From the IMG/VR virus record IMGVR_UViG_3300025832_000013, positions 1 to 49,576 of that record: DNA of 49,576 nucleotides. One strand, given 5' to 3'. Shown piece by piece: positions 1 to 49,576 of this stretch. Position 1 is the first letter of the stretch. The number at the start of each line of letters is the position of its first letter. Position numbers and translations under genes: made by a program. This DNA comes from a virus. Under the pieces are notes generated by a model, which was not told the DNA's origin, did no database searches, and saw only the letters and a list, made by a program, of their open reading frames with translations.

Positions 1-274
1 AGATAGATAGGGCTATAACACTATACTTCTATATAACTAGTTATGAAAAACAGTGACATTAGGCCGTTAGACCTAGCCTAGTAAGGGGCTATTGTCACAC
101 TTTTGTGATATGCAGCAATACATCGACTATTTTAAGTATATATATTATTATCTCTGTAATTATCTTTGTTTTCTCTAGTTTCTTCATATATATTATATGG
201 TAGTTTTAAGGTTTGTTTCATGTAAAACTAAGTGATTTTGTGTAATATACTAATTTAAGACAAAAGAATTAATT
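1..274. other. Non-coding leader upstream of the plus-strand late genes
   Basis: There is no credible gene in this AT-rich stretch. It precedes a nearly unbroken run of plus-strand genes that ends at 46840, so a promoter is expected here. The sequence TATCTTTG at 161-168 matches the TAnnTTTG -7 box described for Bacteroidetes promoters, but I see no matching TTG box at the right distance, so this is only a weak candidate. A stem-loop lies at 53-98. A 12-codon reading frame (43-81, MKNSDIRPLDLA) overlaps that stem-loop and could be chance. Confidence 0.5.
53..98 (+). other. Two-part stem-loop in the leader
   Basis: GTGACA (53-58) pairs perfectly with TGTCAC (93-98), and just inside it TAGGC (60-64) pairs with GCCTA (76-80). 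An asymmetric bulge lies at 81-92. No T-run follows, so it does not look like an intrinsic terminator. It could be a structured 5' leader, an RNA element or a protein-binding site. It does not match a tRNA or any riboswitch I recognise. Confidence 0.35.
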
Positions 275-619
275 ATGGGATATAGCGTATTAAGAAAAGA
301 CGGTAAGATAAAAGACTTTATACAAGGTGTAAAAGAGAAGAGAGCAAATAAGAATGTTAAGTTTACAGATGTTGTAGATACTGCTAGATTAAAGCAAGGC
401 GGCGGATTAAAACCTGAGTTTGGACAATATGCAACATTGACAAATAGACCTTTTAGACAAAGCACTAAAATAGAATACTCTGTTCCAAGGCAAGAGTTTA
501 AAAAAGGTGAAAATAGTAAGATATGGAAATCTACTAGAAGAGAAGCAAGACTAATTAAAGCTGGTAAATTAGCCATGGCTGTTGGAATTGGTGGCATGTT
601 AACAGCTAAAAAACAATAA
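275..619 (+). CDS. Small basic hypothetical protein (114 aa)
   Basis: I do not recognise this protein. It is Lys/Arg-rich, with a polar N-terminal half and a short Gly/Ala/Met-rich stretch near residues 97-108 (AMAVGIGGMLT) that is too short to be a confident membrane segment. The ATG follows an A/T-rich leader with no Shine-Dalgarno sequence. It is the first gene of the long plus-strand block, and the next gene starts one base after its stop, so the two are surely cotranscribed. Its place before fibre and chaperonin genes suggests a late phage role, but the sequence does not show which. Confidence 0.7.
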   Translation: MGYSVLRKDGKIKDFIQGVKEKRANKNVKFTDVVDTARLKQGGGLKPEFGQYATLTNRPFRQSTKIEYSVPRQEFKKGENSKIWKSTRREARLIKAGKLAMAVGIGGMLTAKKQ

Positions 620-620
620 C

Positions 621-1316
621 ATGGCATACGAGCAAGAACCAGGTAGAGGACAATCAGCATTTGGAGAGGTTTTAAAATCAAGAGGATTAATAAACACAAT
701 AGCAAATCCTAAAGCAGCTAAAAAAGAAATTCAACAAACTAGAATAGATAGATTAAAAGCTACACAAGCTGCTAAGCCTAAGATAGAAACCAATACTTTT
801 AGTCAAGTACAGAAAATTCCAGGTAAGTATGAAAAAATAGATGGAAAAAAGGAATTAGTTGAAGCACCACGCTATGAAAAATTTTTAACTACATCTCTAA
901 ATTATGACAAAAACCCTCAATCAATCGATTTTAGAGATGAAATAGAAGGAACAAGACAAAGATTAACTCCTAAAGAAACTAGAACTTATTTAAAGGCAGC
1001 AAGAAGTACTAGTACTGAAAAATACCATCCTTGGATTGAAATGCGTAAAGATCTTAAAAAATCCAGACCTGATTTTAAAGGAAGAGATGTTTCAAAAAGA
1101 AGAAAAGCATCTTGGAAAGACAAAGCGGGTGGAACCGGTGGTAGAAAAAACGCTATTAAAAATAAATATGGATTTGGATTTACACCAATGTCGTCAGATA
1201 TAAGCACCACGCCTGGCGGAGGCATAAAAGGTAGTGGCAATATGTCTACTACAACTGGTAGAAGCCAAGGCGGGATATGTACACAAGCTAAAGCATTAGC
1301 TGGTAAATGTAACTAA
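621..1316 (+). CDS. Basic hypothetical protein (231 aa)
   Basis: I do not recognise this family. The protein is rich in Lys, Arg, Thr and Gln, with predicted polar helical stretches around residues 20-60 and 110-150. The C-terminal ~50 residues are low in complexity, rich in Gly/Ser/Thr and end with two cysteines (GICTQAKALAGKCN). There is no signal peptide or membrane segment. Its stop overlaps the next start (TAATG), so translation of the next gene is probably coupled. Its size and basic character would suit a minor virion or DNA-associated protein, but that is a guess. Confidence 0.7.
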   Translation: MAYEQEPGRGQSAFGEVLKSRGLINTIANPKAAKKEIQQTRIDRLKATQAAKPKIETNTFSQVQKIPGKYEKIDGKKELVEAPRYEKFLTTSLNYDKNPQSIDFRDEIEGTRQRLTPKETRTYLKAARSTSTEKYHPWIEMRKDLKKSRPDFKGRDVSKRRKASWKDKAGGTGGRKNAIKNKYGFGFTPMSSDISTTPGGGIKGSGNMSTTTGRSQGGICTQAKALAGKCN

Positions 1317-1576
1317 TGCCATATTTATCACCACAAGCTAAAAGAGATAAAGCTAAAAGAGATTTAAAAGCTGCTAAAACACCAGCTAGAAGAGCTAAAA
1401 AAGCAGAGAATCAGCGTAAAAGAAGAGCTGCTGCAAAGAAACATGGTAAATCTTGGTTAAAAGGTAAAGACTATGATCATGATGATAAAAGATTTGAGTC
1501 CATTAAAGCTAATAGAGGCAATGATGGCAATGGAACTAAAAAAGAAGGTAATAAAACTAAACGTAAAAAGAAATAA
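1316..1576 (+). CDS. Small Lys/Arg/Ala-rich protein (86 aa)
   Basis: The N-terminal half (residues 5-45) is an Ala/Lys/Arg helix likely to be strongly basic. The C-terminal half carries KDYDHDDKRFES, then NRGNDGNGTKKEGN, and ends in a run of lysines. The asparagine/glycine-rich motif looks conserved in type, but I cannot name its family. The start overlaps the upstream stop (TAATG) and the stop overlaps the next start in the same way, giving three genes in a row coupled by single-base overlaps. Nucleic-acid binding is plausible from charge alone. Confidence 0.65.
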   Translation: MPYLSPQAKRDKAKRDLKAAKTPARRAKKAENQRKRRAAAKKHGKSWLKGKDYDHDDKRFESIKANRGNDGNGTKKEGNKTKRKKK

Positions 1577-2760
1577 TGGCTATAATATATACATATCCAA
1601 CTAAAGCAACACTAGCAACAAGCGATTTGATATTAATATCAGATTCTGCAGATGGTAATAAAACTAAAAACGCTACAGTAGCATCGATAAAAGATGCTAT
1701 TGATGTAGTAGACAGCTTAACAGCAGGCTCTGGAATAAGCTTGAGTGGATCAACTTTACCAACGGGAGACATAACAATAGCTAACACAGGTGTATTATCA
1801 ATATCTTCTGCTAACACAGCTTTAACTACTTCAGGATCTAGCGCTATAACACTTACCTCAACTTCTTATGGTGGAGGAAGTACTATTGGACATGTACCAG
1901 TTGGTGGTACTGCAGGTAATTATTTAGACGGAGCAGGTACTTGGAGCACTATTGATTTAACTACAGATGTCAATGGCGTACTACCAGCAGAAAACGGTGG
2001 ACTTGGAGGCGGAGTATTTAACAATGGTGATTTAGTATATTATACTGGTTCATCATTTGCGAGATTAGCAACAAATGGAGTAACAGATGGTTTTGTTGTT
2101 ACAGCAGCTAGTGGCGTGCCCACTTGGGCAGCTGCAGCAGGAGGAGGAAGTGGTCCTGGAACTGGAACACAATATAGCTTACCAATATGGTCAACAACTT
2201 CTACTTTAGGTGATTCTTTAGTTACTCAAAATTCTGGAGCTACAGTAGTAAACATAGGAACTAGTATAGCTTCTTTTAGTACAGTCGCTGGTACAGGCTC
2301 TGTTTTTGCAACTAGATTAGCTATTAATGGATACACTACTTCTGGAGGTAAACTAGAACTTAAGTCACCCGATGGAGCTACATATGCTATAATAGAAGGA
2401 CCAGCAAATGGTGGCACAGCTTACTCTTTAAAAACACCTAGTGCTCTTGGAACCACTGGTCAAGTGTTGACTTTAACTACAGCTCCTAATAATGTTGGTA
2501 GTTTGACTTTTGGAAATTTAGGAGTTTCAGCTGGTGGAACAGGCACAACCGCTATTGGACAATACAATGTTTATGTTGGAACAAGCAATACAACAACTGA
2601 AAGATCATCTTCATCAACTGGAGCAATTCAATTACCTAAAGGAACAGAAGGTGAAAGACCATCTACAGGAGTTAATGGAATGATTAGGTATAATACAGGT
2701 ACTAACAAGCTAGAAGTTTATACAAGTTCAGGTTGGGAAACTATTACATCTGCATTATAA
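1576..2760 (+). CDS. Fibre-like virion surface protein (394 aa)
   Basis: This is a Gly/Ser/Thr/Ala-rich beta-repeat protein typical of phage fibres. The N-terminus (residues 10-40) contains a SDLILISDSADGNKTKNAT segment that resembles the N-terminus of the 519-aa protein at 10265 and may be a virion-attachment module. The middle has repetitive strand-turn segments such as PVGGTAGNYLDGAGTWS. The last ~60 residues hold LPKGTEGERPSTGVNGMIRY followed by NTGTNKLEVY, a C-terminal pattern common in marine phage fibre and structural proteins. No enzymatic domain is visible. Its role is probably host-surface contact, and its exact place on the virion cannot be told. Confidence 0.75.
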   Translation: MAIIYTYPTKATLATSDLILISDSADGNKTKNATVASIKDAIDVVDSLTAGSGISLSGSTLPTGDITIANTGVLSISSANTALTTSGSSAITLTSTSYGGGSTIGHVPVGGTAGNYLDGAGTWSTIDLTTDVNGVLPAENGGLGGGVFNNGDLVYYTGSSFARLATNGVTDGFVVTAASGVPTWAAAAGGGSGPGTGTQYSLPIWSTTSTLGDSLVTQNSGATVVNIGTSIASFSTVAGTGSVFATRLAINGYTTSGGKLELKSPDGATYAIIEGPANGGTAYSLKTPSALGTTGQVLTLTTAPNNVGSLTFGNLGVSAGGTGTTAIGQYNVYVGTSNTTTERSSSSTGAIQLPKGTEGERPSTGVNGMIRYNTGTNKLEVYTSSGWETITSAL

Positions 2761-2777
2761 AAATATTAAATAACCGA

Positions 2778-2793
2778 ACTATCAAGTGATAGT
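2778..2793. promoter_or_regulatory. Palindrome upstream of the chaperonin block
   Basis: ACTATCA (2778-2784) and TGATAGT (2787-2793) form a perfect 7-bp inverted repeat around AG, followed by TATATAATA. It lies in the 68-bp gap between the fibre gene and the 96-aa gene that leads into groEL. There is no T-run, so an operator or promoter element is more likely than a terminator. Similar AAGTGA-plus-TATA strings occur in other gaps (near 229, 30032 and 35448). Confidence 0.35.
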
Positions 2794-2828
2794 ATATAAT
2801 AACCAACGTTTAACTAAAACCAAATACA

Positions 2829-3119
2829 ATGACGTTTTTATATACCCGCACCAATACGTGGTCTAGTGCACCACAACCAAATGAAGAAACCATTAAGTAC
2901 TGGAAACATATTTCACAGAAGAAAAACTGGAGAATAGTTCAATTACCTAATGGATTTTTACAAACCGAATATAAATCTATCGACTCAGACGACTGGATCG
3001 ATGTTACCAGAAGAGAAACAATAGCTGGAGCAGAACAAGCAATAGATGCTTCTATTGAACATTATTCTAAAAAGCTAGAGTTTACCAAAGGACCGAAAGT
3101 AATTAAAACCTTCGAGTAA
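2829..3119 (+). CDS. Hypothetical protein (96 aa) upstream of groEL
   Basis: This soluble protein is rich in Trp and Lys, with no signal or membrane segment. Visible features are an N-terminal LYTRTNTWSS and a compact alpha/beta-like body (KNWRIVQLPNGFLQTEYKS, then a helix with ETIAGAEQAIDASIEHYSKK). I do not recognise the family. It lies 33 bp before groEL on the same strand and is likely part of the same transcript. The palindrome at 2778-2793 lies just upstream and may control this small block. Confidence 0.65.
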   Translation: MTFLYTRTNTWSSAPQPNEETIKYWKHISQKKNWRIVQLPNGFLQTEYKSIDSDDWIDVTRRETIAGAEQAIDASIEHYSKKLEFTKGPKVIKTFE

Positions 3120-3152
3120 ATATTCAAAATCAATTATATCAAATTAAATTAA

Positions 3153-4697
3153 ATGCAAGAATTAAAGTTAGTTAAAAATCTGGCTTTTGGCGATACAGCT
3201 AGAAGTCAGATATTAACTGGGGTTGAAAAACTTACTAATGCAGTAGGATCAACCTTAGGAGCAAGTGGAAAATGTGTTATACTAGAAGATAGTAATGGTG
3301 CACCACAAATAACAAAAGATGGAGTAACAGTTGCTAATAGCATTACGTTACAAGATCCACTAGAAAACATCGGAGCTACGCTTATTAAACAAGCAGCTCA
3401 AAGAACAGTATCAGATGCAGGCGATGGTACAACTACAGCTACAGTATTAGCTAAAGCCATATTAGATCAAGCTACAGAGCATTCTCTTTTAGATGATCCA
3501 AGAGCTATGAAACAAGGTATTGAATCAGGTGTTGATAAAGTTATAAAGTATTTAAATAAAAAGTCTAAAAAAGTTACTGGTAAAAAAATTGACCAAGTAG
3601 CAACTATATCTGCTAACAATGACAAAGAGTTAGGTAAAGTTATAGGTGAAGCATTTAGATTAGTAGATGAGACAGGTGTTGTTATGATGGAAACAAATGA
3701 ACAACCTGAAACTGTAGTAGAATTAATAGAAGGTGTTCAATATGATCAAGCGTTAAAGAACAACCATTTTATTACTAATAAAGAAAAAGGCACGGCTGAA
3801 CTAGATAATCCATTGGTTTTAATAGTTGAATCACAAATACCTAATGTTAGAAAGATACAGTCTGTTTTAGAATATGTTATTAAAAATGGTAAGAGTTTAC
3901 TTATCATTGCAGATGTTGACCAACAAGTAGTTTCCGCGCTGGCCATGAATAAAACGAAGGGTAACATAAAGGTCAATATCATAGATGCACCAGTATACGG
4001 AATCAGTAAAAAAGACGTGTTAAGCGATCTATGTGCTGTGACTGGTGCTACACTTATTAACGAAGACCTAGGAGATGATATGGATATTATACAGCCTGAA
4101 CATTTAGGATCATGTATTAAATCTGTAACTAACCACGAGGAAACAATTTTGCAAGTTGATTTAACTGATAATACAGAAGTTAAAGAAACTATTGCTTTGT
4201 TAGAAAAGAATATAAAAGAAACTAAAAACCCTAATATTATTATTAGACTAGAGAAACGATTAGCTAAATTAAAAGCTAAGGTTGCTACAGTTAAAGTTGG
4301 GGCTAACTCTGAGATAGAATTAAAAGAGAAGAGAGATAGAGTTGAAGATGCGATTTGCGCTACAAAAGCCGCGATTAAAGAAGGTATAGTACCAGGTGGT
4401 GGTATAGCTCTTTTAAATGCTAGCTTTAATTTGAAACCAACCTGTATAGGAGAGGAAGTATTATACCAAGCTATAAGAAAACCTTATGAATTAATATTAA
4501 AAAATGCAGGGGTTGAAGAATTAAAAAAGCTTGAAGAAGGTAAAGGATTAGATGTGGTTACAGGAAATACGGTAGATATGGTAAAAGCCGGAATTATAGA
4601 TCCTTTGTTAGTTACTAAAAGTGCATTAGCTAACGCGGCTTCAGTAGCTACAACTATATTATCAACTGATTGTGTGATTAACAACGTAAGAGCATGA
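3153..4697 (+). CDS. groEL: Phage-encoded GroEL chaperonin (Hsp60)
   Basis: GroEL forms ring-shaped ATP-driven folding chambers in the cytoplasm. Here it most likely folds abundant phage proteins such as the capsid protein. Visible hallmarks are ITKDGVTVA (D56, equivalent to E. coli D52), GDGTTTATVLAKAI (90-103, ATP site, D91), RVEDA (D399, equivalent to the catalytic D398) and VPGGGIAL (413-420). At 514 residues it is shorter than the usual ~548 and lacks the C-terminal GGM tail. The apical domain departs from the family: the usual RGYxSPYF is replaced by DQALKNNHF and the usual KAPGFGDRR by DAPVYGISKK. The ATP machinery is therefore conserved while the substrate/co-chaperonin face has changed. 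The stop overlaps groES by four bases (ATGA). The AT-rich leader has no Shine-Dalgarno sequence. Confidence 0.97.
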   Translation: MQELKLVKNLAFGDTARSQILTGVEKLTNAVGSTLGASGKCVILEDSNGAPQITKDGVTVANSITLQDPLENIGATLIKQAAQRTVSDAGDGTTTATVLAKAILDQATEHSLLDDPRAMKQGIESGVDKVIKYLNKKSKKVTGKKIDQVATISANNDKELGKVIGEAFRLVDETGVVMMETNEQPETVVELIEGVQYDQALKNNHFITNKEKGTAELDNPLVLIVESQIPNVRKIQSVLEYVIKNGKSLLIIADVDQQVVSALAMNKTKGNIKVNIIDAPVYGISKKDVLSDLCAVTGATLINEDLGDDMDIIQPEHLGSCIKSVTNHEETILQVDLTDNTEVKETIALLEKNIKETKNPNIIIRLEKRLAKLKAKVATVKVGANSEIELKEKRDRVEDAICATKAAIKEGIVPGGGIALLNASFNLKPTCIGEEVLYQAIRKPYELILKNAGVEELKKLEEGKGLDVVTGNTVDMVKAGIIDPLLVTKSALANAASVATTILSTDCVINNVRA

Positions 4698-4954
4698 AAG
4701 CAGTAGGTAAATATATAGTTATAGATCCTATCAAAGAAGTTGATACGACTACAAAAGGAGGTTTAATTCTAGCTGAAAAGCAAAGAGAAGATATAAGATA
4801 CAGAAGAGCTAAGGTTATAGAACCTGGCTCTGATGTTTCGGTATTAAAAAAAGGTGATGAAGTTTATTATGATAAAGCAGCTGGATTTAATATTGAAATA
4901 AAAAAAGAAAACTATAAAGTCATTAAAGAACATGACGTAGTGATAATACTATAA
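4694..4954 (+). CDS. groES: GroES co-chaperonin
   Basis: This is the lid of the GroEL chamber. At 86 residues it is slightly shorter than cellular GroES (~97). The mobile loop is recognisable as DTTTKGGLILAEKQ (residues 17-30), where GGLIL corresponds to the GroEL-binding GGIVL tripeptide region. GDEVYYDKAAG (around residues 54-64) and a final VIKEHDVVIIL complete the usual beta-barrel pattern. It starts inside the groEL stop codon (ATGA overlap), which suggests translational coupling and balanced synthesis. The order groEL then groES is the reverse of the usual bacterial groES-groEL operon. Confidence 0.93.
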   Translation: MKAVGKYIVIDPIKEVDTTTKGGLILAEKQREDIRYRRAKVIEPGSDVSVLKKGDEVYYDKAAGFNIEIKKENYKVIKEHDVVIIL

Positions 4955-4964
4955 AAAAACAAAA

Positions 4965-5345
4965 ATGCCAGGTACAAGAAAAGATTTAGAAAGATCAGCC
5001 ATGATGATGAAAGGTATTAAAAATCCTTTTATTAGCGAAAGCAAACAAAATAGTAATCAACGTAATAGATTAGTAAGTAAAACTTTTGATAAAGGAGAAC
5101 AAACATCTTCTGGTATGTCCGCATCTAAAGGTAATTTAAGAGTGGATATGCATCAAAAACTAGACCCAGATTCACCTGGTGCAAATGTTTATTTTTCTAA
5201 ATTAGATAGAAAAGGTAGAGTTAAGAAAGAAATAACCTTTTCAAACAGTGAATTAGATGATGACTGGAATATGGATGTTAGTAAAAAAACTAATAGAATT
5301 AAAAAGAAAAATAGAAAAAAATATACAAGTGTTGATGACAGATAA
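4965..5345 (+). CDS. Hypothetical protein (126 aa)
   Basis: I do not recognise this protein. It is hydrophilic, with a Met-rich N-terminus (AMMMKGIKNPF), a central segment DPDSPGANVYFSKLDRKGRV that looks like beta strands, and a Lys/Arg-rich tail from about residue 100. There is no membrane segment. It starts ten bases after groES and is probably cotranscribed with it. The charge pattern (mixed body, basic tail) would fit a nucleic-acid or capsid-associated protein, but nothing decisive is visible. Confidence 0.65.
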   Translation: MPGTRKDLERSAMMMKGIKNPFISESKQNSNQRNRLVSKTFDKGEQTSSGMSASKGNLRVDMHQKLDPDSPGANVYFSKLDRKGRVKKEITFSNSELDDDWNMDVSKKTNRIKKKNRKKYTSVDDR

Positions 5346-5350
5346 AACTA

Positions 5351-5779
5351 ATGAGAAGACTAAGTTCGTCAGATTTAAAAGAATTAAATTTACTAAAACA
5401 TTACAGGATTATAAGAAAGTGGGCTTGTAAAACTAATGAATTAACAGATGCAGATCTAGAGCTACTAATTTACTTAGATGCCATAGATATGTTTACTAAA
5501 GATGATTTTAAAAAAGGTACGTACTCATTCAGCTGGGATAACAGGCGCTGGAACAGATTATTGAAACAAGGGTGGATTACAGTGTGGCGGAAAAGAAACC
5601 ACACCACTCAAAAATATCATATATATAAAGTTTCCTATAAGTGCAAACAGCTGATAAGTCGCATGTACCGTATTATGTTAGGTGAGGAGAACATGCCTAC
5701 AACTAAATTAGAAAAAAGTAATAGATATAGTTACAGAGTAATAACAAAAGCAATAGATTATGCCAACAAAGACAAATAA
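5351..5779 (+). CDS. Possible winged-helix DNA-binding protein (142 aa)
   Basis: The arrangement resembles a winged helix-turn-helix of MarR type. Helical segments cover residues 1-55. WNRLLKQGWITVWRKRNHTT (about 67-86) fits a recognition helix followed by a beta wing with exposed basic residues. A conserved-looking tail VSYKCKQLISRMYRIMLGEE follows. If correct, it may regulate phage or host transcription, or act as a structural DNA-binding protein. The start is five bases after the previous stop. Its last 20 bp overlap the next gene. The family assignment is inferred from pattern only. Confidence 0.55.
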   Translation: MRRLSSSDLKELNLLKHYRIIRKWACKTNELTDADLELLIYLDAIDMFTKDDFKKGTYSFSWDNRRWNRLLKQGWITVWRKRNHTTQKYHIYKVSYKCKQLISRMYRIMLGEENMPTTKLEKSNRYSYRVITKAIDYANKDK

Positions 5780-6263
5780 ATCGCCATTTACAATACCTAC
5801 CGCTTTAATAGGTATGGGAATAAAAGGATTAGTAGGAGGATTTGGTGAAGTTTTAAGAGATAGAAAAGAAGCTAAAGATGCTGGTGAAGATTATTCATTT
5901 AAAGAAGGTTTAGGTGATTTTGGTAGAGGTTTAGCCTCAGGTGTAACTGGAATGGACTTTACAGATCAAAGACAAGCTGAAGAACAACCAACATACAAAA
6001 CTAACATAGATCCTATGACAGGAGAAGAAATACCTTTAATGATGACTGGAAATATGAAACCTTTAAAAATGTTAACTGGGGTAAATAGCCCTATGACTTA
6101 CAAGATGTCAGCTGCTCAATATAAGAGCGGTTTAAAGATGTCTGAAATATCTGGAGCAAATACTTTGCCATCTGCCTTAACTTTAAAAGGTGATCAATAT
6201 AAAATTGATGCTAACAAAGATGGTGAAATAACAGGTGAAGATTTTAAACTACTAAAAAAATAA
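5760..6263 (+). CDS. Hypothetical protein with a C-terminal EF-hand-like loop (167 aa)
   Basis: The N-terminal third is Gly-rich with amphipathic stretches (IPTALIGMGIKGLVGGFGEV, residues 12-31), possibly a membrane- or capsid-contacting helix. The middle is Met/Thr/Pro-rich. The last ~20 residues read DANKDGEITGEDFKLLKK, which matches the calcium-binding loop pattern DxNxDGxIxxxD of EF-hand and dockerin proteins. Only one such loop is present, as in a half dockerin. The gene overlaps the previous one by 20 bp. I infer a virion or envelope-associated role from neighbours only. Calcium binding is a prediction. Confidence 0.65.
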   Translation: MPTKTNKSPFTIPTALIGMGIKGLVGGFGEVLRDRKEAKDAGEDYSFKEGLGDFGRGLASGVTGMDFTDQRQAEEQPTYKTNIDPMTGEEIPLMMTGNMKPLKMLTGVNSPMTYKMSAAQYKSGLKMSEISGANTLPSALTLKGDQYKIDANKDGEITGEDFKLLKK

Positions 6264-6269
6264 TTAATT

Positions 6270-6422
6270 ATGCCAAGTTACGGAGAATATCAAAAGCCTG
6301 CAGGAGTATTAAAATCTTGTGGATGTGATAGTATGTGCGGATGCAGTACTAAAAAAAATATACCAGGTATTGAGAACAACATACCTTATAAAGGTAACGC
6401 TGTTCTTAACGCTAACAAATGA
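6270..6422 (+). CDS. Cys-rich small protein (50 aa)
   Basis: ATG at 6270 opens a 50-codon frame that ends at TGA 6420-6422. The centre contains CGCDSMCGC (residues 18-26), four cysteines within nine residues, which could bind a metal ion or form disulfides. The rest is polar, with no membrane segment. It starts six bases after the previous stop, and its own stop overlaps the next start (ATGA), so it sits in a properly packed operon, which supports it being real. Function unknown. Confidence 0.6.
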   Translation: MPSYGEYQKPAGVLKSCGCDSMCGCSTKKNIPGIENNIPYKGNAVLNANK

Positions 6423-6580
6423 TAGGGGTAGATGATTTGAAGCTGTATTTATTAAATGCATCTTCATTTGCTTTAGCTAGTTTAAACTGGATAGAGCCTG
6501 CGTTAGAAGTATTATTATTAGCTTTAACTATTGGATATACAGTTCATAAATGGTTGTTAATACATAAGAATAAAAAATGA
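6419..6580 (+). CDS. Small one-segment membrane protein, holin-like (53 aa)
   Basis: The start overlaps the previous stop by ATGA. The protein has one strong hydrophobic stretch (ALEVLLLALTIGYTVHKWLL, about residues 28-47) and a basic tail IHKNKK, giving a probable N-out/C-in single-span protein. Small membrane proteins beside endolysin genes are often holins or accessory lysis proteins, and the amidase lies 830 bp downstream. A better holin candidate lies at 9360, so this could be an antiholin, a second holin or unrelated. Its final codons lie in a 27-bp tandem duplication. Confidence 0.6.
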   Translation: MIGVDDLKLYLLNASSFALASLNWIEPALEVLLLALTIGYTVHKWLLIHKNKK

Positions 6581-6610
6581 GTTTTAATACATAAGAATAA
6601 AAAATGAGTT
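6557..6610 (+). repeat. 27-bp perfect tandem duplication across a stop/start junction
   Basis: Bases 6557-6583 and 6584-6610 are identical 27-mers, each carrying the IHKNKK codons, an ATGA stop/start overlap and the first codons MSF. A partial third copy (TTAATA) follows. The first ATG (6577) now reads only MSFNT before a stop, while the second (6604) opens the 267-aa gene. The duplication therefore separated two genes that were probably overlapping. Confidence 0.9.
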
Positions 6611-7407
6611 TTAATAAAAAGTTTTTAAGCAAAAGCCCGTTAACAAGCCACGGAGGCCCTCATGATTATCAACCTAATGTAACTGCTAATACTAAAGCTT
6701 TTTTAACATCTAGTGATATGAAGAAAAAAATGTTAGAAGCTAGAAAACCAGAAGTAAGTTTAACTAAAACTTTGTTGTCAACCGCAGATAACATAGCTAA
6801 AAGCTTGACGCCGGTAGGTGTAGTACAAGATTTATATGATTCCGCAAAAGATATATATAGTGATTATCAAAAAGGAGATTATAAAACTTTAGGAAAAAAA
6901 GCTGCCACAGAGGTTAGTTTAGCTTTATTACCTTATGGAGTAGGTAAAGTTGCTAAAAAAGTTAAACCTTTAGCAAAAGCTATAAAAAAGAATATAAACA
7001 CTAAAGCTACTGCAAGCGGCTACAAGCCTGCAATACTTGAAGGTATAGGTCCAAGGGCTTTAAAAAACGACGGCACGCTCAAGAGAGGCGTTAATGAAGC
7101 TGGGTTTGATGATTTTAAAAATACTGGTCTTGTTAGAGAAAAGCAAGGTGGAGTAACTAATAAATCTGGAGCTTTTGATTTAGGATATAAATTTGAAAAC
7201 CAAACATTTTTTAGTCCAAATCTAAACACTGTTAAAAGAAGTTATTATGAGCCAGGTGGTGTTATATACAATTTAATAAATCCAAACATTAAATTTAAGC
7301 AAAGTAGAAAGTTTCCAGGCTCTAAGTTTACTACAGATAAACTATACTCAAAAGACGTTGATACATATGTAAATCGTGGGGACATTCTTGGTTTTAGAAA
7401 ACAATAA
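6604..7407 (+). CDS. Hypothetical protein (267 aa)
   Basis: The N-terminal ~130 residues are helical and Lys/Ala-rich, with a short Ala/Leu/Val stretch at about 100-118 (ATEVSLALLPYGVGKVAKK). The C-terminal ~125 residues look like a separate alpha/beta domain with conserved-type positions RALKNDGTLKRGVNEAGF, FFSPNL, YYEPGGVIYNLINP and YVNRGDILGF. The architecture recalls polymorphic-toxin or ADP-ribosyltransferase-like proteins, where a C-terminal domain follows a helical carrier, but no catalytic set is clear and I do not assign it. The ATG at 6604 is chosen because the upstream copy at 6577 is closed after five codons. It lies two bases before the amidase gene. Confidence 0.65.
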   Translation: MSFNKKFLSKSPLTSHGGPHDYQPNVTANTKAFLTSSDMKKKMLEARKPEVSLTKTLLSTADNIAKSLTPVGVVQDLYDSAKDIYSDYQKGDYKTLGKKAATEVSLALLPYGVGKVAKKVKPLAKAIKKNINTKATASGYKPAILEGIGPRALKNDGTLKRGVNEAGFDDFKNTGLVREKQGGVTNKSGAFDLGYKFENQTFFSPNLNTVKRSYYEPGGVIYNLINPNIKFKQSRKFPGSKFTTDKLYSKDVDTYVNRGDILGFRKQ

Positions 7408-7409
7408 AT

Positions 7410-7823
7410 ATGAGAAGTATAAACGAAATTATAGTACATTGCTCTGCTACAAGAGAAGGTCAACACATACCTGTTGAAACTATTAAGAAGTGGCACGTAG
7501 AAGGTAGAGGTTGGTCAGACATAGGCTATCATTTTTATATAGAACTGGACGGCACTATTAAAAAAGGTAGAGATATAGATAAAACCGGGGCTCATACGAA
7601 GGGGCACAATAAAAATTCTATAGGAATTTGTTATTGCGGAGGTGTAGAAAGCGATGGTAAGACGCCAAAGGATACTAGAACACCAAAACAAAAAGAAAGT
7701 TTGTTACACGTCCTTAAAACATTAATGGCGATGTTTCCACTTGCTACTATTTATTCACACAATGAGTTTGCTAACAAAGCATGCCCATCATTTGATGCCA
7801 CTAATGAATATGAAAATCTCTGA
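7410..7823 (+). CDS. N-acetylmuramoyl-L-alanine amidase (endolysin, T7 lysozyme-like)
   Basis: The enzyme cuts the amide bond between MurNAc and L-Ala of peptidoglycan and releases progeny at lysis. It belongs to the Amidase_2/PGRP fold. The zinc ligands are visible: H10 (IIVHCSAT), H117 (YSHNEF) and C125 (KACPSF). Y40 (GYHFY) and K123 match the T7 lysozyme catalytic Tyr46 and Lys128, and the H117-K123-C125 spacing is identical to T7 H122-K128-C130. At 137 residues it is a minimal single domain with no signal peptide, so it needs a holin. The spanin-like gene overlaps its 3' end. Confidence 0.93.
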   Translation: MRSINEIIVHCSATREGQHIPVETIKKWHVEGRGWSDIGYHFYIELDGTIKKGRDIDKTGAHTKGHNKNSIGICYCGGVESDGKTPKDTRTPKQKESLLHVLKTLMAMFPLATIYSHNEFANKACPSFDATNEYENL

Positions 7824-8214
7824 ATCAACTGAATTTAAAATAGATTTAAAAACTGTAATTGGAATAATAATGCTAACTACAACTTTAGTTGGTATGTATT
7901 ATACTTTAGAAAAAGATATACAGCTAGCTAAGACTTTACCACCTAATGAAGTTACTCGTTTAGAATATGAGTTAAAAGAGGAGTGGAACGAGAAAATGAT
8001 TATGCAGTTAAAGGATCAAGTTGAAGTATTAGAGGAAACAACTGACATATTAAAAGAAGAGATTAAAATAACATCAGCTATGATACAAGATGGTACTGAA
8101 GCTGACGCTATGTTAGATGAGCTTAATGATAAGCTAGAAGAATTAAAGAAAAGAAAACCTAAAACAACTGTAATAGTTAAAGAGGTTGAAGTTAGTAAAA
8201 AGCGTAAGTGGTAA
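7810..8214 (+). CDS. Rz/i-spanin-like membrane-anchored coiled-coil protein (134 aa)
   Basis: The reading frame is open from 7741, but I prefer the ATG at 7810 (MKISESTEF) because the upstream residues only mirror the amidase gene in another frame; 7795 and 7804 are alternatives. There is one membrane segment (VIGIIMLTTTLVGMYYTL, about residues 16-33). A long charged coiled coil (about 45-115) and a basic tail ending KKRKW follow. This N-anchor plus coiled-coil layout next to an endolysin is that of an inner-membrane spanin, which helps disrupt the outer membrane of Gram-negative hosts. No outer-membrane lipoprotein partner is visible nearby. It overlaps the amidase by 14 bp. Confidence 0.6.
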   Translation: MKISESTEFKIDLKTVIGIIMLTTTLVGMYYTLEKDIQLAKTLPPNEVTRLEYELKEEWNEKMIMQLKDQVEVLEETTDILKEEIKITSAMIQDGTEADAMLDELNDKLEELKKRKPKTTVIVKEVEVSKKRKW

Positions 8215-8357
8215 TGGGAAAAATATCAGGACCTTGTAAGACAGCAGCAAAAAGAAAATTTAAAGTATGGCCAAGCGCTTATGCTAGTGGCTGGGGAGTT
8301 AGATGTACTAAAGCTGGTGGACCAAGTAAAATGGGTAAAAGTAAAAACAAAAAGTAA
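8214..8357 (+). CDS. Small basic WPSAYASG-motif protein (47 aa)
   Basis: The start is TAATG-coupled to the previous stop, and the stop overlaps the next ATG in the same way. The motif KFKVWPSAYASGWGVRCTK (about residues 15-33), with two cysteines in the protein, is one I associate with small uncharacterised proteins of marine phages and large viruses (DUF5872-like; family name from memory, not checked). Lysine-rich tail, no membrane segment. Function unknown. Its size and charge suggest nucleic-acid or virion association. Confidence 0.7.
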   Translation: MGKISGPCKTAAKRKFKVWPSAYASGWGVRCTKAGGPSKMGKSKNKK

Positions 8358-8623
8358 TGGCTAAGACTAAAGGTGGTGGAACTAAAAAAGTTTGTTTACC
8401 TGCTGCTAAAGTAAGGTCAATGAGTAAAGCAGAGCGTGACAAAGTTGTAAGAGCCAAGCGTTCAGCTGCTAGTAAAGGTAAGTATAAAAGATCTAGTAAA
8501 TCAAATGTTAAAGGCGCAAGAAAAAAAGGTGCTACACTTCGTGATTGGTTTGAAAAAGAAAACTGGATTAATGTAGCTACAGGTAGACCTTGTGGTGAAT
8601 CAACTAAAAAGAAAAAGAAGTAA
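8357..8623 (+). CDS. Small Lys/Ser-rich protein with WF-PCG motif (88 aa)
   Basis: Very basic protein with Lys/Ser/Ala-rich residues 1-60. A C-terminal motif TLRDWFEKENWINVATGRPC continues with GE and a lysine run. The WF...W...G.PCG pattern recurs in small marine phage proteins, often together with the WPSAYASG type found in the preceding gene, but I know of no assigned function. TAATG overlaps on both sides tie it to its neighbours. DNA binding is plausible on charge alone. Confidence 0.7.
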   Translation: MAKTKGGGTKKVCLPAAKVRSMSKAERDKVVRAKRSAASKGKYKRSSKSNVKGARKKGATLRDWFEKENWINVATGRPCGESTKKKKK

Positions 8624-8892
8624 TGGCTGTAGATAAAAAGACTTTAAAATGTAACAAACCTAAAAGAACTAGTGGTCACAAGACTAAGTCACATATTGTA
8701 AAAGCTTGTTCAGGTGGTAAAGAAAAGATTATTAGGTTTGGACAGCAAGGTGTTACAACTGCTGGTAAACCAAAGAAAAACGAATCAGCTAAGCAAAAAG
8801 CAAGAAGAAAGTCTTTTAAAGCTAGACACGCTAAAAATATTGCTAAAGGTAAAATGTCAGCTGCTTATTGGGCAGATAAAGTAAAATGGTAA
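8623..8892 (+). CDS. Small basic protein with conserved AAYWADKVKW end (89 aa)
   Basis: Two conserved-looking blocks are visible: CNKPKRTSGHKTKSHIVKAC (residues 9-28), with two cysteines, and a C-terminal KARHAKNIAKGKMSAAYWAD continuing KVKW. I recall this end motif from many marine phage proteins of unknown function. It is the third of four tiny Lys-rich genes in this stretch (8214-8892, then 9238-9360). The start overlaps the previous stop (TAATG). There is no membrane segment. A role in DNA compaction or as a minor virion component is a guess. Confidence 0.7.
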   Translation: MAVDKKTLKCNKPKRTSGHKTKSHIVKACSGGKEKIIRFGQQGVTTAGKPKKNESAKQKARRKSFKARHAKNIAKGKMSAAYWADKVKW

Positions 8893-8893
8893 T

Positions 8894-9232
8894 ATGGGTT
8901 TTAAACTAAAGCCAAGTCCACCTTGGTACAATAAAGATTTAATGAATACTCCTATATATTTTGTAAAGGAAGAAGATGGTGTTTTAGGTAGAACTAATAT
9001 GAATTGTTCTATTACTATTAACGATAAGGTAAAAGGCCAAAAGCAGATTAAAGAAATTATAGATCATGAGATGGTTCACGTTAAACAAATAAAAGACGGT
9101 AGACTAGCTTATGATGATAAAAACATTTACCATAGAAAAAATGGTAAAGGTAAATGGAAAATTAAAAAAAGAAGTAAACAAGTTGATGGTTCCCCAATTA
9201 ACTGGTGGGAAGCTGAGGCTTATAAAAAATAA
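8894..9232 (+). CDS. Minimal HExxH zinc metallopeptidase-like protein (112 aa)
   Basis: The helix EIIDHEMVHVKQIKDGR contains the zincin motif H58-E59-x-x-H62. NWWEAEAYKK near the C-terminus supplies a candidate third ligand (E106 or E108) in the spacing expected of small gluzincin-like proteases. Y80/H80-region residues are polar, and Trp/Tyr flank the last helix. The protein is soluble without signal peptide. It sits between tiny basic proteins and the holin, so it could act in virion maturation, on host proteins or on the cell wall. The substrate cannot be told from the sequence. It starts two bases after the previous stop. Confidence 0.75.
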   Translation: MGFKLKPSPPWYNKDLMNTPIYFVKEEDGVLGRTNMNCSITINDKVKGQKQIKEIIDHEMVHVKQIKDGRLAYDDKNIYHRKNGKGKWKIKKRSKQVDGSPINWWEAEAYKK

Positions 9233-9237
9233 AAGCT

Positions 9238-9360
9238 ATGGCATATTCAAGTAAAAAAGCAGCAACTAAAAAATCCGGATATATTAAATCTGGTTTAAAT
9301 ATGAAAGCTCCGCTTTTGTTAAAAAAATGCGGATCTAAAAGATACGGAAATAATAGATAA
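9238..9360 (+). CDS. Very small basic protein (40 aa)
   Basis: ATG at 9238 opens a 40-codon frame (begins MAYSSKKAATKKSGY, ends SKRYGNNR) whose stop overlaps the next ATG (TAATG at 9358-9362). This overlap and the spacing of five bases from the previous gene support a real gene. It is Lys/Ser/Gly-rich with one cysteine and resembles its tiny neighbours in composition. Function unknown. Confidence 0.55.
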   Translation: MAYSSKKAATKKSGYIKSGLNMKAPLLLKKCGSKRYGNNR

Positions 9361-9812
9361 TGTCTGAAAATAAAAAATTTAATGAAACTAAAATAGGGGC
9401 TTTTCTAGCAAGCAAAGCTCCTAAAGTGTTACAAGCTTTAGGTGACGTGCTTCCTAATCAAGGAACACTAGGTGTAGTAAAAAATCTTATAACAAGTGAT
9501 ACTAAGATTAAAGCTGTTGACAAAGAACAAGCATTAAAACTTATAGAGCAAGATCTTCAAGAATTAAAGGAAGTATCTAGTAGATGGAGAGCTGATATGA
9601 AATCAGATTCATGGTTAAGTAAAAACACCCGTCCATTAGCTTTAGTATTTTTAACAGTATCTGCAGTTTTCATGATGGCTGTAGATTCATTTCATTTACA
9701 ATTTGATGTAGATGAATCATGGATAAACTTATTAAAAACTTTACTGGTAACAGTATATGTAGCATACTTTGGATCAAGAGGTGCTGAAAAAATTACAAAA
9801 ATAAATAAATAA
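9360..9812 (+). CDS. Holin of the 3TM superfamily type (150 aa)
   Basis: The layout matches the GTA/phage 3TM holin family: a helical cytoplasmic N-terminus (1-70), the signature SRWRADMKSDSWLSKNTRP (about 73-91), then hydrophobic segments LALVFLTVSAVFMMAVDSF (about 92-110) and INLLKTLLVTVYVAYFGSRG (about 122-141), with a charged end. The family makes membrane lesions that let the amidase reach the cell wall. The start is coupled to the preceding stop by TAATG. It lies about 1.5 kb downstream of the amidase, so the lysis cassette is interrupted by small basic genes. Confidence 0.8.
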   Translation: MSENKKFNETKIGAFLASKAPKVLQALGDVLPNQGTLGVVKNLITSDTKIKAVDKEQALKLIEQDLQELKEVSSRWRADMKSDSWLSKNTRPLALVFLTVSAVFMMAVDSFHLQFDVDESWINLLKTLLVTVYVAYFGSRGAEKITKINK

Positions 9813-9818
9813 AACAAT

Positions 9819-10097
9819 ATGTCAAAAGGAGTACAAGGAAATTTTGCAGCTCAAGTAAGAGTTTTTGCTCATGACGCTGTAAGCTTAAATCCACTTAATA
9901 ATAATCAAATAGCAGGAACAAGTGATAGAGGCGTTTGTCTTTACATAGGTGGACAAGGCGATGTTGAAGTAAAAATGGAAGGTAGTTCAACTTCAGTAGT
10001 ATTTAAAAATGTTTCAGCTGGAACTTTTTTACCTATATTAGTAACTCATGTACTACCAGGAAGCACTACTGCTACTGAAATTTTAGCATTATACTAG
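9819..10097 (+). CDS. Small virion surface or structural protein (92 aa)
   Basis: This all-beta small protein contains RGVCLYIGGQGDVEVKMEG, then VVFKNVSAGTFLPILVTHVL and a final TTATEILALY. I recognise this pattern from many marine phage genomes, where it lies among fibre or head genes and is listed as structural or hypothetical. It has no membrane segment or enzyme motif. It starts six bases after the holin and heads the fibre/LamG block. Its exact role (spike, decoration or joint) cannot be told. Confidence 0.7.
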   Translation: MSKGVQGNFAAQVRVFAHDAVSLNPLNNNQIAGTSDRGVCLYIGGQGDVEVKMEGSSTSVVFKNVSAGTFLPILVTHVLPGSTTATEILALY

Positions 10098-10100
10098 AAT

Positions 10101-10253
10101 ATGTGGTTAGGCATAGGTTATACAATTCCTCAACGTGGAGACAGAAATTTACATATACCTGTAGAAGATGGTTTTATTATATCTGAAATTGGAGATTTAA
10201 TATTACTTACTGAAAATGGTAATGATCAAATGGTAACTGAACCTACTCCTTAA
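10101..10253 (+). CDS. Small acidic protein (50 aa)
   Basis: ATG at 10101 starts three bases after the previous stop and runs 50 codons to TAA 10251-10253. The protein looks beta-rich and acidic (IPVEDGFIISEIGDLILLTE) and differs strongly from the basic small proteins upstream. It fills an otherwise empty gap between two structural genes with close spacing, which supports it being real. It is likely a minor structural component, but I do not recognise it. Confidence 0.55.
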   Translation: MWLGIGYTIPQRGDRNLHIPVEDGFIISEIGDLILLTENGNDQMVTEPTP

Positions 10254-10264
10254 AAAACAAAATA

Positions 10265-11824
10265 ATGGCAAATATAAAATTTTCACAATTTACAAATCAA
10301 GCAGCTGCTGATACTACTTATTTAGTAGGTTATGATGGAACTGATAATACTAATTACACTAAGGCTCAGATTAAAACCTGGCTTACTACAGGTAGCAATG
10401 CAATACCTACGCTATATTCAGCAGATGGAGATTTAACTAGCGCTAGAACTATTACCATGGATGGTAATACTTTGTCCATGGCTCAAGCTTCTGGCAATAC
10501 AGTTACTTTCTCAGGGTCTAACAATTCAGGTATGGCTATAACTGGAGGTAATAATTATATTGTTTCTTTCAATGGTACTTACGCTATTAGTTCTATAGCG
10601 ACAAACACTTCTGACGCTATAGTACTTAGAACCAGCGCGGCTGTTGGTGCAGATACATCTATATTAATAGATTCAAGATCTCCAGGAGCTAATGCTGATC
10701 TTCATTTAAAAACTGCTACAAAACTTAAAATAGATTTACCTGTTGCTGCAACTGTTGGTTATGTATTAAAAGCAGATGATATTGCTGGTAATGTGTCTTG
10801 GGCTGCTGAAACAGACAATAATACAACTTATGATTTAACAGCTCCAAGCGTTGGAACTTTAAGGTTAACAGGTAGTGATTCAACAACAGATGATGTAAGC
10901 ATTAGTGGTGGTACTGGCATAAATATAACTCAAAATGCTGCTAACAATATTAATATTGTAAACAGCGCTCCTAATCAAGCCACACCAGCTGCTAACGATG
11001 GTTCACCATCAACGGGTCAATTACAATATAATGACGGATCTAATGGCTTTGCAGCTACATCTGATATGGTTTATACAACTGATCAGTTAAAAGTTCAAAA
11101 CACTCTTTATTTAGATGGTAACAATGCTAATGCTGGAATCGTAAAACTAGGTTGTGAAGCTGCTGGAGCATCTCATTATGTAGGTTTAGAAGGTCCAACA
11201 CATGGTGGAGCTAATGCTTATATTATAAAATTTCCAGATGCAACACCTACAGCTAATCAAATATTAAAAGTTAATACAGTAGTTAGTAGCACTGCCAATA
11301 TGATATGGGCAGCTGATACAGATACTAATACAAATATAGCTAACACAGATTTAACCTTAGGTGCTTCAAGAACTTTAGGTTTAGGTGCAGATCAAAATTT
11401 AACATTTACTGGTTCTGGAACTTCTAAAGTAACATTTAGTAATTTAGGTGGAGTTGAAATAGCTAGAGATTTAACTGTTCAGAAAAACGTAATAATACAA
11501 GGTCAAGGTTATTCAGAGTTACATACAGGTGTGACAACTGCAACTTTTGATTGGAATTCAGGTAATGTTCAATCAACAACTCTTGGTGCTGGCACAGTAG
11601 CTTTTGCACCAACAAATCCTAAAGCTGGAGCAACATATATAATTTCAATAGCACAAACAGGTACTGCTGTAATTAACTGGAGTACTTACGTGAAATGGCC
11701 ATCAACTGGAGAGCCTACATTAAGCGGTAATGCTAAGACAGATGTAGTTACTTTAATATGTTATGACGATTCTACAACTAACGGTTTATATTACGGATCT
11801 GCTACACTAGGTTTTACATCATAA
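10265..11824 (+). CDS. Fibre-like virion protein (519 aa)
   Basis: Gly/Ser/Thr/Asn-rich beta-repeat protein. The N-terminus (MANIKFSQFTNQ, then TTYLVGYDGTDNTNYTKAQI) resembles that of the 394-aa protein at 1576 and may attach both to the virion. The middle holds repeats such as TPAANDGSPSTGQLQYNDG and FPDATPTANQILKVN. The C-terminal ~100 residues (YSELHTGVTTATFDWNSGN ... GATYIISIAQTGTAVINW) form a terminal domain widely seen in marine phage fibres. No enzyme motif. Probably a surface or receptor-contacting fibre placed before the LamG proteins. Confidence 0.75.
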   Translation: MANIKFSQFTNQAAADTTYLVGYDGTDNTNYTKAQIKTWLTTGSNAIPTLYSADGDLTSARTITMDGNTLSMAQASGNTVTFSGSNNSGMAITGGNNYIVSFNGTYAISSIATNTSDAIVLRTSAAVGADTSILIDSRSPGANADLHLKTATKLKIDLPVAATVGYVLKADDIAGNVSWAAETDNNTTYDLTAPSVGTLRLTGSDSTTDDVSISGGTGINITQNAANNINIVNSAPNQATPAANDGSPSTGQLQYNDGSNGFAATSDMVYTTDQLKVQNTLYLDGNNANAGIVKLGCEAAGASHYVGLEGPTHGGANAYIIKFPDATPTANQILKVNTVVSSTANMIWAADTDTNTNIANTDLTLGASRTLGLGADQNLTFTGSGTSKVTFSNLGGVEIARDLTVQKNVIIQGQGYSELHTGVTTATFDWNSGNVQSTTLGAGTVAFAPTNPKAGATYIISIAQTGTAVINWSTYVKWPSTGEPTLSGNAKTDVVTLICYDDSTTNGLYYGSATLGFTS

Positions 11825-11842
11825 ATTAAAACATAATAATAT

Positions 11843-12523
11843 ATGTTTCCATTTCCTTTTAGTTTTTTATCAGGCGTTGCGCCAGACGTACCAGTAGAGC
11901 AAATAGCTAATGCGGAAGCTATGTCATTTAATGGGACAGATGCTTATATAGATGCTGGAGATTTCTCTTCTATTATAGGTGAAAAAGTATCTATTTCAAT
12001 GTGGTTTAAAACAACTTCTACTTTTAGTTCTAATGAAGATTTATTATCATTTGGCACTCAAATTCCAAGTGTTGCTGTTGCTACACAAAGAGTATTTTTT
12101 ACTTCAGGAAGTGGTGGTGTTTTAGTGGCAAGTATAAACAATGGCGTAGGTGGATTTGCAACTACCTCCTACAGTGGACTAAATGATGGCAACTGGCATC
12201 ACTTAGTATGTATATGGGAAGGTGGCACTGTTACTAACGGAATAAAAATATATGTAGACGGTAGTTTAGCTTCACAAGTTAATTCTACACAAAGCTTAAC
12301 ATCTGCAGTTCAATTTGTTATAGGTGAAAATTTATACTATGACACCAACTTCAATGGCTCAATTGACGAAGTAGCAATTTTTAATACAGCATTATCACCT
12401 GAAAAAATCACACAAATATACGACGCTACAGCGTTAGTAGATGGTATACCACAAACAGCAAACTTATTTACAGGGGGATTAGATTCCTCTCTTGTATATT
12501 GGAACCGAATGGGAGATAGTTAA
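11843..12523 (+). CDS. Single LamG-domain surface protein (226 aa)
   Basis: One concanavalin-A-like LamG domain is visible: AMSFNGTDAYIDAGDF (about 28-43), VSISMWFKTT, NWHHLVCIWEGG, IKIYVDGSLAS and IDEVAIFNTALSPEKI. Such beta-sandwich domains bind carbohydrates or proteins and are usually displayed outside cells or virions. The protein ends with LVYWNRMGDS, an ending closely matched by its 1422-aa neighbour (AWYRMGD). A short hydrophobic start MFPFPFSFLSGVA is not a convincing signal peptide. This is the smallest of three adjacent LamG genes that probably arose by duplication. Confidence 0.85.
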   Translation: MFPFPFSFLSGVAPDVPVEQIANAEAMSFNGTDAYIDAGDFSSIIGEKVSISMWFKTTSTFSSNEDLLSFGTQIPSVAVATQRVFFTSGSGGVLVASINNGVGGFATTSYSGLNDGNWHHLVCIWEGGTVTNGIKIYVDGSLASQVNSTQSLTSAVQFVIGENLYYDTNFNGSIDEVAIFNTALSPEKITQIYDATALVDGIPQTANLFTGGLDSSLVYWNRMGDS

Positions 12524-12533
12524 ATTATAGAAT

Positions 12534-15500
12534 ATGTCAGCAAAGTATAAAAGTCCAAGTTTTTTATTACCTAACGAGTTAAATACCTCAGCTAACACAG
12601 CTAATGATACTGGTATCAATAGTTTGTATTCTATGGATTTTGGTGGAGCAGGATCATCTCAAAAAATAGATGTAGGTATATTACCAATGAATGGAGACGC
12701 GGAGTATTCTATTTCAATATGGTTTTATTACTTTAAACCTGGTGGTTCAGTGCCTGCAATGCAAATGTTTGGTAATAGAGATACTTCAAATAGTTATAAA
12801 GGCGTAGGGTTTGAGTTTGGAAATGCTGTGGCTGGTGGTGGTGTTCCAGTGTCATATTTTTATTTTAACTCAACCGCTGGAAGTGGAGCAGCAAGTATTA
12901 CTATTCCAGCAGGAACTTTTAATGCAAACGCTTGGAATCATTTATGTATAACTAAAGATTTAACAACAGTTAATGCTTATGTTAATAATCAAAGTCCTAT
13001 TTCTGTTTCTTCAACAAAAGTTTTTAGTTCTACAGCAAGTTTTAAAATTGGAACGGATGTTAATTTATATTATAATAATAAAATAGACGAAGTAGCTATA
13101 TTTAACAGAGCTTTAGACTCTACTGAAATAAGTTCATTATGGAATAATGGATCTCCATCTAACTTAATGGCTTCAAATTTAAATCCTTTAGCTTATTATC
13201 CATTAGGTGAGCAAGCACAGATGCAAGGTTACTTAGGCAATGAAGCAAGTAGTGAGTGGCAATTTCCAAATGGTGTATTGCAAGATTATGTAATGGATTT
13301 TGATGGGGCAGATGATATAGATACTAAACTAACTATTGATTCTACTTATTCTGCTTTAACAATTAGTGCTTGGGTTAATTTTAATAATTTAACTAGTTTT
13401 AGTGCTGTTTTAGGTCAATGGAGAAATAATTCTTTTCCAAATTCAACAGTTTTATTATATCTTGATAATACAAGTAAAATACAAGTTTTATTTAGTTCTG
13501 GAAGTAATTATGTTAGAGCTGGTCTAAATACCACTCTTCAAACAAATAGATGGTATAATTTAATAGTTTTATGGGATGGATCTACAGTAAAACTATATAT
13601 TGATGGATCTGTTCAATCAACAACAGGATCATTATCTTCTTTAAATAATTCAGATGTTACGTTAAAAATAGGATGTTATAATAACCAAACTGGAAATGGA
13701 ACTACAAATAATATAGATGGACAAATCTCTAATGTAGCTATATGGAATACAGATCAATCAACTAATATAGCCAACATCTATAACAACGGCTCTCCTCAAA
13801 CATCTTATACAGTTACTCCACAAAACTGGTGGAAACTAAATGCAACTTCTGTTTATACGCCTAGTGCACCTAATTATACAACAGCTTTAGATTTTGGAGG
13901 TTCTCAAAGTGTTGATACTAATTATACTGGTTTAGACGGTTTATCTAAAGCCACTATATCATTATGGGTAAAACCTGATGTCGCTTCAGCTAACGGTACA
14001 ATATTTAACGCTAGAGATGGCAGTGCTGTAGGAATGAATTGTCAATTTTTCACTAGTAAAACTTATTTATATTTTACTGGATCAATTAATGTTATTTCAG
14101 CTAATTACACCCCTCCATTTTCTGATAATTTATGGGCAAATTTAGTAATTGTTTTTGATGGAACTTTAACAGGAAACGACAGAATAAAATTATATGCAAA
14201 TGGTGAAACTAAAGTAATTGACACTTACAACGGTACAATACCGGCTGTTCTACCTACAAGTTCAACTTCGCTTAAAATAGCTGAAAGTTTCAATGGTCAA
14301 GTATCAAATTTTGCAATATTTAACTCAGCTTTAACATCTTCACAAGTTTCAACTTTATTTAATTTTGGTACTCCAGAAACTAATATATCTTTCTCTCCTC
14401 AAGCTTGGTGGAAACTAGATAATACAACAACTGGAATACAAGATAGCTCAGGTAATGGAAATAATGGAACTAATAATGGTGCCACAGACATCTCCTCTGG
14501 AGTGGCTGTCACCCCGTCTTGGAAAATACCAAATGCACTTACTATTCCAACTATAAATTATACAACAGCTTTAGATTTCCCTGGTTCAAGTGACTATATT
14601 GATTATGGTAATCCATCTAACTTAAACATAGATGAAAATATAACAGTATCTGCTTGGTTTAAAAATAATGGCACTACAGGACAACAAATTATTTCAAAAG
14701 GAGTTTATACTGGAGAAACTGGAAGTGGTTTTCCTTACGAAATTCAAGTTCGGTCAAACGGTGGGATTGCTTGGCAATATTATGGCACTAATACTCAAGG
14801 CTCTACTTCAGGAAGAAGAGTTTATATACTTTCACCTACTACTGGTGCATCTGCTGTAGATTATAGAGATAACACTTGGCACCACGTGGTTGGAACTAAA
14901 AATGGCGTAAACTCTAAGCTATATATAGATGGCGTTTTAATAACAGATGTTTCCGGAGGAGGATCAGAAAGAGATTATATGGTTACTAATACTTCTCCAG
15001 TTAGAATAGGCGCTAATTCTAGTGGTACCGGAGAATTTACAGGAGAAATATCTAATGTTGCAATATGGGATTCAGCTTTAACAGATGGAGGAGTATCTGT
15101 AGGTAGTGTAGCTGGAGGCCAAATAGCAGGGCTGTATAACTCTGGTCAACCTCAAACTTCTATGTCTTATTCTCCTTTATCTTGGTGGAAGTTGGATAAT
15201 GTAACAACTGGTATTCAAGATTCAGGATCAGCTTCAAATAATGGAACTATAGTCGGTCAAGTAACTAAAGCAACTTCAGATGTTACTTCACCTGGTTTTA
15301 ATATCCCAGTAAATGGAGTAAGTACAACTTTACCAAGTACAGCTTTACAACAAAGTGATTTACAATTTGATTCACCTTATAGTAACTATAGTTTAAGTTT
15401 TGATGGAACAGGAGACAATATAAATGTTGGAAATATTCAAAGTTTGCAAGGTTCTTCTAATTTTAGTATTTCAGCTTGGATAAATTTAAGTGCTAGTTTT

Positions 15501-16802
15501 TCTAATAGAATTTTTGGCTCTTGGGATACTTCTGTTAGTAAAAGAATTGTTGGTTTTGCTGTTTCAAGCGTAAATACTTTAGTATTACAGGTTTCTAATG
15601 ATGGTACAAATTTTGAACAAAGATATTCAACGTCCACTATTAGTACTAACTCATGGACTCACGTGGTTGCTACATTTTCAAATGGTAATGTTAACTTCTA
15701 TATTAATGGAAGTATAGAGACACCATCTAGTACAACAATAACTCAATTGTATAATGTTTCAAGTGATTATTTTATAGGAGCCTTAAAAAGTTCAGAAACA
15801 ACACCTATGAATGGCAACATAGACGAAACATCTATATTTAACACTGAACTAACTTCAGCTCAAGTATTAGAAATATATAATAATGGTAGACCAAAAGATT
15901 TAACTACTTTCTCTGGAACTGCACCTACTAACTGGTGGAGACTTGGTGAAAATGCTTATTTTAATGATGTTCCAGCTTTTATTGTCCCTAACTCAATATC
16001 TGGAGCACCTAATGGAACTGGATCTGGTAGTATTACTACAATGATTTCAGCTGATGCACCTGGAACTTATGCAAATGGTATAGGAACAAATTTAGACATC
16101 TTAGATCGTGTAGGAGACGCTCCTTTATCAACTTCTAACTCTCAGAGTTATAACATGATTCCAAGTGATATTAGCCCTTATGTACCTCAATATGTAGGAG
16201 ATCAAATAGCTAATAATTTTAGTATGACATTTGACGGGGTAAATGATTATTTTAATGCTGGCAACCCAACTGAGTTACAAATTACTGGAGAATTAAGCAT
16301 TTCATTATGGTTTAAAACAAGTACTACTCCAGCAACAAGCGGTTATTTAATTTCTAAAGGAGTAAGTCCTTATACAAGTAGAAATTTTGCTATTTGGTTT
16401 AGTAACAATAATACTGTAAGAGCTGCAGTAAATGGAGTTTCTGGTTTAGTAACTTCTCCAGCAAGTAATTATAATGATGATAATTGGCATCATTGTGTTT
16501 TTACTTTTACACCAAGTACTTCTACAATTTTATATATTGATGGTAGTGCGGTTGTTACAAACACAACAAGTATACCATCTGCAATCACCAATAACACAAG
16601 CAATCTTGAAATAGGTAAAAATGTTTCTGAATATTTCACTGGTGAAATAGACGAAGTAGCAATATTCGATACAGCTTTAAATGCTGGACAAATTTATAAT
16701 GATATTTACCAACCTACTGCAACAGGAACTAACCAAACAGCAGATTTCGTAAATAATCCAAACTTACCTAATCCGGTAGCTTGGTACAGAATGGGAGATT
16801 AA
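12534..16802 (+). CDS. Giant LamG-repeat adhesin/fibre (1422 aa, about six LamG units)
   Basis: About six LamG units start near residues 32, 250, 449, 677, 951 and 1228. Each has the order (Y/T)xLDFxGxxxxI, a W-containing strand, WxHxVxxxxGxxxxxYxDG, IDExAIFxxAL and a WWKLD-type linker. The linkers contain near-identical DNA (TGGTGGAAACTA types), a sign of internal duplication. The start MSAKYKSPSFLLPNEL resembles the start of the next gene (MSTKFLSPGWRMP), so both probably share an attachment module. The probable role is multivalent binding to host surface glycans or to other virion fibres. There is no signal peptide or anchor. It ends with AWYRMGD. Confidence 0.88.
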   Translation: MSAKYKSPSFLLPNELNTSANTANDTGINSLYSMDFGGAGSSQKIDVGILPMNGDAEYSISIWFYYFKPGGSVPAMQMFGNRDTSNSYKGVGFEFGNAVAGGGVPVSYFYFNSTAGSGAASITIPAGTFNANAWNHLCITKDLTTVNAYVNNQSPISVSSTKVFSSTASFKIGTDVNLYYNNKIDEVAIFNRALDSTEISSLWNNGSPSNLMASNLNPLAYYPLGEQAQMQGYLGNEASSEWQFPNGVLQDYVMDFDGADDIDTKLTIDSTYSALTISAWVNFNNLTSFSAVLGQWRNNSFPNSTVLLYLDNTSKIQVLFSSGSNYVRAGLNTTLQTNRWYNLIVLWDGSTVKLYIDGSVQSTTGSLSSLNNSDVTLKIGCYNNQTGNGTTNNIDGQISNVAIWNTDQSTNIANIYNNGSPQTSYTVTPQNWWKLNATSVYTPSAPNYTTALDFGGSQSVDTNYTGLDGLSKATISLWVKPDVASANGTIFNARDGSAVGMNCQFFTSKTYLYFTGSINVISANYTPPFSDNLWANLVIVFDGTLTGNDRIKLYANGETKVIDTYNGTIPAVLPTSSTSLKIAESFNGQVSNFAIFNSALTSSQVSTLFNFGTPETNISFSPQAWWKLDNTTTGIQDSSGNGNNGTNNGATDISSGVAVTPSWKIPNALTIPTINYTTALDFPGSSDYIDYGNPSNLNIDENITVSAWFKNNGTTGQQIISKGVYTGETGSGFPYEIQVRSNGGIAWQYYGTNTQGSTSGRRVYILSPTTGASAVDYRDNTWHHVVGTKNGVNSKLYIDGVLITDVSGGGSERDYMVTNTSPVRIGANSSGTGEFTGEISNVAIWDSALTDGGVSVGSVAGGQIAGLYNSGQPQTSMSYSPLSWWKLDNVTTGIQDSGSASNNGTIVGQVTKATSDVTSPGFNIPVNGVSTTLPSTALQQSDLQFDSPYSNYSLSFDGTGDNINVGNIQSLQGSSNFSISAWINLSASFSNRIFGSWDTSVSKRIVGFAVSSVNTLVLQVSNDGTNFEQRYSTSTISTNSWTHVVATFSNGNVNFYINGSIETPSSTTITQLYNVSSDYFIGALKSSETTPMNGNIDETSIFNTELTSAQVLEIYNNGRPKDLTTFSGTAPTNWWRLGENAYFNDVPAFIVPNSISGAPNGTGSGSITTMISADAPGTYANGIGTNLDILDRVGDAPLSTSNSQSYNMIPSDISPYVPQYVGDQIANNFSMTFDGVNDYFNAGNPTELQITGELSISLWFKTSTTPATSGYLISKGVSPYTSRNFAIWFSNNNTVRAAVNGVSGLVTSPASNYNDDNWHHCVFTFTPSTSTILYIDGSAVVTNTTSIPSAITNNTSNLEIGKNVSEYFTGEIDEVAIFDTALNAGQIYNDIYQPTATGTNQTADFVNNPNLPNPVAWYRMGD

Positions 16803-16814
16803 TAAAATAAAAAT

Positions 16815-19800
16815 ATGAGTACAAAGTTTTTAAGTCCAGGCTGGCGAATGCCAAGAAATGCTAATCAGAGTAAAAGTTCTAATTATAGTTTAGATTTTGG
16901 TGGGAGTAATCAGTACATAAGCTCAAGTCCTACTCTTAGTGGCTTAACAGATGTAACTGTTAGTTGCTGGGCAAAATTTGAAAATATAAACAACAATGAC
17001 TTTCAATATGTTCTCATTGCTTATAACACTAGCCAATCAGGTAGTTATAGAGTAGGGATAGGTATGATAAAAAGCGACTACTCCACAGTTTCTGATAGAT
17101 ATAAACTATACACAATAGATGGCTCTAACTTAAACATTTCAAGCTTTGTAGTTTCACAAGATGTTTGGTATAATATTGTAGTTACTCAATCGGGTACTGT
17201 AAGAAAACTATTTGTAAATGGAGATTTAATAAGTACTTTTACGGGGGTACCATCATTGAACTTAGGGAACAACCTTGAAATCGGTAGATTTTCAAACAAT
17301 AATCATTATTTTCCAGGCAAGATAAATTCTGTATCCATTTTTGACTACGCTCTTTCTTCAAGCCAAGTAACAACTCTTTGGGGCGGTGGAACATCCGTCT
17401 CAAACCCAATGGCCTTACCAAGTTCTCCTATCGCTTATTATCCTTTAGGAGGATCAGCCGGAGCTTTTCAAACTCCAGTTAACAATAACGATAAATGGCT
17501 GATAGAAAACAATGCTATTGGAGATTATGTTTTTGATTTTGAACAATCATCTTCACAAAATATTGATATAGGAAGTTCTACATTATTTGATTCAACTTCA
17601 GCTTTTTCTTTTTCTACTTGGTGTAAATTAGAATCTTATGATAATAGTTTTCCAGCATTTATAAGATTAAAAACAGACCAATCAACAGGTTTTATAATGG
17701 GGTTTTCTAATAGTGCTACATATTATGGTGTGTGGTTTGGCAGTAGTAGTAACTTTTTAACTGCTAGAACAGCAGGGGACATATCAGCAGATTTATTAGG
17801 GGTTTGGAAACATATTAGTTTAGTTTATGATGGTGTAGACAGAACAGCAATTTCAAGTTATAGTTTATATATCAATGGAGTTCCTCAATCTTTAGTATCT
17901 TCTGGCTCTTTTGGTGCTACACCTAATACAAACTTAATAGGTCAAGGAAATACAGCATCAACATTTTGGGATGGTGAAATTAGTAACACCCAAATTTGGA
18001 ATACAAATCTTTCTTCATCAGAAATAACAACTCTTTATAACTACGGCTCACCAATAAGAACTTTAGCTAATATACCTCAAAACTCTAATCTAAAAGCTTG
18101 GTATAAACTCGATGCAAGTGAGGTTTATAATAGTACAACTACAGAGTGGGAAGTGAATAATGCTCAAAGCGCTTATCAATCTTCTTTAAATTTTAGTCCT
18201 AGAAGTTCTTCTAATAGAGTTAATTTACCAAGTATTAACCTAGGAACTGTAAATAGTATTTCTTTTTGGTGTAGAAGATTAGATAATTTATCTCATAAAG
18301 TTTTAGGATCTCCTACTGGTAGTCAAAATGATCCTGGTATATTTGCATATCTTGGAACAAATGTAGCATATTTAAGTTTTGGAGATGGCGTAAATAATTA
18401 TTCTAAATATTTTCAAGCAAATGATCCTAATTATACATTACTTAGATCTGACGATTGGATTCATTTTTTAATAGTAAGAAACGGAAACACAAGCCCTAAT
18501 GCAATGACTTTATATATAAATGAACAAGCTATTACATCGTTTACTACTTCCCCTACTTTATCTAATGATACTATATTAAATACTATTGGAGCTGGCGGTA
18601 TAACTGGACACCAAAATAGTGCAAATTGTGATATTTCTAACTTATCTATTTTTAATTCTGCTTTAGGTTCGACAGATGCTAATTCTTTATACAACAGCGG
18701 GTCTCCATTATCAGATATGAGTTCTTTTAGTTCTTTGGTTTCTTGGTGGAAATTAAACAACACCACTACAGGTGTTGAAGATTCAAAAGGATCTAATGAC
18801 GGAACTAATAACGGAGCTACTGAAGTATACGGCTCAGTATCTACACTAAATGGCGAAAGCTCAGGAATGTCTCAAGCAAACCTTGTTCAAAGTGACTTAC
18901 AAACAGTTGCGCCTTATAGTAAATACGCTATGAGCTTTGATGCTGCTGGAACAGATAGAATAAATTTTGGAAATCCTACTAATTTACAAATAACAAGCTC
19001 TTTTAGTGTATCTGTTTGGATAAATCAAACACCAGCAACAGACCACGCAACTGTTATTTCTAAAGATGCTTTTTCAACAACAAGATGCTGGGGGTTAAAA
19101 AGCAGTAGAGCTCCTACAAGTAATTTTGTAATGTTTTATCTTTTTGACCCAAATAATAATGCTTTTACTGTAGAAAGTAATATAAGAGTAGATGATGGAA
19201 AATGGCATCATTTAACTGCTGTTTATGAAGCTGGAAATTCAGTAAAAATATATGTTGATGGTAGTTTAAACAATACAAACTCTACAAGTATTCCATCTTC
19301 AATAGCAAATAAAAACGCAGATATAATTTTAGGTGAAGCTCATACTTCAGGATATTATGAATTTGGTGGTTCTATTTCTAACTGCTCAATTTGGAATACA
19401 GCATTAACTTCTGTACAAGTAACAGAAATTTACAACGAAGGTCTTCCTAGTAATTTAAATTCTCACTCTGCATATTCTAATCTAGTTTCTTGGTGGCAGT
19501 TAGGTGAAAATAGTTCTTTTGATGGAAATAATTGGATTGTAGCTGATGAAAAAGGTAGCAACAATGGAGATGGTCAAAATATGGGTGTAGACGCTTTAGT
19601 AAACGGTGTAGGTACAACAGCTAATGGAGTATCAAGCGGAATGTTAGAAGGTAGTTTAGTAGGTGACGCGCCATATAGTACAGCTAATACATTATCAAGT
19701 GGGATGAGTGTTGTATCAAGAGTTTCTGGAGTTAGTGACGCTACAATAACAACTGGAGGAACTGGATATTCCACTGGAACTAATATTGCAACAACGGGTG

Positions 19801-19967
19801 GTAGTGGTACAAATTGTACAATTAATATAACTACTGTTTCTGGAGGAGCTATAACTGCAATAACTATAAATAGTGGTGGTAATAATTATCTAATAGGAGA
19901 TGTTCTCACGGTGTCAGGTGGAAATGGCAATGCTACAATAACAGTTTCAGGTCTTAACACTCCGTAA
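16815..19967 (+). CDS. LamG-repeat adhesin/fibre (1050 aa, about four LamG units)
   Basis: Four LamG units begin near residues 23, 237, 455 and 703, each with the core strands and a WWKLN/WWQLG-type linker as in the preceding protein. The N-terminus MSTKFLSPGWRMP matches the type of its neighbour. The last ~90 residues are different: a Gly/Thr-rich beta segment with TGGTGYSTGTNIATTGGSGT and SGGNNYLIGDVLTVSGG, a repeat known from phage and surface proteins, likely forming a tip or trimerisation part. This tail has no equivalent in the 1422-aa protein, so the two may form different fibre tips. Confidence 0.87.
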   Translation: MSTKFLSPGWRMPRNANQSKSSNYSLDFGGSNQYISSSPTLSGLTDVTVSCWAKFENINNNDFQYVLIAYNTSQSGSYRVGIGMIKSDYSTVSDRYKLYTIDGSNLNISSFVVSQDVWYNIVVTQSGTVRKLFVNGDLISTFTGVPSLNLGNNLEIGRFSNNNHYFPGKINSVSIFDYALSSSQVTTLWGGGTSVSNPMALPSSPIAYYPLGGSAGAFQTPVNNNDKWLIENNAIGDYVFDFEQSSSQNIDIGSSTLFDSTSAFSFSTWCKLESYDNSFPAFIRLKTDQSTGFIMGFSNSATYYGVWFGSSSNFLTARTAGDISADLLGVWKHISLVYDGVDRTAISSYSLYINGVPQSLVSSGSFGATPNTNLIGQGNTASTFWDGEISNTQIWNTNLSSSEITTLYNYGSPIRTLANIPQNSNLKAWYKLDASEVYNSTTTEWEVNNAQSAYQSSLNFSPRSSSNRVNLPSINLGTVNSISFWCRRLDNLSHKVLGSPTGSQNDPGIFAYLGTNVAYLSFGDGVNNYSKYFQANDPNYTLLRSDDWIHFLIVRNGNTSPNAMTLYINEQAITSFTTSPTLSNDTILNTIGAGGITGHQNSANCDISNLSIFNSALGSTDANSLYNSGSPLSDMSSFSSLVSWWKLNNTTTGVEDSKGSNDGTNNGATEVYGSVSTLNGESSGMSQANLVQSDLQTVAPYSKYAMSFDAAGTDRINFGNPTNLQITSSFSVSVWINQTPATDHATVISKDAFSTTRCWGLKSSRAPTSNFVMFYLFDPNNNAFTVESNIRVDDGKWHHLTAVYEAGNSVKIYVDGSLNNTNSTSIPSSIANKNADIILGEAHTSGYYEFGGSISNCSIWNTALTSVQVTEIYNEGLPSNLNSHSAYSNLVSWWQLGENSSFDGNNWIVADEKGSNNGDGQNMGVDALVNGVGTTANGVSSGMLEGSLVGDAPYSTANTLSSGMSVVSRVSGVSDATITTGGTGYSTGTNIATTGGSGTNCTINITTVSGGAITAITINSGGNNYLIGDVLTVSGGNGNATITVSGLNTP

Positions 19968-20027
19968 AAAAGAATTAAAACAAGTAAATATATAAATAAC
20001 AAGTAATTAACAAATAACAATTAAACA

Positions 20028-20279
20028 ATGGCAACAACTTATGTAGTAATTAACTTATCTGATACAAACTCTGTTTTGTTCAGTCAAGTAAACCAATCTT
20101 CTGCTCAAACAATGAGAAGAAACGTGGCGAATACGCAAGGTGTTTTGTCTTTCCAGGTAGAGCCTAGCTTTATTACAAACGGTTCGTTGACGCCTGTTGG
20201 GACTTACACCCATGAAGAGATACTAGTTTTACTAGCTACTCCAGAATGGACACCTGCTGAACCAGGACCAGGAGAATAA
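20028..20279 (+). CDS. Small hypothetical protein (83 aa)
   Basis: The sequence looks like a small beta-rich protein (TYVVINLSDTNSVLFSQVNQ, then GVLSFQVEPSF) with an acidic Pro/Glu tail. I do not recognise the family. It follows a 60-bp A/C/T-rich gap after the LamG genes with no Shine-Dalgarno sequence, so it may begin a new transcript leading to the packaging genes. No membrane segment or cysteine. Confidence 0.65.
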   Translation: MATTYVVINLSDTNSVLFSQVNQSSAQTMRRNVANTQGVLSFQVEPSFITNGSLTPVGTYTHEEILVLLATPEWTPAEPGPGE

Positions 20280-20309
20280 CAAAACAAACAAACAATCAAA
20301 TCAAATCAA

Positions 20310-20558
20310 ATGAAAATCAAAGAAGAAGAATTAAAATTAATTCAAGAACAACAAAAGAAACTTAACGAATTAGTTAACAACATCGGATTATTAGAAAGCC
20401 AAAAGCATGGACTACTTCATGAAATAGCTGGTGTTAATAAAGAAGTTGAAGATTATAAGGAAGTATTAGAAGCTGAATATGGCGCTATTAATATTGATCT
20501 TGAAGATGGTACTTACACTGAGATAAAAGAAAATGTCGAAGGTAATAAGGAAGATTAG
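20310..20558 (+). CDS. Coiled-coil small protein (82 aa)
   Basis: Residues 1-55 form a continuous heptad-type helix rich in Glu, Lys, Leu and Gln (KEEELKLIQEQQKKLNELV onward, with QKHGLLHEIAG). A short acidic end follows with AINIDLEDGTY. I have the impression of similar coiled-coil proteins near packaging genes in marine phages, but the role is unknown. The 30-bp leader is made only of A, C and T (repeats of AAAC and AATCA) with no Shine-Dalgarno. The 3' end overlaps the next gene by 26 bp. Confidence 0.7.
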   Translation: MKIKEEELKLIQEQQKKLNELVNNIGLLESQKHGLLHEIAGVNKEVEDYKEVLEAEYGAINIDLEDGTYTEIKENVEGNKED

Positions 20559-20760
20559 TATAGGTTCTGACTATAAGAACGATGCAATGCATTATTCAAC
20601 TGGTCAGGAAGTATATGGTGGACATACTATTAGCGATATTCTTTTTGAAGACAAAGACCAATCATATAATATTTTTATAACTAAAAATAATGAAGTCTTA
20701 CCTTGGAAAAAGTTTAATGCTAATATGTCAATATCTGTAGAGTATGATCTTAAGTATTAA
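20533..20760 (+). CDS. Small hypothetical protein (75 aa)
   Basis: Compact mixed alpha/beta sequence with MHYSTGQEVYGGHTISDILF and a Trp-containing VLPWKKFNANMSISVEYDL end. I do not recognise a domain. It overlaps the coiled-coil gene by 26 bp in another frame, and its stop is fused to the next start (TAATG), which makes it a firm member of this operon. It is probably a late or packaging-associated accessory protein. Confidence 0.65.
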   Translation: MSKVIRKISIGSDYKNDAMHYSTGQEVYGGHTISDILFEDKDQSYNIFITKNNEVLPWKKFNANMSISVEYDLKY

Positions 20761-21353
20761 TGCAAAGCTTATATTATTTTATTGTCAAACCTTTAAACGA
20801 TAGGTATGACAATACAAGAAGAGTTGCTGATACTGATCTTATTATCAACAGCGGCATTGAAGACCATAGATTTATTAGTAAAAAGGCTGTAGTAGTTCAA
20901 ACTCCTGCAGCTTATGCTACTAAAATAAATATAGGAGATGAATTATATATTCACCATAATATATTTAGAAGATGGTATGATCAAAAAGGTAAAGAACGAA
21001 ATAGTTCAACTCATTTCAAAGATGATCTTTATTTTGTTTCTCCTGAACAAATCTATATGTATAATTTAAAAACACATTTAGATTATTGCTTTATAAAACC
21101 ACTTAAAAACCAAAGTGTTTTAGAGAATAGAAAAGAACAACCTAACGTTGGAATAGTAAAATATTCTAACAAGTCCTTAGAAGCTCTTAAAATAACACCT
21201 GGAACCCTTATTACGTTTACACCTAACTCTGAGTTTGAGTTTATTATAGAAGGTGAACGACTTTATTGTATGAAATCTAATGATATAGCTTTAACTCATG
21301 AATACCAAGGAAACGAAGAAGAAAATAATCCAAGCTGGGCAAAAAGCAGTTGA
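20760..21353 (+). CDS. Tandem GroES-like fold protein (197 aa)
   Basis: Two halves each follow the GroES barrel pattern. Half one (about 3-107) has YYFIVKPLNDRYD, a middle loop LIINSGIEDHRF, KINIGDELYIHHNIF and DDLYFVSPEQIYMY. Half two (about 109-190) has YCFIKPLKN, GIVKYSN, ITPGTLITFTPNSEFEFIIEG and ERLYCMKSNDIAL. These mirror KPLxDR, xGIxL, GDxVxF and xDIxA of GroES. If true, it could be a second co-chaperonin or a structural barrel protein derived from one. It lies just upstream of the terminase genes, 16 kb from groEL/groES. Translation is TAATG-coupled to the previous gene. The fold is inferred by pattern, not by search. Confidence 0.6.
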   Translation: MQSLYYFIVKPLNDRYDNTRRVADTDLIINSGIEDHRFISKKAVVVQTPAAYATKINIGDELYIHHNIFRRWYDQKGKERNSSTHFKDDLYFVSPEQIYMYNLKTHLDYCFIKPLKNQSVLENRKEQPNVGIVKYSNKSLEALKITPGTLITFTPNSEFEFIIEGERLYCMKSNDIALTHEYQGNEEENNPSWAKSS

Positions 21354-21573
21354 GGAATTAATTAAGGTAGCAAAAGAAAAGATTGTTGACTCAGACGATG
21401 ACGTAAGCGCTGATAGATTAAAGAATGCTGCCGCAACAAAGAAACTAGCTATATTCGATGCTTTTGAAATACTTAATCGTATTCAAATAGAAGAAGATAT
21501 ACTAAATGAAAAACCTAAGGAAGTTAAAGTACAAAAAACATTTAAAGGTTTTGCAGAAGGGAGAAGTAAGTGA
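21298..21573 (+). CDS. Candidate small terminase subunit (91 aa)
   Basis: Helical, charged protein: KKIIQAGQKAVEELIKVAKE, an acidic DSDDD, then a long helix AAATKKLAIFDAFEILNRIQ. The position directly before the large terminase, with a four-base GTGA overlap, is that of a small terminase subunit, which recognises phage DNA and regulates packaging. The length is short for the family, but the helix arrangement is compatible with its oligomerisation core. A DNA-binding helix-turn-helix is not obvious, so the call rests mainly on context. It overlaps the upstream gene by 56 bp. Confidence 0.5.
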   Translation: MNTKETKKKIIQAGQKAVEELIKVAKEKIVDSDDDVSADRLKNAAATKKLAIFDAFEILNRIQIEEDILNEKPKEVKVQKTFKGFAEGRSK

Positions 21574-23792
21574 GTTACGAACAAACCCTTTGGAAAGAAA
21601 TTAAGGACGTTGTAAATCCTAAGATATTAGCTAAAAACAATAGATTTAAAAAATGGGATTATGGTTATAATTCTGATTATGATTTTATAGTAATAAGTAA
21701 AACAGGTAAAATTGGACAAATCATTGAAATACAGGATCTCAGGATTGCTTTACCAGCAGCAAATGAACCGTTTAAACGAAGTAAAGAAAAAGCGGAACAA
21801 TACTGGGAAAAAGCCGAATATCCAAAAGAATTAAGTAGAATTAAAAGTAGGTTTGACTGGGAGGAATATCCAGCTGAATTTAAAGAAAAGTGGTACGATT
21901 ATATTGATAATGAATTTACTAGACGAGAACAAGGATTTCACTTTTATAACAATGGTACTTCTACTTACATTACTGGTACTCATTACATGTACTTGCAATG
22001 GTCAAAGATCGACATTGGAGCGCCAGACTTTAGAGAAGCAAATAGACTCTTCTTTATATTTTGGGAAGCATGTAAAGCAGATACAAGATGTTACGGAATG
22101 TGCTATCTTAAAAACAGACGATCTGGATTTTCTTTTATGTCGTCAGCAGAGCTTGTCAATCAAGCTACAATATCTTCTGATGCTAGGTTTGGAATACTTT
22201 CCAAGTCTGGAGCAGATGCCAAGAAAATGTTCACAGATAAAGTTGTCCCAATATCAGTCAACTACCCGTTCTTTTTTAAACCCATTCAAGATGGTATGGA
22301 CAGGCCAAAGACTGAACTGGCATATCGTGTTCCGGCATCAAAGCTTACTAGAAGAAAGCTTGAGTCGAATGAACAGCTTAGGGAACTAGATGGTCTTGAT
22401 ACAACTATTGACTGGAAAAACACAGGTGATAACTCTTATGATGGTGAAAAGCTAAAACTATTAGCTCATGATGAAAGTGGTAAGTGGGAAAGACCTGATA
22501 ATATATTAAATAACTGGAGAGTTACAAAAACTACATTACGTCTAGGATCAAGAATCGTAGGTAAATGTATGATGGGCTCAACTTCAAATGCTTTAGATAA
22601 AGGTGGAGACAATTTCAAAAAATTATACTACAATTCAAACGTTAATAAAAGAAATCGAAACGGACAAACATCTTCTGGACTCTATAGCTTGTTCATTCCT
22701 ATGGAATGGAACTATGAAGGATTCATCGATACTTATGGATTACCTGTCTTCGTTAGAAGTAAAAATACAGTCAAAGGAGTTGATGGTTATGAAATTACAA
22801 CAGGAGTTATTGAAAACTGGGAAAACGAAGTCGACGGCTTAAGAGAAGACCCTGATGGTTTAAATGAATACTATCGTCAGTTTCCAAGAACTGAAGCACA
22901 TGCTTTCAGAGACGAAACAAAAGATAGTTTATTTAACTTAACTAAGATATACGAACAAATTGATTATAATGCTGAACTTAATAATTCAGCAGCTGTTACA
23001 GTAGGTAGCTTTCAGTGGGAAAATGGTATTAAAGATTCAAGGGTTATATTTAATCCAAATAGAAATGGTAGGTTCCAAATAAGCTGGGTACCACCTAAAA
23101 GCTTGCAAAATCGAGTGATACTAAAGAATAACGGTAAATATCCTGGAAACGAACACGTTGGTGCTTTTGGTCTTGATAGTTATGATATATCAGGAACTGT
23201 TGATGGTAAAGGTTCTAATGGAGCTTTACACGGACTTACAAAGTTTTCAATGGAAGATGCACCACCTAATCATTTCTTTTTAGAATATATATCAAGACCT
23301 CAAACAGCTGAAATATTTTTTGAAGATGTATTAATGGCTATGGTATTTTATGGTATGCCTATATTAGCTGAAAATAACAAACCTAGGTTTTTATATTATT
23401 TAAAACGAAGAGGTTATAGAGGTTATTCTATGAATCGTCCTGATAAAGTTTGGAATAAGCTATCAACTACTGAAAAAGAAATAGGTGGAATACCTAACTC
23501 AAGTGAAGATATTAAGCAAGCACATGCTGCTGCTATAGAATCTTATATAGAAACTTATGTAGGATTAAAAGAAGATGGCTACGGTGACATGTACCATCAA
23601 AAGACATTAGAAGATTGGTCTAAGTTCAATATTAACAATAGAACAAAGCACGATGCTTCGATAAGTTCAGGTTTAGCTATTATGGCTTGTAATAAAAATA
23701 GATACACGCCAGTCAATAAAAGACAAACAAAATCTGTAGCTTTAGGTATTAAAAGATATGATAACACGGGTTATAATTCAAAAATAAAATAG
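21570..23792 (+). CDS. terL: Terminase large subunit (TerL)
   Basis: DNA-packaging motor with ATPase and nuclease domains. The Walker A region is unusual: CYLKNRRSGFSFM (178-190) in place of GxGKT, a form seen in some phage terminases. Walker B and catalytic acid are LLAHDESGKW (D301/E302). The coupling motif is MGSTSN (335-340). A nuclease-domain acidic strand is AFGLDSYDISG (D536, D539). It is 740 residues, long for TerL, with ~170 residues before Walker A. The start is GTG at 21570, overlapping the previous TGA; no better ATG exists upstream in frame. The portal gene follows immediately. Confidence 0.88.
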   Translation: MSYEQTLWKEIKDVVNPKILAKNNRFKKWDYGYNSDYDFIVISKTGKIGQIIEIQDLRIALPAANEPFKRSKEKAEQYWEKAEYPKELSRIKSRFDWEEYPAEFKEKWYDYIDNEFTRREQGFHFYNNGTSTYITGTHYMYLQWSKIDIGAPDFREANRLFFIFWEACKADTRCYGMCYLKNRRSGFSFMSSAELVNQATISSDARFGILSKSGADAKKMFTDKVVPISVNYPFFFKPIQDGMDRPKTELAYRVPASKLTRRKLESNEQLRELDGLDTTIDWKNTGDNSYDGEKLKLLAHDESGKWERPDNILNNWRVTKTTLRLGSRIVGKCMMGSTSNALDKGGDNFKKLYYNSNVNKRNRNGQTSSGLYSLFIPMEWNYEGFIDTYGLPVFVRSKNTVKGVDGYEITTGVIENWENEVDGLREDPDGLNEYYRQFPRTEAHAFRDETKDSLFNLTKIYEQIDYNAELNNSAAVTVGSFQWENGIKDSRVIFNPNRNGRFQISWVPPKSLQNRVILKNNGKYPGNEHVGAFGLDSYDISGTVDGKGSNGALHGLTKFSMEDAPPNHFFLEYISRPQTAEIFFEDVLMAMVFYGMPILAENNKPRFLYYLKRRGYRGYSMNRPDKVWNKLSTTEKEIGGIPNSSEDIKQAHAAAIESYIETYVGLKEDGYGDMYHQKTLEDWSKFNINNRTKHDASISSGLAIMACNKNRYTPVNKRQTKSVALGIKRYDNTGYNSKIK

Positions 23793-26204
23793 ATGATAAA
23801 AACTAATTACAATAGTTCTTTTCCAGATCAGGTCGTACCGGATGTAGAAAAAGCTTCTTATGATTATGGTTTACAAGTTGGTAGAGCCATTGAATCTGAG
23901 TGGTTTAGAAACGACAGGGGTTGGCAAGATAGATTTAATACGAACTATAATAATTTCCACAAGCTAAGATTATATGCTAGAGGAGAACAATCTATTCAAA
24001 AATATAAAGACGAATTATCTATTAATGGTGACTTATCTTATTTAAACTTAGACTGGAAACCCGTACCAGTTATTCCTAAGTTTGTAGATATTGTTGTAAA
24101 TGGTATGTCTCAAAGATCTTATGATATAAAAGCTTATGCTCAAGATCCTGAGTCTATAATGAAAAGAACTGCTTATGCTGAAGCTCTACAAAGAGATATG
24201 ATGCAAAAAGATCTTATAAATCAAATACAACAAATGACAGGTCTTGATGTTTCTAAATCACAAGGTAAAGGTTTGGAGATGGAAAGCGAAGAAGATTTAC
24301 AGCTTCATATGCAAATGGATTATAAAGAATCTATTGAAGTAGCTGAAGAAGAAGTTATTAATAATGTATTAGCTAAAAATAAATATGATTTAACTAGAAG
24401 AAGATTAAATCAAGATTTAACTATATTAGGTATTGCAGCTACTAAAACATCGTTTAATAGATCAGAAGGTGTTACTGTTGATTATGTAGATCCATCAAGC
24501 TTAGTTTATTCATATACTGAAGATCCTAACTTTGAAGATTTATATTATGTAGGTGAAGTAAAGCCTATTAGTTTAGCAGAGCTTAAAAAGCAATTTCCTT
24601 ATTTAACACCTAGTGAACTAGAAGAAATACAAAAGTATCCAGGTAATCAAAACTACACTAGAAACTGGAGTGGTCGTTATGATGATGATACAGTGCAAGT
24701 ATTATATTTTGAATATAAAACATATACTAATCAAGTATTTAAAATAAAGCAAACTGCATCAGGCCTTGAAAAAGCATTAGAAAAACAAGATACATTTATA
24801 GATGCGCCAGAAGGTGATAACTTTAAAAAAGCATTTAGATCAATTGAAGTATTGTATTCAGGAGCTAAAATACTAGGGCATGAAAAAATGCTTGAGTGGA
24901 AAATGGCTGAGAATATGACTAGACCATTTGCAGACACTGTTAAAGTTAATATGAACTATAACATCGTAGCTCCTAGATTATACAAAGGACGCATAGAATC
25001 AATTGTAAGCAGAATAACTGGTTTTGCTGATATGATACAGCTAACGCATCTAAAACTGCAACAGGTGATGTCTAGGATAGTGCCTGATGGTGTTTATATG
25101 GATATAGATGGTCTAGCAGAAGTAGATTTAGGCAATGGTACTAATTATAATCCAGCTGAAGCATTGAATATGTATTTTCAAACAGGTTCTATAGTTGGTA
25201 GATCAATGACTCAAGATGGTGGTATGAATCCAGGTAAAGTTCCAATACAAGAACTTGCTACATCAAGTGGTATGGGTAAAATACAATCATTGATACAAAC
25301 TTATGAGTATTATTTAAAAATGATTAGAGATGTGACGGGACTTAATGAAGCTAGAGATGGTACATTACCAGATAAGCAATCATTAGTTGGTTTACAGAAG
25401 CTTGCTGCTGCTAATTCAAATGTAGCTACAAGACATGTATTACAAGCTAGTTTATATTTAACACTTAGAACTTGTGAAAACATATCATTAAGAGTAGCTG
25501 ATGCTTTAATGTTTCCAATGACTAAACAGTCTTTAATGTCTAGTATATCTAGATATAACGTAGGAACATTAGAAGAGTTATCTAGTTTAAATATGCATGA
25601 CTTTGGCATATTCTTAGAATTAGAACCAGATGAAGAGCAAAAGCAAATACTAGAGCAAAATATTCAAATAGCTTTACAAGCTGGACAAATAGATCTTGAA
25701 GATGCTATTGACATTAGAGAAGTTGCTAATTTAAAGTTAGCTAATCAAATGTTAAAGAAGCGTAGAAAAGATAAAGCAGCTAGAGATCAACAAGCGCAAC
25801 AAGCTAACATGCAAGCTCAAGCACAGTCTAATGCACAGTTAGCAGAGCAAACAGCTATGGCAGAAGCTAACAAGCAGCAGATATTAACTGAGCAAAAGAT
25901 GCAGCTTGAAAAAGCTAAGAGTGATTTTGAAGTACAAAAGATGGAGAGAGAAGCACAAATTAAACAACAGTTAATGGAACTAGAGTTTAATTACAATATG
26001 CAACTTACTCAAGCTCAAGGGCAAACTAGAAAACAAGGAGAAGAATTTAAAGAAGATCGTAAAGACGAACGAACCAAAATACAAGCAACGCAACAATCTG
26101 AGTTAATAGATCAAAGAAAAAATGATTTATTACCGAAGAACTTTGAATCCGCAGGTAATGATACTATGGGTGGATTTGGCTTAGAGCAGTTTGGCCCTAA
26201 GTAA
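23793..26204 (+). CDS. Portal protein (803 aa)
   Basis: The portal is the dodecameric ring at the capsid vertex through which DNA enters and leaves. Evidence is the position directly after TerL, the length, and portal-like segments: VPVIPKFVDIVVNGMSQRSY (about 90-109), a central beta region, MTRPFADTVKVNMNYN, and a helical region with LIQTYEYYLKMIRDVTGLNE. The last ~150 residues are a Gln/Ala/Glu-rich coiled coil (from about 657), probably inside the capsid or at the barrel end. Its start follows TerL with no gap. There is no membrane segment. Confidence 0.82.
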   Translation: MIKTNYNSSFPDQVVPDVEKASYDYGLQVGRAIESEWFRNDRGWQDRFNTNYNNFHKLRLYARGEQSIQKYKDELSINGDLSYLNLDWKPVPVIPKFVDIVVNGMSQRSYDIKAYAQDPESIMKRTAYAEALQRDMMQKDLINQIQQMTGLDVSKSQGKGLEMESEEDLQLHMQMDYKESIEVAEEEVINNVLAKNKYDLTRRRLNQDLTILGIAATKTSFNRSEGVTVDYVDPSSLVYSYTEDPNFEDLYYVGEVKPISLAELKKQFPYLTPSELEEIQKYPGNQNYTRNWSGRYDDDTVQVLYFEYKTYTNQVFKIKQTASGLEKALEKQDTFIDAPEGDNFKKAFRSIEVLYSGAKILGHEKMLEWKMAENMTRPFADTVKVNMNYNIVAPRLYKGRIESIVSRITGFADMIQLTHLKLQQVMSRIVPDGVYMDIDGLAEVDLGNGTNYNPAEALNMYFQTGSIVGRSMTQDGGMNPGKVPIQELATSSGMGKIQSLIQTYEYYLKMIRDVTGLNEARDGTLPDKQSLVGLQKLAAANSNVATRHVLQASLYLTLRTCENISLRVADALMFPMTKQSLMSSISRYNVGTLEELSSLNMHDFGIFLELEPDEEQKQILEQNIQIALQAGQIDLEDAIDIREVANLKLANQMLKKRRKDKAARDQQAQQANMQAQAQSNAQLAEQTAMAEANKQQILTEQKMQLEKAKSDFEVQKMEREAQIKQQLMELEFNYNMQLTQAQGQTRKQGEEFKEDRKDERTKIQATQQSELIDQRKNDLLPKNFESAGNDTMGGFGLEQFGPK

Positions 26205-26217
26205 TTTTATATTAACT

Positions 26218-26232
26218 ATTATATTATATTAT
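26218..26232 (+). repeat. (ATTAT)x3 pentamer leader before the scaffold gene
   Basis: Three perfect ATTAT units run into the start codon, the last merging with ATG at 26231. The same leader with four units precedes the gene at 29236. It contains no purine-rich ribosome-binding site. It may aid translation by being unstructured, or act as a TATA-like promoter element. Confidence 0.7.
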
Positions 26233-27379
26233 GTCAGAAGAAGTAAAAGAAGAAGGTTCTTTTAAAGTAAAAAAGAAACCAGGTAGACCTAAGAAACTTA
26301 CCAAACAACAAGAAACTATAAAAGTAGATTTATCTAAAAAAGAAGATCCTGTAGAAGAAGAAGTAACAAAAGTTGTTATTGATGAAGCTAAGGAAGAGGC
26401 TGTTAAAGAAGAGCCAGTAAAAGAAGTTGTTAAAGAAACAACTGAAGAAGCTACTGAAGAAAAAGTAATTCCAATACAAGAAGTTACTGAAGAAGAAAAA
26501 GTAGAAGAAAATAAAGAGCCAGTTATAGAAACTGCTCCAGAGCCAGCTAAGCCAGAAATTAACTTACCAGAAAATGTAGAAAAGTTAGTTAAGTTTATGG
26601 AAGAAACAGGTGGCACAGTTGAAGACTACGTTAGATTAAATGCTGACTACAGCAATATAAATGACGATGCTTTAATTAGAGAATACTACAAACAGACTAA
26701 ACCACATTTAGACATCGAAGAGGTTAACTTCTTATTAGAAGATAACTTTTCATTTGACGAAGATATGGATGAAGAGCGAGATATAAAGAAAAAGAAACTT
26801 GCCTTCAAAGAAGAAATTGCTAAAGCCCGTAAATTTTTAGAGGACACTAAGAGTAAATACTACGACGAAATCAAGTTGAGACCCGGCGTAACTCAAGACC
26901 AACAAAAAGCTACTGACTTTTTCAATAGATACAACGAAGAACAGAAAATGGTTCAAAATCAACACGAGAGGTTCCAGAATAACACTAAAAACTATTTTAA
27001 CCAAGAATTCAAAGGTTTTGACTTCAATATTGGTGAAAAGAAATTTAGATATGGAGTTTCGGATACTGATGGTGTTGCTAACACCCAATCTGATCTAACT
27101 AATTTTGTTGGGAAGTTCCTGAACGAGAAAGGTGAAGTAAAAGATTATGCTGGTTACCACAAAGCCATTTATGCTGCTGAAAACGCTGATACAATAGCTA
27201 ATCATTTTTATGAGCAAGGCAAAGCCGATGCTGTAAAAGATGTGATGGCTAAATCTAAAAATGTAAGTAACGAACCTAGAGTAACATCTACAGGTGATGT
27301 ATTTATTAACGGATTAAGAGTAAAAGCAATTAGCGGTGTAGATAGTTCTAAGTTAAAAATAAAAACAAAACAAAAATAA
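26231..27379 (+). CDS. Putative capsid scaffolding protein with AT-hook-like motif (382 aa)
   Basis: The place between portal and major capsid protein and the composition suggest a head scaffold: a very acidic, low-complexity N-terminus (about 25-115, Glu/Val/Pro-rich), a central helical coiled-coil region (about 140-250) and a basic C-terminal end (SSKLKIKTKQK), which in known scaffolds contacts the capsid protein. Residues 14-22 read KKKPGRPKK, matching the AT-hook core PGRPKK that binds the minor groove of AT-rich DNA. That is unusual in a scaffold. I infer function from context and composition only. Confidence 0.7.
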   Translation: MSEEVKEEGSFKVKKKPGRPKKLTKQQETIKVDLSKKEDPVEEEVTKVVIDEAKEEAVKEEPVKEVVKETTEEATEEKVIPIQEVTEEEKVEENKEPVIETAPEPAKPEINLPENVEKLVKFMEETGGTVEDYVRLNADYSNINDDALIREYYKQTKPHLDIEEVNFLLEDNFSFDEDMDEERDIKKKKLAFKEEIAKARKFLEDTKSKYYDEIKLRPGVTQDQQKATDFFNRYNEEQKMVQNQHERFQNNTKNYFNQEFKGFDFNIGEKKFRYGVSDTDGVANTQSDLTNFVGKFLNEKGEVKDYAGYHKAIYAAENADTIANHFYEQGKADAVKDVMAKSKNVSNEPRVTSTGDVFINGLRVKAISGVDSSKLKIKTKQK

Positions 27380-27398
27380 AACTTAAAACTAATACAAA

Positions 27399-28874
27399 AT
27401 GGGATTAGATATAACTAATGCTCCAGGATTACAACCTCACCAAAAAAAGCAAGCTCTAGATACTAATTATCTAGCGTTTAATAGCTCTACTGGTGGTGGT
27501 ACTTTTGCTGAGCAATACCTTCCGGAATTATACGAAGCGGAAGTAGAGAGATTTGGTAACAGAACGTTACAAGGTTTCTTAAGAATGGTTGGTGCTGAAA
27601 TGCCAATGACATCGGATCAAGTAATTTGGTCTGAACAAAATAGACTACACGTTTCTTATGATGTTGCAAATATTAAATCTGGTAGTTCTACTATAATTGA
27701 AGTACAAGTTGAAAATCAAAAGCAATGTGTTGTTAGAAAAAATCAAACTGTTGTTATTTCAGATGGTTTAAACACTGTAAAAGCTAAAGTGTCAGATGTT
27801 TCAAATGTGACTTCATGGAGTGGAACTCCTGCAGTAGGAACAGCTGAAGTTACTGTTGTTACTTATAAGGTTGCTGATTTAACAACTAACACTGGGTTAA
27901 CTGCTGGTGATTCTGTTAAATTATTTGTTTATGGATCTGACTTTGGTAAAGGCACTGATGGCATGGACGCTGCAGGTAATATTTCTGCAAATGGTGTTTC
28001 TGCTATTCAGCCTGATTTTACTCAATTTTCAAACAAGCCGATTATATTAAAAGACATGTATCAGGTTAGTGGATCTGATGCTGCTCAAATTGGTTGGGTT
28101 GAAGTTGCTACTGAAGATGGTACTTCTGGATACTTATGGTATCTAAAAGCTGAATCTGAAACTAGATTAAGATTTGAAGATTACTTAGAAATGAGTATGG
28201 TTGAAGCTGAAAAAGATTTAGCTGGTGCTACTACTCCAAGTGGATCTGAAGGTTTATTTGCTGCTATTGAAGCAAGAGGAAACATTTATAATGACTTTGC
28301 TGGTGCTGCTGCTCCAGGATCTGGCGCTTTAGGTGATTTCGATGCTATTCTTAAGCAATTAGATAAGCAAGGTGCTATTGAAGAAAATATGTTATTTTTA
28401 TCTAGAGCTACTGCTCTTGATTTTGATGATATGATCGCTGCTCAAGCTGGTGGAGGTTATGCTTCTACTGCTAATGCTTCTTATGGTTTATTTAACAATG
28501 AAGAAGATATGGCGCTTAACTTTGGATTTTCTGGTTTTAGAAGAGGTTCTTATGACTTCTACAAAACTGATTGGAAATATCTAAATGATGCATCTACAAG
28601 AGGTTTAACTGGAGATATTGACGGTGTTATGATTCCTGCTGGAACATCTACTGTTTATGATCAAATGTTAGGTCAAAATATCAGACGTCCTTTCTTACAT
28701 GTAAGATACAGAGCTTCTGAAGCTGATGATAGAAGAATGAAGTCTTGGGTTACTGGTTCAGTAGGCGGAGCTTATACATCTTCTTTAGATGCAATGCAAG
28801 TTCATTTCTTATCTGAAAGATGTCTTTGTGTACAAGGTGCAAATAACTTCGTGTTATTTAAATCTACTATATAA
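27399..28874 (+). CDS. Major capsid protein (491 aa)
   Basis: Assigned from its position after the scaffold candidate, its size, and its even Ala/Gly/Ser-rich alpha/beta composition with no enzyme or membrane motif. Features include an N-terminal arm (1-60), EQYLPELYEAEVERFGNRTL as a spine-like start, an inserted beta segment (about 90-190) and a C-terminal IRRPFLHVRYRASEADDRRM. Codon use looks more GCT/GGT/TCT-rich than in its neighbours, as expected for a highly expressed gene. I expect an HK97-type fold, as in all tailed phages, but cannot show it. The small gene at 28901 and a strong terminator follow. Confidence 0.8.
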   Translation: MGLDITNAPGLQPHQKKQALDTNYLAFNSSTGGGTFAEQYLPELYEAEVERFGNRTLQGFLRMVGAEMPMTSDQVIWSEQNRLHVSYDVANIKSGSSTIIEVQVENQKQCVVRKNQTVVISDGLNTVKAKVSDVSNVTSWSGTPAVGTAEVTVVTYKVADLTTNTGLTAGDSVKLFVYGSDFGKGTDGMDAAGNISANGVSAIQPDFTQFSNKPIILKDMYQVSGSDAAQIGWVEVATEDGTSGYLWYLKAESETRLRFEDYLEMSMVEAEKDLAGATTPSGSEGLFAAIEARGNIYNDFAGAAAPGSGALGDFDAILKQLDKQGAIEENMLFLSRATALDFDDMIAAQAGGGYASTANASYGLFNNEEDMALNFGFSGFRRGSYDFYKTDWKYLNDASTRGLTGDIDGVMIPAGTSTVYDQMLGQNIRRPFLHVRYRASEADDRRMKSWVTGSVGGAYTSSLDAMQVHFLSERCLCVQGANNFVLFKSTI

Positions 28875-28900
28875 TTATTAACATTTAAAAGATAAAGAAA

Positions 28901-29173
28901 ATGGGACATATAAAATTAGCAAAAGCCAACGGTGAGTTTGATATAGTATCAGCTGATAACGTTGGACATGTAAAAGAAAGCGCTACAGGTGATGATGTTG
29001 AAATAGCTTATACAAGTGGCTACAAAGCAACTATCGCTGGCGCAGGTGCTTATGCTCAAGCTGACGTGTTTAAAGTAGTTAAAGCTTTAGACGTTATGGA
29101 AGGCGCTTCTGGCGTTGCTCCATTAGTAGAGCTAAGCTCAAAAGTAACTGAAGTTACAGTAGCTTCTATTTAA
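28901..29173 (+). CDS. Small capsid-associated protein (90 aa)
   Basis: Small beta-rich protein (GHIKLAKANGEFDIVSADN, then VEIAYTSGYKATIAGAGAY) between the capsid protein and a strong terminator. It is probably made at high level with the capsid protein. Such genes often encode head decoration or minor head proteins, but the sequence has no diagnostic motif. Many GCT/GCG codons and the absence of charged clusters fit a structural protein. Confidence 0.65.
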   Translation: MGHIKLAKANGEFDIVSADNVGHVKESATGDDVEIAYTSGYKATIAGAGAYAQADVFKVVKALDVMEGASGVAPLVELSSKVTEVTVASI

Positions 29174-29187
29174 TAGAACAACAATAA

Positions 29188-29213
29188 GATCCCGCTTCGG
29201 CGGGGTCTTTTTT
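29188..29213 (+). terminator. Intrinsic terminator after the capsid genes
   Basis: An 8-bp GC-rich stem, GATCCCGC (29188-29195) with GCGGGGTC (29200-29207), includes one G-T pair, is closed by a TTCG tetraloop and is followed by six T (29208-29213). A textbook factor-independent terminator, 15 bases after the stop of the 90-aa gene. Confidence 0.95.
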
Positions 29214-29217
29214 AATT

Positions 29218-29237
29218 ATTATATTATATTATATTAT
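29218..29237 (+). repeat. (ATTAT)x4 pentamer leader before the 264-aa gene
   Basis: Four perfect ATTAT units begin five bases after the terminator T-run and merge with the ATG at 29236. This is the same element as before the scaffold gene (26218-26232, three units). Because a strong terminator lies just upstream, this stretch should contain or closely follow a promoter for the 264-aa gene if that gene is to be well expressed. Confidence 0.7.
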
Positions 29238-30030
29238 GGAAACAAAAGAAAAAAAAGCTCCAGCAAAAGCTGTAGCAAAAGAAATTAAAAAAGATACTTG
29301 GGAAATTAAAGATAGGTATTATCATTTATTAAATAACAAGTCACCATTAACGTTTAGAATTAACTCTAAACACTCTTCTAGAAAACCTTTAATGTACTTT
29401 GACGAAGCAAAAGGTTACAATAGAGAACTAAGATATGCAACTAACATGCGAAGTCCATTTGTTGATGAACAAACTGGATCTGCAACATTAGGGCATATTG
29501 TTTTTGAAGATGGTGTATTAATGGTACCTAAATCTGATGTTGCTTTACAAAAAATGCTTTCATTATATCATCCAAACAGGAATAAATTATATTCCGAAAA
29601 AGATGATGTACAAGAAGCAACTGATGATTTAGATTACTTAGAACTAGAAATAGAAGCTTTAAATGCTGCTATGACTATGGACGTTGACCAAGCTGAAGCA
29701 ATATTAAGAGTTGAATCTGGCTCTAGTGTATCTAAGATGAGTTCTAAAGAACTTAAAAGAGATTTAATGTTGTTTGCTAGATCAAACCCTAGTTTGTTTA
29801 TAGAATTAGCAAATGATGAAAATGTTACTCTTAGAAACTTTGGTATTAGAGCTACTGAAGCTAATATACTAGGTTTATCTCAAGATCAAAGAACATTTAC
29901 TTGGGCTAGTAATGGTAGAAAACTTATGAACGTTCCTTTTGACGAAAACCCATATTCAGCATTAGCTGCGTGGTTTAAAACTGATGAAGGTGTTGAAGTT
30001 TATAAATCTATCGAGAAAAAGTTCAAATAA
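29236..30030 (+). CDS. Conserved-looking virion-region protein (264 aa)
   Basis: Lys/Ala-rich N-terminus (1-20), then a beta-rich region with KSPLTFRINSKHSSRKPLMY, RELRYATNMRSPFVDE and GHIVFEDGVLMVP, an acidic helix (DDLDYLELEIEALNAAM, about 130-150) and a helical C-terminal half (KELKRDLMLFARSNPSLF). I do not recognise the family, but a head-completion or head-tail role fits its place between capsid and connector genes. It is bracketed by two intrinsic terminators (29188-29213 and 30048-30076), an isolated transcription unit in an otherwise continuous block. Confidence 0.65.
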   Translation: METKEKKAPAKAVAKEIKKDTWEIKDRYYHLLNNKSPLTFRINSKHSSRKPLMYFDEAKGYNRELRYATNMRSPFVDEQTGSATLGHIVFEDGVLMVPKSDVALQKMLSLYHPNRNKLYSEKDDVQEATDDLDYLELEIEALNAAMTMDVDQAEAILRVESGSSVSKMSSKELKRDLMLFARSNPSLFIELANDENVTLRNFGIRATEANILGLSQDQRTFTWASNGRKLMNVPFDENPYSALAAWFKTDEGVEVYKSIEKKFK

Positions 30031-30047
30031 CAAGTGACTATAATTAT

Positions 30048-30076
30048 GAGGGGTTACATAAGTAACCTCTCTTTTT
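30048..30076 (+). terminator. Intrinsic terminator after the 264-aa gene
   Basis: GAGGGGTTAC (30048-30057) pairs over 10 bp with GTAACCTCTC (30062-30071), with one G-T pair and an ATAA loop, followed by TTTTT (30072-30076). It lies 17 bases after the stop codon. Confidence 0.92.
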
Positions 30077-30088
30077 AAAATATTAAAA

Positions 30089-30814
30089 ATGGCAATAAGC
30101 GTAGATACTGTATATAAAACTGTATTACTTATTTTAAACAAAGAACAAAGGGGTTATATGACACCTGATGAATTTAATAAAATAGGTAGTCAAGTACAAA
30201 GAGAAATATTTGAGGCTTACTTTGAAGACTTAAATCAACAACTACGTATACCTCAGTCTGATATGGAATATTCAGATAGAGTTGCTGTTACAGATGAAAA
30301 AATTGCAGAATTTAAAACTGAAAATGACCAGACAGTAGCTGAAAAAACTATTGGTGGTACAAATCCTTTTACAACTCCTTCTGAGTTATATAGATTAGGT
30401 TCAATTACTTATGAACCAAATACTGCAACATATAAAGAAATGCAGAGAGTAGGTAGAGCAGAAATATACAATATTAGAAAAGCTCCTTTAACTGCACCTA
30501 CAACAAATTATCCAATATATTTATACGAAGACAATAAAGCTTTAGTTTATCCTGAAACAATAGTAAATCCTTTACATGTTAAAATGCAATATGTAAAGAA
30601 ACCAACTGATATTAATTGGGCTTATACAACTGGTAGTTTAGGTCAATTAGTATATGACTCGGCTAATTCTATTGACTTTGAACTACACAACTCTGAAAGA
30701 ACTGAAGTGGTGTTAAAAGTATTACTATATCAAGGTGTAGTAATAAGAGATCCACAAATTGTACAAGTTGCAGCATCGAGAGTACAACAAGAAGAAGTAA
30801 ACGAAAAATCATAA
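30089..30814 (+). CDS. Head-tail connector/ring-like protein (241 aa)
   Basis: The N-terminus DTVYKTVLLILNKEQRGYMT, followed by PDEFNKIGSQVQREIFEAYF, strongly resembles the start of a virion protein I know from crAss-like and marine Bacteroidetes phages (ring or neck protein). The rest alternates strands and helices (LYRLGSITYEPNTATYKEMQ, IYLYEDNKALVYPETI, VKMQYVKKPTDINW) as in head-tail adaptors. It follows a terminator by 12 bases, so a promoter must lie in or upstream of that stem unless read-through occurs. The connector role is inferred from this resemblance and from position. Confidence 0.68.
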   Translation: MAISVDTVYKTVLLILNKEQRGYMTPDEFNKIGSQVQREIFEAYFEDLNQQLRIPQSDMEYSDRVAVTDEKIAEFKTENDQTVAEKTIGGTNPFTTPSELYRLGSITYEPNTATYKEMQRVGRAEIYNIRKAPLTAPTTNYPIYLYEDNKALVYPETIVNPLHVKMQYVKKPTDINWAYTTGSLGQLVYDSANSIDFELHNSERTEVVLKVLLYQGVVIRDPQIVQVAASRVQQEEVNEKS

Positions 30815-30817
30815 TAA

Positions 30818-31915
30818 ATGGGACTTATAACAGAAACTAACGCGCAATATTACTCTGGTCAACAAGCTTTTACTACAGCTGGTGGTGCTGGTCCACATAC
30901 TTTTACTTGCACTTTTAATACAAACTTAATAGATTTACCAGTTTCTAACTATACTATAACTAATAATGGTTCTACTATTGGTGTTGCTGAATACTCAGTT
31001 TCTGAAAACATTATAACTATAACATCAACGCTAGTAGTTGGGAATATAGTTGTTAAACTATCTCAATCAGCTATAGATAATAACTATGGTAGCTACGAAT
31101 ATATAAGTTTAAATGACATTATAAATAACTTTATAGTAGCTTATATTGGTGCTGGAAAATTAATACCATCTGCTAAAAGAACTGATATAATGTTTCATGC
31201 TAAAAGAGGTTTGCAAGAATTTAGTTACGATACATTAAAAAGTATTAAATCACAAGAATTAACTATACCACCAAGCTTATCTATAGTTATACCACAAGAC
31301 TATGTTAACTATGTTAAATGTTCTTGGATAGATAATGCTGGAGCTAAACATATCATATATCCAACTAGAGTAACTTCTAATCCAACTAAACTACCTTTAC
31401 AAGATAACGATGGTATACCTTCTCAAGATGGTGATGGAGAAAACACTTTAGCTAATCAATCATTAACTGAAGAAAAATGGAAAAACAGATCTTTAACTAC
31501 AAACTTTCAACCAAATGACTATAGAGATTCTACTAACGAAGGTTTAATAGGGCAAAGATATGGATTACAACCTGAAGAAGCTCAAGTAAACGGTATGTTT
31601 ACTATAAACGAAAGAACAGGTACTTTTTCTTTTTCAAGTGATTTAGCAGGTAAATTAATTATATTAGAATATATATCTGATAATTTAGCTTATGATGCTG
31701 ACATGAAACTACCTAAAATGGCAGAGCAAGCAATGTATATGCATATAGCTTATTCAATACTATCAGGTAGAGCAGGTATTCCAGAATATGTAGTAAATAG
31801 ATTTAAGAGAGACCGTTCTAGTGCTCTTAGAAACGCTAAAATACGTTTAAGTAATATAAAGATAGAAGAGATCGCTCAAGTGTTTAGAAACAAATCTAAA
31901 TGGATTAAACATTAA
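30818..31915 (+). CDS. Connector/neck-like structural protein (365 aa)
   Basis: The N-terminal ~90 residues form an Ig-like or beta-sandwich segment (PHTFTCTFNTNLIDLPVSNY). Residues ~95-365 have the pattern of a neck protein: ISLNDIINNFIVAYIGAGKL, FHAKRGLQEFSYDTLKSIKS, LSIVIPQDYVNYVKCSW and a helical end with MAEQAMYMHIAYSILSGRAG. The middle part is a type I associate with marine phage tail or neck proteins, without a settled name. It starts three bases after the previous gene and two bases before the next, so the connector-tail genes form one operon. Confidence 0.65.
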   Translation: MGLITETNAQYYSGQQAFTTAGGAGPHTFTCTFNTNLIDLPVSNYTITNNGSTIGVAEYSVSENIITITSTLVVGNIVVKLSQSAIDNNYGSYEYISLNDIINNFIVAYIGAGKLIPSAKRTDIMFHAKRGLQEFSYDTLKSIKSQELTIPPSLSIVIPQDYVNYVKCSWIDNAGAKHIIYPTRVTSNPTKLPLQDNDGIPSQDGDGENTLANQSLTEEKWKNRSLTTNFQPNDYRDSTNEGLIGQRYGLQPEEAQVNGMFTINERTGTFSFSSDLAGKLIILEYISDNLAYDADMKLPKMAEQAMYMHIAYSILSGRAGIPEYVVNRFKRDRSSALRNAKIRLSNIKIEEIAQVFRNKSKWIKH

Positions 31916-31917
31916 GT

Positions 31918-34900
31918 ATGCCAGAAATTAAAAATACTTTCCTAAAGTCTAAGATGAATAAAACCTTAGACTCTAGACTTATACCTAATGGTGAATATAG
32001 AGATGCTCAAAATGTAAGTATTAGCAGGTCTGAAGGTGCAGATGTTGGTGCTTTAGAAAATATATTAGGTAATAGAAAGTTAACAAGTTTAAAAACAGAT
32101 TTAGGTTATTTAGAAGATGCTAAAAACAATGCTAAATACTTTGCTACAGATGGAGATGTTGTTTTAAATGGTTTAGATATAATTGGTTACTTTATGGATG
32201 TAACTAATGATAGAATATTTTTATTTTTAACAGACTACGCAGATTCATCTAACGATAGGTTAAGTAATTTTGCTCCTGGAGATATTACAACATCTGTTCC
32301 TAATCCACCTAGTACACCTAATGTAACATTTAACGCTAAAGGCGCCGCTTGCTACGTAGTGCAATACAATGTTTCAAATAATGTATACAGAGTACTTCTT
32401 GGTGGTAATTTCCTTAACTTTTCTAAAACTCATCCAATAATAAATATTAACATAATAGAAAACATGTTATTTTGGACGGATAATAGAAATCAGCCAAGAA
32501 AAATAAACATAGACTTTGCTAACAATAGTAGCTATGAACTATCTGGAACTAGTAATCCTTACTATTATAATGAAGATCATATATCAGTTGCTAAGTTTGC
32601 TCCATTTGAAGCTCCTAGTTTTTTAGACACGTCAAATGAGTCTGGTTTATTAAATGTTTCTACAAAATTTTTAGCTAGCCATATAATAAATACTTTGTCT
32701 CAAAACACGCCTAGTGGAAATGTTAATTTTAATTTAAATGGTAGTCCCTACACTTCAAACGTTAGTAATCCAGATTTAAAAGTTGGAGATCAAATAGTTT
32801 TTCCTGTTCAAGAAAACTTGTCAACTCCTATAAATTCAGAATTAAAATTCACTATAAACAGCGTGGGAACTAACCCTAGTACTGGCAGCGTTCAGGTGTC
32901 TGTAGCGCCTACGCAGGATATAATAGCTAATGCTGTATTTGAAATACAAAGAGCTAATCCCATATACGATAACGCTTATAAAGGTGATGAGAATTTATTA
33001 AAAGATAAGTTTGCTAGATTTAGTTATAGATTCAAATATGACGATGGTGAATACTCTTTAATGTCTCCATTTACTCAAGCTGCTTTTATTCCAGATCAAT
33101 TTGGTTATTTTACAAATGATGACGAAGAAATAACACTGCAGTCTGGCAATGTTAAGTTTATGGAAAATGCTGTAACTAAAGTTAAGCTTAATATAAAGTT
33201 ACCAGAAAGTTCAAATACAATTGAGTCTAAATTAAAAATAAAAGAAATACAAATACTAGCTAAAAACTCAGATGAACAAGCTGTAAGAGTAGTTGAAGAT
33301 GTTCCAGTTTCTAGATTGTCATCTAGTTCAGTAAACTACGTTTATGAGTATTTATCTTCAAAACCTATTAAAGTATTACCAGAAGCTGATTTAATTAGAG
33401 TTTCAGATAAAATACCAATAAGAGCTTTAACACAAGAAGTTTCAGGTAATAGAATAATATATGGTAATTTTATAGACAAGCATGCTACACCTGATTATCT
33501 GCAATACGATATAAAATACAAAGAAAAAGCAAATGATAATTTTACTATAGAGTTTCCAAATCATACTGTAAAGCAAAATAGAAGTTATCAAGTAGGAGTT
33601 GTTTTATATGATAGATATGGTAGAGCTTCTAATGTTATATTGTCAGATCCTGAATTAATTACTGCTAACTTTTCTAATTCTACTATATATACACCTTATA
33701 GTAATTTTGGTAGTAACTCTGTAGACTATTGGGGTGATTACTTAGAATTTGCATTAAGAAACCCAGTGCCAGGGTCTGGTAAACAAGGTTATCCAGGTCT
33801 ATACTCAGCGTCTAATCCTTTAGGTTATTATACTTACAGAATAGTTATAAAGCAGCAAGAACAAGAATATTACAATGTTTATACTCCAGGAGCTTTAGCT
33901 GGTGAATTAATATGGGATGCAGCTGTTGAAAATGATAGCAATTTAACTGTCGATACCATTACTCAAAATATAGAGAAGTATTTACCTACCTTCCATAGTA
34001 AAAATAGAATAACATTGCTAAACCTATTTGGTGATAATATAAATAAAATTCCTAGAGAACTTAAAGAAGTTAATGGAAATGACACCACTTTTGATAGTAG
34101 AGTACTATTATACAATAGAGTTAATCCACTTTACTCAAGTGTTAATGGTTCTTACAATACGCAGTCTAACGTTAGCAAAAGAGGTGAAAAAGTAATTTCT
34201 ATAGAGCCTTTTAAAGAGCTAGGCTCTTGGACGACTACAAAAGGTAATTTATTTCCATATCAATCAATCGATACGCAACATGACAAGCCTCAGCCTTTTT
34301 ATCCTTATTTCTTGTCTGAAACGGGAAATACTAACGATTATTCATACAACTTTCACGATATATTTTTCAATGCTTCAGCGAATCCTTTTATAGCTAAAAT
34401 AGAAACAGATTTCAAGATAGGTGCTACACCTGCTTACACTGACACTGTAATAAACAAAGCTGGAGACACTACTCAATACAAACTTAAAATAGAAAGAGCT
34501 TGGCAAGACTTAGGTGTTTTTGAAACAGAGCCTACAAAATCTGTTTTAGATATTTATTACGAAACTTCTTCATCAGGTTTAATAAGTGATTTAAATGTAG
34601 AAGTTGGCACAGATGGTCCTTTTAGCTTAAGAGATGCTTCTGGCAATGACAGTGCAACGGGTTCTTTACAGTTTATTCTATCAGAAAATGATGGTGTTAA
34701 TTCACCTGCTACATTATATTTTGAAGCATTTGATTCTTCTGGCTCTTCATGTGCTGATAATGGTAATACAATGTCTATAGTAAGCGTAGTTGATGGATCT
34801 ACACCAACTAACAATAGGGCTTCTGATTTTTCAATAGAACAACACCCTACCAACTTAAAGTTATTTAGAATAGAAAGCAACTCTTTATTCATGTATGGTG

Positions 34901-35430
34901 AAAATGCTAACACATTAGAAAGCTACACTTTTGTTATTAGTGTTACTGCTAATGCTATAACCAACGATATAACTTTAAATAACTGTAGATTAATTAACGA
35001 TCCACCTGTTTTATCTGCTATGTATTTAAATGGTTCTAACCAGTCTTATGATTTAACTAGTCTACCAGACCCTCTTTATTCAGGCCCAATAAACACGGCT
35101 AATGTAAGCTCTTTTGAAGTGGTTAGGTTTACTTCTAAAAATGGTAGCGCAGACACGGCTAGAGACACTGATCAATTATCAGCAGAAGTAGTAGATTCTA
35201 ATAATTTAACTCACCCTTACTTAATAATAGATAATATTAGATCAAATGGAACTAATTTAACAAATAACCAATTTGTTTTACATCCAAACGCTAATGCTAT
35301 AAATCAATTACTAACTCAACAAGGACAGCAGCTTACTACAAACTTTAGAGTTAAAGTCTATGATAGTAATAAAACAAGTATTCCAGCTGGACTAACAGAC
35401 TTTAGTAGAACTATAACTTTTGAAAAATAG
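31918..35430 (+). CDS. Large tail protein, nozzle/stabilisation-like (1170 aa)
   Basis: The N-terminus (residues 20-50: RLIPNGEYRDAQNVSISRSE, GADVGALENILGN) is characteristic of large tail proteins of marine podoviruses and crAss-like phages. A second hallmark is RFSYRFKYDDGEYSLMSPFT (about 366-385), with IIYGNFIDKHATPDYLQYD and YQVGVVLYDRYGRASNVILS downstream. The body is probably a beta-propeller-like tail nozzle. The last ~330 residues (from about 840) are Ser/Asn/Thr-rich and look like added Ig-like or surface domains, as expected of an exposed distal part. The 559-aa gene that follows has a compatible fold pattern and may be a partner. Confidence 0.72.
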   Translation: MPEIKNTFLKSKMNKTLDSRLIPNGEYRDAQNVSISRSEGADVGALENILGNRKLTSLKTDLGYLEDAKNNAKYFATDGDVVLNGLDIIGYFMDVTNDRIFLFLTDYADSSNDRLSNFAPGDITTSVPNPPSTPNVTFNAKGAACYVVQYNVSNNVYRVLLGGNFLNFSKTHPIININIIENMLFWTDNRNQPRKINIDFANNSSYELSGTSNPYYYNEDHISVAKFAPFEAPSFLDTSNESGLLNVSTKFLASHIINTLSQNTPSGNVNFNLNGSPYTSNVSNPDLKVGDQIVFPVQENLSTPINSELKFTINSVGTNPSTGSVQVSVAPTQDIIANAVFEIQRANPIYDNAYKGDENLLKDKFARFSYRFKYDDGEYSLMSPFTQAAFIPDQFGYFTNDDEEITLQSGNVKFMENAVTKVKLNIKLPESSNTIESKLKIKEIQILAKNSDEQAVRVVEDVPVSRLSSSSVNYVYEYLSSKPIKVLPEADLIRVSDKIPIRALTQEVSGNRIIYGNFIDKHATPDYLQYDIKYKEKANDNFTIEFPNHTVKQNRSYQVGVVLYDRYGRASNVILSDPELITANFSNSTIYTPYSNFGSNSVDYWGDYLEFALRNPVPGSGKQGYPGLYSASNPLGYYTYRIVIKQQEQEYYNVYTPGALAGELIWDAAVENDSNLTVDTITQNIEKYLPTFHSKNRITLLNLFGDNINKIPRELKEVNGNDTTFDSRVLLYNRVNPLYSSVNGSYNTQSNVSKRGEKVISIEPFKELGSWTTTKGNLFPYQSIDTQHDKPQPFYPYFLSETGNTNDYSYNFHDIFFNASANPFIAKIETDFKIGATPAYTDTVINKAGDTTQYKLKIERAWQDLGVFETEPTKSVLDIYYETSSSGLISDLNVEVGTDGPFSLRDASGNDSATGSLQFILSENDGVNSPATLYFEAFDSSGSSCADNGNTMSIVSVVDGSTPTNNRASDFSIEQHPTNLKLFRIESNSLFMYGENANTLESYTFVISVTANAITNDITLNNCRLINDPPVLSAMYLNGSNQSYDLTSLPDPLYSGPINTANVSSFEVVRFTSKNGSADTARDTDQLSAEVVDSNNLTHPYLIIDNIRSNGTNLTNNQFVLHPNANAINQLLTQQGQQLTTNFRVKVYDSNKTSIPAGLTDFSRTITFEK

Positions 35431-35462
35431 TAATATAATTATAAAATAAGTGATAATATAAT

Positions 35463-37142
35463 ATGGCCATTGCAATAAAATATTTTAACTCTTTTGTTTT
35501 AAAGAAGAACGTTAATGATGTTACTACAGGTAATGCAGCTTATCAACCTGTTTTTTCTGGCTTACCTAACAACCCTAGTGGTTACCCTACTTTTGGTGTT
35601 AATTCTAGTAGTGACACTAATACTATTGGTATTGGTGGTAGAAACTGGATAATAGAAGAAGCTAGAATAAGAGGTGGTTATAATAATACATCGACTAGTT
35701 ATGGTCCAAGAGCTTATTTAGTAGAAAACTCTAATGAGCAATCAGTTAGGGTAAATGCTTTAATATACTCAGGTGTTTATAATTCAAGAACTGATTTAAA
35801 TGAAACAAATGTATTTTCAGTTGGAGAAGAAATAACAAAAGCTGTAGATCCTAATTATGGCTCTATACAAAAGCTTCATGCCTTAGATAGCAACTTAGCT
35901 ATATTTCAAGAAAACAAAGTAAGCAATGCTTTAATAGATAAAGATGCTATTTACTCTGCTGAAGGAGCAGGATCTGTAACATCGACTAATTTAGTTATTG
36001 GTCAAATAACTCCTTATGTAGGAGAGTATGGTATAAGTAAAAACCCTGAAAGCTTTGCTTATTATGGCTATAGAAGATATTTTATAGATAAATATAGAAA
36101 TGCTGTAATGAGATTATCAAGAGATGGTTTAACTGAAATATCTCAATATGGTATGTCTACTTTCTTTAGAGAAGAGTTTGCTAAAATAAATAGCAATTTT
36201 AAAGAATTTACATTTACAGGTGTTATAGCAGGTTCTGGATCAAGCCCAGCCAAGCTAACATTAAGTCCTTCAAATGTTTTAACTAACTTAGAAAAAGGCA
36301 TGTTAGTCTCTATACCTCAAACAAGTGGTTCACCTATATCAGCTACTATTACTGGTATAGTTAACACAAATACATTATACTTAAGTAACGATCCTGGAAC
36401 TCCAAATGTTGGACAAAATGCTACTTTTACTAAATTTATAAAAGATAGATTATTAGGTGGTTGGGATATTCACAATAAAAACTATGTAGTATCTATACAA
36501 GACAAAAGCGAAGATACTATAACGCCTGATACTTATAGCACTTTAAGTTTTGAAGATGATATAAATGGTTGGACTAGCTTTTTTACTTATGAACCTAATT
36601 TTATTGGTAGTTTAAAAAGTAAATACTATAGTTTTTACGATGCTGAAATATATGAGCATTATGATCAAACACCTGGCCATATTAGAAGTACTTTTTATGG
36701 TTTAACTTCTAACTCTAGTGTAGAATTTATATTTAACGCTAATCCAAGTATAATAAAGAATTTTAAAACTGTTAATTACGAAGGTAGTAACGGTTGGCAA
36801 GTTGAGTCGTTTTTATCAGATGCAGAAGGATTTGATTTACAGTCAGGTGCAAACCAACAGTATAATGACTCTGCTAAACTAGTAAGAAGCTATGAAGAAG
36901 GTTTATACACAGAAAGTGGTGTACCTTATAGAGCAGGTTTTAATAGAAAAGAAAATAAATATTTTGCTAATTTAATAAATAATAGTGTAGCTAGACCAAA
37001 TGAAGTGTTCTTTGGTGATGCAACTACAGGTATTAAAGGTTATTTAGCAACAGTAAAAGTATCGACAGATGCAACTACAGATTTAGGTGGAACTAAAGAG
37101 TTGTTTGCTGTCTCAACAGAATTTGTAGTATCATCAAGATAA
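35463..37142 (+). CDS. Large tail protein (559 aa)
   Basis: Beta-rich protein with IGGRNWIIEEARIRGGYNNT, QSVRVNALIYSGVYNSRTDL, FSVGEEITKAVDPNYGSIQK, LHALDSNLAIFQENKVSNAL and FAYYGYRRYFIDKYRNAVMR. This pattern, in which reading blocks such as DSNLAIFQENK resemble propeller blades, is found in marine podovirus tail proteins. It directly follows the 1170-aa tail protein and probably assembles with it in the nozzle or hub. No enzyme motif is seen. The A/T-only leader with GATAATATAAT contains no Shine-Dalgarno. Confidence 0.68.
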   Translation: MAIAIKYFNSFVLKKNVNDVTTGNAAYQPVFSGLPNNPSGYPTFGVNSSSDTNTIGIGGRNWIIEEARIRGGYNNTSTSYGPRAYLVENSNEQSVRVNALIYSGVYNSRTDLNETNVFSVGEEITKAVDPNYGSIQKLHALDSNLAIFQENKVSNALIDKDAIYSAEGAGSVTSTNLVIGQITPYVGEYGISKNPESFAYYGYRRYFIDKYRNAVMRLSRDGLTEISQYGMSTFFREEFAKINSNFKEFTFTGVIAGSGSSPAKLTLSPSNVLTNLEKGMLVSIPQTSGSPISATITGIVNTNTLYLSNDPGTPNVGQNATFTKFIKDRLLGGWDIHNKNYVVSIQDKSEDTITPDTYSTLSFEDDINGWTSFFTYEPNFIGSLKSKYYSFYDAEIYEHYDQTPGHIRSTFYGLTSNSSVEFIFNANPSIIKNFKTVNYEGSNGWQVESFLSDAEGFDLQSGANQQYNDSAKLVRSYEEGLYTESGVPYRAGFNRKENKYFANLINNSVARPNEVFFGDATTGIKGYLATVKVSTDATTDLGGTKELFAVSTEFVVSSR

Positions 37143-37152
37143 AATTATAATT

Positions 37153-38013
37153 ATGGCATTAGACACAGTATTAGGATTTTTCGCGGACAATAAAGAAGTA
37201 ACTCAGTTAATAGCTAAGTCAGTTCCAGCTATTATGGGTTTTCACCAAGCTAATAAATCTAAAAAAGCAATAGAAGATTATCAAACAAAGTTAGATGATA
37301 TTGAAAAAAGCAGACAGCAAATAGTTAATCCATATGCTAATGTAACTAATCCTTTTGCTAATATGCAAGTAGCTACAAAAGCTGCTGAAATGCAAGCAGA
37401 GCAAGCAGATATTTCTTTAGCTAATACATTAGATAATTTAAGACAAACTGGAGCTGGTGGAGCAACTGCTTTAGCTCAAGCTGCTTTAAGATCTAAGCAA
37501 AGTATTTCAGCTAATATACAACAACAAGAGACTCAAAATCAAAAACTAGCAGCTCAAGGTCAACAGCGTATGGAGCAGTTAAAAGGTGCAGGCGAACAGG
37601 CTAGGTTTAATATGCAAGAAAATAGAGATGTTAGAGATATTAATAGATTACAAATGCAAATGGATTTAGCGCAGCAGCAAAGAGCAGCTGGTTTAGCCAC
37701 TGGTACAGCAGCTCTAGCCTCTGGAATAGGTGGTTTATCCGGTTTTATAGATCCAGAAGCTAAAAACCTTGGAACAACACAAAACTCATCTAGAACACCT
37801 ACAATAGACAACACGAACCTTACTCTTAATGCTAACATAGGAGCTGATCAAGCTGCTAGAAACCAAATAGCAAGTATGCAATTAGAAGATCCTGGACAGG
37901 GTCCTTCATTTGATTTTAGCTCAATTGACGCTAATAATTTTGGAGGAACTTTTGATGCAAATGCAGCGGTAGGCTTTGATTTAAATAATATAGCAGGTGA
38001 AGGCAATTATTAA
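37153..38013 (+). CDS. Internal virion (ejection) protein candidate (286 aa)
   Basis: Ala/Gln-rich helical protein with a short hydrophobic start (LIAKSVPAIMGFHQA), a long coiled-coil middle (about 30-180; NLRQTGAGGATALAQAALRS, RLQMQMDLAQQQRAAG), a Gly/Ala stretch (GLATGTAALASGIGGLSGFI) and a disordered Asn/Asp-rich end. This resembles the small internal proteins of T7-like phages (gp14 type), which are packaged and ejected to form a channel. Its place before two larger internal-protein candidates supports this. No sequence homology to T7 gp14 is claimed. Confidence 0.6.
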   Translation: MALDTVLGFFADNKEVTQLIAKSVPAIMGFHQANKSKKAIEDYQTKLDDIEKSRQQIVNPYANVTNPFANMQVATKAAEMQAEQADISLANTLDNLRQTGAGGATALAQAALRSKQSISANIQQQETQNQKLAAQGQQRMEQLKGAGEQARFNMQENRDVRDINRLQMQMDLAQQQRAAGLATGTAALASGIGGLSGFIDPEAKNLGTTQNSSRTPTIDNTNLTLNANIGADQAARNQIASMQLEDPGQGPSFDFSSIDANNFGGTFDANAAVGFDLNNIAGEGNY

Positions 38014-38024
38014 TAAAGTAAATT

Positions 38025-39848
38025 ATGGAAGATTTTAGTAAACCAGTAAGCCCTTATAGAGGTCGAGGAAGAGGTAATTATGTACCTAGAACAATTTTTA
38101 ATCCTGCAGCTGATGTTTTAGCTGGAATTGAGTATGTAGAAGGAACCTTTAAAGAAAGAAGAGATAAAGTAAACTTATTTCAACAGCAAGCTGAGCAAAG
38201 GCGTATAGATATGCAGAAGCTGGTTAATGACACTCAAAGAATTGATCAGACTGAAACTATGACCAAGATGACTGAGCAGTTTTCTAATATGGTTACTGAT
38301 ATATATAAAGCAGATATAGCTAGCTTTGATGGTGATAGAAGTGATTATTTAAATAAAGCTAATAATGCTCAAAGAGTAATAGGTAGTTTTGGAAAAGTAA
38401 TAGGTACTGTGAACGAGCTTTCTAATGAGTTTCTAAGCAAGAATCCAGCTGAACAAAAAAAGATGGTTTTAAGAAATCAATTTTTAGGTAAAGATGGTGA
38501 TAAAAGAAAAGCTTATATGGATTTTTTAAATGATCCATCTAAAATGAATATTAGAATACAAGGTGAAGATATAATTATAACTAACAATGGTCAAGATTTA
38601 TTTAATGGCACTCAGCTTTTAAACTCTGTTAAAGATGGTAATGGTTTAATAGAATACGCTAATGATTACGAAAAGGAGCTAACACAAGCGTCTAATGAAG
38701 CTTCGTCTGGTTTGCAAAGTTTAGTTAAAGCTAGTTCTATAGAAAAAGCAGCAGCTGGTGGAACTAAAATAACTACAGAGGTTAAAAACGATTACATAAA
38801 CGCTGTTAATGCTTATAAAAATAATTTAGAAAACAGTGATAAAATAGAGGCTTTAATAAATGAATCTAATTTTCAAAGATTTACTGATAGTCCAGATGCT
38901 TACGATAATAAAAAACATGGAAAATTAACTAAAGAAAAAATGATTGAGTATTTAGTTAACAAAAAATTCCCTATGTATAATGATGTTACTGGAACAGCTA
39001 TTGGTGATCAAAAAACTACTACGGACATTGGAGCTCCAATGAGTTTAGGTGAAAGTGCTAGATTAAATTTTCAAAAAATGAAATTTACTGTAGATCAAAT
39101 ACAAACAGCTAAAACAGAGCAAGAGCTACAAAGATCAATTGACTTTTATTTAAATAGAAACTTAGAACATGCTGCTAAAGTTAGTAAAATGCCTAAAAAC
39201 AGCAAGCAAAGAACAGAGACTACAGTTAAGCTACTTAACGAAGCTAGAGGCATAGAAGAACTAGGTTTTAAATCAATGCAGGGTGTAATAGATGAAAATG
39301 GAGAATTTGAAAAAGATTCTGACTCTGACAAATATTATATTTTAGACGCTGATGGAGCTTTAGTTCAAGGTGTAGGAGATAATATTGGACTAGTTGATGC
39401 TTTAAATCAAGAAACTGTATATAAAAACCTTAACATGGACACGCAAAGTGAAATAAAGCCTTATGTAATAAATAGAATGGCTAATTTTTCTAAACAAGTT
39501 AACGCTATTGAAAATAAACAACCAGCTGCAGTTAATAAAAAAGTTAAAGGTGAAGACGTTACTATTCCTACGGATCCTTCAGAACAAGTTAACTATGTTA
39601 TAAAGTTGCAGGATGATAAAATAAATAATATAACATTATCTGATTATAACAAATATAGAAATAAAATAGGTTTAAAATCTATAAACCAAAATGAGTTTGA
39701 TATCACCCACAAACCAGGCTTAATACAACAGTATAGACTAGGTGGAAAAGAAGGAGATTATGGAAATATTATACAAACAATATCTAACGAAATAGATAAC
39801 TACGTAAATAAAAACGCAGGTAAAAAAGATCCTAAAAGTATTTTATGA
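38025..39848 (+). CDS. Probable internal virion protein (607 aa)
   Basis: Hydrophilic, largely helical protein with an Arg/Gly-rich start (SPYRGRGRGNYVPRTIFNP), Gln-rich coiled coils (VNLFQQQAEQRRIDMQKLVN) and many Asn/Asp-rich segments. I see no enzyme motif, signal peptide or membrane segment. The four-base ATGA overlap with the 2331-aa gene and the order small/medium/giant recall the T7 gp14-gp15-gp16 cluster, the last of which carries an enzymatic domain. By that analogy it would be the gp15 counterpart. This is an inference from order, size and composition. Confidence 0.6.
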   Translation: MEDFSKPVSPYRGRGRGNYVPRTIFNPAADVLAGIEYVEGTFKERRDKVNLFQQQAEQRRIDMQKLVNDTQRIDQTETMTKMTEQFSNMVTDIYKADIASFDGDRSDYLNKANNAQRVIGSFGKVIGTVNELSNEFLSKNPAEQKKMVLRNQFLGKDGDKRKAYMDFLNDPSKMNIRIQGEDIIITNNGQDLFNGTQLLNSVKDGNGLIEYANDYEKELTQASNEASSGLQSLVKASSIEKAAAGGTKITTEVKNDYINAVNAYKNNLENSDKIEALINESNFQRFTDSPDAYDNKKHGKLTKEKMIEYLVNKKFPMYNDVTGTAIGDQKTTTDIGAPMSLGESARLNFQKMKFTVDQIQTAKTEQELQRSIDFYLNRNLEHAAKVSKMPKNSKQRTETTVKLLNEARGIEELGFKSMQGVIDENGEFEKDSDSDKYYILDADGALVQGVGDNIGLVDALNQETVYKNLNMDTQSEIKPYVINRMANFSKQVNAIENKQPAAVNKKVKGEDVTIPTDPSEQVNYVIKLQDDKINNITLSDYNKYRNKIGLKSINQNEFDITHKPGLIQQYRLGGKEGDYGNIIQTISNEIDNYVNKNAGKKDPKSIL

Positions 39849-42800
39849 TTATTGAAGGAGATCCAGAAAAATTTTTAACTGACTTTTATTCTAAGAAAAA
39901 CAACGAAGAAATAAGTCAAGAAAAGCTAGATTCTATATTATCTACTTATGGAGATAATTACGACATGTTAATATCAGATTTATATTCTAAATATGATCCT
40001 GAAGGATTAGATGATTCTAAGTTAGCTACTATTAAAGAGTCTTACAAGTTAGCCCCTGAAGAAAGTCTTGAGCAAAAATACTTAGTTAATGGTTTTGAAG
40101 TAGATAAAGCTGGTATGATAAAAAGACTTTATAACGATGAGTTTGTTGAAAGGTTTCAGAAAGGTGAAATAACAGTAGATATAGAAAATGATTCTAAATT
40201 AAAAGCTATAGCTAACCAACAAAAAAATTCTGGAGATGCTTGGAGTGATGCTTATGAATCCTTAGAGAATGGAGCTTCACTACTAATGCAAGGTATAATA
40301 GGTGCCGAAACTTATTTATCAGATGGTTTAGAACTTTTAACAGGGGTAAAGGAAGCGCCGGTCATCGGTGGTTTTGTTAGTAGTATACCAAAAGACGTTA
40401 GAAATTCTATAAGTAAAGAATTAATAGATAAAGTTGAAAAAAATGAACTTAAAATAAGAGCTACAGAAGGTGATTTTGTAAGCGAATTAAGTAATGGAAA
40501 TTTTTCAAGAGCTGCTAAAATGGGTTTAAATACCACATTACAATCAGCTCCACTAATGGTTGCTTCAATTGGTGCTGCTTACGCTACTGGAGGATCTTCA
40601 ACTGCATTGCAAGCTTTAGCTGGTGCAACCACAATGACAGCTTTAATAACACCTGCAGAATATGTGCAAACATTAGTTTCAGAAGATCCAAATATACAAA
40701 AGCTTTCTAAAGAAGAAAAGTTTTTTAGAGGAACAGCTAGAGGTTTAGCTGAGGGTGTACCTGAAGGTTTAATGGGGCCTATAGGTTTAAACGGTGGAAA
40801 AATACTTCTTCAAGGATTGAAAGGTTTAGTTAAAAAGGCTAGTATAGAACTAGGAGAAACAACCGCAAAAGGATTAGCTAAAGAGCTAGGTAAAGAAACT
40901 TCGCTAGAAATAGTTCAAGCTTTTGGATTAGGTACTGCGGCTGAAGGAGTTACTGAATTTACAACTTCTTTAGCTCAAGATTTAACAGACGATTTTCTTG
41001 GTGTTCAAAATTTAGGTTTTGAAGAATACTTAAGAAGAGGTGCTAATGCTGGAGCTTTAGGTGTTTTTATGGGTGGTGTAGTTCAAAGTAGTGGTATTGC
41101 ATTAAATTCTGGTAAAAACACTTTATTAAGAAATAATAGTGTTAAACAAGGTGCTATATCAGAAATAAGAAAAGAACAAGAGTTAGGTATTATTTCTAAA
41201 CAACAAGGTGACGAGCTTATAAAGCAAATAGATGAACTGCAGCAAGCAGTTGATCAGACAGATTCAGAATTGTCAAATGAGCAGCAAGAAAAAATAACTA
41301 ATTTAATTTATAGAAAAAATGAATTAAATAATAGAATAAAAGGTTTAGATCCTAGCCAAGCTTCTGTTAAAAAAGCAAAAAAAGAAATAGAAGCTATTGA
41401 TAAAGAAATAGCTGAAACAAGCGCTAGTGAAGCTGACATTGATATAGCTACTAAAAAAGCAAGTGTAGGTGAGTCTATTATAGACTTAAGACTGAATAAA
41501 ACTATAAAATTTTTAGAAGCTCAAGGTAAGAAGCTTGGTAAAAGAACTTATACAGTTGAAGATGAGTTTGATGCTAATGGAAATTTAGTTAAATCAGCTG
41601 GTGAAAAAGCTCAAGAAATATATGATGAATATGTTAAAGAAAATCCAGGAACAAAACCTATGGATGTTTCTAATGAAGAAGCTTGGAAAGTAGGTGACAT
41701 AGCCGTTATAAATAAGAATTTATCCAAACAAAGAGGTGCTATATCTGTTGGTTCTCATGAAACTTTTCATTTTCTTGTAGACGATTATTTTGAAGGTGTA
41801 GATATAGAAGATAGAAGAACGTTAATTAAAGATTTTAAAAACTTATTAAGTAAAAAACAATTAGAAGTTGTAAACAAAAGGATACAAGATGCTTACATGA
41901 CAATGGAAGGTTTTGATCCAGAGACTTCTATAGAGTGGTTTACTGCTTTTTCAGATGCTATAGAATTAAATGAAATAACTTTTAATGAAAATATAGGCAA
42001 TAAGATATTAAATTTTGTTCAAGAAATATTAAGAAAACTAGGTATTAAAAAAGAATTTGAAAACGCTAGACAAGCTTACAACTTTATGAAAGATTATTCT
42101 AAGAGTGTTTCAAAAGGACAGTTAAGTAAAAGAGCTTTAAAGTTATCAAAAACTTCAAGCATTAAAAAAGGTATTTCTTTTTCTAAATCTGAAGTAACAG
42201 ACTTAGCCAAGCAATACAAAGCTGATCCTAATAAAGCTGATGTAGAGAAACTAGTTAAACAATATAACAATGTGGCTTTAAAAGCTTTGGGTTATGATAT
42301 ATCTAAAGGAACTATTGCTCCAGAAGAAGCTATATCATTTGTTAATAAAGAGTTTGATAGTATATTAAGAAGATATGATGGCTCTACAGAATTTTCAACA
42401 TGGATCAATTCTAATATAAGACCTAAGCGTCAAGCTTTTTATGAAGAACAAATAGGTAAACAATCAGAAACTACTAGCATTGACTCTGAGCAAGCTAGAC
42501 AAGTTGTAGATGACTCAGAAACTACAACTGATGATAGGACTGAAAAAGAAATAAGACAAGCAGAGAGAAAGACTAAGGTAGCAAAAAGATTAAAACTAGA
42601 GGAAAAAGCTATAAAAGAAGTAAGTGAAAAAGTAAAAGATATTGACTTATCTAAAGTTAATTATAAAACTCTTAAAAATTTAGCTAATGAAACCATTGGT
42701 GAAGCATTTGGTATATCACCTAAGAAAATATTAAGTAATGCTAATTTAACTAAAGGTGAAATAGCCAATGCTCAAAGATATATAAAAAATAATGTTGACT

Positions 42801-45800
42801 TATTAAAAGCTTTATTACCTGATGGATATAATAAAGACTTTAAATCTACTGGTGTTCCTAAAGTGCTGCTTGATAAGTTTTATAATAAGCGTAGTGTAAG
42901 ATCTAAAACAGGTGCTGGTTTAAATGTGCAAATTAAAAAACCTAATATAGGTAGTACAGAGTTTTTAGAAGTGTTTGGGTTTGTAGATGGTAAACCAACT
43001 AGAAATGATAGAAATATATCTGCTAGAATAATAGCATTAGCTAATCAAACTGGTAAAGCTATAACTAATCAAACTGTTAGAGAGCAATTACAAAAAGAAG
43101 GTATGCCTGAGTCTGCTTTACAAGATATTAAAAGTGGAACACCTGTTGGAATGTTTAGTAAAACTGTAGATGGTATAATAAACATAAGAAATTTATTTCA
43201 ACTAGAGGCTAATGGTAAAGATAAATTGTTAAAAGCTTATGGTCTTAAAAAGTCTTTAAAAATAAAAAACGAAGAAGATATAAACGAATATGTGAAAATG
43301 TTGAAGTCCGATATTTTTATATTAGGTCCTAAAGAAATGTGGTTTGGACCTAGCGGCGGCAGCGTTTTTACTAGTAGCTCTAAAATAATAGGCGTTAAAT
43401 CTTCTAGTGATCCACTTTGGAAAACTTTTGTAACTAAGATTAAAGAATTAGAATCTGATAACAGCATAAAATACGGCAAACCTATACCTGGTGTAAATAC
43501 TAAAGATATTTGGTCTTTAAGAAATAAGTATGATAAGTTTTTTAAATCTCCAGAAATAATAGAAAAAAATATAAAAAATGGGGAAATTAAAAAATTTAAT
43601 AAACAAGTTGCAGCTATTCACAAAGCATTATGGGAAAGAATAAATAAAGAAATATCAAAAGATAATAACAAAGCAACTGGAATAGCTACTTATCTAGGTA
43701 TTGTTGCTAATGATACTGGTCATTGGCATAAATTAGGCGCTCAATTTGAAGGATATTCTAAAGATATAACAGGTAAAAGATATGAATATGAGCACGCTAT
43801 GCCTGCTACTGCAGCTTATTTATACTTGTTAGACGCATCGTTGTCCGAAGTTGACTTTAACACTGCTTATGATTTAGTGGTGGATAATTATAAGCTAATA
43901 GCTCTTGATAAAGCTATGGATGATAAATTAAGAAACGCTAGAACAGATAAAGGTTATAGTTTACAAAGAAGAATGCCTGACGACTGGAGTGTTATAGATA
44001 ATTCTTGGTGGCAAAGATATTTTAATGACATAGTCTCTAGCCAAGATGGAGGTATAGATCCAAATTCTATAATAGGTTTAGATGGTAAAACATTTGGTAA
44101 AATGTTTAATGTTGATGCTAATGGTAACTCTACAACAATTGAAGTAGAAAAATTAAAATCAAAAGCTAAAAACATAAACGTAAAAAATTTATCAAACAAT
44201 GTTGTAAATTTCAGTAAAACAACTAATAACGAAGGTGTTATTGGATATGCTAAAACAATTGATGAAGCTTTAAAAATAGCAAGAGATCCTAATGCTCCTG
44301 TTAAAAAAATTAGAGTATTTGATTTTGACGATACATTAGCTACTACCAAATCAGATGTTTTATTTACAGCGCCTGATGGAACTGAAGGTAAATTAAATGC
44401 TGAAGAGTTTGCTAAGCAAGGAGCACAACTACTAGAAGAAGGATATGTATTTGATTTTTCTGAGTTTAATAAAGTAACTAAAGGTAAACCTGGACCACTA
44501 TTAGATATAGCTAAAAAAATACAAACAGCGAGAGGAACTGAAGATGTATTTGTTTTAACTGCTAGAGCACCTGAAGCTCAAGTAGCTATTAAAGAGTTTT
44601 TAGATAGTGTAGGGTTAAATATACCATTAGAAAATATAACTGGCTTAGGTAATTCAACAGGTGAAGCTAAAGCCAGCTGGATGGTTGAAAAAGCTGCAGA
44701 AGGTTATAATGATTTTTATTTTGCAGATGATGCTTATCAAAATGTAAAAGCTGTTAAAGACGCTATGTCAGTTCTCGATGTAAAATCTAAAGTTCAGCAA
44801 GCTAAAATAAAATTTAGTAAATCTGTTAACGAAGATTTTAATAAAATAATAGAACAAACTACGGGAATAGCATCGGAAAAAGTATATTCAGAGGCTAAAG
44901 CAAAAGTAAGAGGAGCTAATAAAGGTAATAAAAAATTCTTTATACCTTACTCAGCTGAAGACTTTATGGGATTAATATATCCATTATTAAGTAAAGGTAA
45001 ATTAGGTGATAGCCAAATGGCTTGGTTTAAAAAGAATTTACTTGATCCATATGCTATGGCAAATGAAAATATAGCAGCTGATAGAATACAATTAATGGAG
45101 GATTTTAAAGCTCTTAAAAAAGCATTAGAAGTTCCTAAAGATCTTAGAAAGAAAACTGATTCAGGTTTTACTAAAGAACAAGCTGTAAGAGTTTATTTAT
45201 TTAACAAAGCTGGCTTTGATATTCCTGGTATATCTAAAACAGATTTAAACGAATTATTAGATTTAGTTAACTCTGATGGCGTTTTAAAAGCATTTGGTGA
45301 TCAAATATTTAATATAACTAAAGGTGATGGTTATGCTAAGCCAGGTGAAAACTGGTTAGTTGGTACAATTACAACTGATTTAATTGATGTATTAAATACC
45401 GTTAAAAGAGCTAAATACTTAGAACAATCTGGTTATACCGCTAATGCTGAATTAATATTTAGTAAAGAAAATTTAAACAAGCTAGAAGCTGAGTATGGCG
45501 CTAAATATAGAGAAGCTTTAGAAAATGTTTTAGGTAGAATGAAGTCTGGTAAAAACAGAATATTTAGTGGTAATAGACTTAGTAATAGAGTTTTAGATTA
45601 TATAAATAATTCTACTGGAGCTATAATGTTCTTTAACACTAGATCAGCAGTTCTTCAAACTATATCTGCTATAAACTTTTTGAATTGGAGTTTTAATAAT
45701 CCTATAAAAGCAGGTGCTGCATTTGCTAATCAACCTCAATATTGGAAAGACTTTGTTGAGTTAATAAACTCTGATTATTTAGTTGATAGACGTAATGGTT

Positions 45801-46840
45801 TAAAATTAAATATAAATGAATCTGAGATAGCTGATGCTGCATCGACTAGTAAAAATAAAGCTAAAGCCGCTATTAATTATATATTACAAAAAGGATTTTT
45901 ACCTACACAATTTGCTGATAGTTTTGCTATAGCTTCTGGTGGCGCTACATTTTATCGTAATAGAATAAAAGATTTAATAAAGAACGAAGGTATGTCTGAA
46001 GCTGATGCTAAAAAGCAAGCTATGTTAGAGTGGAGAGAAACAGCTGAAATATCTCAACAATCATCTGATCCAAGTAAAATATCTGCTCAACAAGCTAGTG
46101 ATTTAGGAAGAGTTATATTAGCTTTTGCTAACACGCCAATGCAATATGCTAGAATACAAAAAAGAGCTTTACAAGACATAGTTAACGGAAGAGGCGATGC
46201 TAAAACACATGTTAGTAAGATTATATACTACGCTGTGGTTCAAAACTTGATATTTAATGCTTTACAATCTGCTTTATTTGGTTTAGGCTTTGGAGATGAT
46301 GAAGACGATGAGAAAAAAGAAAAGATGTATACTAGAATAGCTAACGGTATGTTAGACTCTCAATTAAGAGGTTTAGGAGTTGCTGGAGCTACAGTTGCTG
46401 TAATTAAAAACTTTTTAACTGATATATACGAAAGATCTGGAAGAAAAAGACCTGAGTATGTAGATTCAATATATAAATTGTTACAAATATCTCCACCTGT
46501 AAGTAGTAAAATATCTAAAATTAGAGGAGCTGCTTGGCAATTTGATAGCAAAAAACGTAGAGAAGAAATATTTGAAAAAGGATTTAGCATAGATAATCCA
46601 GCATATGAAGCTGGTGCAAAAGTAATATCTGCAACTGCAAATATACCGCTAGACAGAGTGTATAGCAAAGTAAATAATATTTCTGGAGCTATGGATGAAG
46701 ATGCTGAAACTTGGCAAACTGTAGCTATGTTAGCTGGTTGGCCTAAGTGGCAAATAATGCCTGACAGCAAAGAGTCAAGCACTTTTAGTAGAGGAAATGT
46801 TAAAATTAAAAAAAGAAAATCAAAAAGAAGATCTAGATAA
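39845..46840 (+). CDS. Giant polyvalent virion protein with zincin and HAD domains (2331 aa)
   Basis: Probable ejected multidomain protein. From N to C: an acidic helical start; hydrophobic segments at about 230-275 (APLMVASIGAAYATGG); a coiled coil (about 430-560); a zincin motif SHETFHFLVD (H638, E639, H642) with candidate third ligand E697 (IEWFTAF); a segment FSTWINSNIRPKR near 850 reminiscent of sigma region 2; an unknown block GHWHKLGAQFEGYS ... YEYEHAMPATAAYL (about 1290-1325); a complete HAD phosphatase domain with FDFDDTL (about 1490), LTAR (about 1570), GEAKASW (about 1606) and FADDAYQNV (about 1625); then a long C-terminal module with hydrophobic helices (about 2115-2190). FSK(S/T) motifs stand at domain borders (about 767, 779, 1455, 1656). 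Layout fits the large polyvalent proteins of phages. Confidence 0.82.
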   Translation: MIIEGDPEKFLTDFYSKKNNEEISQEKLDSILSTYGDNYDMLISDLYSKYDPEGLDDSKLATIKESYKLAPEESLEQKYLVNGFEVDKAGMIKRLYNDEFVERFQKGEITVDIENDSKLKAIANQQKNSGDAWSDAYESLENGASLLMQGIIGAETYLSDGLELLTGVKEAPVIGGFVSSIPKDVRNSISKELIDKVEKNELKIRATEGDFVSELSNGNFSRAAKMGLNTTLQSAPLMVASIGAAYATGGSSTALQALAGATTMTALITPAEYVQTLVSEDPNIQKLSKEEKFFRGTARGLAEGVPEGLMGPIGLNGGKILLQGLKGLVKKASIELGETTAKGLAKELGKETSLEIVQAFGLGTAAEGVTEFTTSLAQDLTDDFLGVQNLGFEEYLRRGANAGALGVFMGGVVQSSGIALNSGKNTLLRNNSVKQGAISEIRKEQELGIISKQQGDELIKQIDELQQAVDQTDSELSNEQQEKITNLIYRKNELNNRIKGLDPSQASVKKAKKEIEAIDKEIAETSASEADIDIATKKASVGESIIDLRLNKTIKFLEAQGKKLGKRTYTVEDEFDANGNLVKSAGEKAQEIYDEYVKENPGTKPMDVSNEEAWKVGDIAVINKNLSKQRGAISVGSHETFHFLVDDYFEGVDIEDRRTLIKDFKNLLSKKQLEVVNKRIQDAYMTMEGFDPETSIEWFTAFSDAIELNEITFNENIGNKILNFVQEILRKLGIKKEFENARQAYNFMKDYSKSVSKGQLSKRALKLSKTSSIKKGISFSKSEVTDLAKQYKADPNKADVEKLVKQYNNVALKALGYDISKGTIAPEEAISFVNKEFDSILRRYDGSTEFSTWINSNIRPKRQAFYEEQIGKQSETTSIDSEQARQVVDDSETTTDDRTEKEIRQAERKTKVAKRLKLEEKAIKEVSEKVKDIDLSKVNYKTLKNLANETIGEAFGISPKKILSNANLTKGEIANAQRYIKNNVDLLKALLPDGYNKDFKSTGVPKVLLDKFYNKRSVRSKTGAGLNVQIKKPNIGSTEFLEVFGFVDGKPTRNDRNISARIIALANQTGKAITNQTVREQLQKEGMPESALQDIKSGTPVGMFSKTVDGIINIRNLFQLEANGKDKLLKAYGLKKSLKIKNEEDINEYVKMLKSDIFILGPKEMWFGPSGGSVFTSSSKIIGVKSSSDPLWKTFVTKIKELESDNSIKYGKPIPGVNTKDIWSLRNKYDKFFKSPEIIEKNIKNGEIKKFNKQVAAIHKALWERINKEISKDNNKATGIATYLGIVANDTGHWHKLGAQFEGYSKDITGKRYEYEHAMPATAAYLYLLDASLSEVDFNTAYDLVVDNYKLIALDKAMDDKLRNARTDKGYSLQRRMPDDWSVIDNSWWQRYFNDIVSSQDGGIDPNSIIGLDGKTFGKMFNVDANGNSTTIEVEKLKSKAKNINVKNLSNNVVNFSKTTNNEGVIGYAKTIDEALKIARDPNAPVKKIRVFDFDDTLATTKSDVLFTAPDGTEGKLNAEEFAKQGAQLLEEGYVFDFSEFNKVTKGKPGPLLDIAKKIQTARGTEDVFVLTARAPEAQVAIKEFLDSVGLNIPLENITGLGNSTGEAKASWMVEKAAEGYNDFYFADDAYQNVKAVKDAMSVLDVKSKVQQAKIKFSKSVNEDFNKIIEQTTGIASEKVYSEAKAKVRGANKGNKKFFIPYSAEDFMGLIYPLLSKGKLGDSQMAWFKKNLLDPYAMANENIAADRIQLMEDFKALKKALEVPKDLRKKTDSGFTKEQAVRVYLFNKAGFDIPGISKTDLNELLDLVNSDGVLKAFGDQIFNITKGDGYAKPGENWLVGTITTDLIDVLNTVKRAKYLEQSGYTANAELIFSKENLNKLEAEYGAKYREALENVLGRMKSGKNRIFSGNRLSNRVLDYINNSTGAIMFFNTRSAVLQTISAINFLNWSFNNPIKAGAAFANQPQYWKDFVELINSDYLVDRRNGLKLNINESEIADAASTSKNKAKAAINYILQKGFLPTQFADSFAIASGGATFYRNRIKDLIKNEGMSEADAKKQAMLEWRETAEISQQSSDPSKISAQQASDLGRVILAFANTPMQYARIQKRALQDIVNGRGDAKTHVSKIIYYAVVQNLIFNALQSALFGLGFGDDEDDEKKEKMYTRIANGMLDSQLRGLGVAGATVAVIKNFLTDIYERSGRKRPEYVDSIYKLLQISPPVSSKISKIRGAAWQFDSKKRREEIFEKGFSIDNPAYEAGAKVISATANIPLDRVYSKVNNISGAMDEDAETWQTVAMLAGWPKWQIMPDSKESSTFSRGNVKIKKRKSKRRSR

Positions 46841-46877
46841 GGAACAATAAAATACTGGGCACCATACCCAAAGTTCC
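46841..46877 (+). other. Stem-loop between the giant gene and the terminator
   Basis: GGAAC (46841-46845) pairs with GTTCC (46873-46877), and inside it TGGG (46856-46859) pairs with CCCA (46867-46870). It begins directly after the stop codon of the 2331-aa gene and ends eight bases before the terminator stem. It may protect the 3' end of the transcript or aid termination. Confidence 0.4.
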
Positions 46878-46885
46878 TGTAACCA

Positions 46886-46918
46886 AAAAAGGGGAAGTCG
46901 TAATGACCTCCCCTTTTT
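46886..46918. terminator. Bidirectional terminator between convergent operons
   Basis: AAAAAGGGGA (46886-46895) plus GTC pairs with GAC plus TCCCCTTTTT (46909-46918), with one A/C mismatch and a GTAAT loop. T-runs stand on both strands, so it can end the plus-strand virion operon and the minus-strand nrdJ operon. Confidence 0.95.
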
Positions 46919-46922
46919 ATAT

Positions 46923-46964
46923 TTAACACCATGGGCAAAATCCGCCCGGACAGTTTTCACACAT
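46923..46964 (-). CDS. Thirteen-residue four-Cys peptide
   Basis: ATG at 46964 (minus) encodes MCENCPGGFCPWC followed by TAA at 46923-46925. The two CxxC pairs (C2/C5, C10/C13) make up a metal-knuckle-like or redox-like arrangement, and CPWC resembles thioredoxin/glutaredoxin-type active-site spacing. It starts ten bases after the 51-aa gene and ends five bases before the terminator T-run, so it is the last position of the nrdJ operon. A frame this short may be chance, but four Cys of 13 residues in an AT-rich genome is unlikely by composition. Confidence 0.4.
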   Translation of the reverse strand: MCENCPGGFCPWC

Positions 46965-46974
46965 AATTTAAATT

Positions 46975-47130
46975 TTAGAATCTATAAGTAATACCAAAAG
47001 CAATTATAAAACCTCCACTAGCTATAGCTAAAGTGTTAGGATTTAAATTGATTTTTTGTTTATGTAGTATCATATTGCCAGCTGCAAAGCTAGCTAGGCT
47101 TATACCACCTATTATTGCTAATTTTCTCAT
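46975..47130 (-). CDS. Small membrane protein (51 aa)
   Basis: The minus-strand ATG at 47130 overlaps the previous gene's TGA (ATGA). The 51 codons give two hydrophobic stretches (LAIIGGISLASFAAGNMIL and LAIASGGFIIAFGITY) with a short polar loop KQKINLNPN between, a hairpin-like double-span protein. No family recognised. Coupling to the 86-aa membrane protein suggests the two act together, possibly in the host inner membrane. Confidence 0.55.
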   Translation of the reverse strand: MRKLAIIGGISLASFAAGNMILHKQKINLNPNTLAIASGGFIIAFGITYRF

Positions 47131-47387
47131 TGTTTTATTTTTATTATAAGATAAACATTAGAAAACATTATACTTATTAAAACAATAGCTGCATATATTA
47201 TAGCATCACCTAAATAAGGTTTAACTGCTAAAGTAAATGCAGATAAAGTTACCATTTTAATAAATAAACTTCCGTACATAATACCATAGCCGGCTTTTTC
47301 AAACCGACTAGTTAGTATTATTACCATAAATGTTATTACAAGAACCAGTATTGCAGCAACAAATCCGTATATAGCTGATGCTATCAT
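47127..47387 (-). CDS. Three-segment membrane protein (86 aa)
   Basis: Almost entirely hydrophobic, with three probable membrane segments: YGFVAAILVLVITFMVIIL (about 7-25), MYGSLFIKMVTLSAFTLAV (about 37-55) and AIIYAAIVLISIMFSNVYLI (about 62-81), and few charges (TSRFEKAG loop, KIKQ end). It starts inside the 3' end of nrdJ with a four-base overlap, so it is translated from the same transcript. Holin, antiholin or host-membrane modifier are all possible. I do not recognise the family. Confidence 0.65.
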   Translation of the reverse strand: MIASAIYGFVAAILVLVITFMVIILTSRFEKAGYGIMYGSLFIKMVTLSAFTLAVKPYLGDAIIYAAIVLISIMFSNVYLIIKIKQ

Positions 47388-49246
47388 TTTATTTCACAAC
47401 CGTCTGCGCCGCAAGCAATCTCTCCAGCAAGATCTGTTTCATCTTCTGTTTCAACGATTTTACTAAGATCAACATCTTTTAAATGTTTCATAGCGTTATC
47501 GTATTGCACTTTACTTATATCTTCAAATGGTGCTTGAGTATATGTTCCACCATCATAAGGAAGTACAGATAAACCATTATAATGATCTCTATTTTCCCAC
47601 ATCCATTTTCCTGCTTGATCCCACTCTGTTTGCTTTAAACTAACAGTAGCTGAAACATTGTGAGTATTAGATCCTTTTCTGTGACCAGGCTTAACCCATT
47701 CAGTAGCTACCTTTTTAATTCTTTCAAGTAAATCAAATGGTGATTCATGTCTTAATATAGAATTTTTAGGTGCTTTTTGTGGTATACTAATTACAGCTGT
47801 ATCATGAGGTCTAAAGAACTCATCTTCAACTAGTTCAGGATGATTTGCAATTAAATACTTATACATAGACTCGTTTTTACCAACTCTTATTCTACGCGTA
47901 TAATAATCGTTATGCCATGCATGAATACCAGATGAAGTTCCTAATGCCAGAGATGTCGTCCCAGCAGGCTTCACGGTCGTGCATCTTGCAGCTGGATTAA
48001 TACCAATTGCTTTAGCTGTCTTTGTATTCTCTCTTTTTACTATACCTGCAGCGGCCTTCATATCCAACGGCAGCACAGCGGCACTCGCGATTCCTGTCAT
48101 TGATACACCGATAAGGGCGTCCTTCTCTGTCGTATCTCTCCATACATCTCTTAAATAATGAAAGTCAGTGTAACCAGCTTGTAGTGTACCTATAAAGCTT
48201 GCTTTTCTAACTCTATCGTTAAAATCCTCTTGTGATTCAATATCACTAGCATTTACCTCACATAAGTTACAAAACTGAAAAGGTCTTAATGCTATTTCAC
48301 AACAAGGGTTTGTGCCCCAGTCTTTATCATTATTAAGGTATATACCAGGTTCACCTGATCCTGATAGCTCAACACGTTTCCATAAATCCATAAAGAAACC
48401 TTTAGTAACTTTATGTCTCATAAGAACAGCTGAATTATTAGCTCTACCTCTTTGTGGATCTGTTTCCCACCAATTACCAGACTTAGCTCCAATCATTTCA
48501 TTGTCTTCAGCAGAAAACAAACTAATTAAAGCAGCTCTACGTATACCACCAGCTAAAACAGCATCGGCAATATGACAAACAATATCATGTGCTTCTAATG
48601 TTGTTAATGGTGTACCATCTTCCTTGCCATCAAATATACCTTTGATTTTAAGTATACACTCTTTTAAAGGCTGTGGTCCTGGCGCTTTGCCGCCTGATGT
48701 AACTAATTGAGCTCCTTTAGCTCTAATATCAGAAAAGTCAAACTGTACGCTAGATGATCTCTTATCGCCCATATAGGACTTCATAAGAACTTTAATTGCG
48801 TCAGCCCAACCTTCAATGCTATCACCGATTAAAAACCTTCGTGTTCTTTTAGCGTAAGGTTTATTAACTGGTGGCATTTGTTTCACATGGTGGTTTTGCA
48901 CAGAGTATCCTACTCCGGTACCACCTAATAATAAAAACATTATTTCATGAAAACACTCAATGCTATCAATAGGTAGATAAGCACAATTATAAACTCGATT
49001 AGGCGAGATCTCAATCGGTTTACCTCCGAACTGTAGCGAGCGCATGCTAGGTAAAATTTTCTTTTCATATACTAATTTATAAGCTTCTTCTATTTCTTCT
49101 TTTAATTTAGGGTATTTTTTAATATGCATATTTCTATTACGAGTAACTAATTCATCCCATGTTTCTCTTCTATTAAGTTCTGGTACAAACTTAGCATACT
49201 TCATATACACTGTTATATCACTTAGTATTTTGTTCGATAACTCCAT
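47384..49246 (-). CDS. nrdJ: Adenosylcobalamin-dependent ribonucleotide reductase, class II
   Basis: It reduces ribonucleotides to deoxyribonucleotides for phage DNA synthesis, using coenzyme B12 to create the thiyl radical. Visible elements are C88 (NCAYLP), GGTGVGYSVQ (108-117), NPCCEI with N313, C315 (radical Cys) and E317, C326 (QFCNLCEVN, 11 residues after C315 as in Lactobacillus RTPR), and PAGTTSLALGTSSGIHAWH. The C-terminal redox pair CGADGC (C612/C617) has the RTPR spacing. At 620 residues it resembles the monomeric triphosphate reductase type but is shorter. It overlaps the 75-aa gene upstream by 29 bp and the membrane gene downstream by 4 bp. It makes the phage depend on host cobalamin. 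Confidence 0.95.
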   Translation of the reverse strand: MELSNKILSDITVYMKYAKFVPELNRRETWDELVTRNRNMHIKKYPKLKEEIEEAYKLVYEKKILPSMRSLQFGGKPIEISPNRVYNCAYLPIDSIECFHEIMFLLLGGTGVGYSVQNHHVKQMPPVNKPYAKRTRRFLIGDSIEGWADAIKVLMKSYMGDKRSSSVQFDFSDIRAKGAQLVTSGGKAPGPQPLKECILKIKGIFDGKEDGTPLTTLEAHDIVCHIADAVLAGGIRRAALISLFSAEDNEMIGAKSGNWWETDPQRGRANNSAVLMRHKVTKGFFMDLWKRVELSGSGEPGIYLNNDKDWGTNPCCEIALRPFQFCNLCEVNASDIESQEDFNDRVRKASFIGTLQAGYTDFHYLRDVWRDTTEKDALIGVSMTGIASAAVLPLDMKAAAGIVKRENTKTAKAIGINPAARCTTVKPAGTTSLALGTSSGIHAWHNDYYTRRIRVGKNESMYKYLIANHPELVEDEFFRPHDTAVISIPQKAPKNSILRHESPFDLLERIKKVATEWVKPGHRKGSNTHNVSATVSLKQTEWDQAGKWMWENRDHYNGLSVLPYDGGTYTQAPFEDISKVQYDNAMKHLKDVDLSKIVETEDETDLAGEIACGADGCEIK

Positions 49247-49445
49247 CTTTTTTTTCTTTTTCTAATTCTTCAGCTTTAATTTTTAACTCTTCAATTGCTT
49301 CCTTATAACCAGGCATTAATTTTACAGCTTCTAAAGTACCCATAGTTGTAGTACTAAGTATATTGAGTTCATTAATCATTTGTTGTATTACTCTAGTTAA
49401 TGATGCAATTTTGTTTTGCATTTCTAATAACTTACTTTCTTTCAT
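49218..49445 (-). CDS. Small coiled-coil protein (75 aa)
   Basis: Helical protein with heptad-like leucines and isoleucines (LLEMQNKIASLTRVIQQMIN, then EAIEELKIKAEELEKEKK), broken in the middle by TTTMGTLEAVKLMPGY. No membrane segment or cysteine. It starts in the stop of the 44-aa gene (ATGA) and overlaps nrdJ by 29 bp, so it belongs firmly to the nrdJ operon. I do not recognise the family. Its role could be regulatory or as a partner of a replication protein. Confidence 0.65.
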   Translation of the reverse strand: MKESKLLEMQNKIASLTRVIQQMINELNILSTTTMGTLEAVKLMPGYKEAIEELKIKAEELEKEKKDGVIEQNTK

Positions 49446-49576
49446 CTTCCTTGTCCTTTGTATTTCTTTTTATATAATATACTAGATGTAGAGCTAGATG
49501 TTTTTGTCTTTGCATGAACACCTTTTCTTTTAACTTTTATTCTATCTAGTTTAGTACTTAATTGTTGGCGTGCCAT
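49442..49576 (-). CDS. Small basic conserved protein (44 aa), complete at window edge
   Basis: The ATG lies exactly at the last three bases of the window (49574-49576) and the frame runs 44 codons to TGA 49442-49444, overlapping the next ATG. Motifs KVKRKGVHAKTKTSS and YKKKYKGQGR recall very small proteins found near nucleotide and replication genes in several marine phages, with no known function (from memory). The strongly basic character suggests RNA or DNA contact. An upstream in-frame start outside the window cannot be excluded. Confidence 0.65.
   Translation of the reverse strand: MARQQLSTKLDRIKVKRKGVHAKTKTSSSTSSILYKKKYKGQGR

Follow-up and report, generated by a model that had tools for sequence, protein, structure and literature searches.

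A repeated short linear motif marks domain borders in a family of giant polyvalent-type phage proteins

Giant, multidomain polyvalent proteins, which are encoded at the end of virion gene clusters and combine a zincin-like domain with exchangeable enzyme domains, are described in the searched passages of Iyer et al. 2017 (PMC5512222), where autoproteolytic processing by the zincin was proposed. The same passages state that DdrB of phage P1 is processed and that the N4 virion RNA polymerase (vRNAP) is packaged uncut, and they make no mention of a junction motif. For P1 DarA, cleavage by the prohead protease Pro has been reported (PMC12810830). The N4 vRNAP (gp50), likewise a giant protein that is ejected, contains flexible linkers and a zincin-like domain with HExxH (PMC12633501), and head-maturation sites, e.g., the E120/S121 cut in the P1 major capsid protein (PMC9024508), represent proteolytic maturation at defined positions. 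Processing of polyvalent proteins into separate effectors has thus been proposed since 2017; we found no general cleavage site described, and the open-access literature searched holds no description of the motif strings reported here or of polyvalent-protein processing at them. Defined motif coordinates open this question to direct testing, and the motif could aid in splitting unannotated giant proteins into modules.

The window, by which we mean the whole 49,576-nucleotide stretch of marine phage DNA analysed (IMG/VR record IMGVR_UViG_3300025832_000013), encodes a giant protein (Table 1) that shares the gene position and domain make-up given above for polyvalent proteins. Its gene closes a virion gene cluster comprising a terminase, a portal, a muzzle-like protein, two smaller proteins, and the giant protein itself. 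The protein is probably part of the virion, and the position of its gene at the end of this cluster suggests that it may enter the host together with the DNA. Residues 575-1700 comprise at least four domain-like units and are followed by the C-terminal domain, which is 47-96% identical to the window protein in eight family members. The zincin-like domain has HETFH at 638-642 and a later Glu, the probable third ligand, in SIEWFTAF; it has no significant Pfam match, and HExxH is found in approximately 90% of the family. The helical domain gave a sub-threshold sigma-70-like match (residues 801-962, E=0.0046). The HAD region matches phrog_415 (1483-1657, E=1.1e-4), and its best Foldseek hits, to HAD-type class C acid phosphatases, are weak (highest probability 0.92, E 0.2). 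Foldseek against the PDB with the multi-domain model yielded no significant match. Searches of Pfam and NCBIfam recovered none of the named LPD, ART, or ParB polyvalent domains in the window protein, and we therefore call it polyvalent-type rather than a proven member of the class.

Table 1. Coordinates of the giant protein, its domains and motif sites, and a separately encoded peptidase in the window
Feature	Position	Strand	Basis or remark
112-aa zincin-type peptidase, HEMVH ... WWEAEA	8894..9232	+	Pfam M91 below cut-off, E=0.0079
Giant polyvalent-type protein, 2331 aa	39845..46840	+	ORF list; PHROG/Pfam; homologous ORFs
Zincin-like domain, ~residues 590-756	41612..42112	+	sequence; family zincin HMM
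Motif site 1, LKLSKT (765-770)	42137..42154	+	Ser codon TCA; pLDDT 41
Motif site 2, ISFSKS (777-782)	42173..42190	+	Ser codon TCT; pLDDT 53
Helical domain, ~residues 785-1085	42197..43099	+	AlphaFold2 model
Motif site 3, GMFSKT (1102-1107)	43148..43165	+	Ser codon AGT; pLDDT 59/36
Domain of unknown function, ~residues 1110-1440	43172..44164	+	high-confidence prediction; conserved EYEHAMPA motif
Motif site 4, VNFSKT (1454-1459)	44204..44221	+	Ser codon AGT; pLDDT 65/66
HAD / polynucleotide-kinase-like domain, ~residues 1483-1650	44291..44794	+	phrog_415; Foldseek
Motif site 5, IKFSKS (1655-1660)	44807..44824	+	Ser codon AGT; pLDDT 58
Conserved C-terminal domain, residues 1661-2300	44825..46744	+	family hallmark; query for homologues

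A first-pass annotation of the window had pointed to four FSK(S/T)-type motifs in this protein (LKLSKT, ISFSKS, VNFSKT, and IKFSKS) and had placed two of them after the zincin and two around the HAD/polynucleotide-kinase-like domain. All four exist in the open reading frame and the placement is correct; the IKFSKS site forms the junction that precedes the conserved C-terminal domain. A fifth site, GMFSKT, sits between the two domains that lie between the zincin and the HAD domain; it had been overlooked, and the earlier pattern excludes it only for its non-hydrophobic first residue. The pattern [ILVMF]-x-[FL]-S-K-[ST] occurs four times compared to a composition expectation of 0.08, and four copies were reached in none of 20,000 shuffles. 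The pattern was picked after the sequence had been seen, the protein is rich in K, S, and N (10.7% K, 7.4% S), and the other window proteins examined, 11,676 aa in total, contain three similar [FLY]SK[ST] strings, all of which would fit a chance or composition effect. The window statistics thus justify no more than a further search, and because the pattern was chosen post hoc, it is the tests on related proteins and on a hold-out set that bear the weight.

AlphaFold2 modeling of residues 575-1700, using 44 family sequences, gave a mean pLDDT of 79 and a pTM of 0.48, so that the relative positions of the domains are unreliable. All five motif sites are at local pLDDT minima (site mean 53 compared to 79 overall; random placement p=0.001), and in this model all five are in low-confidence linkers between well-predicted domains.

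INPHARED gave no match to the window protein, and IMG/VR gave eight first relatives. In each of the eight, FS aligns at the site near residue 1104, with K, R, E, Q, or M as the next residue; the sites at 1456 and 1657 appear as FSK or variants thereof in most, with poorly conserved flanks. A profile search with the C-terminal domain added at least 80 viral loci and 13 loci from genome assemblies, which brought the family set to at least 102 ORFs, of which 92 are closed at the 5' end. Among 75 representatives, FSK occurs 110 times before the C-terminal domain (41.5 expected), and three or more spaced copies are present in 16 proteins (1.6 expected). Only FDF scores higher as a spaced tripeptide, and it is part of the HAD motif. 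After [RK][FY]S, K occurs 58 times against 10.0 expected, the next-best residue (D) reaching just 2.4-fold. At the junction before the C-terminal domain, the motif is present in many members and degenerate or deleted in others.

The first-pass annotation had proposed a search for the motif at domain borders of homologous proteins. With the C-terminal junction excluded, 88% of 25 [KRN][FY]SK[STA] sites are no more than 8 aa away from an alignment end, at 6.9 times the local density, compared to 26-43% and 0.5-1.5 times for the border controls [FY]NK, [FY]TK, and [FY]AK. The looser patterns SK[STA], [FY]DK[STA], and LSK[STA] are likewise border-enriched. Relative to the first HExxH, one family site is located upstream and 33 are downstream (p=2e-8). 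These results bear on whether the motif could be a by-product of domain shuffling, in which modules carry a short stretch of linker along and the border is marked without any recognition. The strong coincidence with alignment ends fits this, as does the gain and loss of flanking domains such as HAD: its FDFDDT motif is missing from L006, L008, and others, and L006 and L008, which have no HAD domain, retain one or two motifs. Shuffling should, however, affect borders upstream of the zincin too, and there the motif is nearly absent; taken with the codon usage described below, we consider this explanation unlikely.

To obtain a hold-out set, a second search was led by L007 and returned at least 80 further loci with 78 ORFs, of which 61 representatives, with under 45% similarity both to the first set and among themselves, were tested with patterns fixed beforehand. 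We found 29 [KRN][FY]SK[STA] sites compared to 2.7 in shuffled sequences (maximum 7 in 60 shuffles), and matched controls were close to expectation. None of the sites is upstream of HExxH and 20 are downstream (p=2.7e-6), 83% are near an alignment end, and the border density is 5.6-fold. For the control [RK][FY][EDQ] the balance is reversed, with 122 sites upstream and 88 downstream, so a general bias does not account for the position effect. With the excess, the near-expected controls, and the border and position tests all replicated, a chance or composition effect is very improbable. The short linear motif is thus real, and its link to borders is replicated; it is neither random in homologues nor situated inside folded cores, either of which would have told against the first-pass proposal. 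It is a tendency, not a rule, and is not obligatory: copy number per family member ranges from 0 to 5, and 37 of 72 5'-complete members have no [FY]SK[STA] after the zincin, where 64 motif-free proteins would be expected by chance.

A broader comparison took in P1 DarB, DarA, and DdrB, BcepMigl, MetMV, and others. F/Y-S tripeptides are not globally enriched in these 22 other giant polyvalent or related phage and prophage proteins (LPD38, DdrB, and DarB types). The C-terminal region of LPD38-type proteins has recurrent strings of the NFSRRG/NFSKRG type, and these were disregarded as probably confounding. The ART-PolyVal (PF18760) proteins have an ART domain, which the window protein lacks, and this domain commonly terminates in D-I-R-[FY]-S-X (66 ends matched); in several of them similar sites immediately precede the ART domain or follow HExxH by 120-200 aa. 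The residue X varies by protein (R, L, V, K, N, I, and others), and in the window family it is K. Among 48 representatives, [RK][FY]S-X sites away from the ART end carry the same X as the protein's own ART end in 19 cases, compared to 2.5 expected by composition and 5.9 with permuted labels; 19 was reached in none of 5,000 permutations. Examples are L231 ([RK][FY]SLR at the ART end and four further sites), L187 (FSRRE), and L189 (FSI). As [RK][FY]S[KRLIV] is also weakly in excess in other ORFs of the ART loci (21 compared to 11.5), the agreement of X within proteins is the stronger evidence. ART-set proteins without HE(x)2-3H have 2 sites in 9,012 aa, too little sequence to establish a difference from the 43 sites in 116,489 aa. 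A family search for L114 returned one viral contig alone, which is identical to L114. Unlike the window protein, the N4 vRNAP, which is reportedly packaged uncut, does not repeat the motif and has a single [RK][FY]S[KRLIV] site; this would fit a role of the motif in cutting.

The Ser codons at the sites mix AGY and TCN in 27 of 62 same-protein site pairs in the window family and in 35 of 96 in the ART set; in L231 they are TCT, TCA, TCG, TCC, and TCC. Differing Ser codons within one protein indicate selection on the peptide rather than on the DNA, and the repeats are not recent DNA copies, which speaks against the shuffling by-product. Identical Ser codons are slightly above random expectation (24 compared to 17.0 in the window family and 33 compared to 21.6 in the ART set). 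Duplication at the DNA level as the source of the motif is disfavoured by the mixed codons, although some copying may have occurred.

The motif is most likely a processing or docking site. We interpret the FSK(S/T) sites as repeats of one short linear motif, which in this family reads phi-[KRN]-[FY]-S-K-[STA], in flexible interdomain linkers, and we hold with middling confidence that it is a protease-recognition linker that would release effector modules. Recognition by a protease would separate the part C-terminal to the zincin, i.e., the effector domains and the C-terminal domain, and the N-terminal half would stay intact. Cutting might take place during head maturation or after ejection, and candidate enzymes are the internal zincin, the separately encoded 112-aa zincin, or another phage or host protease. 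Consistent with a self-processed polyprotein, the site is repeated at domain borders, as judged by alignment ends, within flexible linkers, as judged by the model. The motif differs from head-maturation sites in having no Glu before the would-be cut, and no head-maturation protease was found among the window proteins scanned. If it is a cleavage site, it would show the delivery of many separate enzymes from one polypeptide.

The first-pass annotation had suggested that the motif is a processing site or recognised linker, possibly cut by the protein's own zincin or by the 112-aa peptidase. The recognised linker is well supported by the borders in homologues and the hold-out set, by the predicted linkers, and by the analogous motif in unrelated proteins, while cutting by the own zincin is weakened, as the motif outlives the loss of a zinc-binding His. 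HExxH is lost in five of 90 proteins aligned over the internal-zincin active site, four of which (L036, L039, L077, and L087) have EELFH, without the first zinc-binding His; L036 and L039 each retain two KFSKA sites. The mean number of motif sites is 1.01 in the 85 proteins with intact zincins and 1.00 in the five altered ones, which are few and perhaps recently altered; among these 90 proteins the motif thus showed no tie to whether the internal zincin is intact. The internal zincin is thus not clearly the cutter. Of 31 long family contigs, 28 encode homologues of the 112-aa zincin, among them the contigs of L036 and L039; HExxH is kept in all 20 homologues fetched. This protein is a possible trans-acting protease, whose one link to the motif is the genomes that they share.

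That the motif survives loss of the first His from the internal zincin would also fit a docking motif that is never cut. Here, the extended phi-K-F-S-K would bind a partner (the portal, a core or ejection protein, or a neighbouring domain) for ordered storage, unfolding, or threading of the giant cargo. Linkers are a natural location for such a motif, and both the linker position and the peptide-level selection are compatible with it, as is a protein-specific X, which could co-evolve with any partner. Giant virion proteins can moreover remain uncut, such as the N4 vRNAP, and so can the plasmid proteins ArdC and TraC1, according to the searched part of PMC5512222. The near-absence of the motif from the N-terminal half is nevertheless unexpected for a general threading signal, and the variable copy number among family members also argues against docking, which we regard as conceivable but rather doubtful.

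Returning to the protease-recognition reading, we tentatively extend it to propose that polyvalent proteins may be true polyproteins with a protein-specific cleavage code, in which phi-[RK]-[FY]-S-X would lie between effector modules and X would co-evolve with a metallopeptidase in cis or nearby. Under such a code, X would be fixed within a protein and differ between proteins (K in the window protein; R, L, V, or I in others), and domains would be freely swappable provided that the local site is carried along.

The gene for the giant protein, a 2331-aa polyvalent-type ORF, lies a few genes 3' of a muzzle-like gene, which suggests that this protein is connected with a crAss-like virion organisation. 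A 1050-aa protein with Laminin_G_3 domains is a probable tail or receptor-binding protein. The phage carries genes for both a GroEL-type chaperonin and a GroES-type co-chaperonin.

Selected features of the window
Feature	Position	Strand	Match	E value
GroEL-type chaperonin	3153-4697	+	Cpn60_TCP1	2.9e-53
1050-aa protein	16815-19967	+	Laminin_G_3 / concanavalin-type domains	3.5e-66
GroES-type co-chaperonin	20760-21353	+	phrog_13932	1.8e-20
Muzzle-like protein	35463-37142	+	crAss_MUZ_C (Pfam; C-terminal domain of the crassvirus muzzle)	2.6e-10
Sigma-70-like match, giant-protein residues 801-962	42245-42730	+	TIGR02937	0.0046 (sub-threshold)
Ribonucleotide reductase	47384-49246	-	phrog_367; Pfam B12-dependent RNR insertion domain	2.9e-128 (phrog_367)

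Within the giant protein, the sigma-70-like segment is a possible injected sigma-like domain; it falls between the FSK(S/T)-type motif sites 2 (ISFSKS) and 3 (GMFSKT) and contains FSTWINSNIRP. In the homologues at L036, L039, L077, and L087, EELFH replaces the zinc-binding HExxH motif at the active site of the internal zincin-like domain, the rest of which is retained. Further family members (L092, L095-L097, L099, and other genome-contig loci) are found on contigs assigned to Caldiserica, Woesearchaeota, and Alphaproteobacteria MAGs; these are probably phage contigs that were mis-binned.
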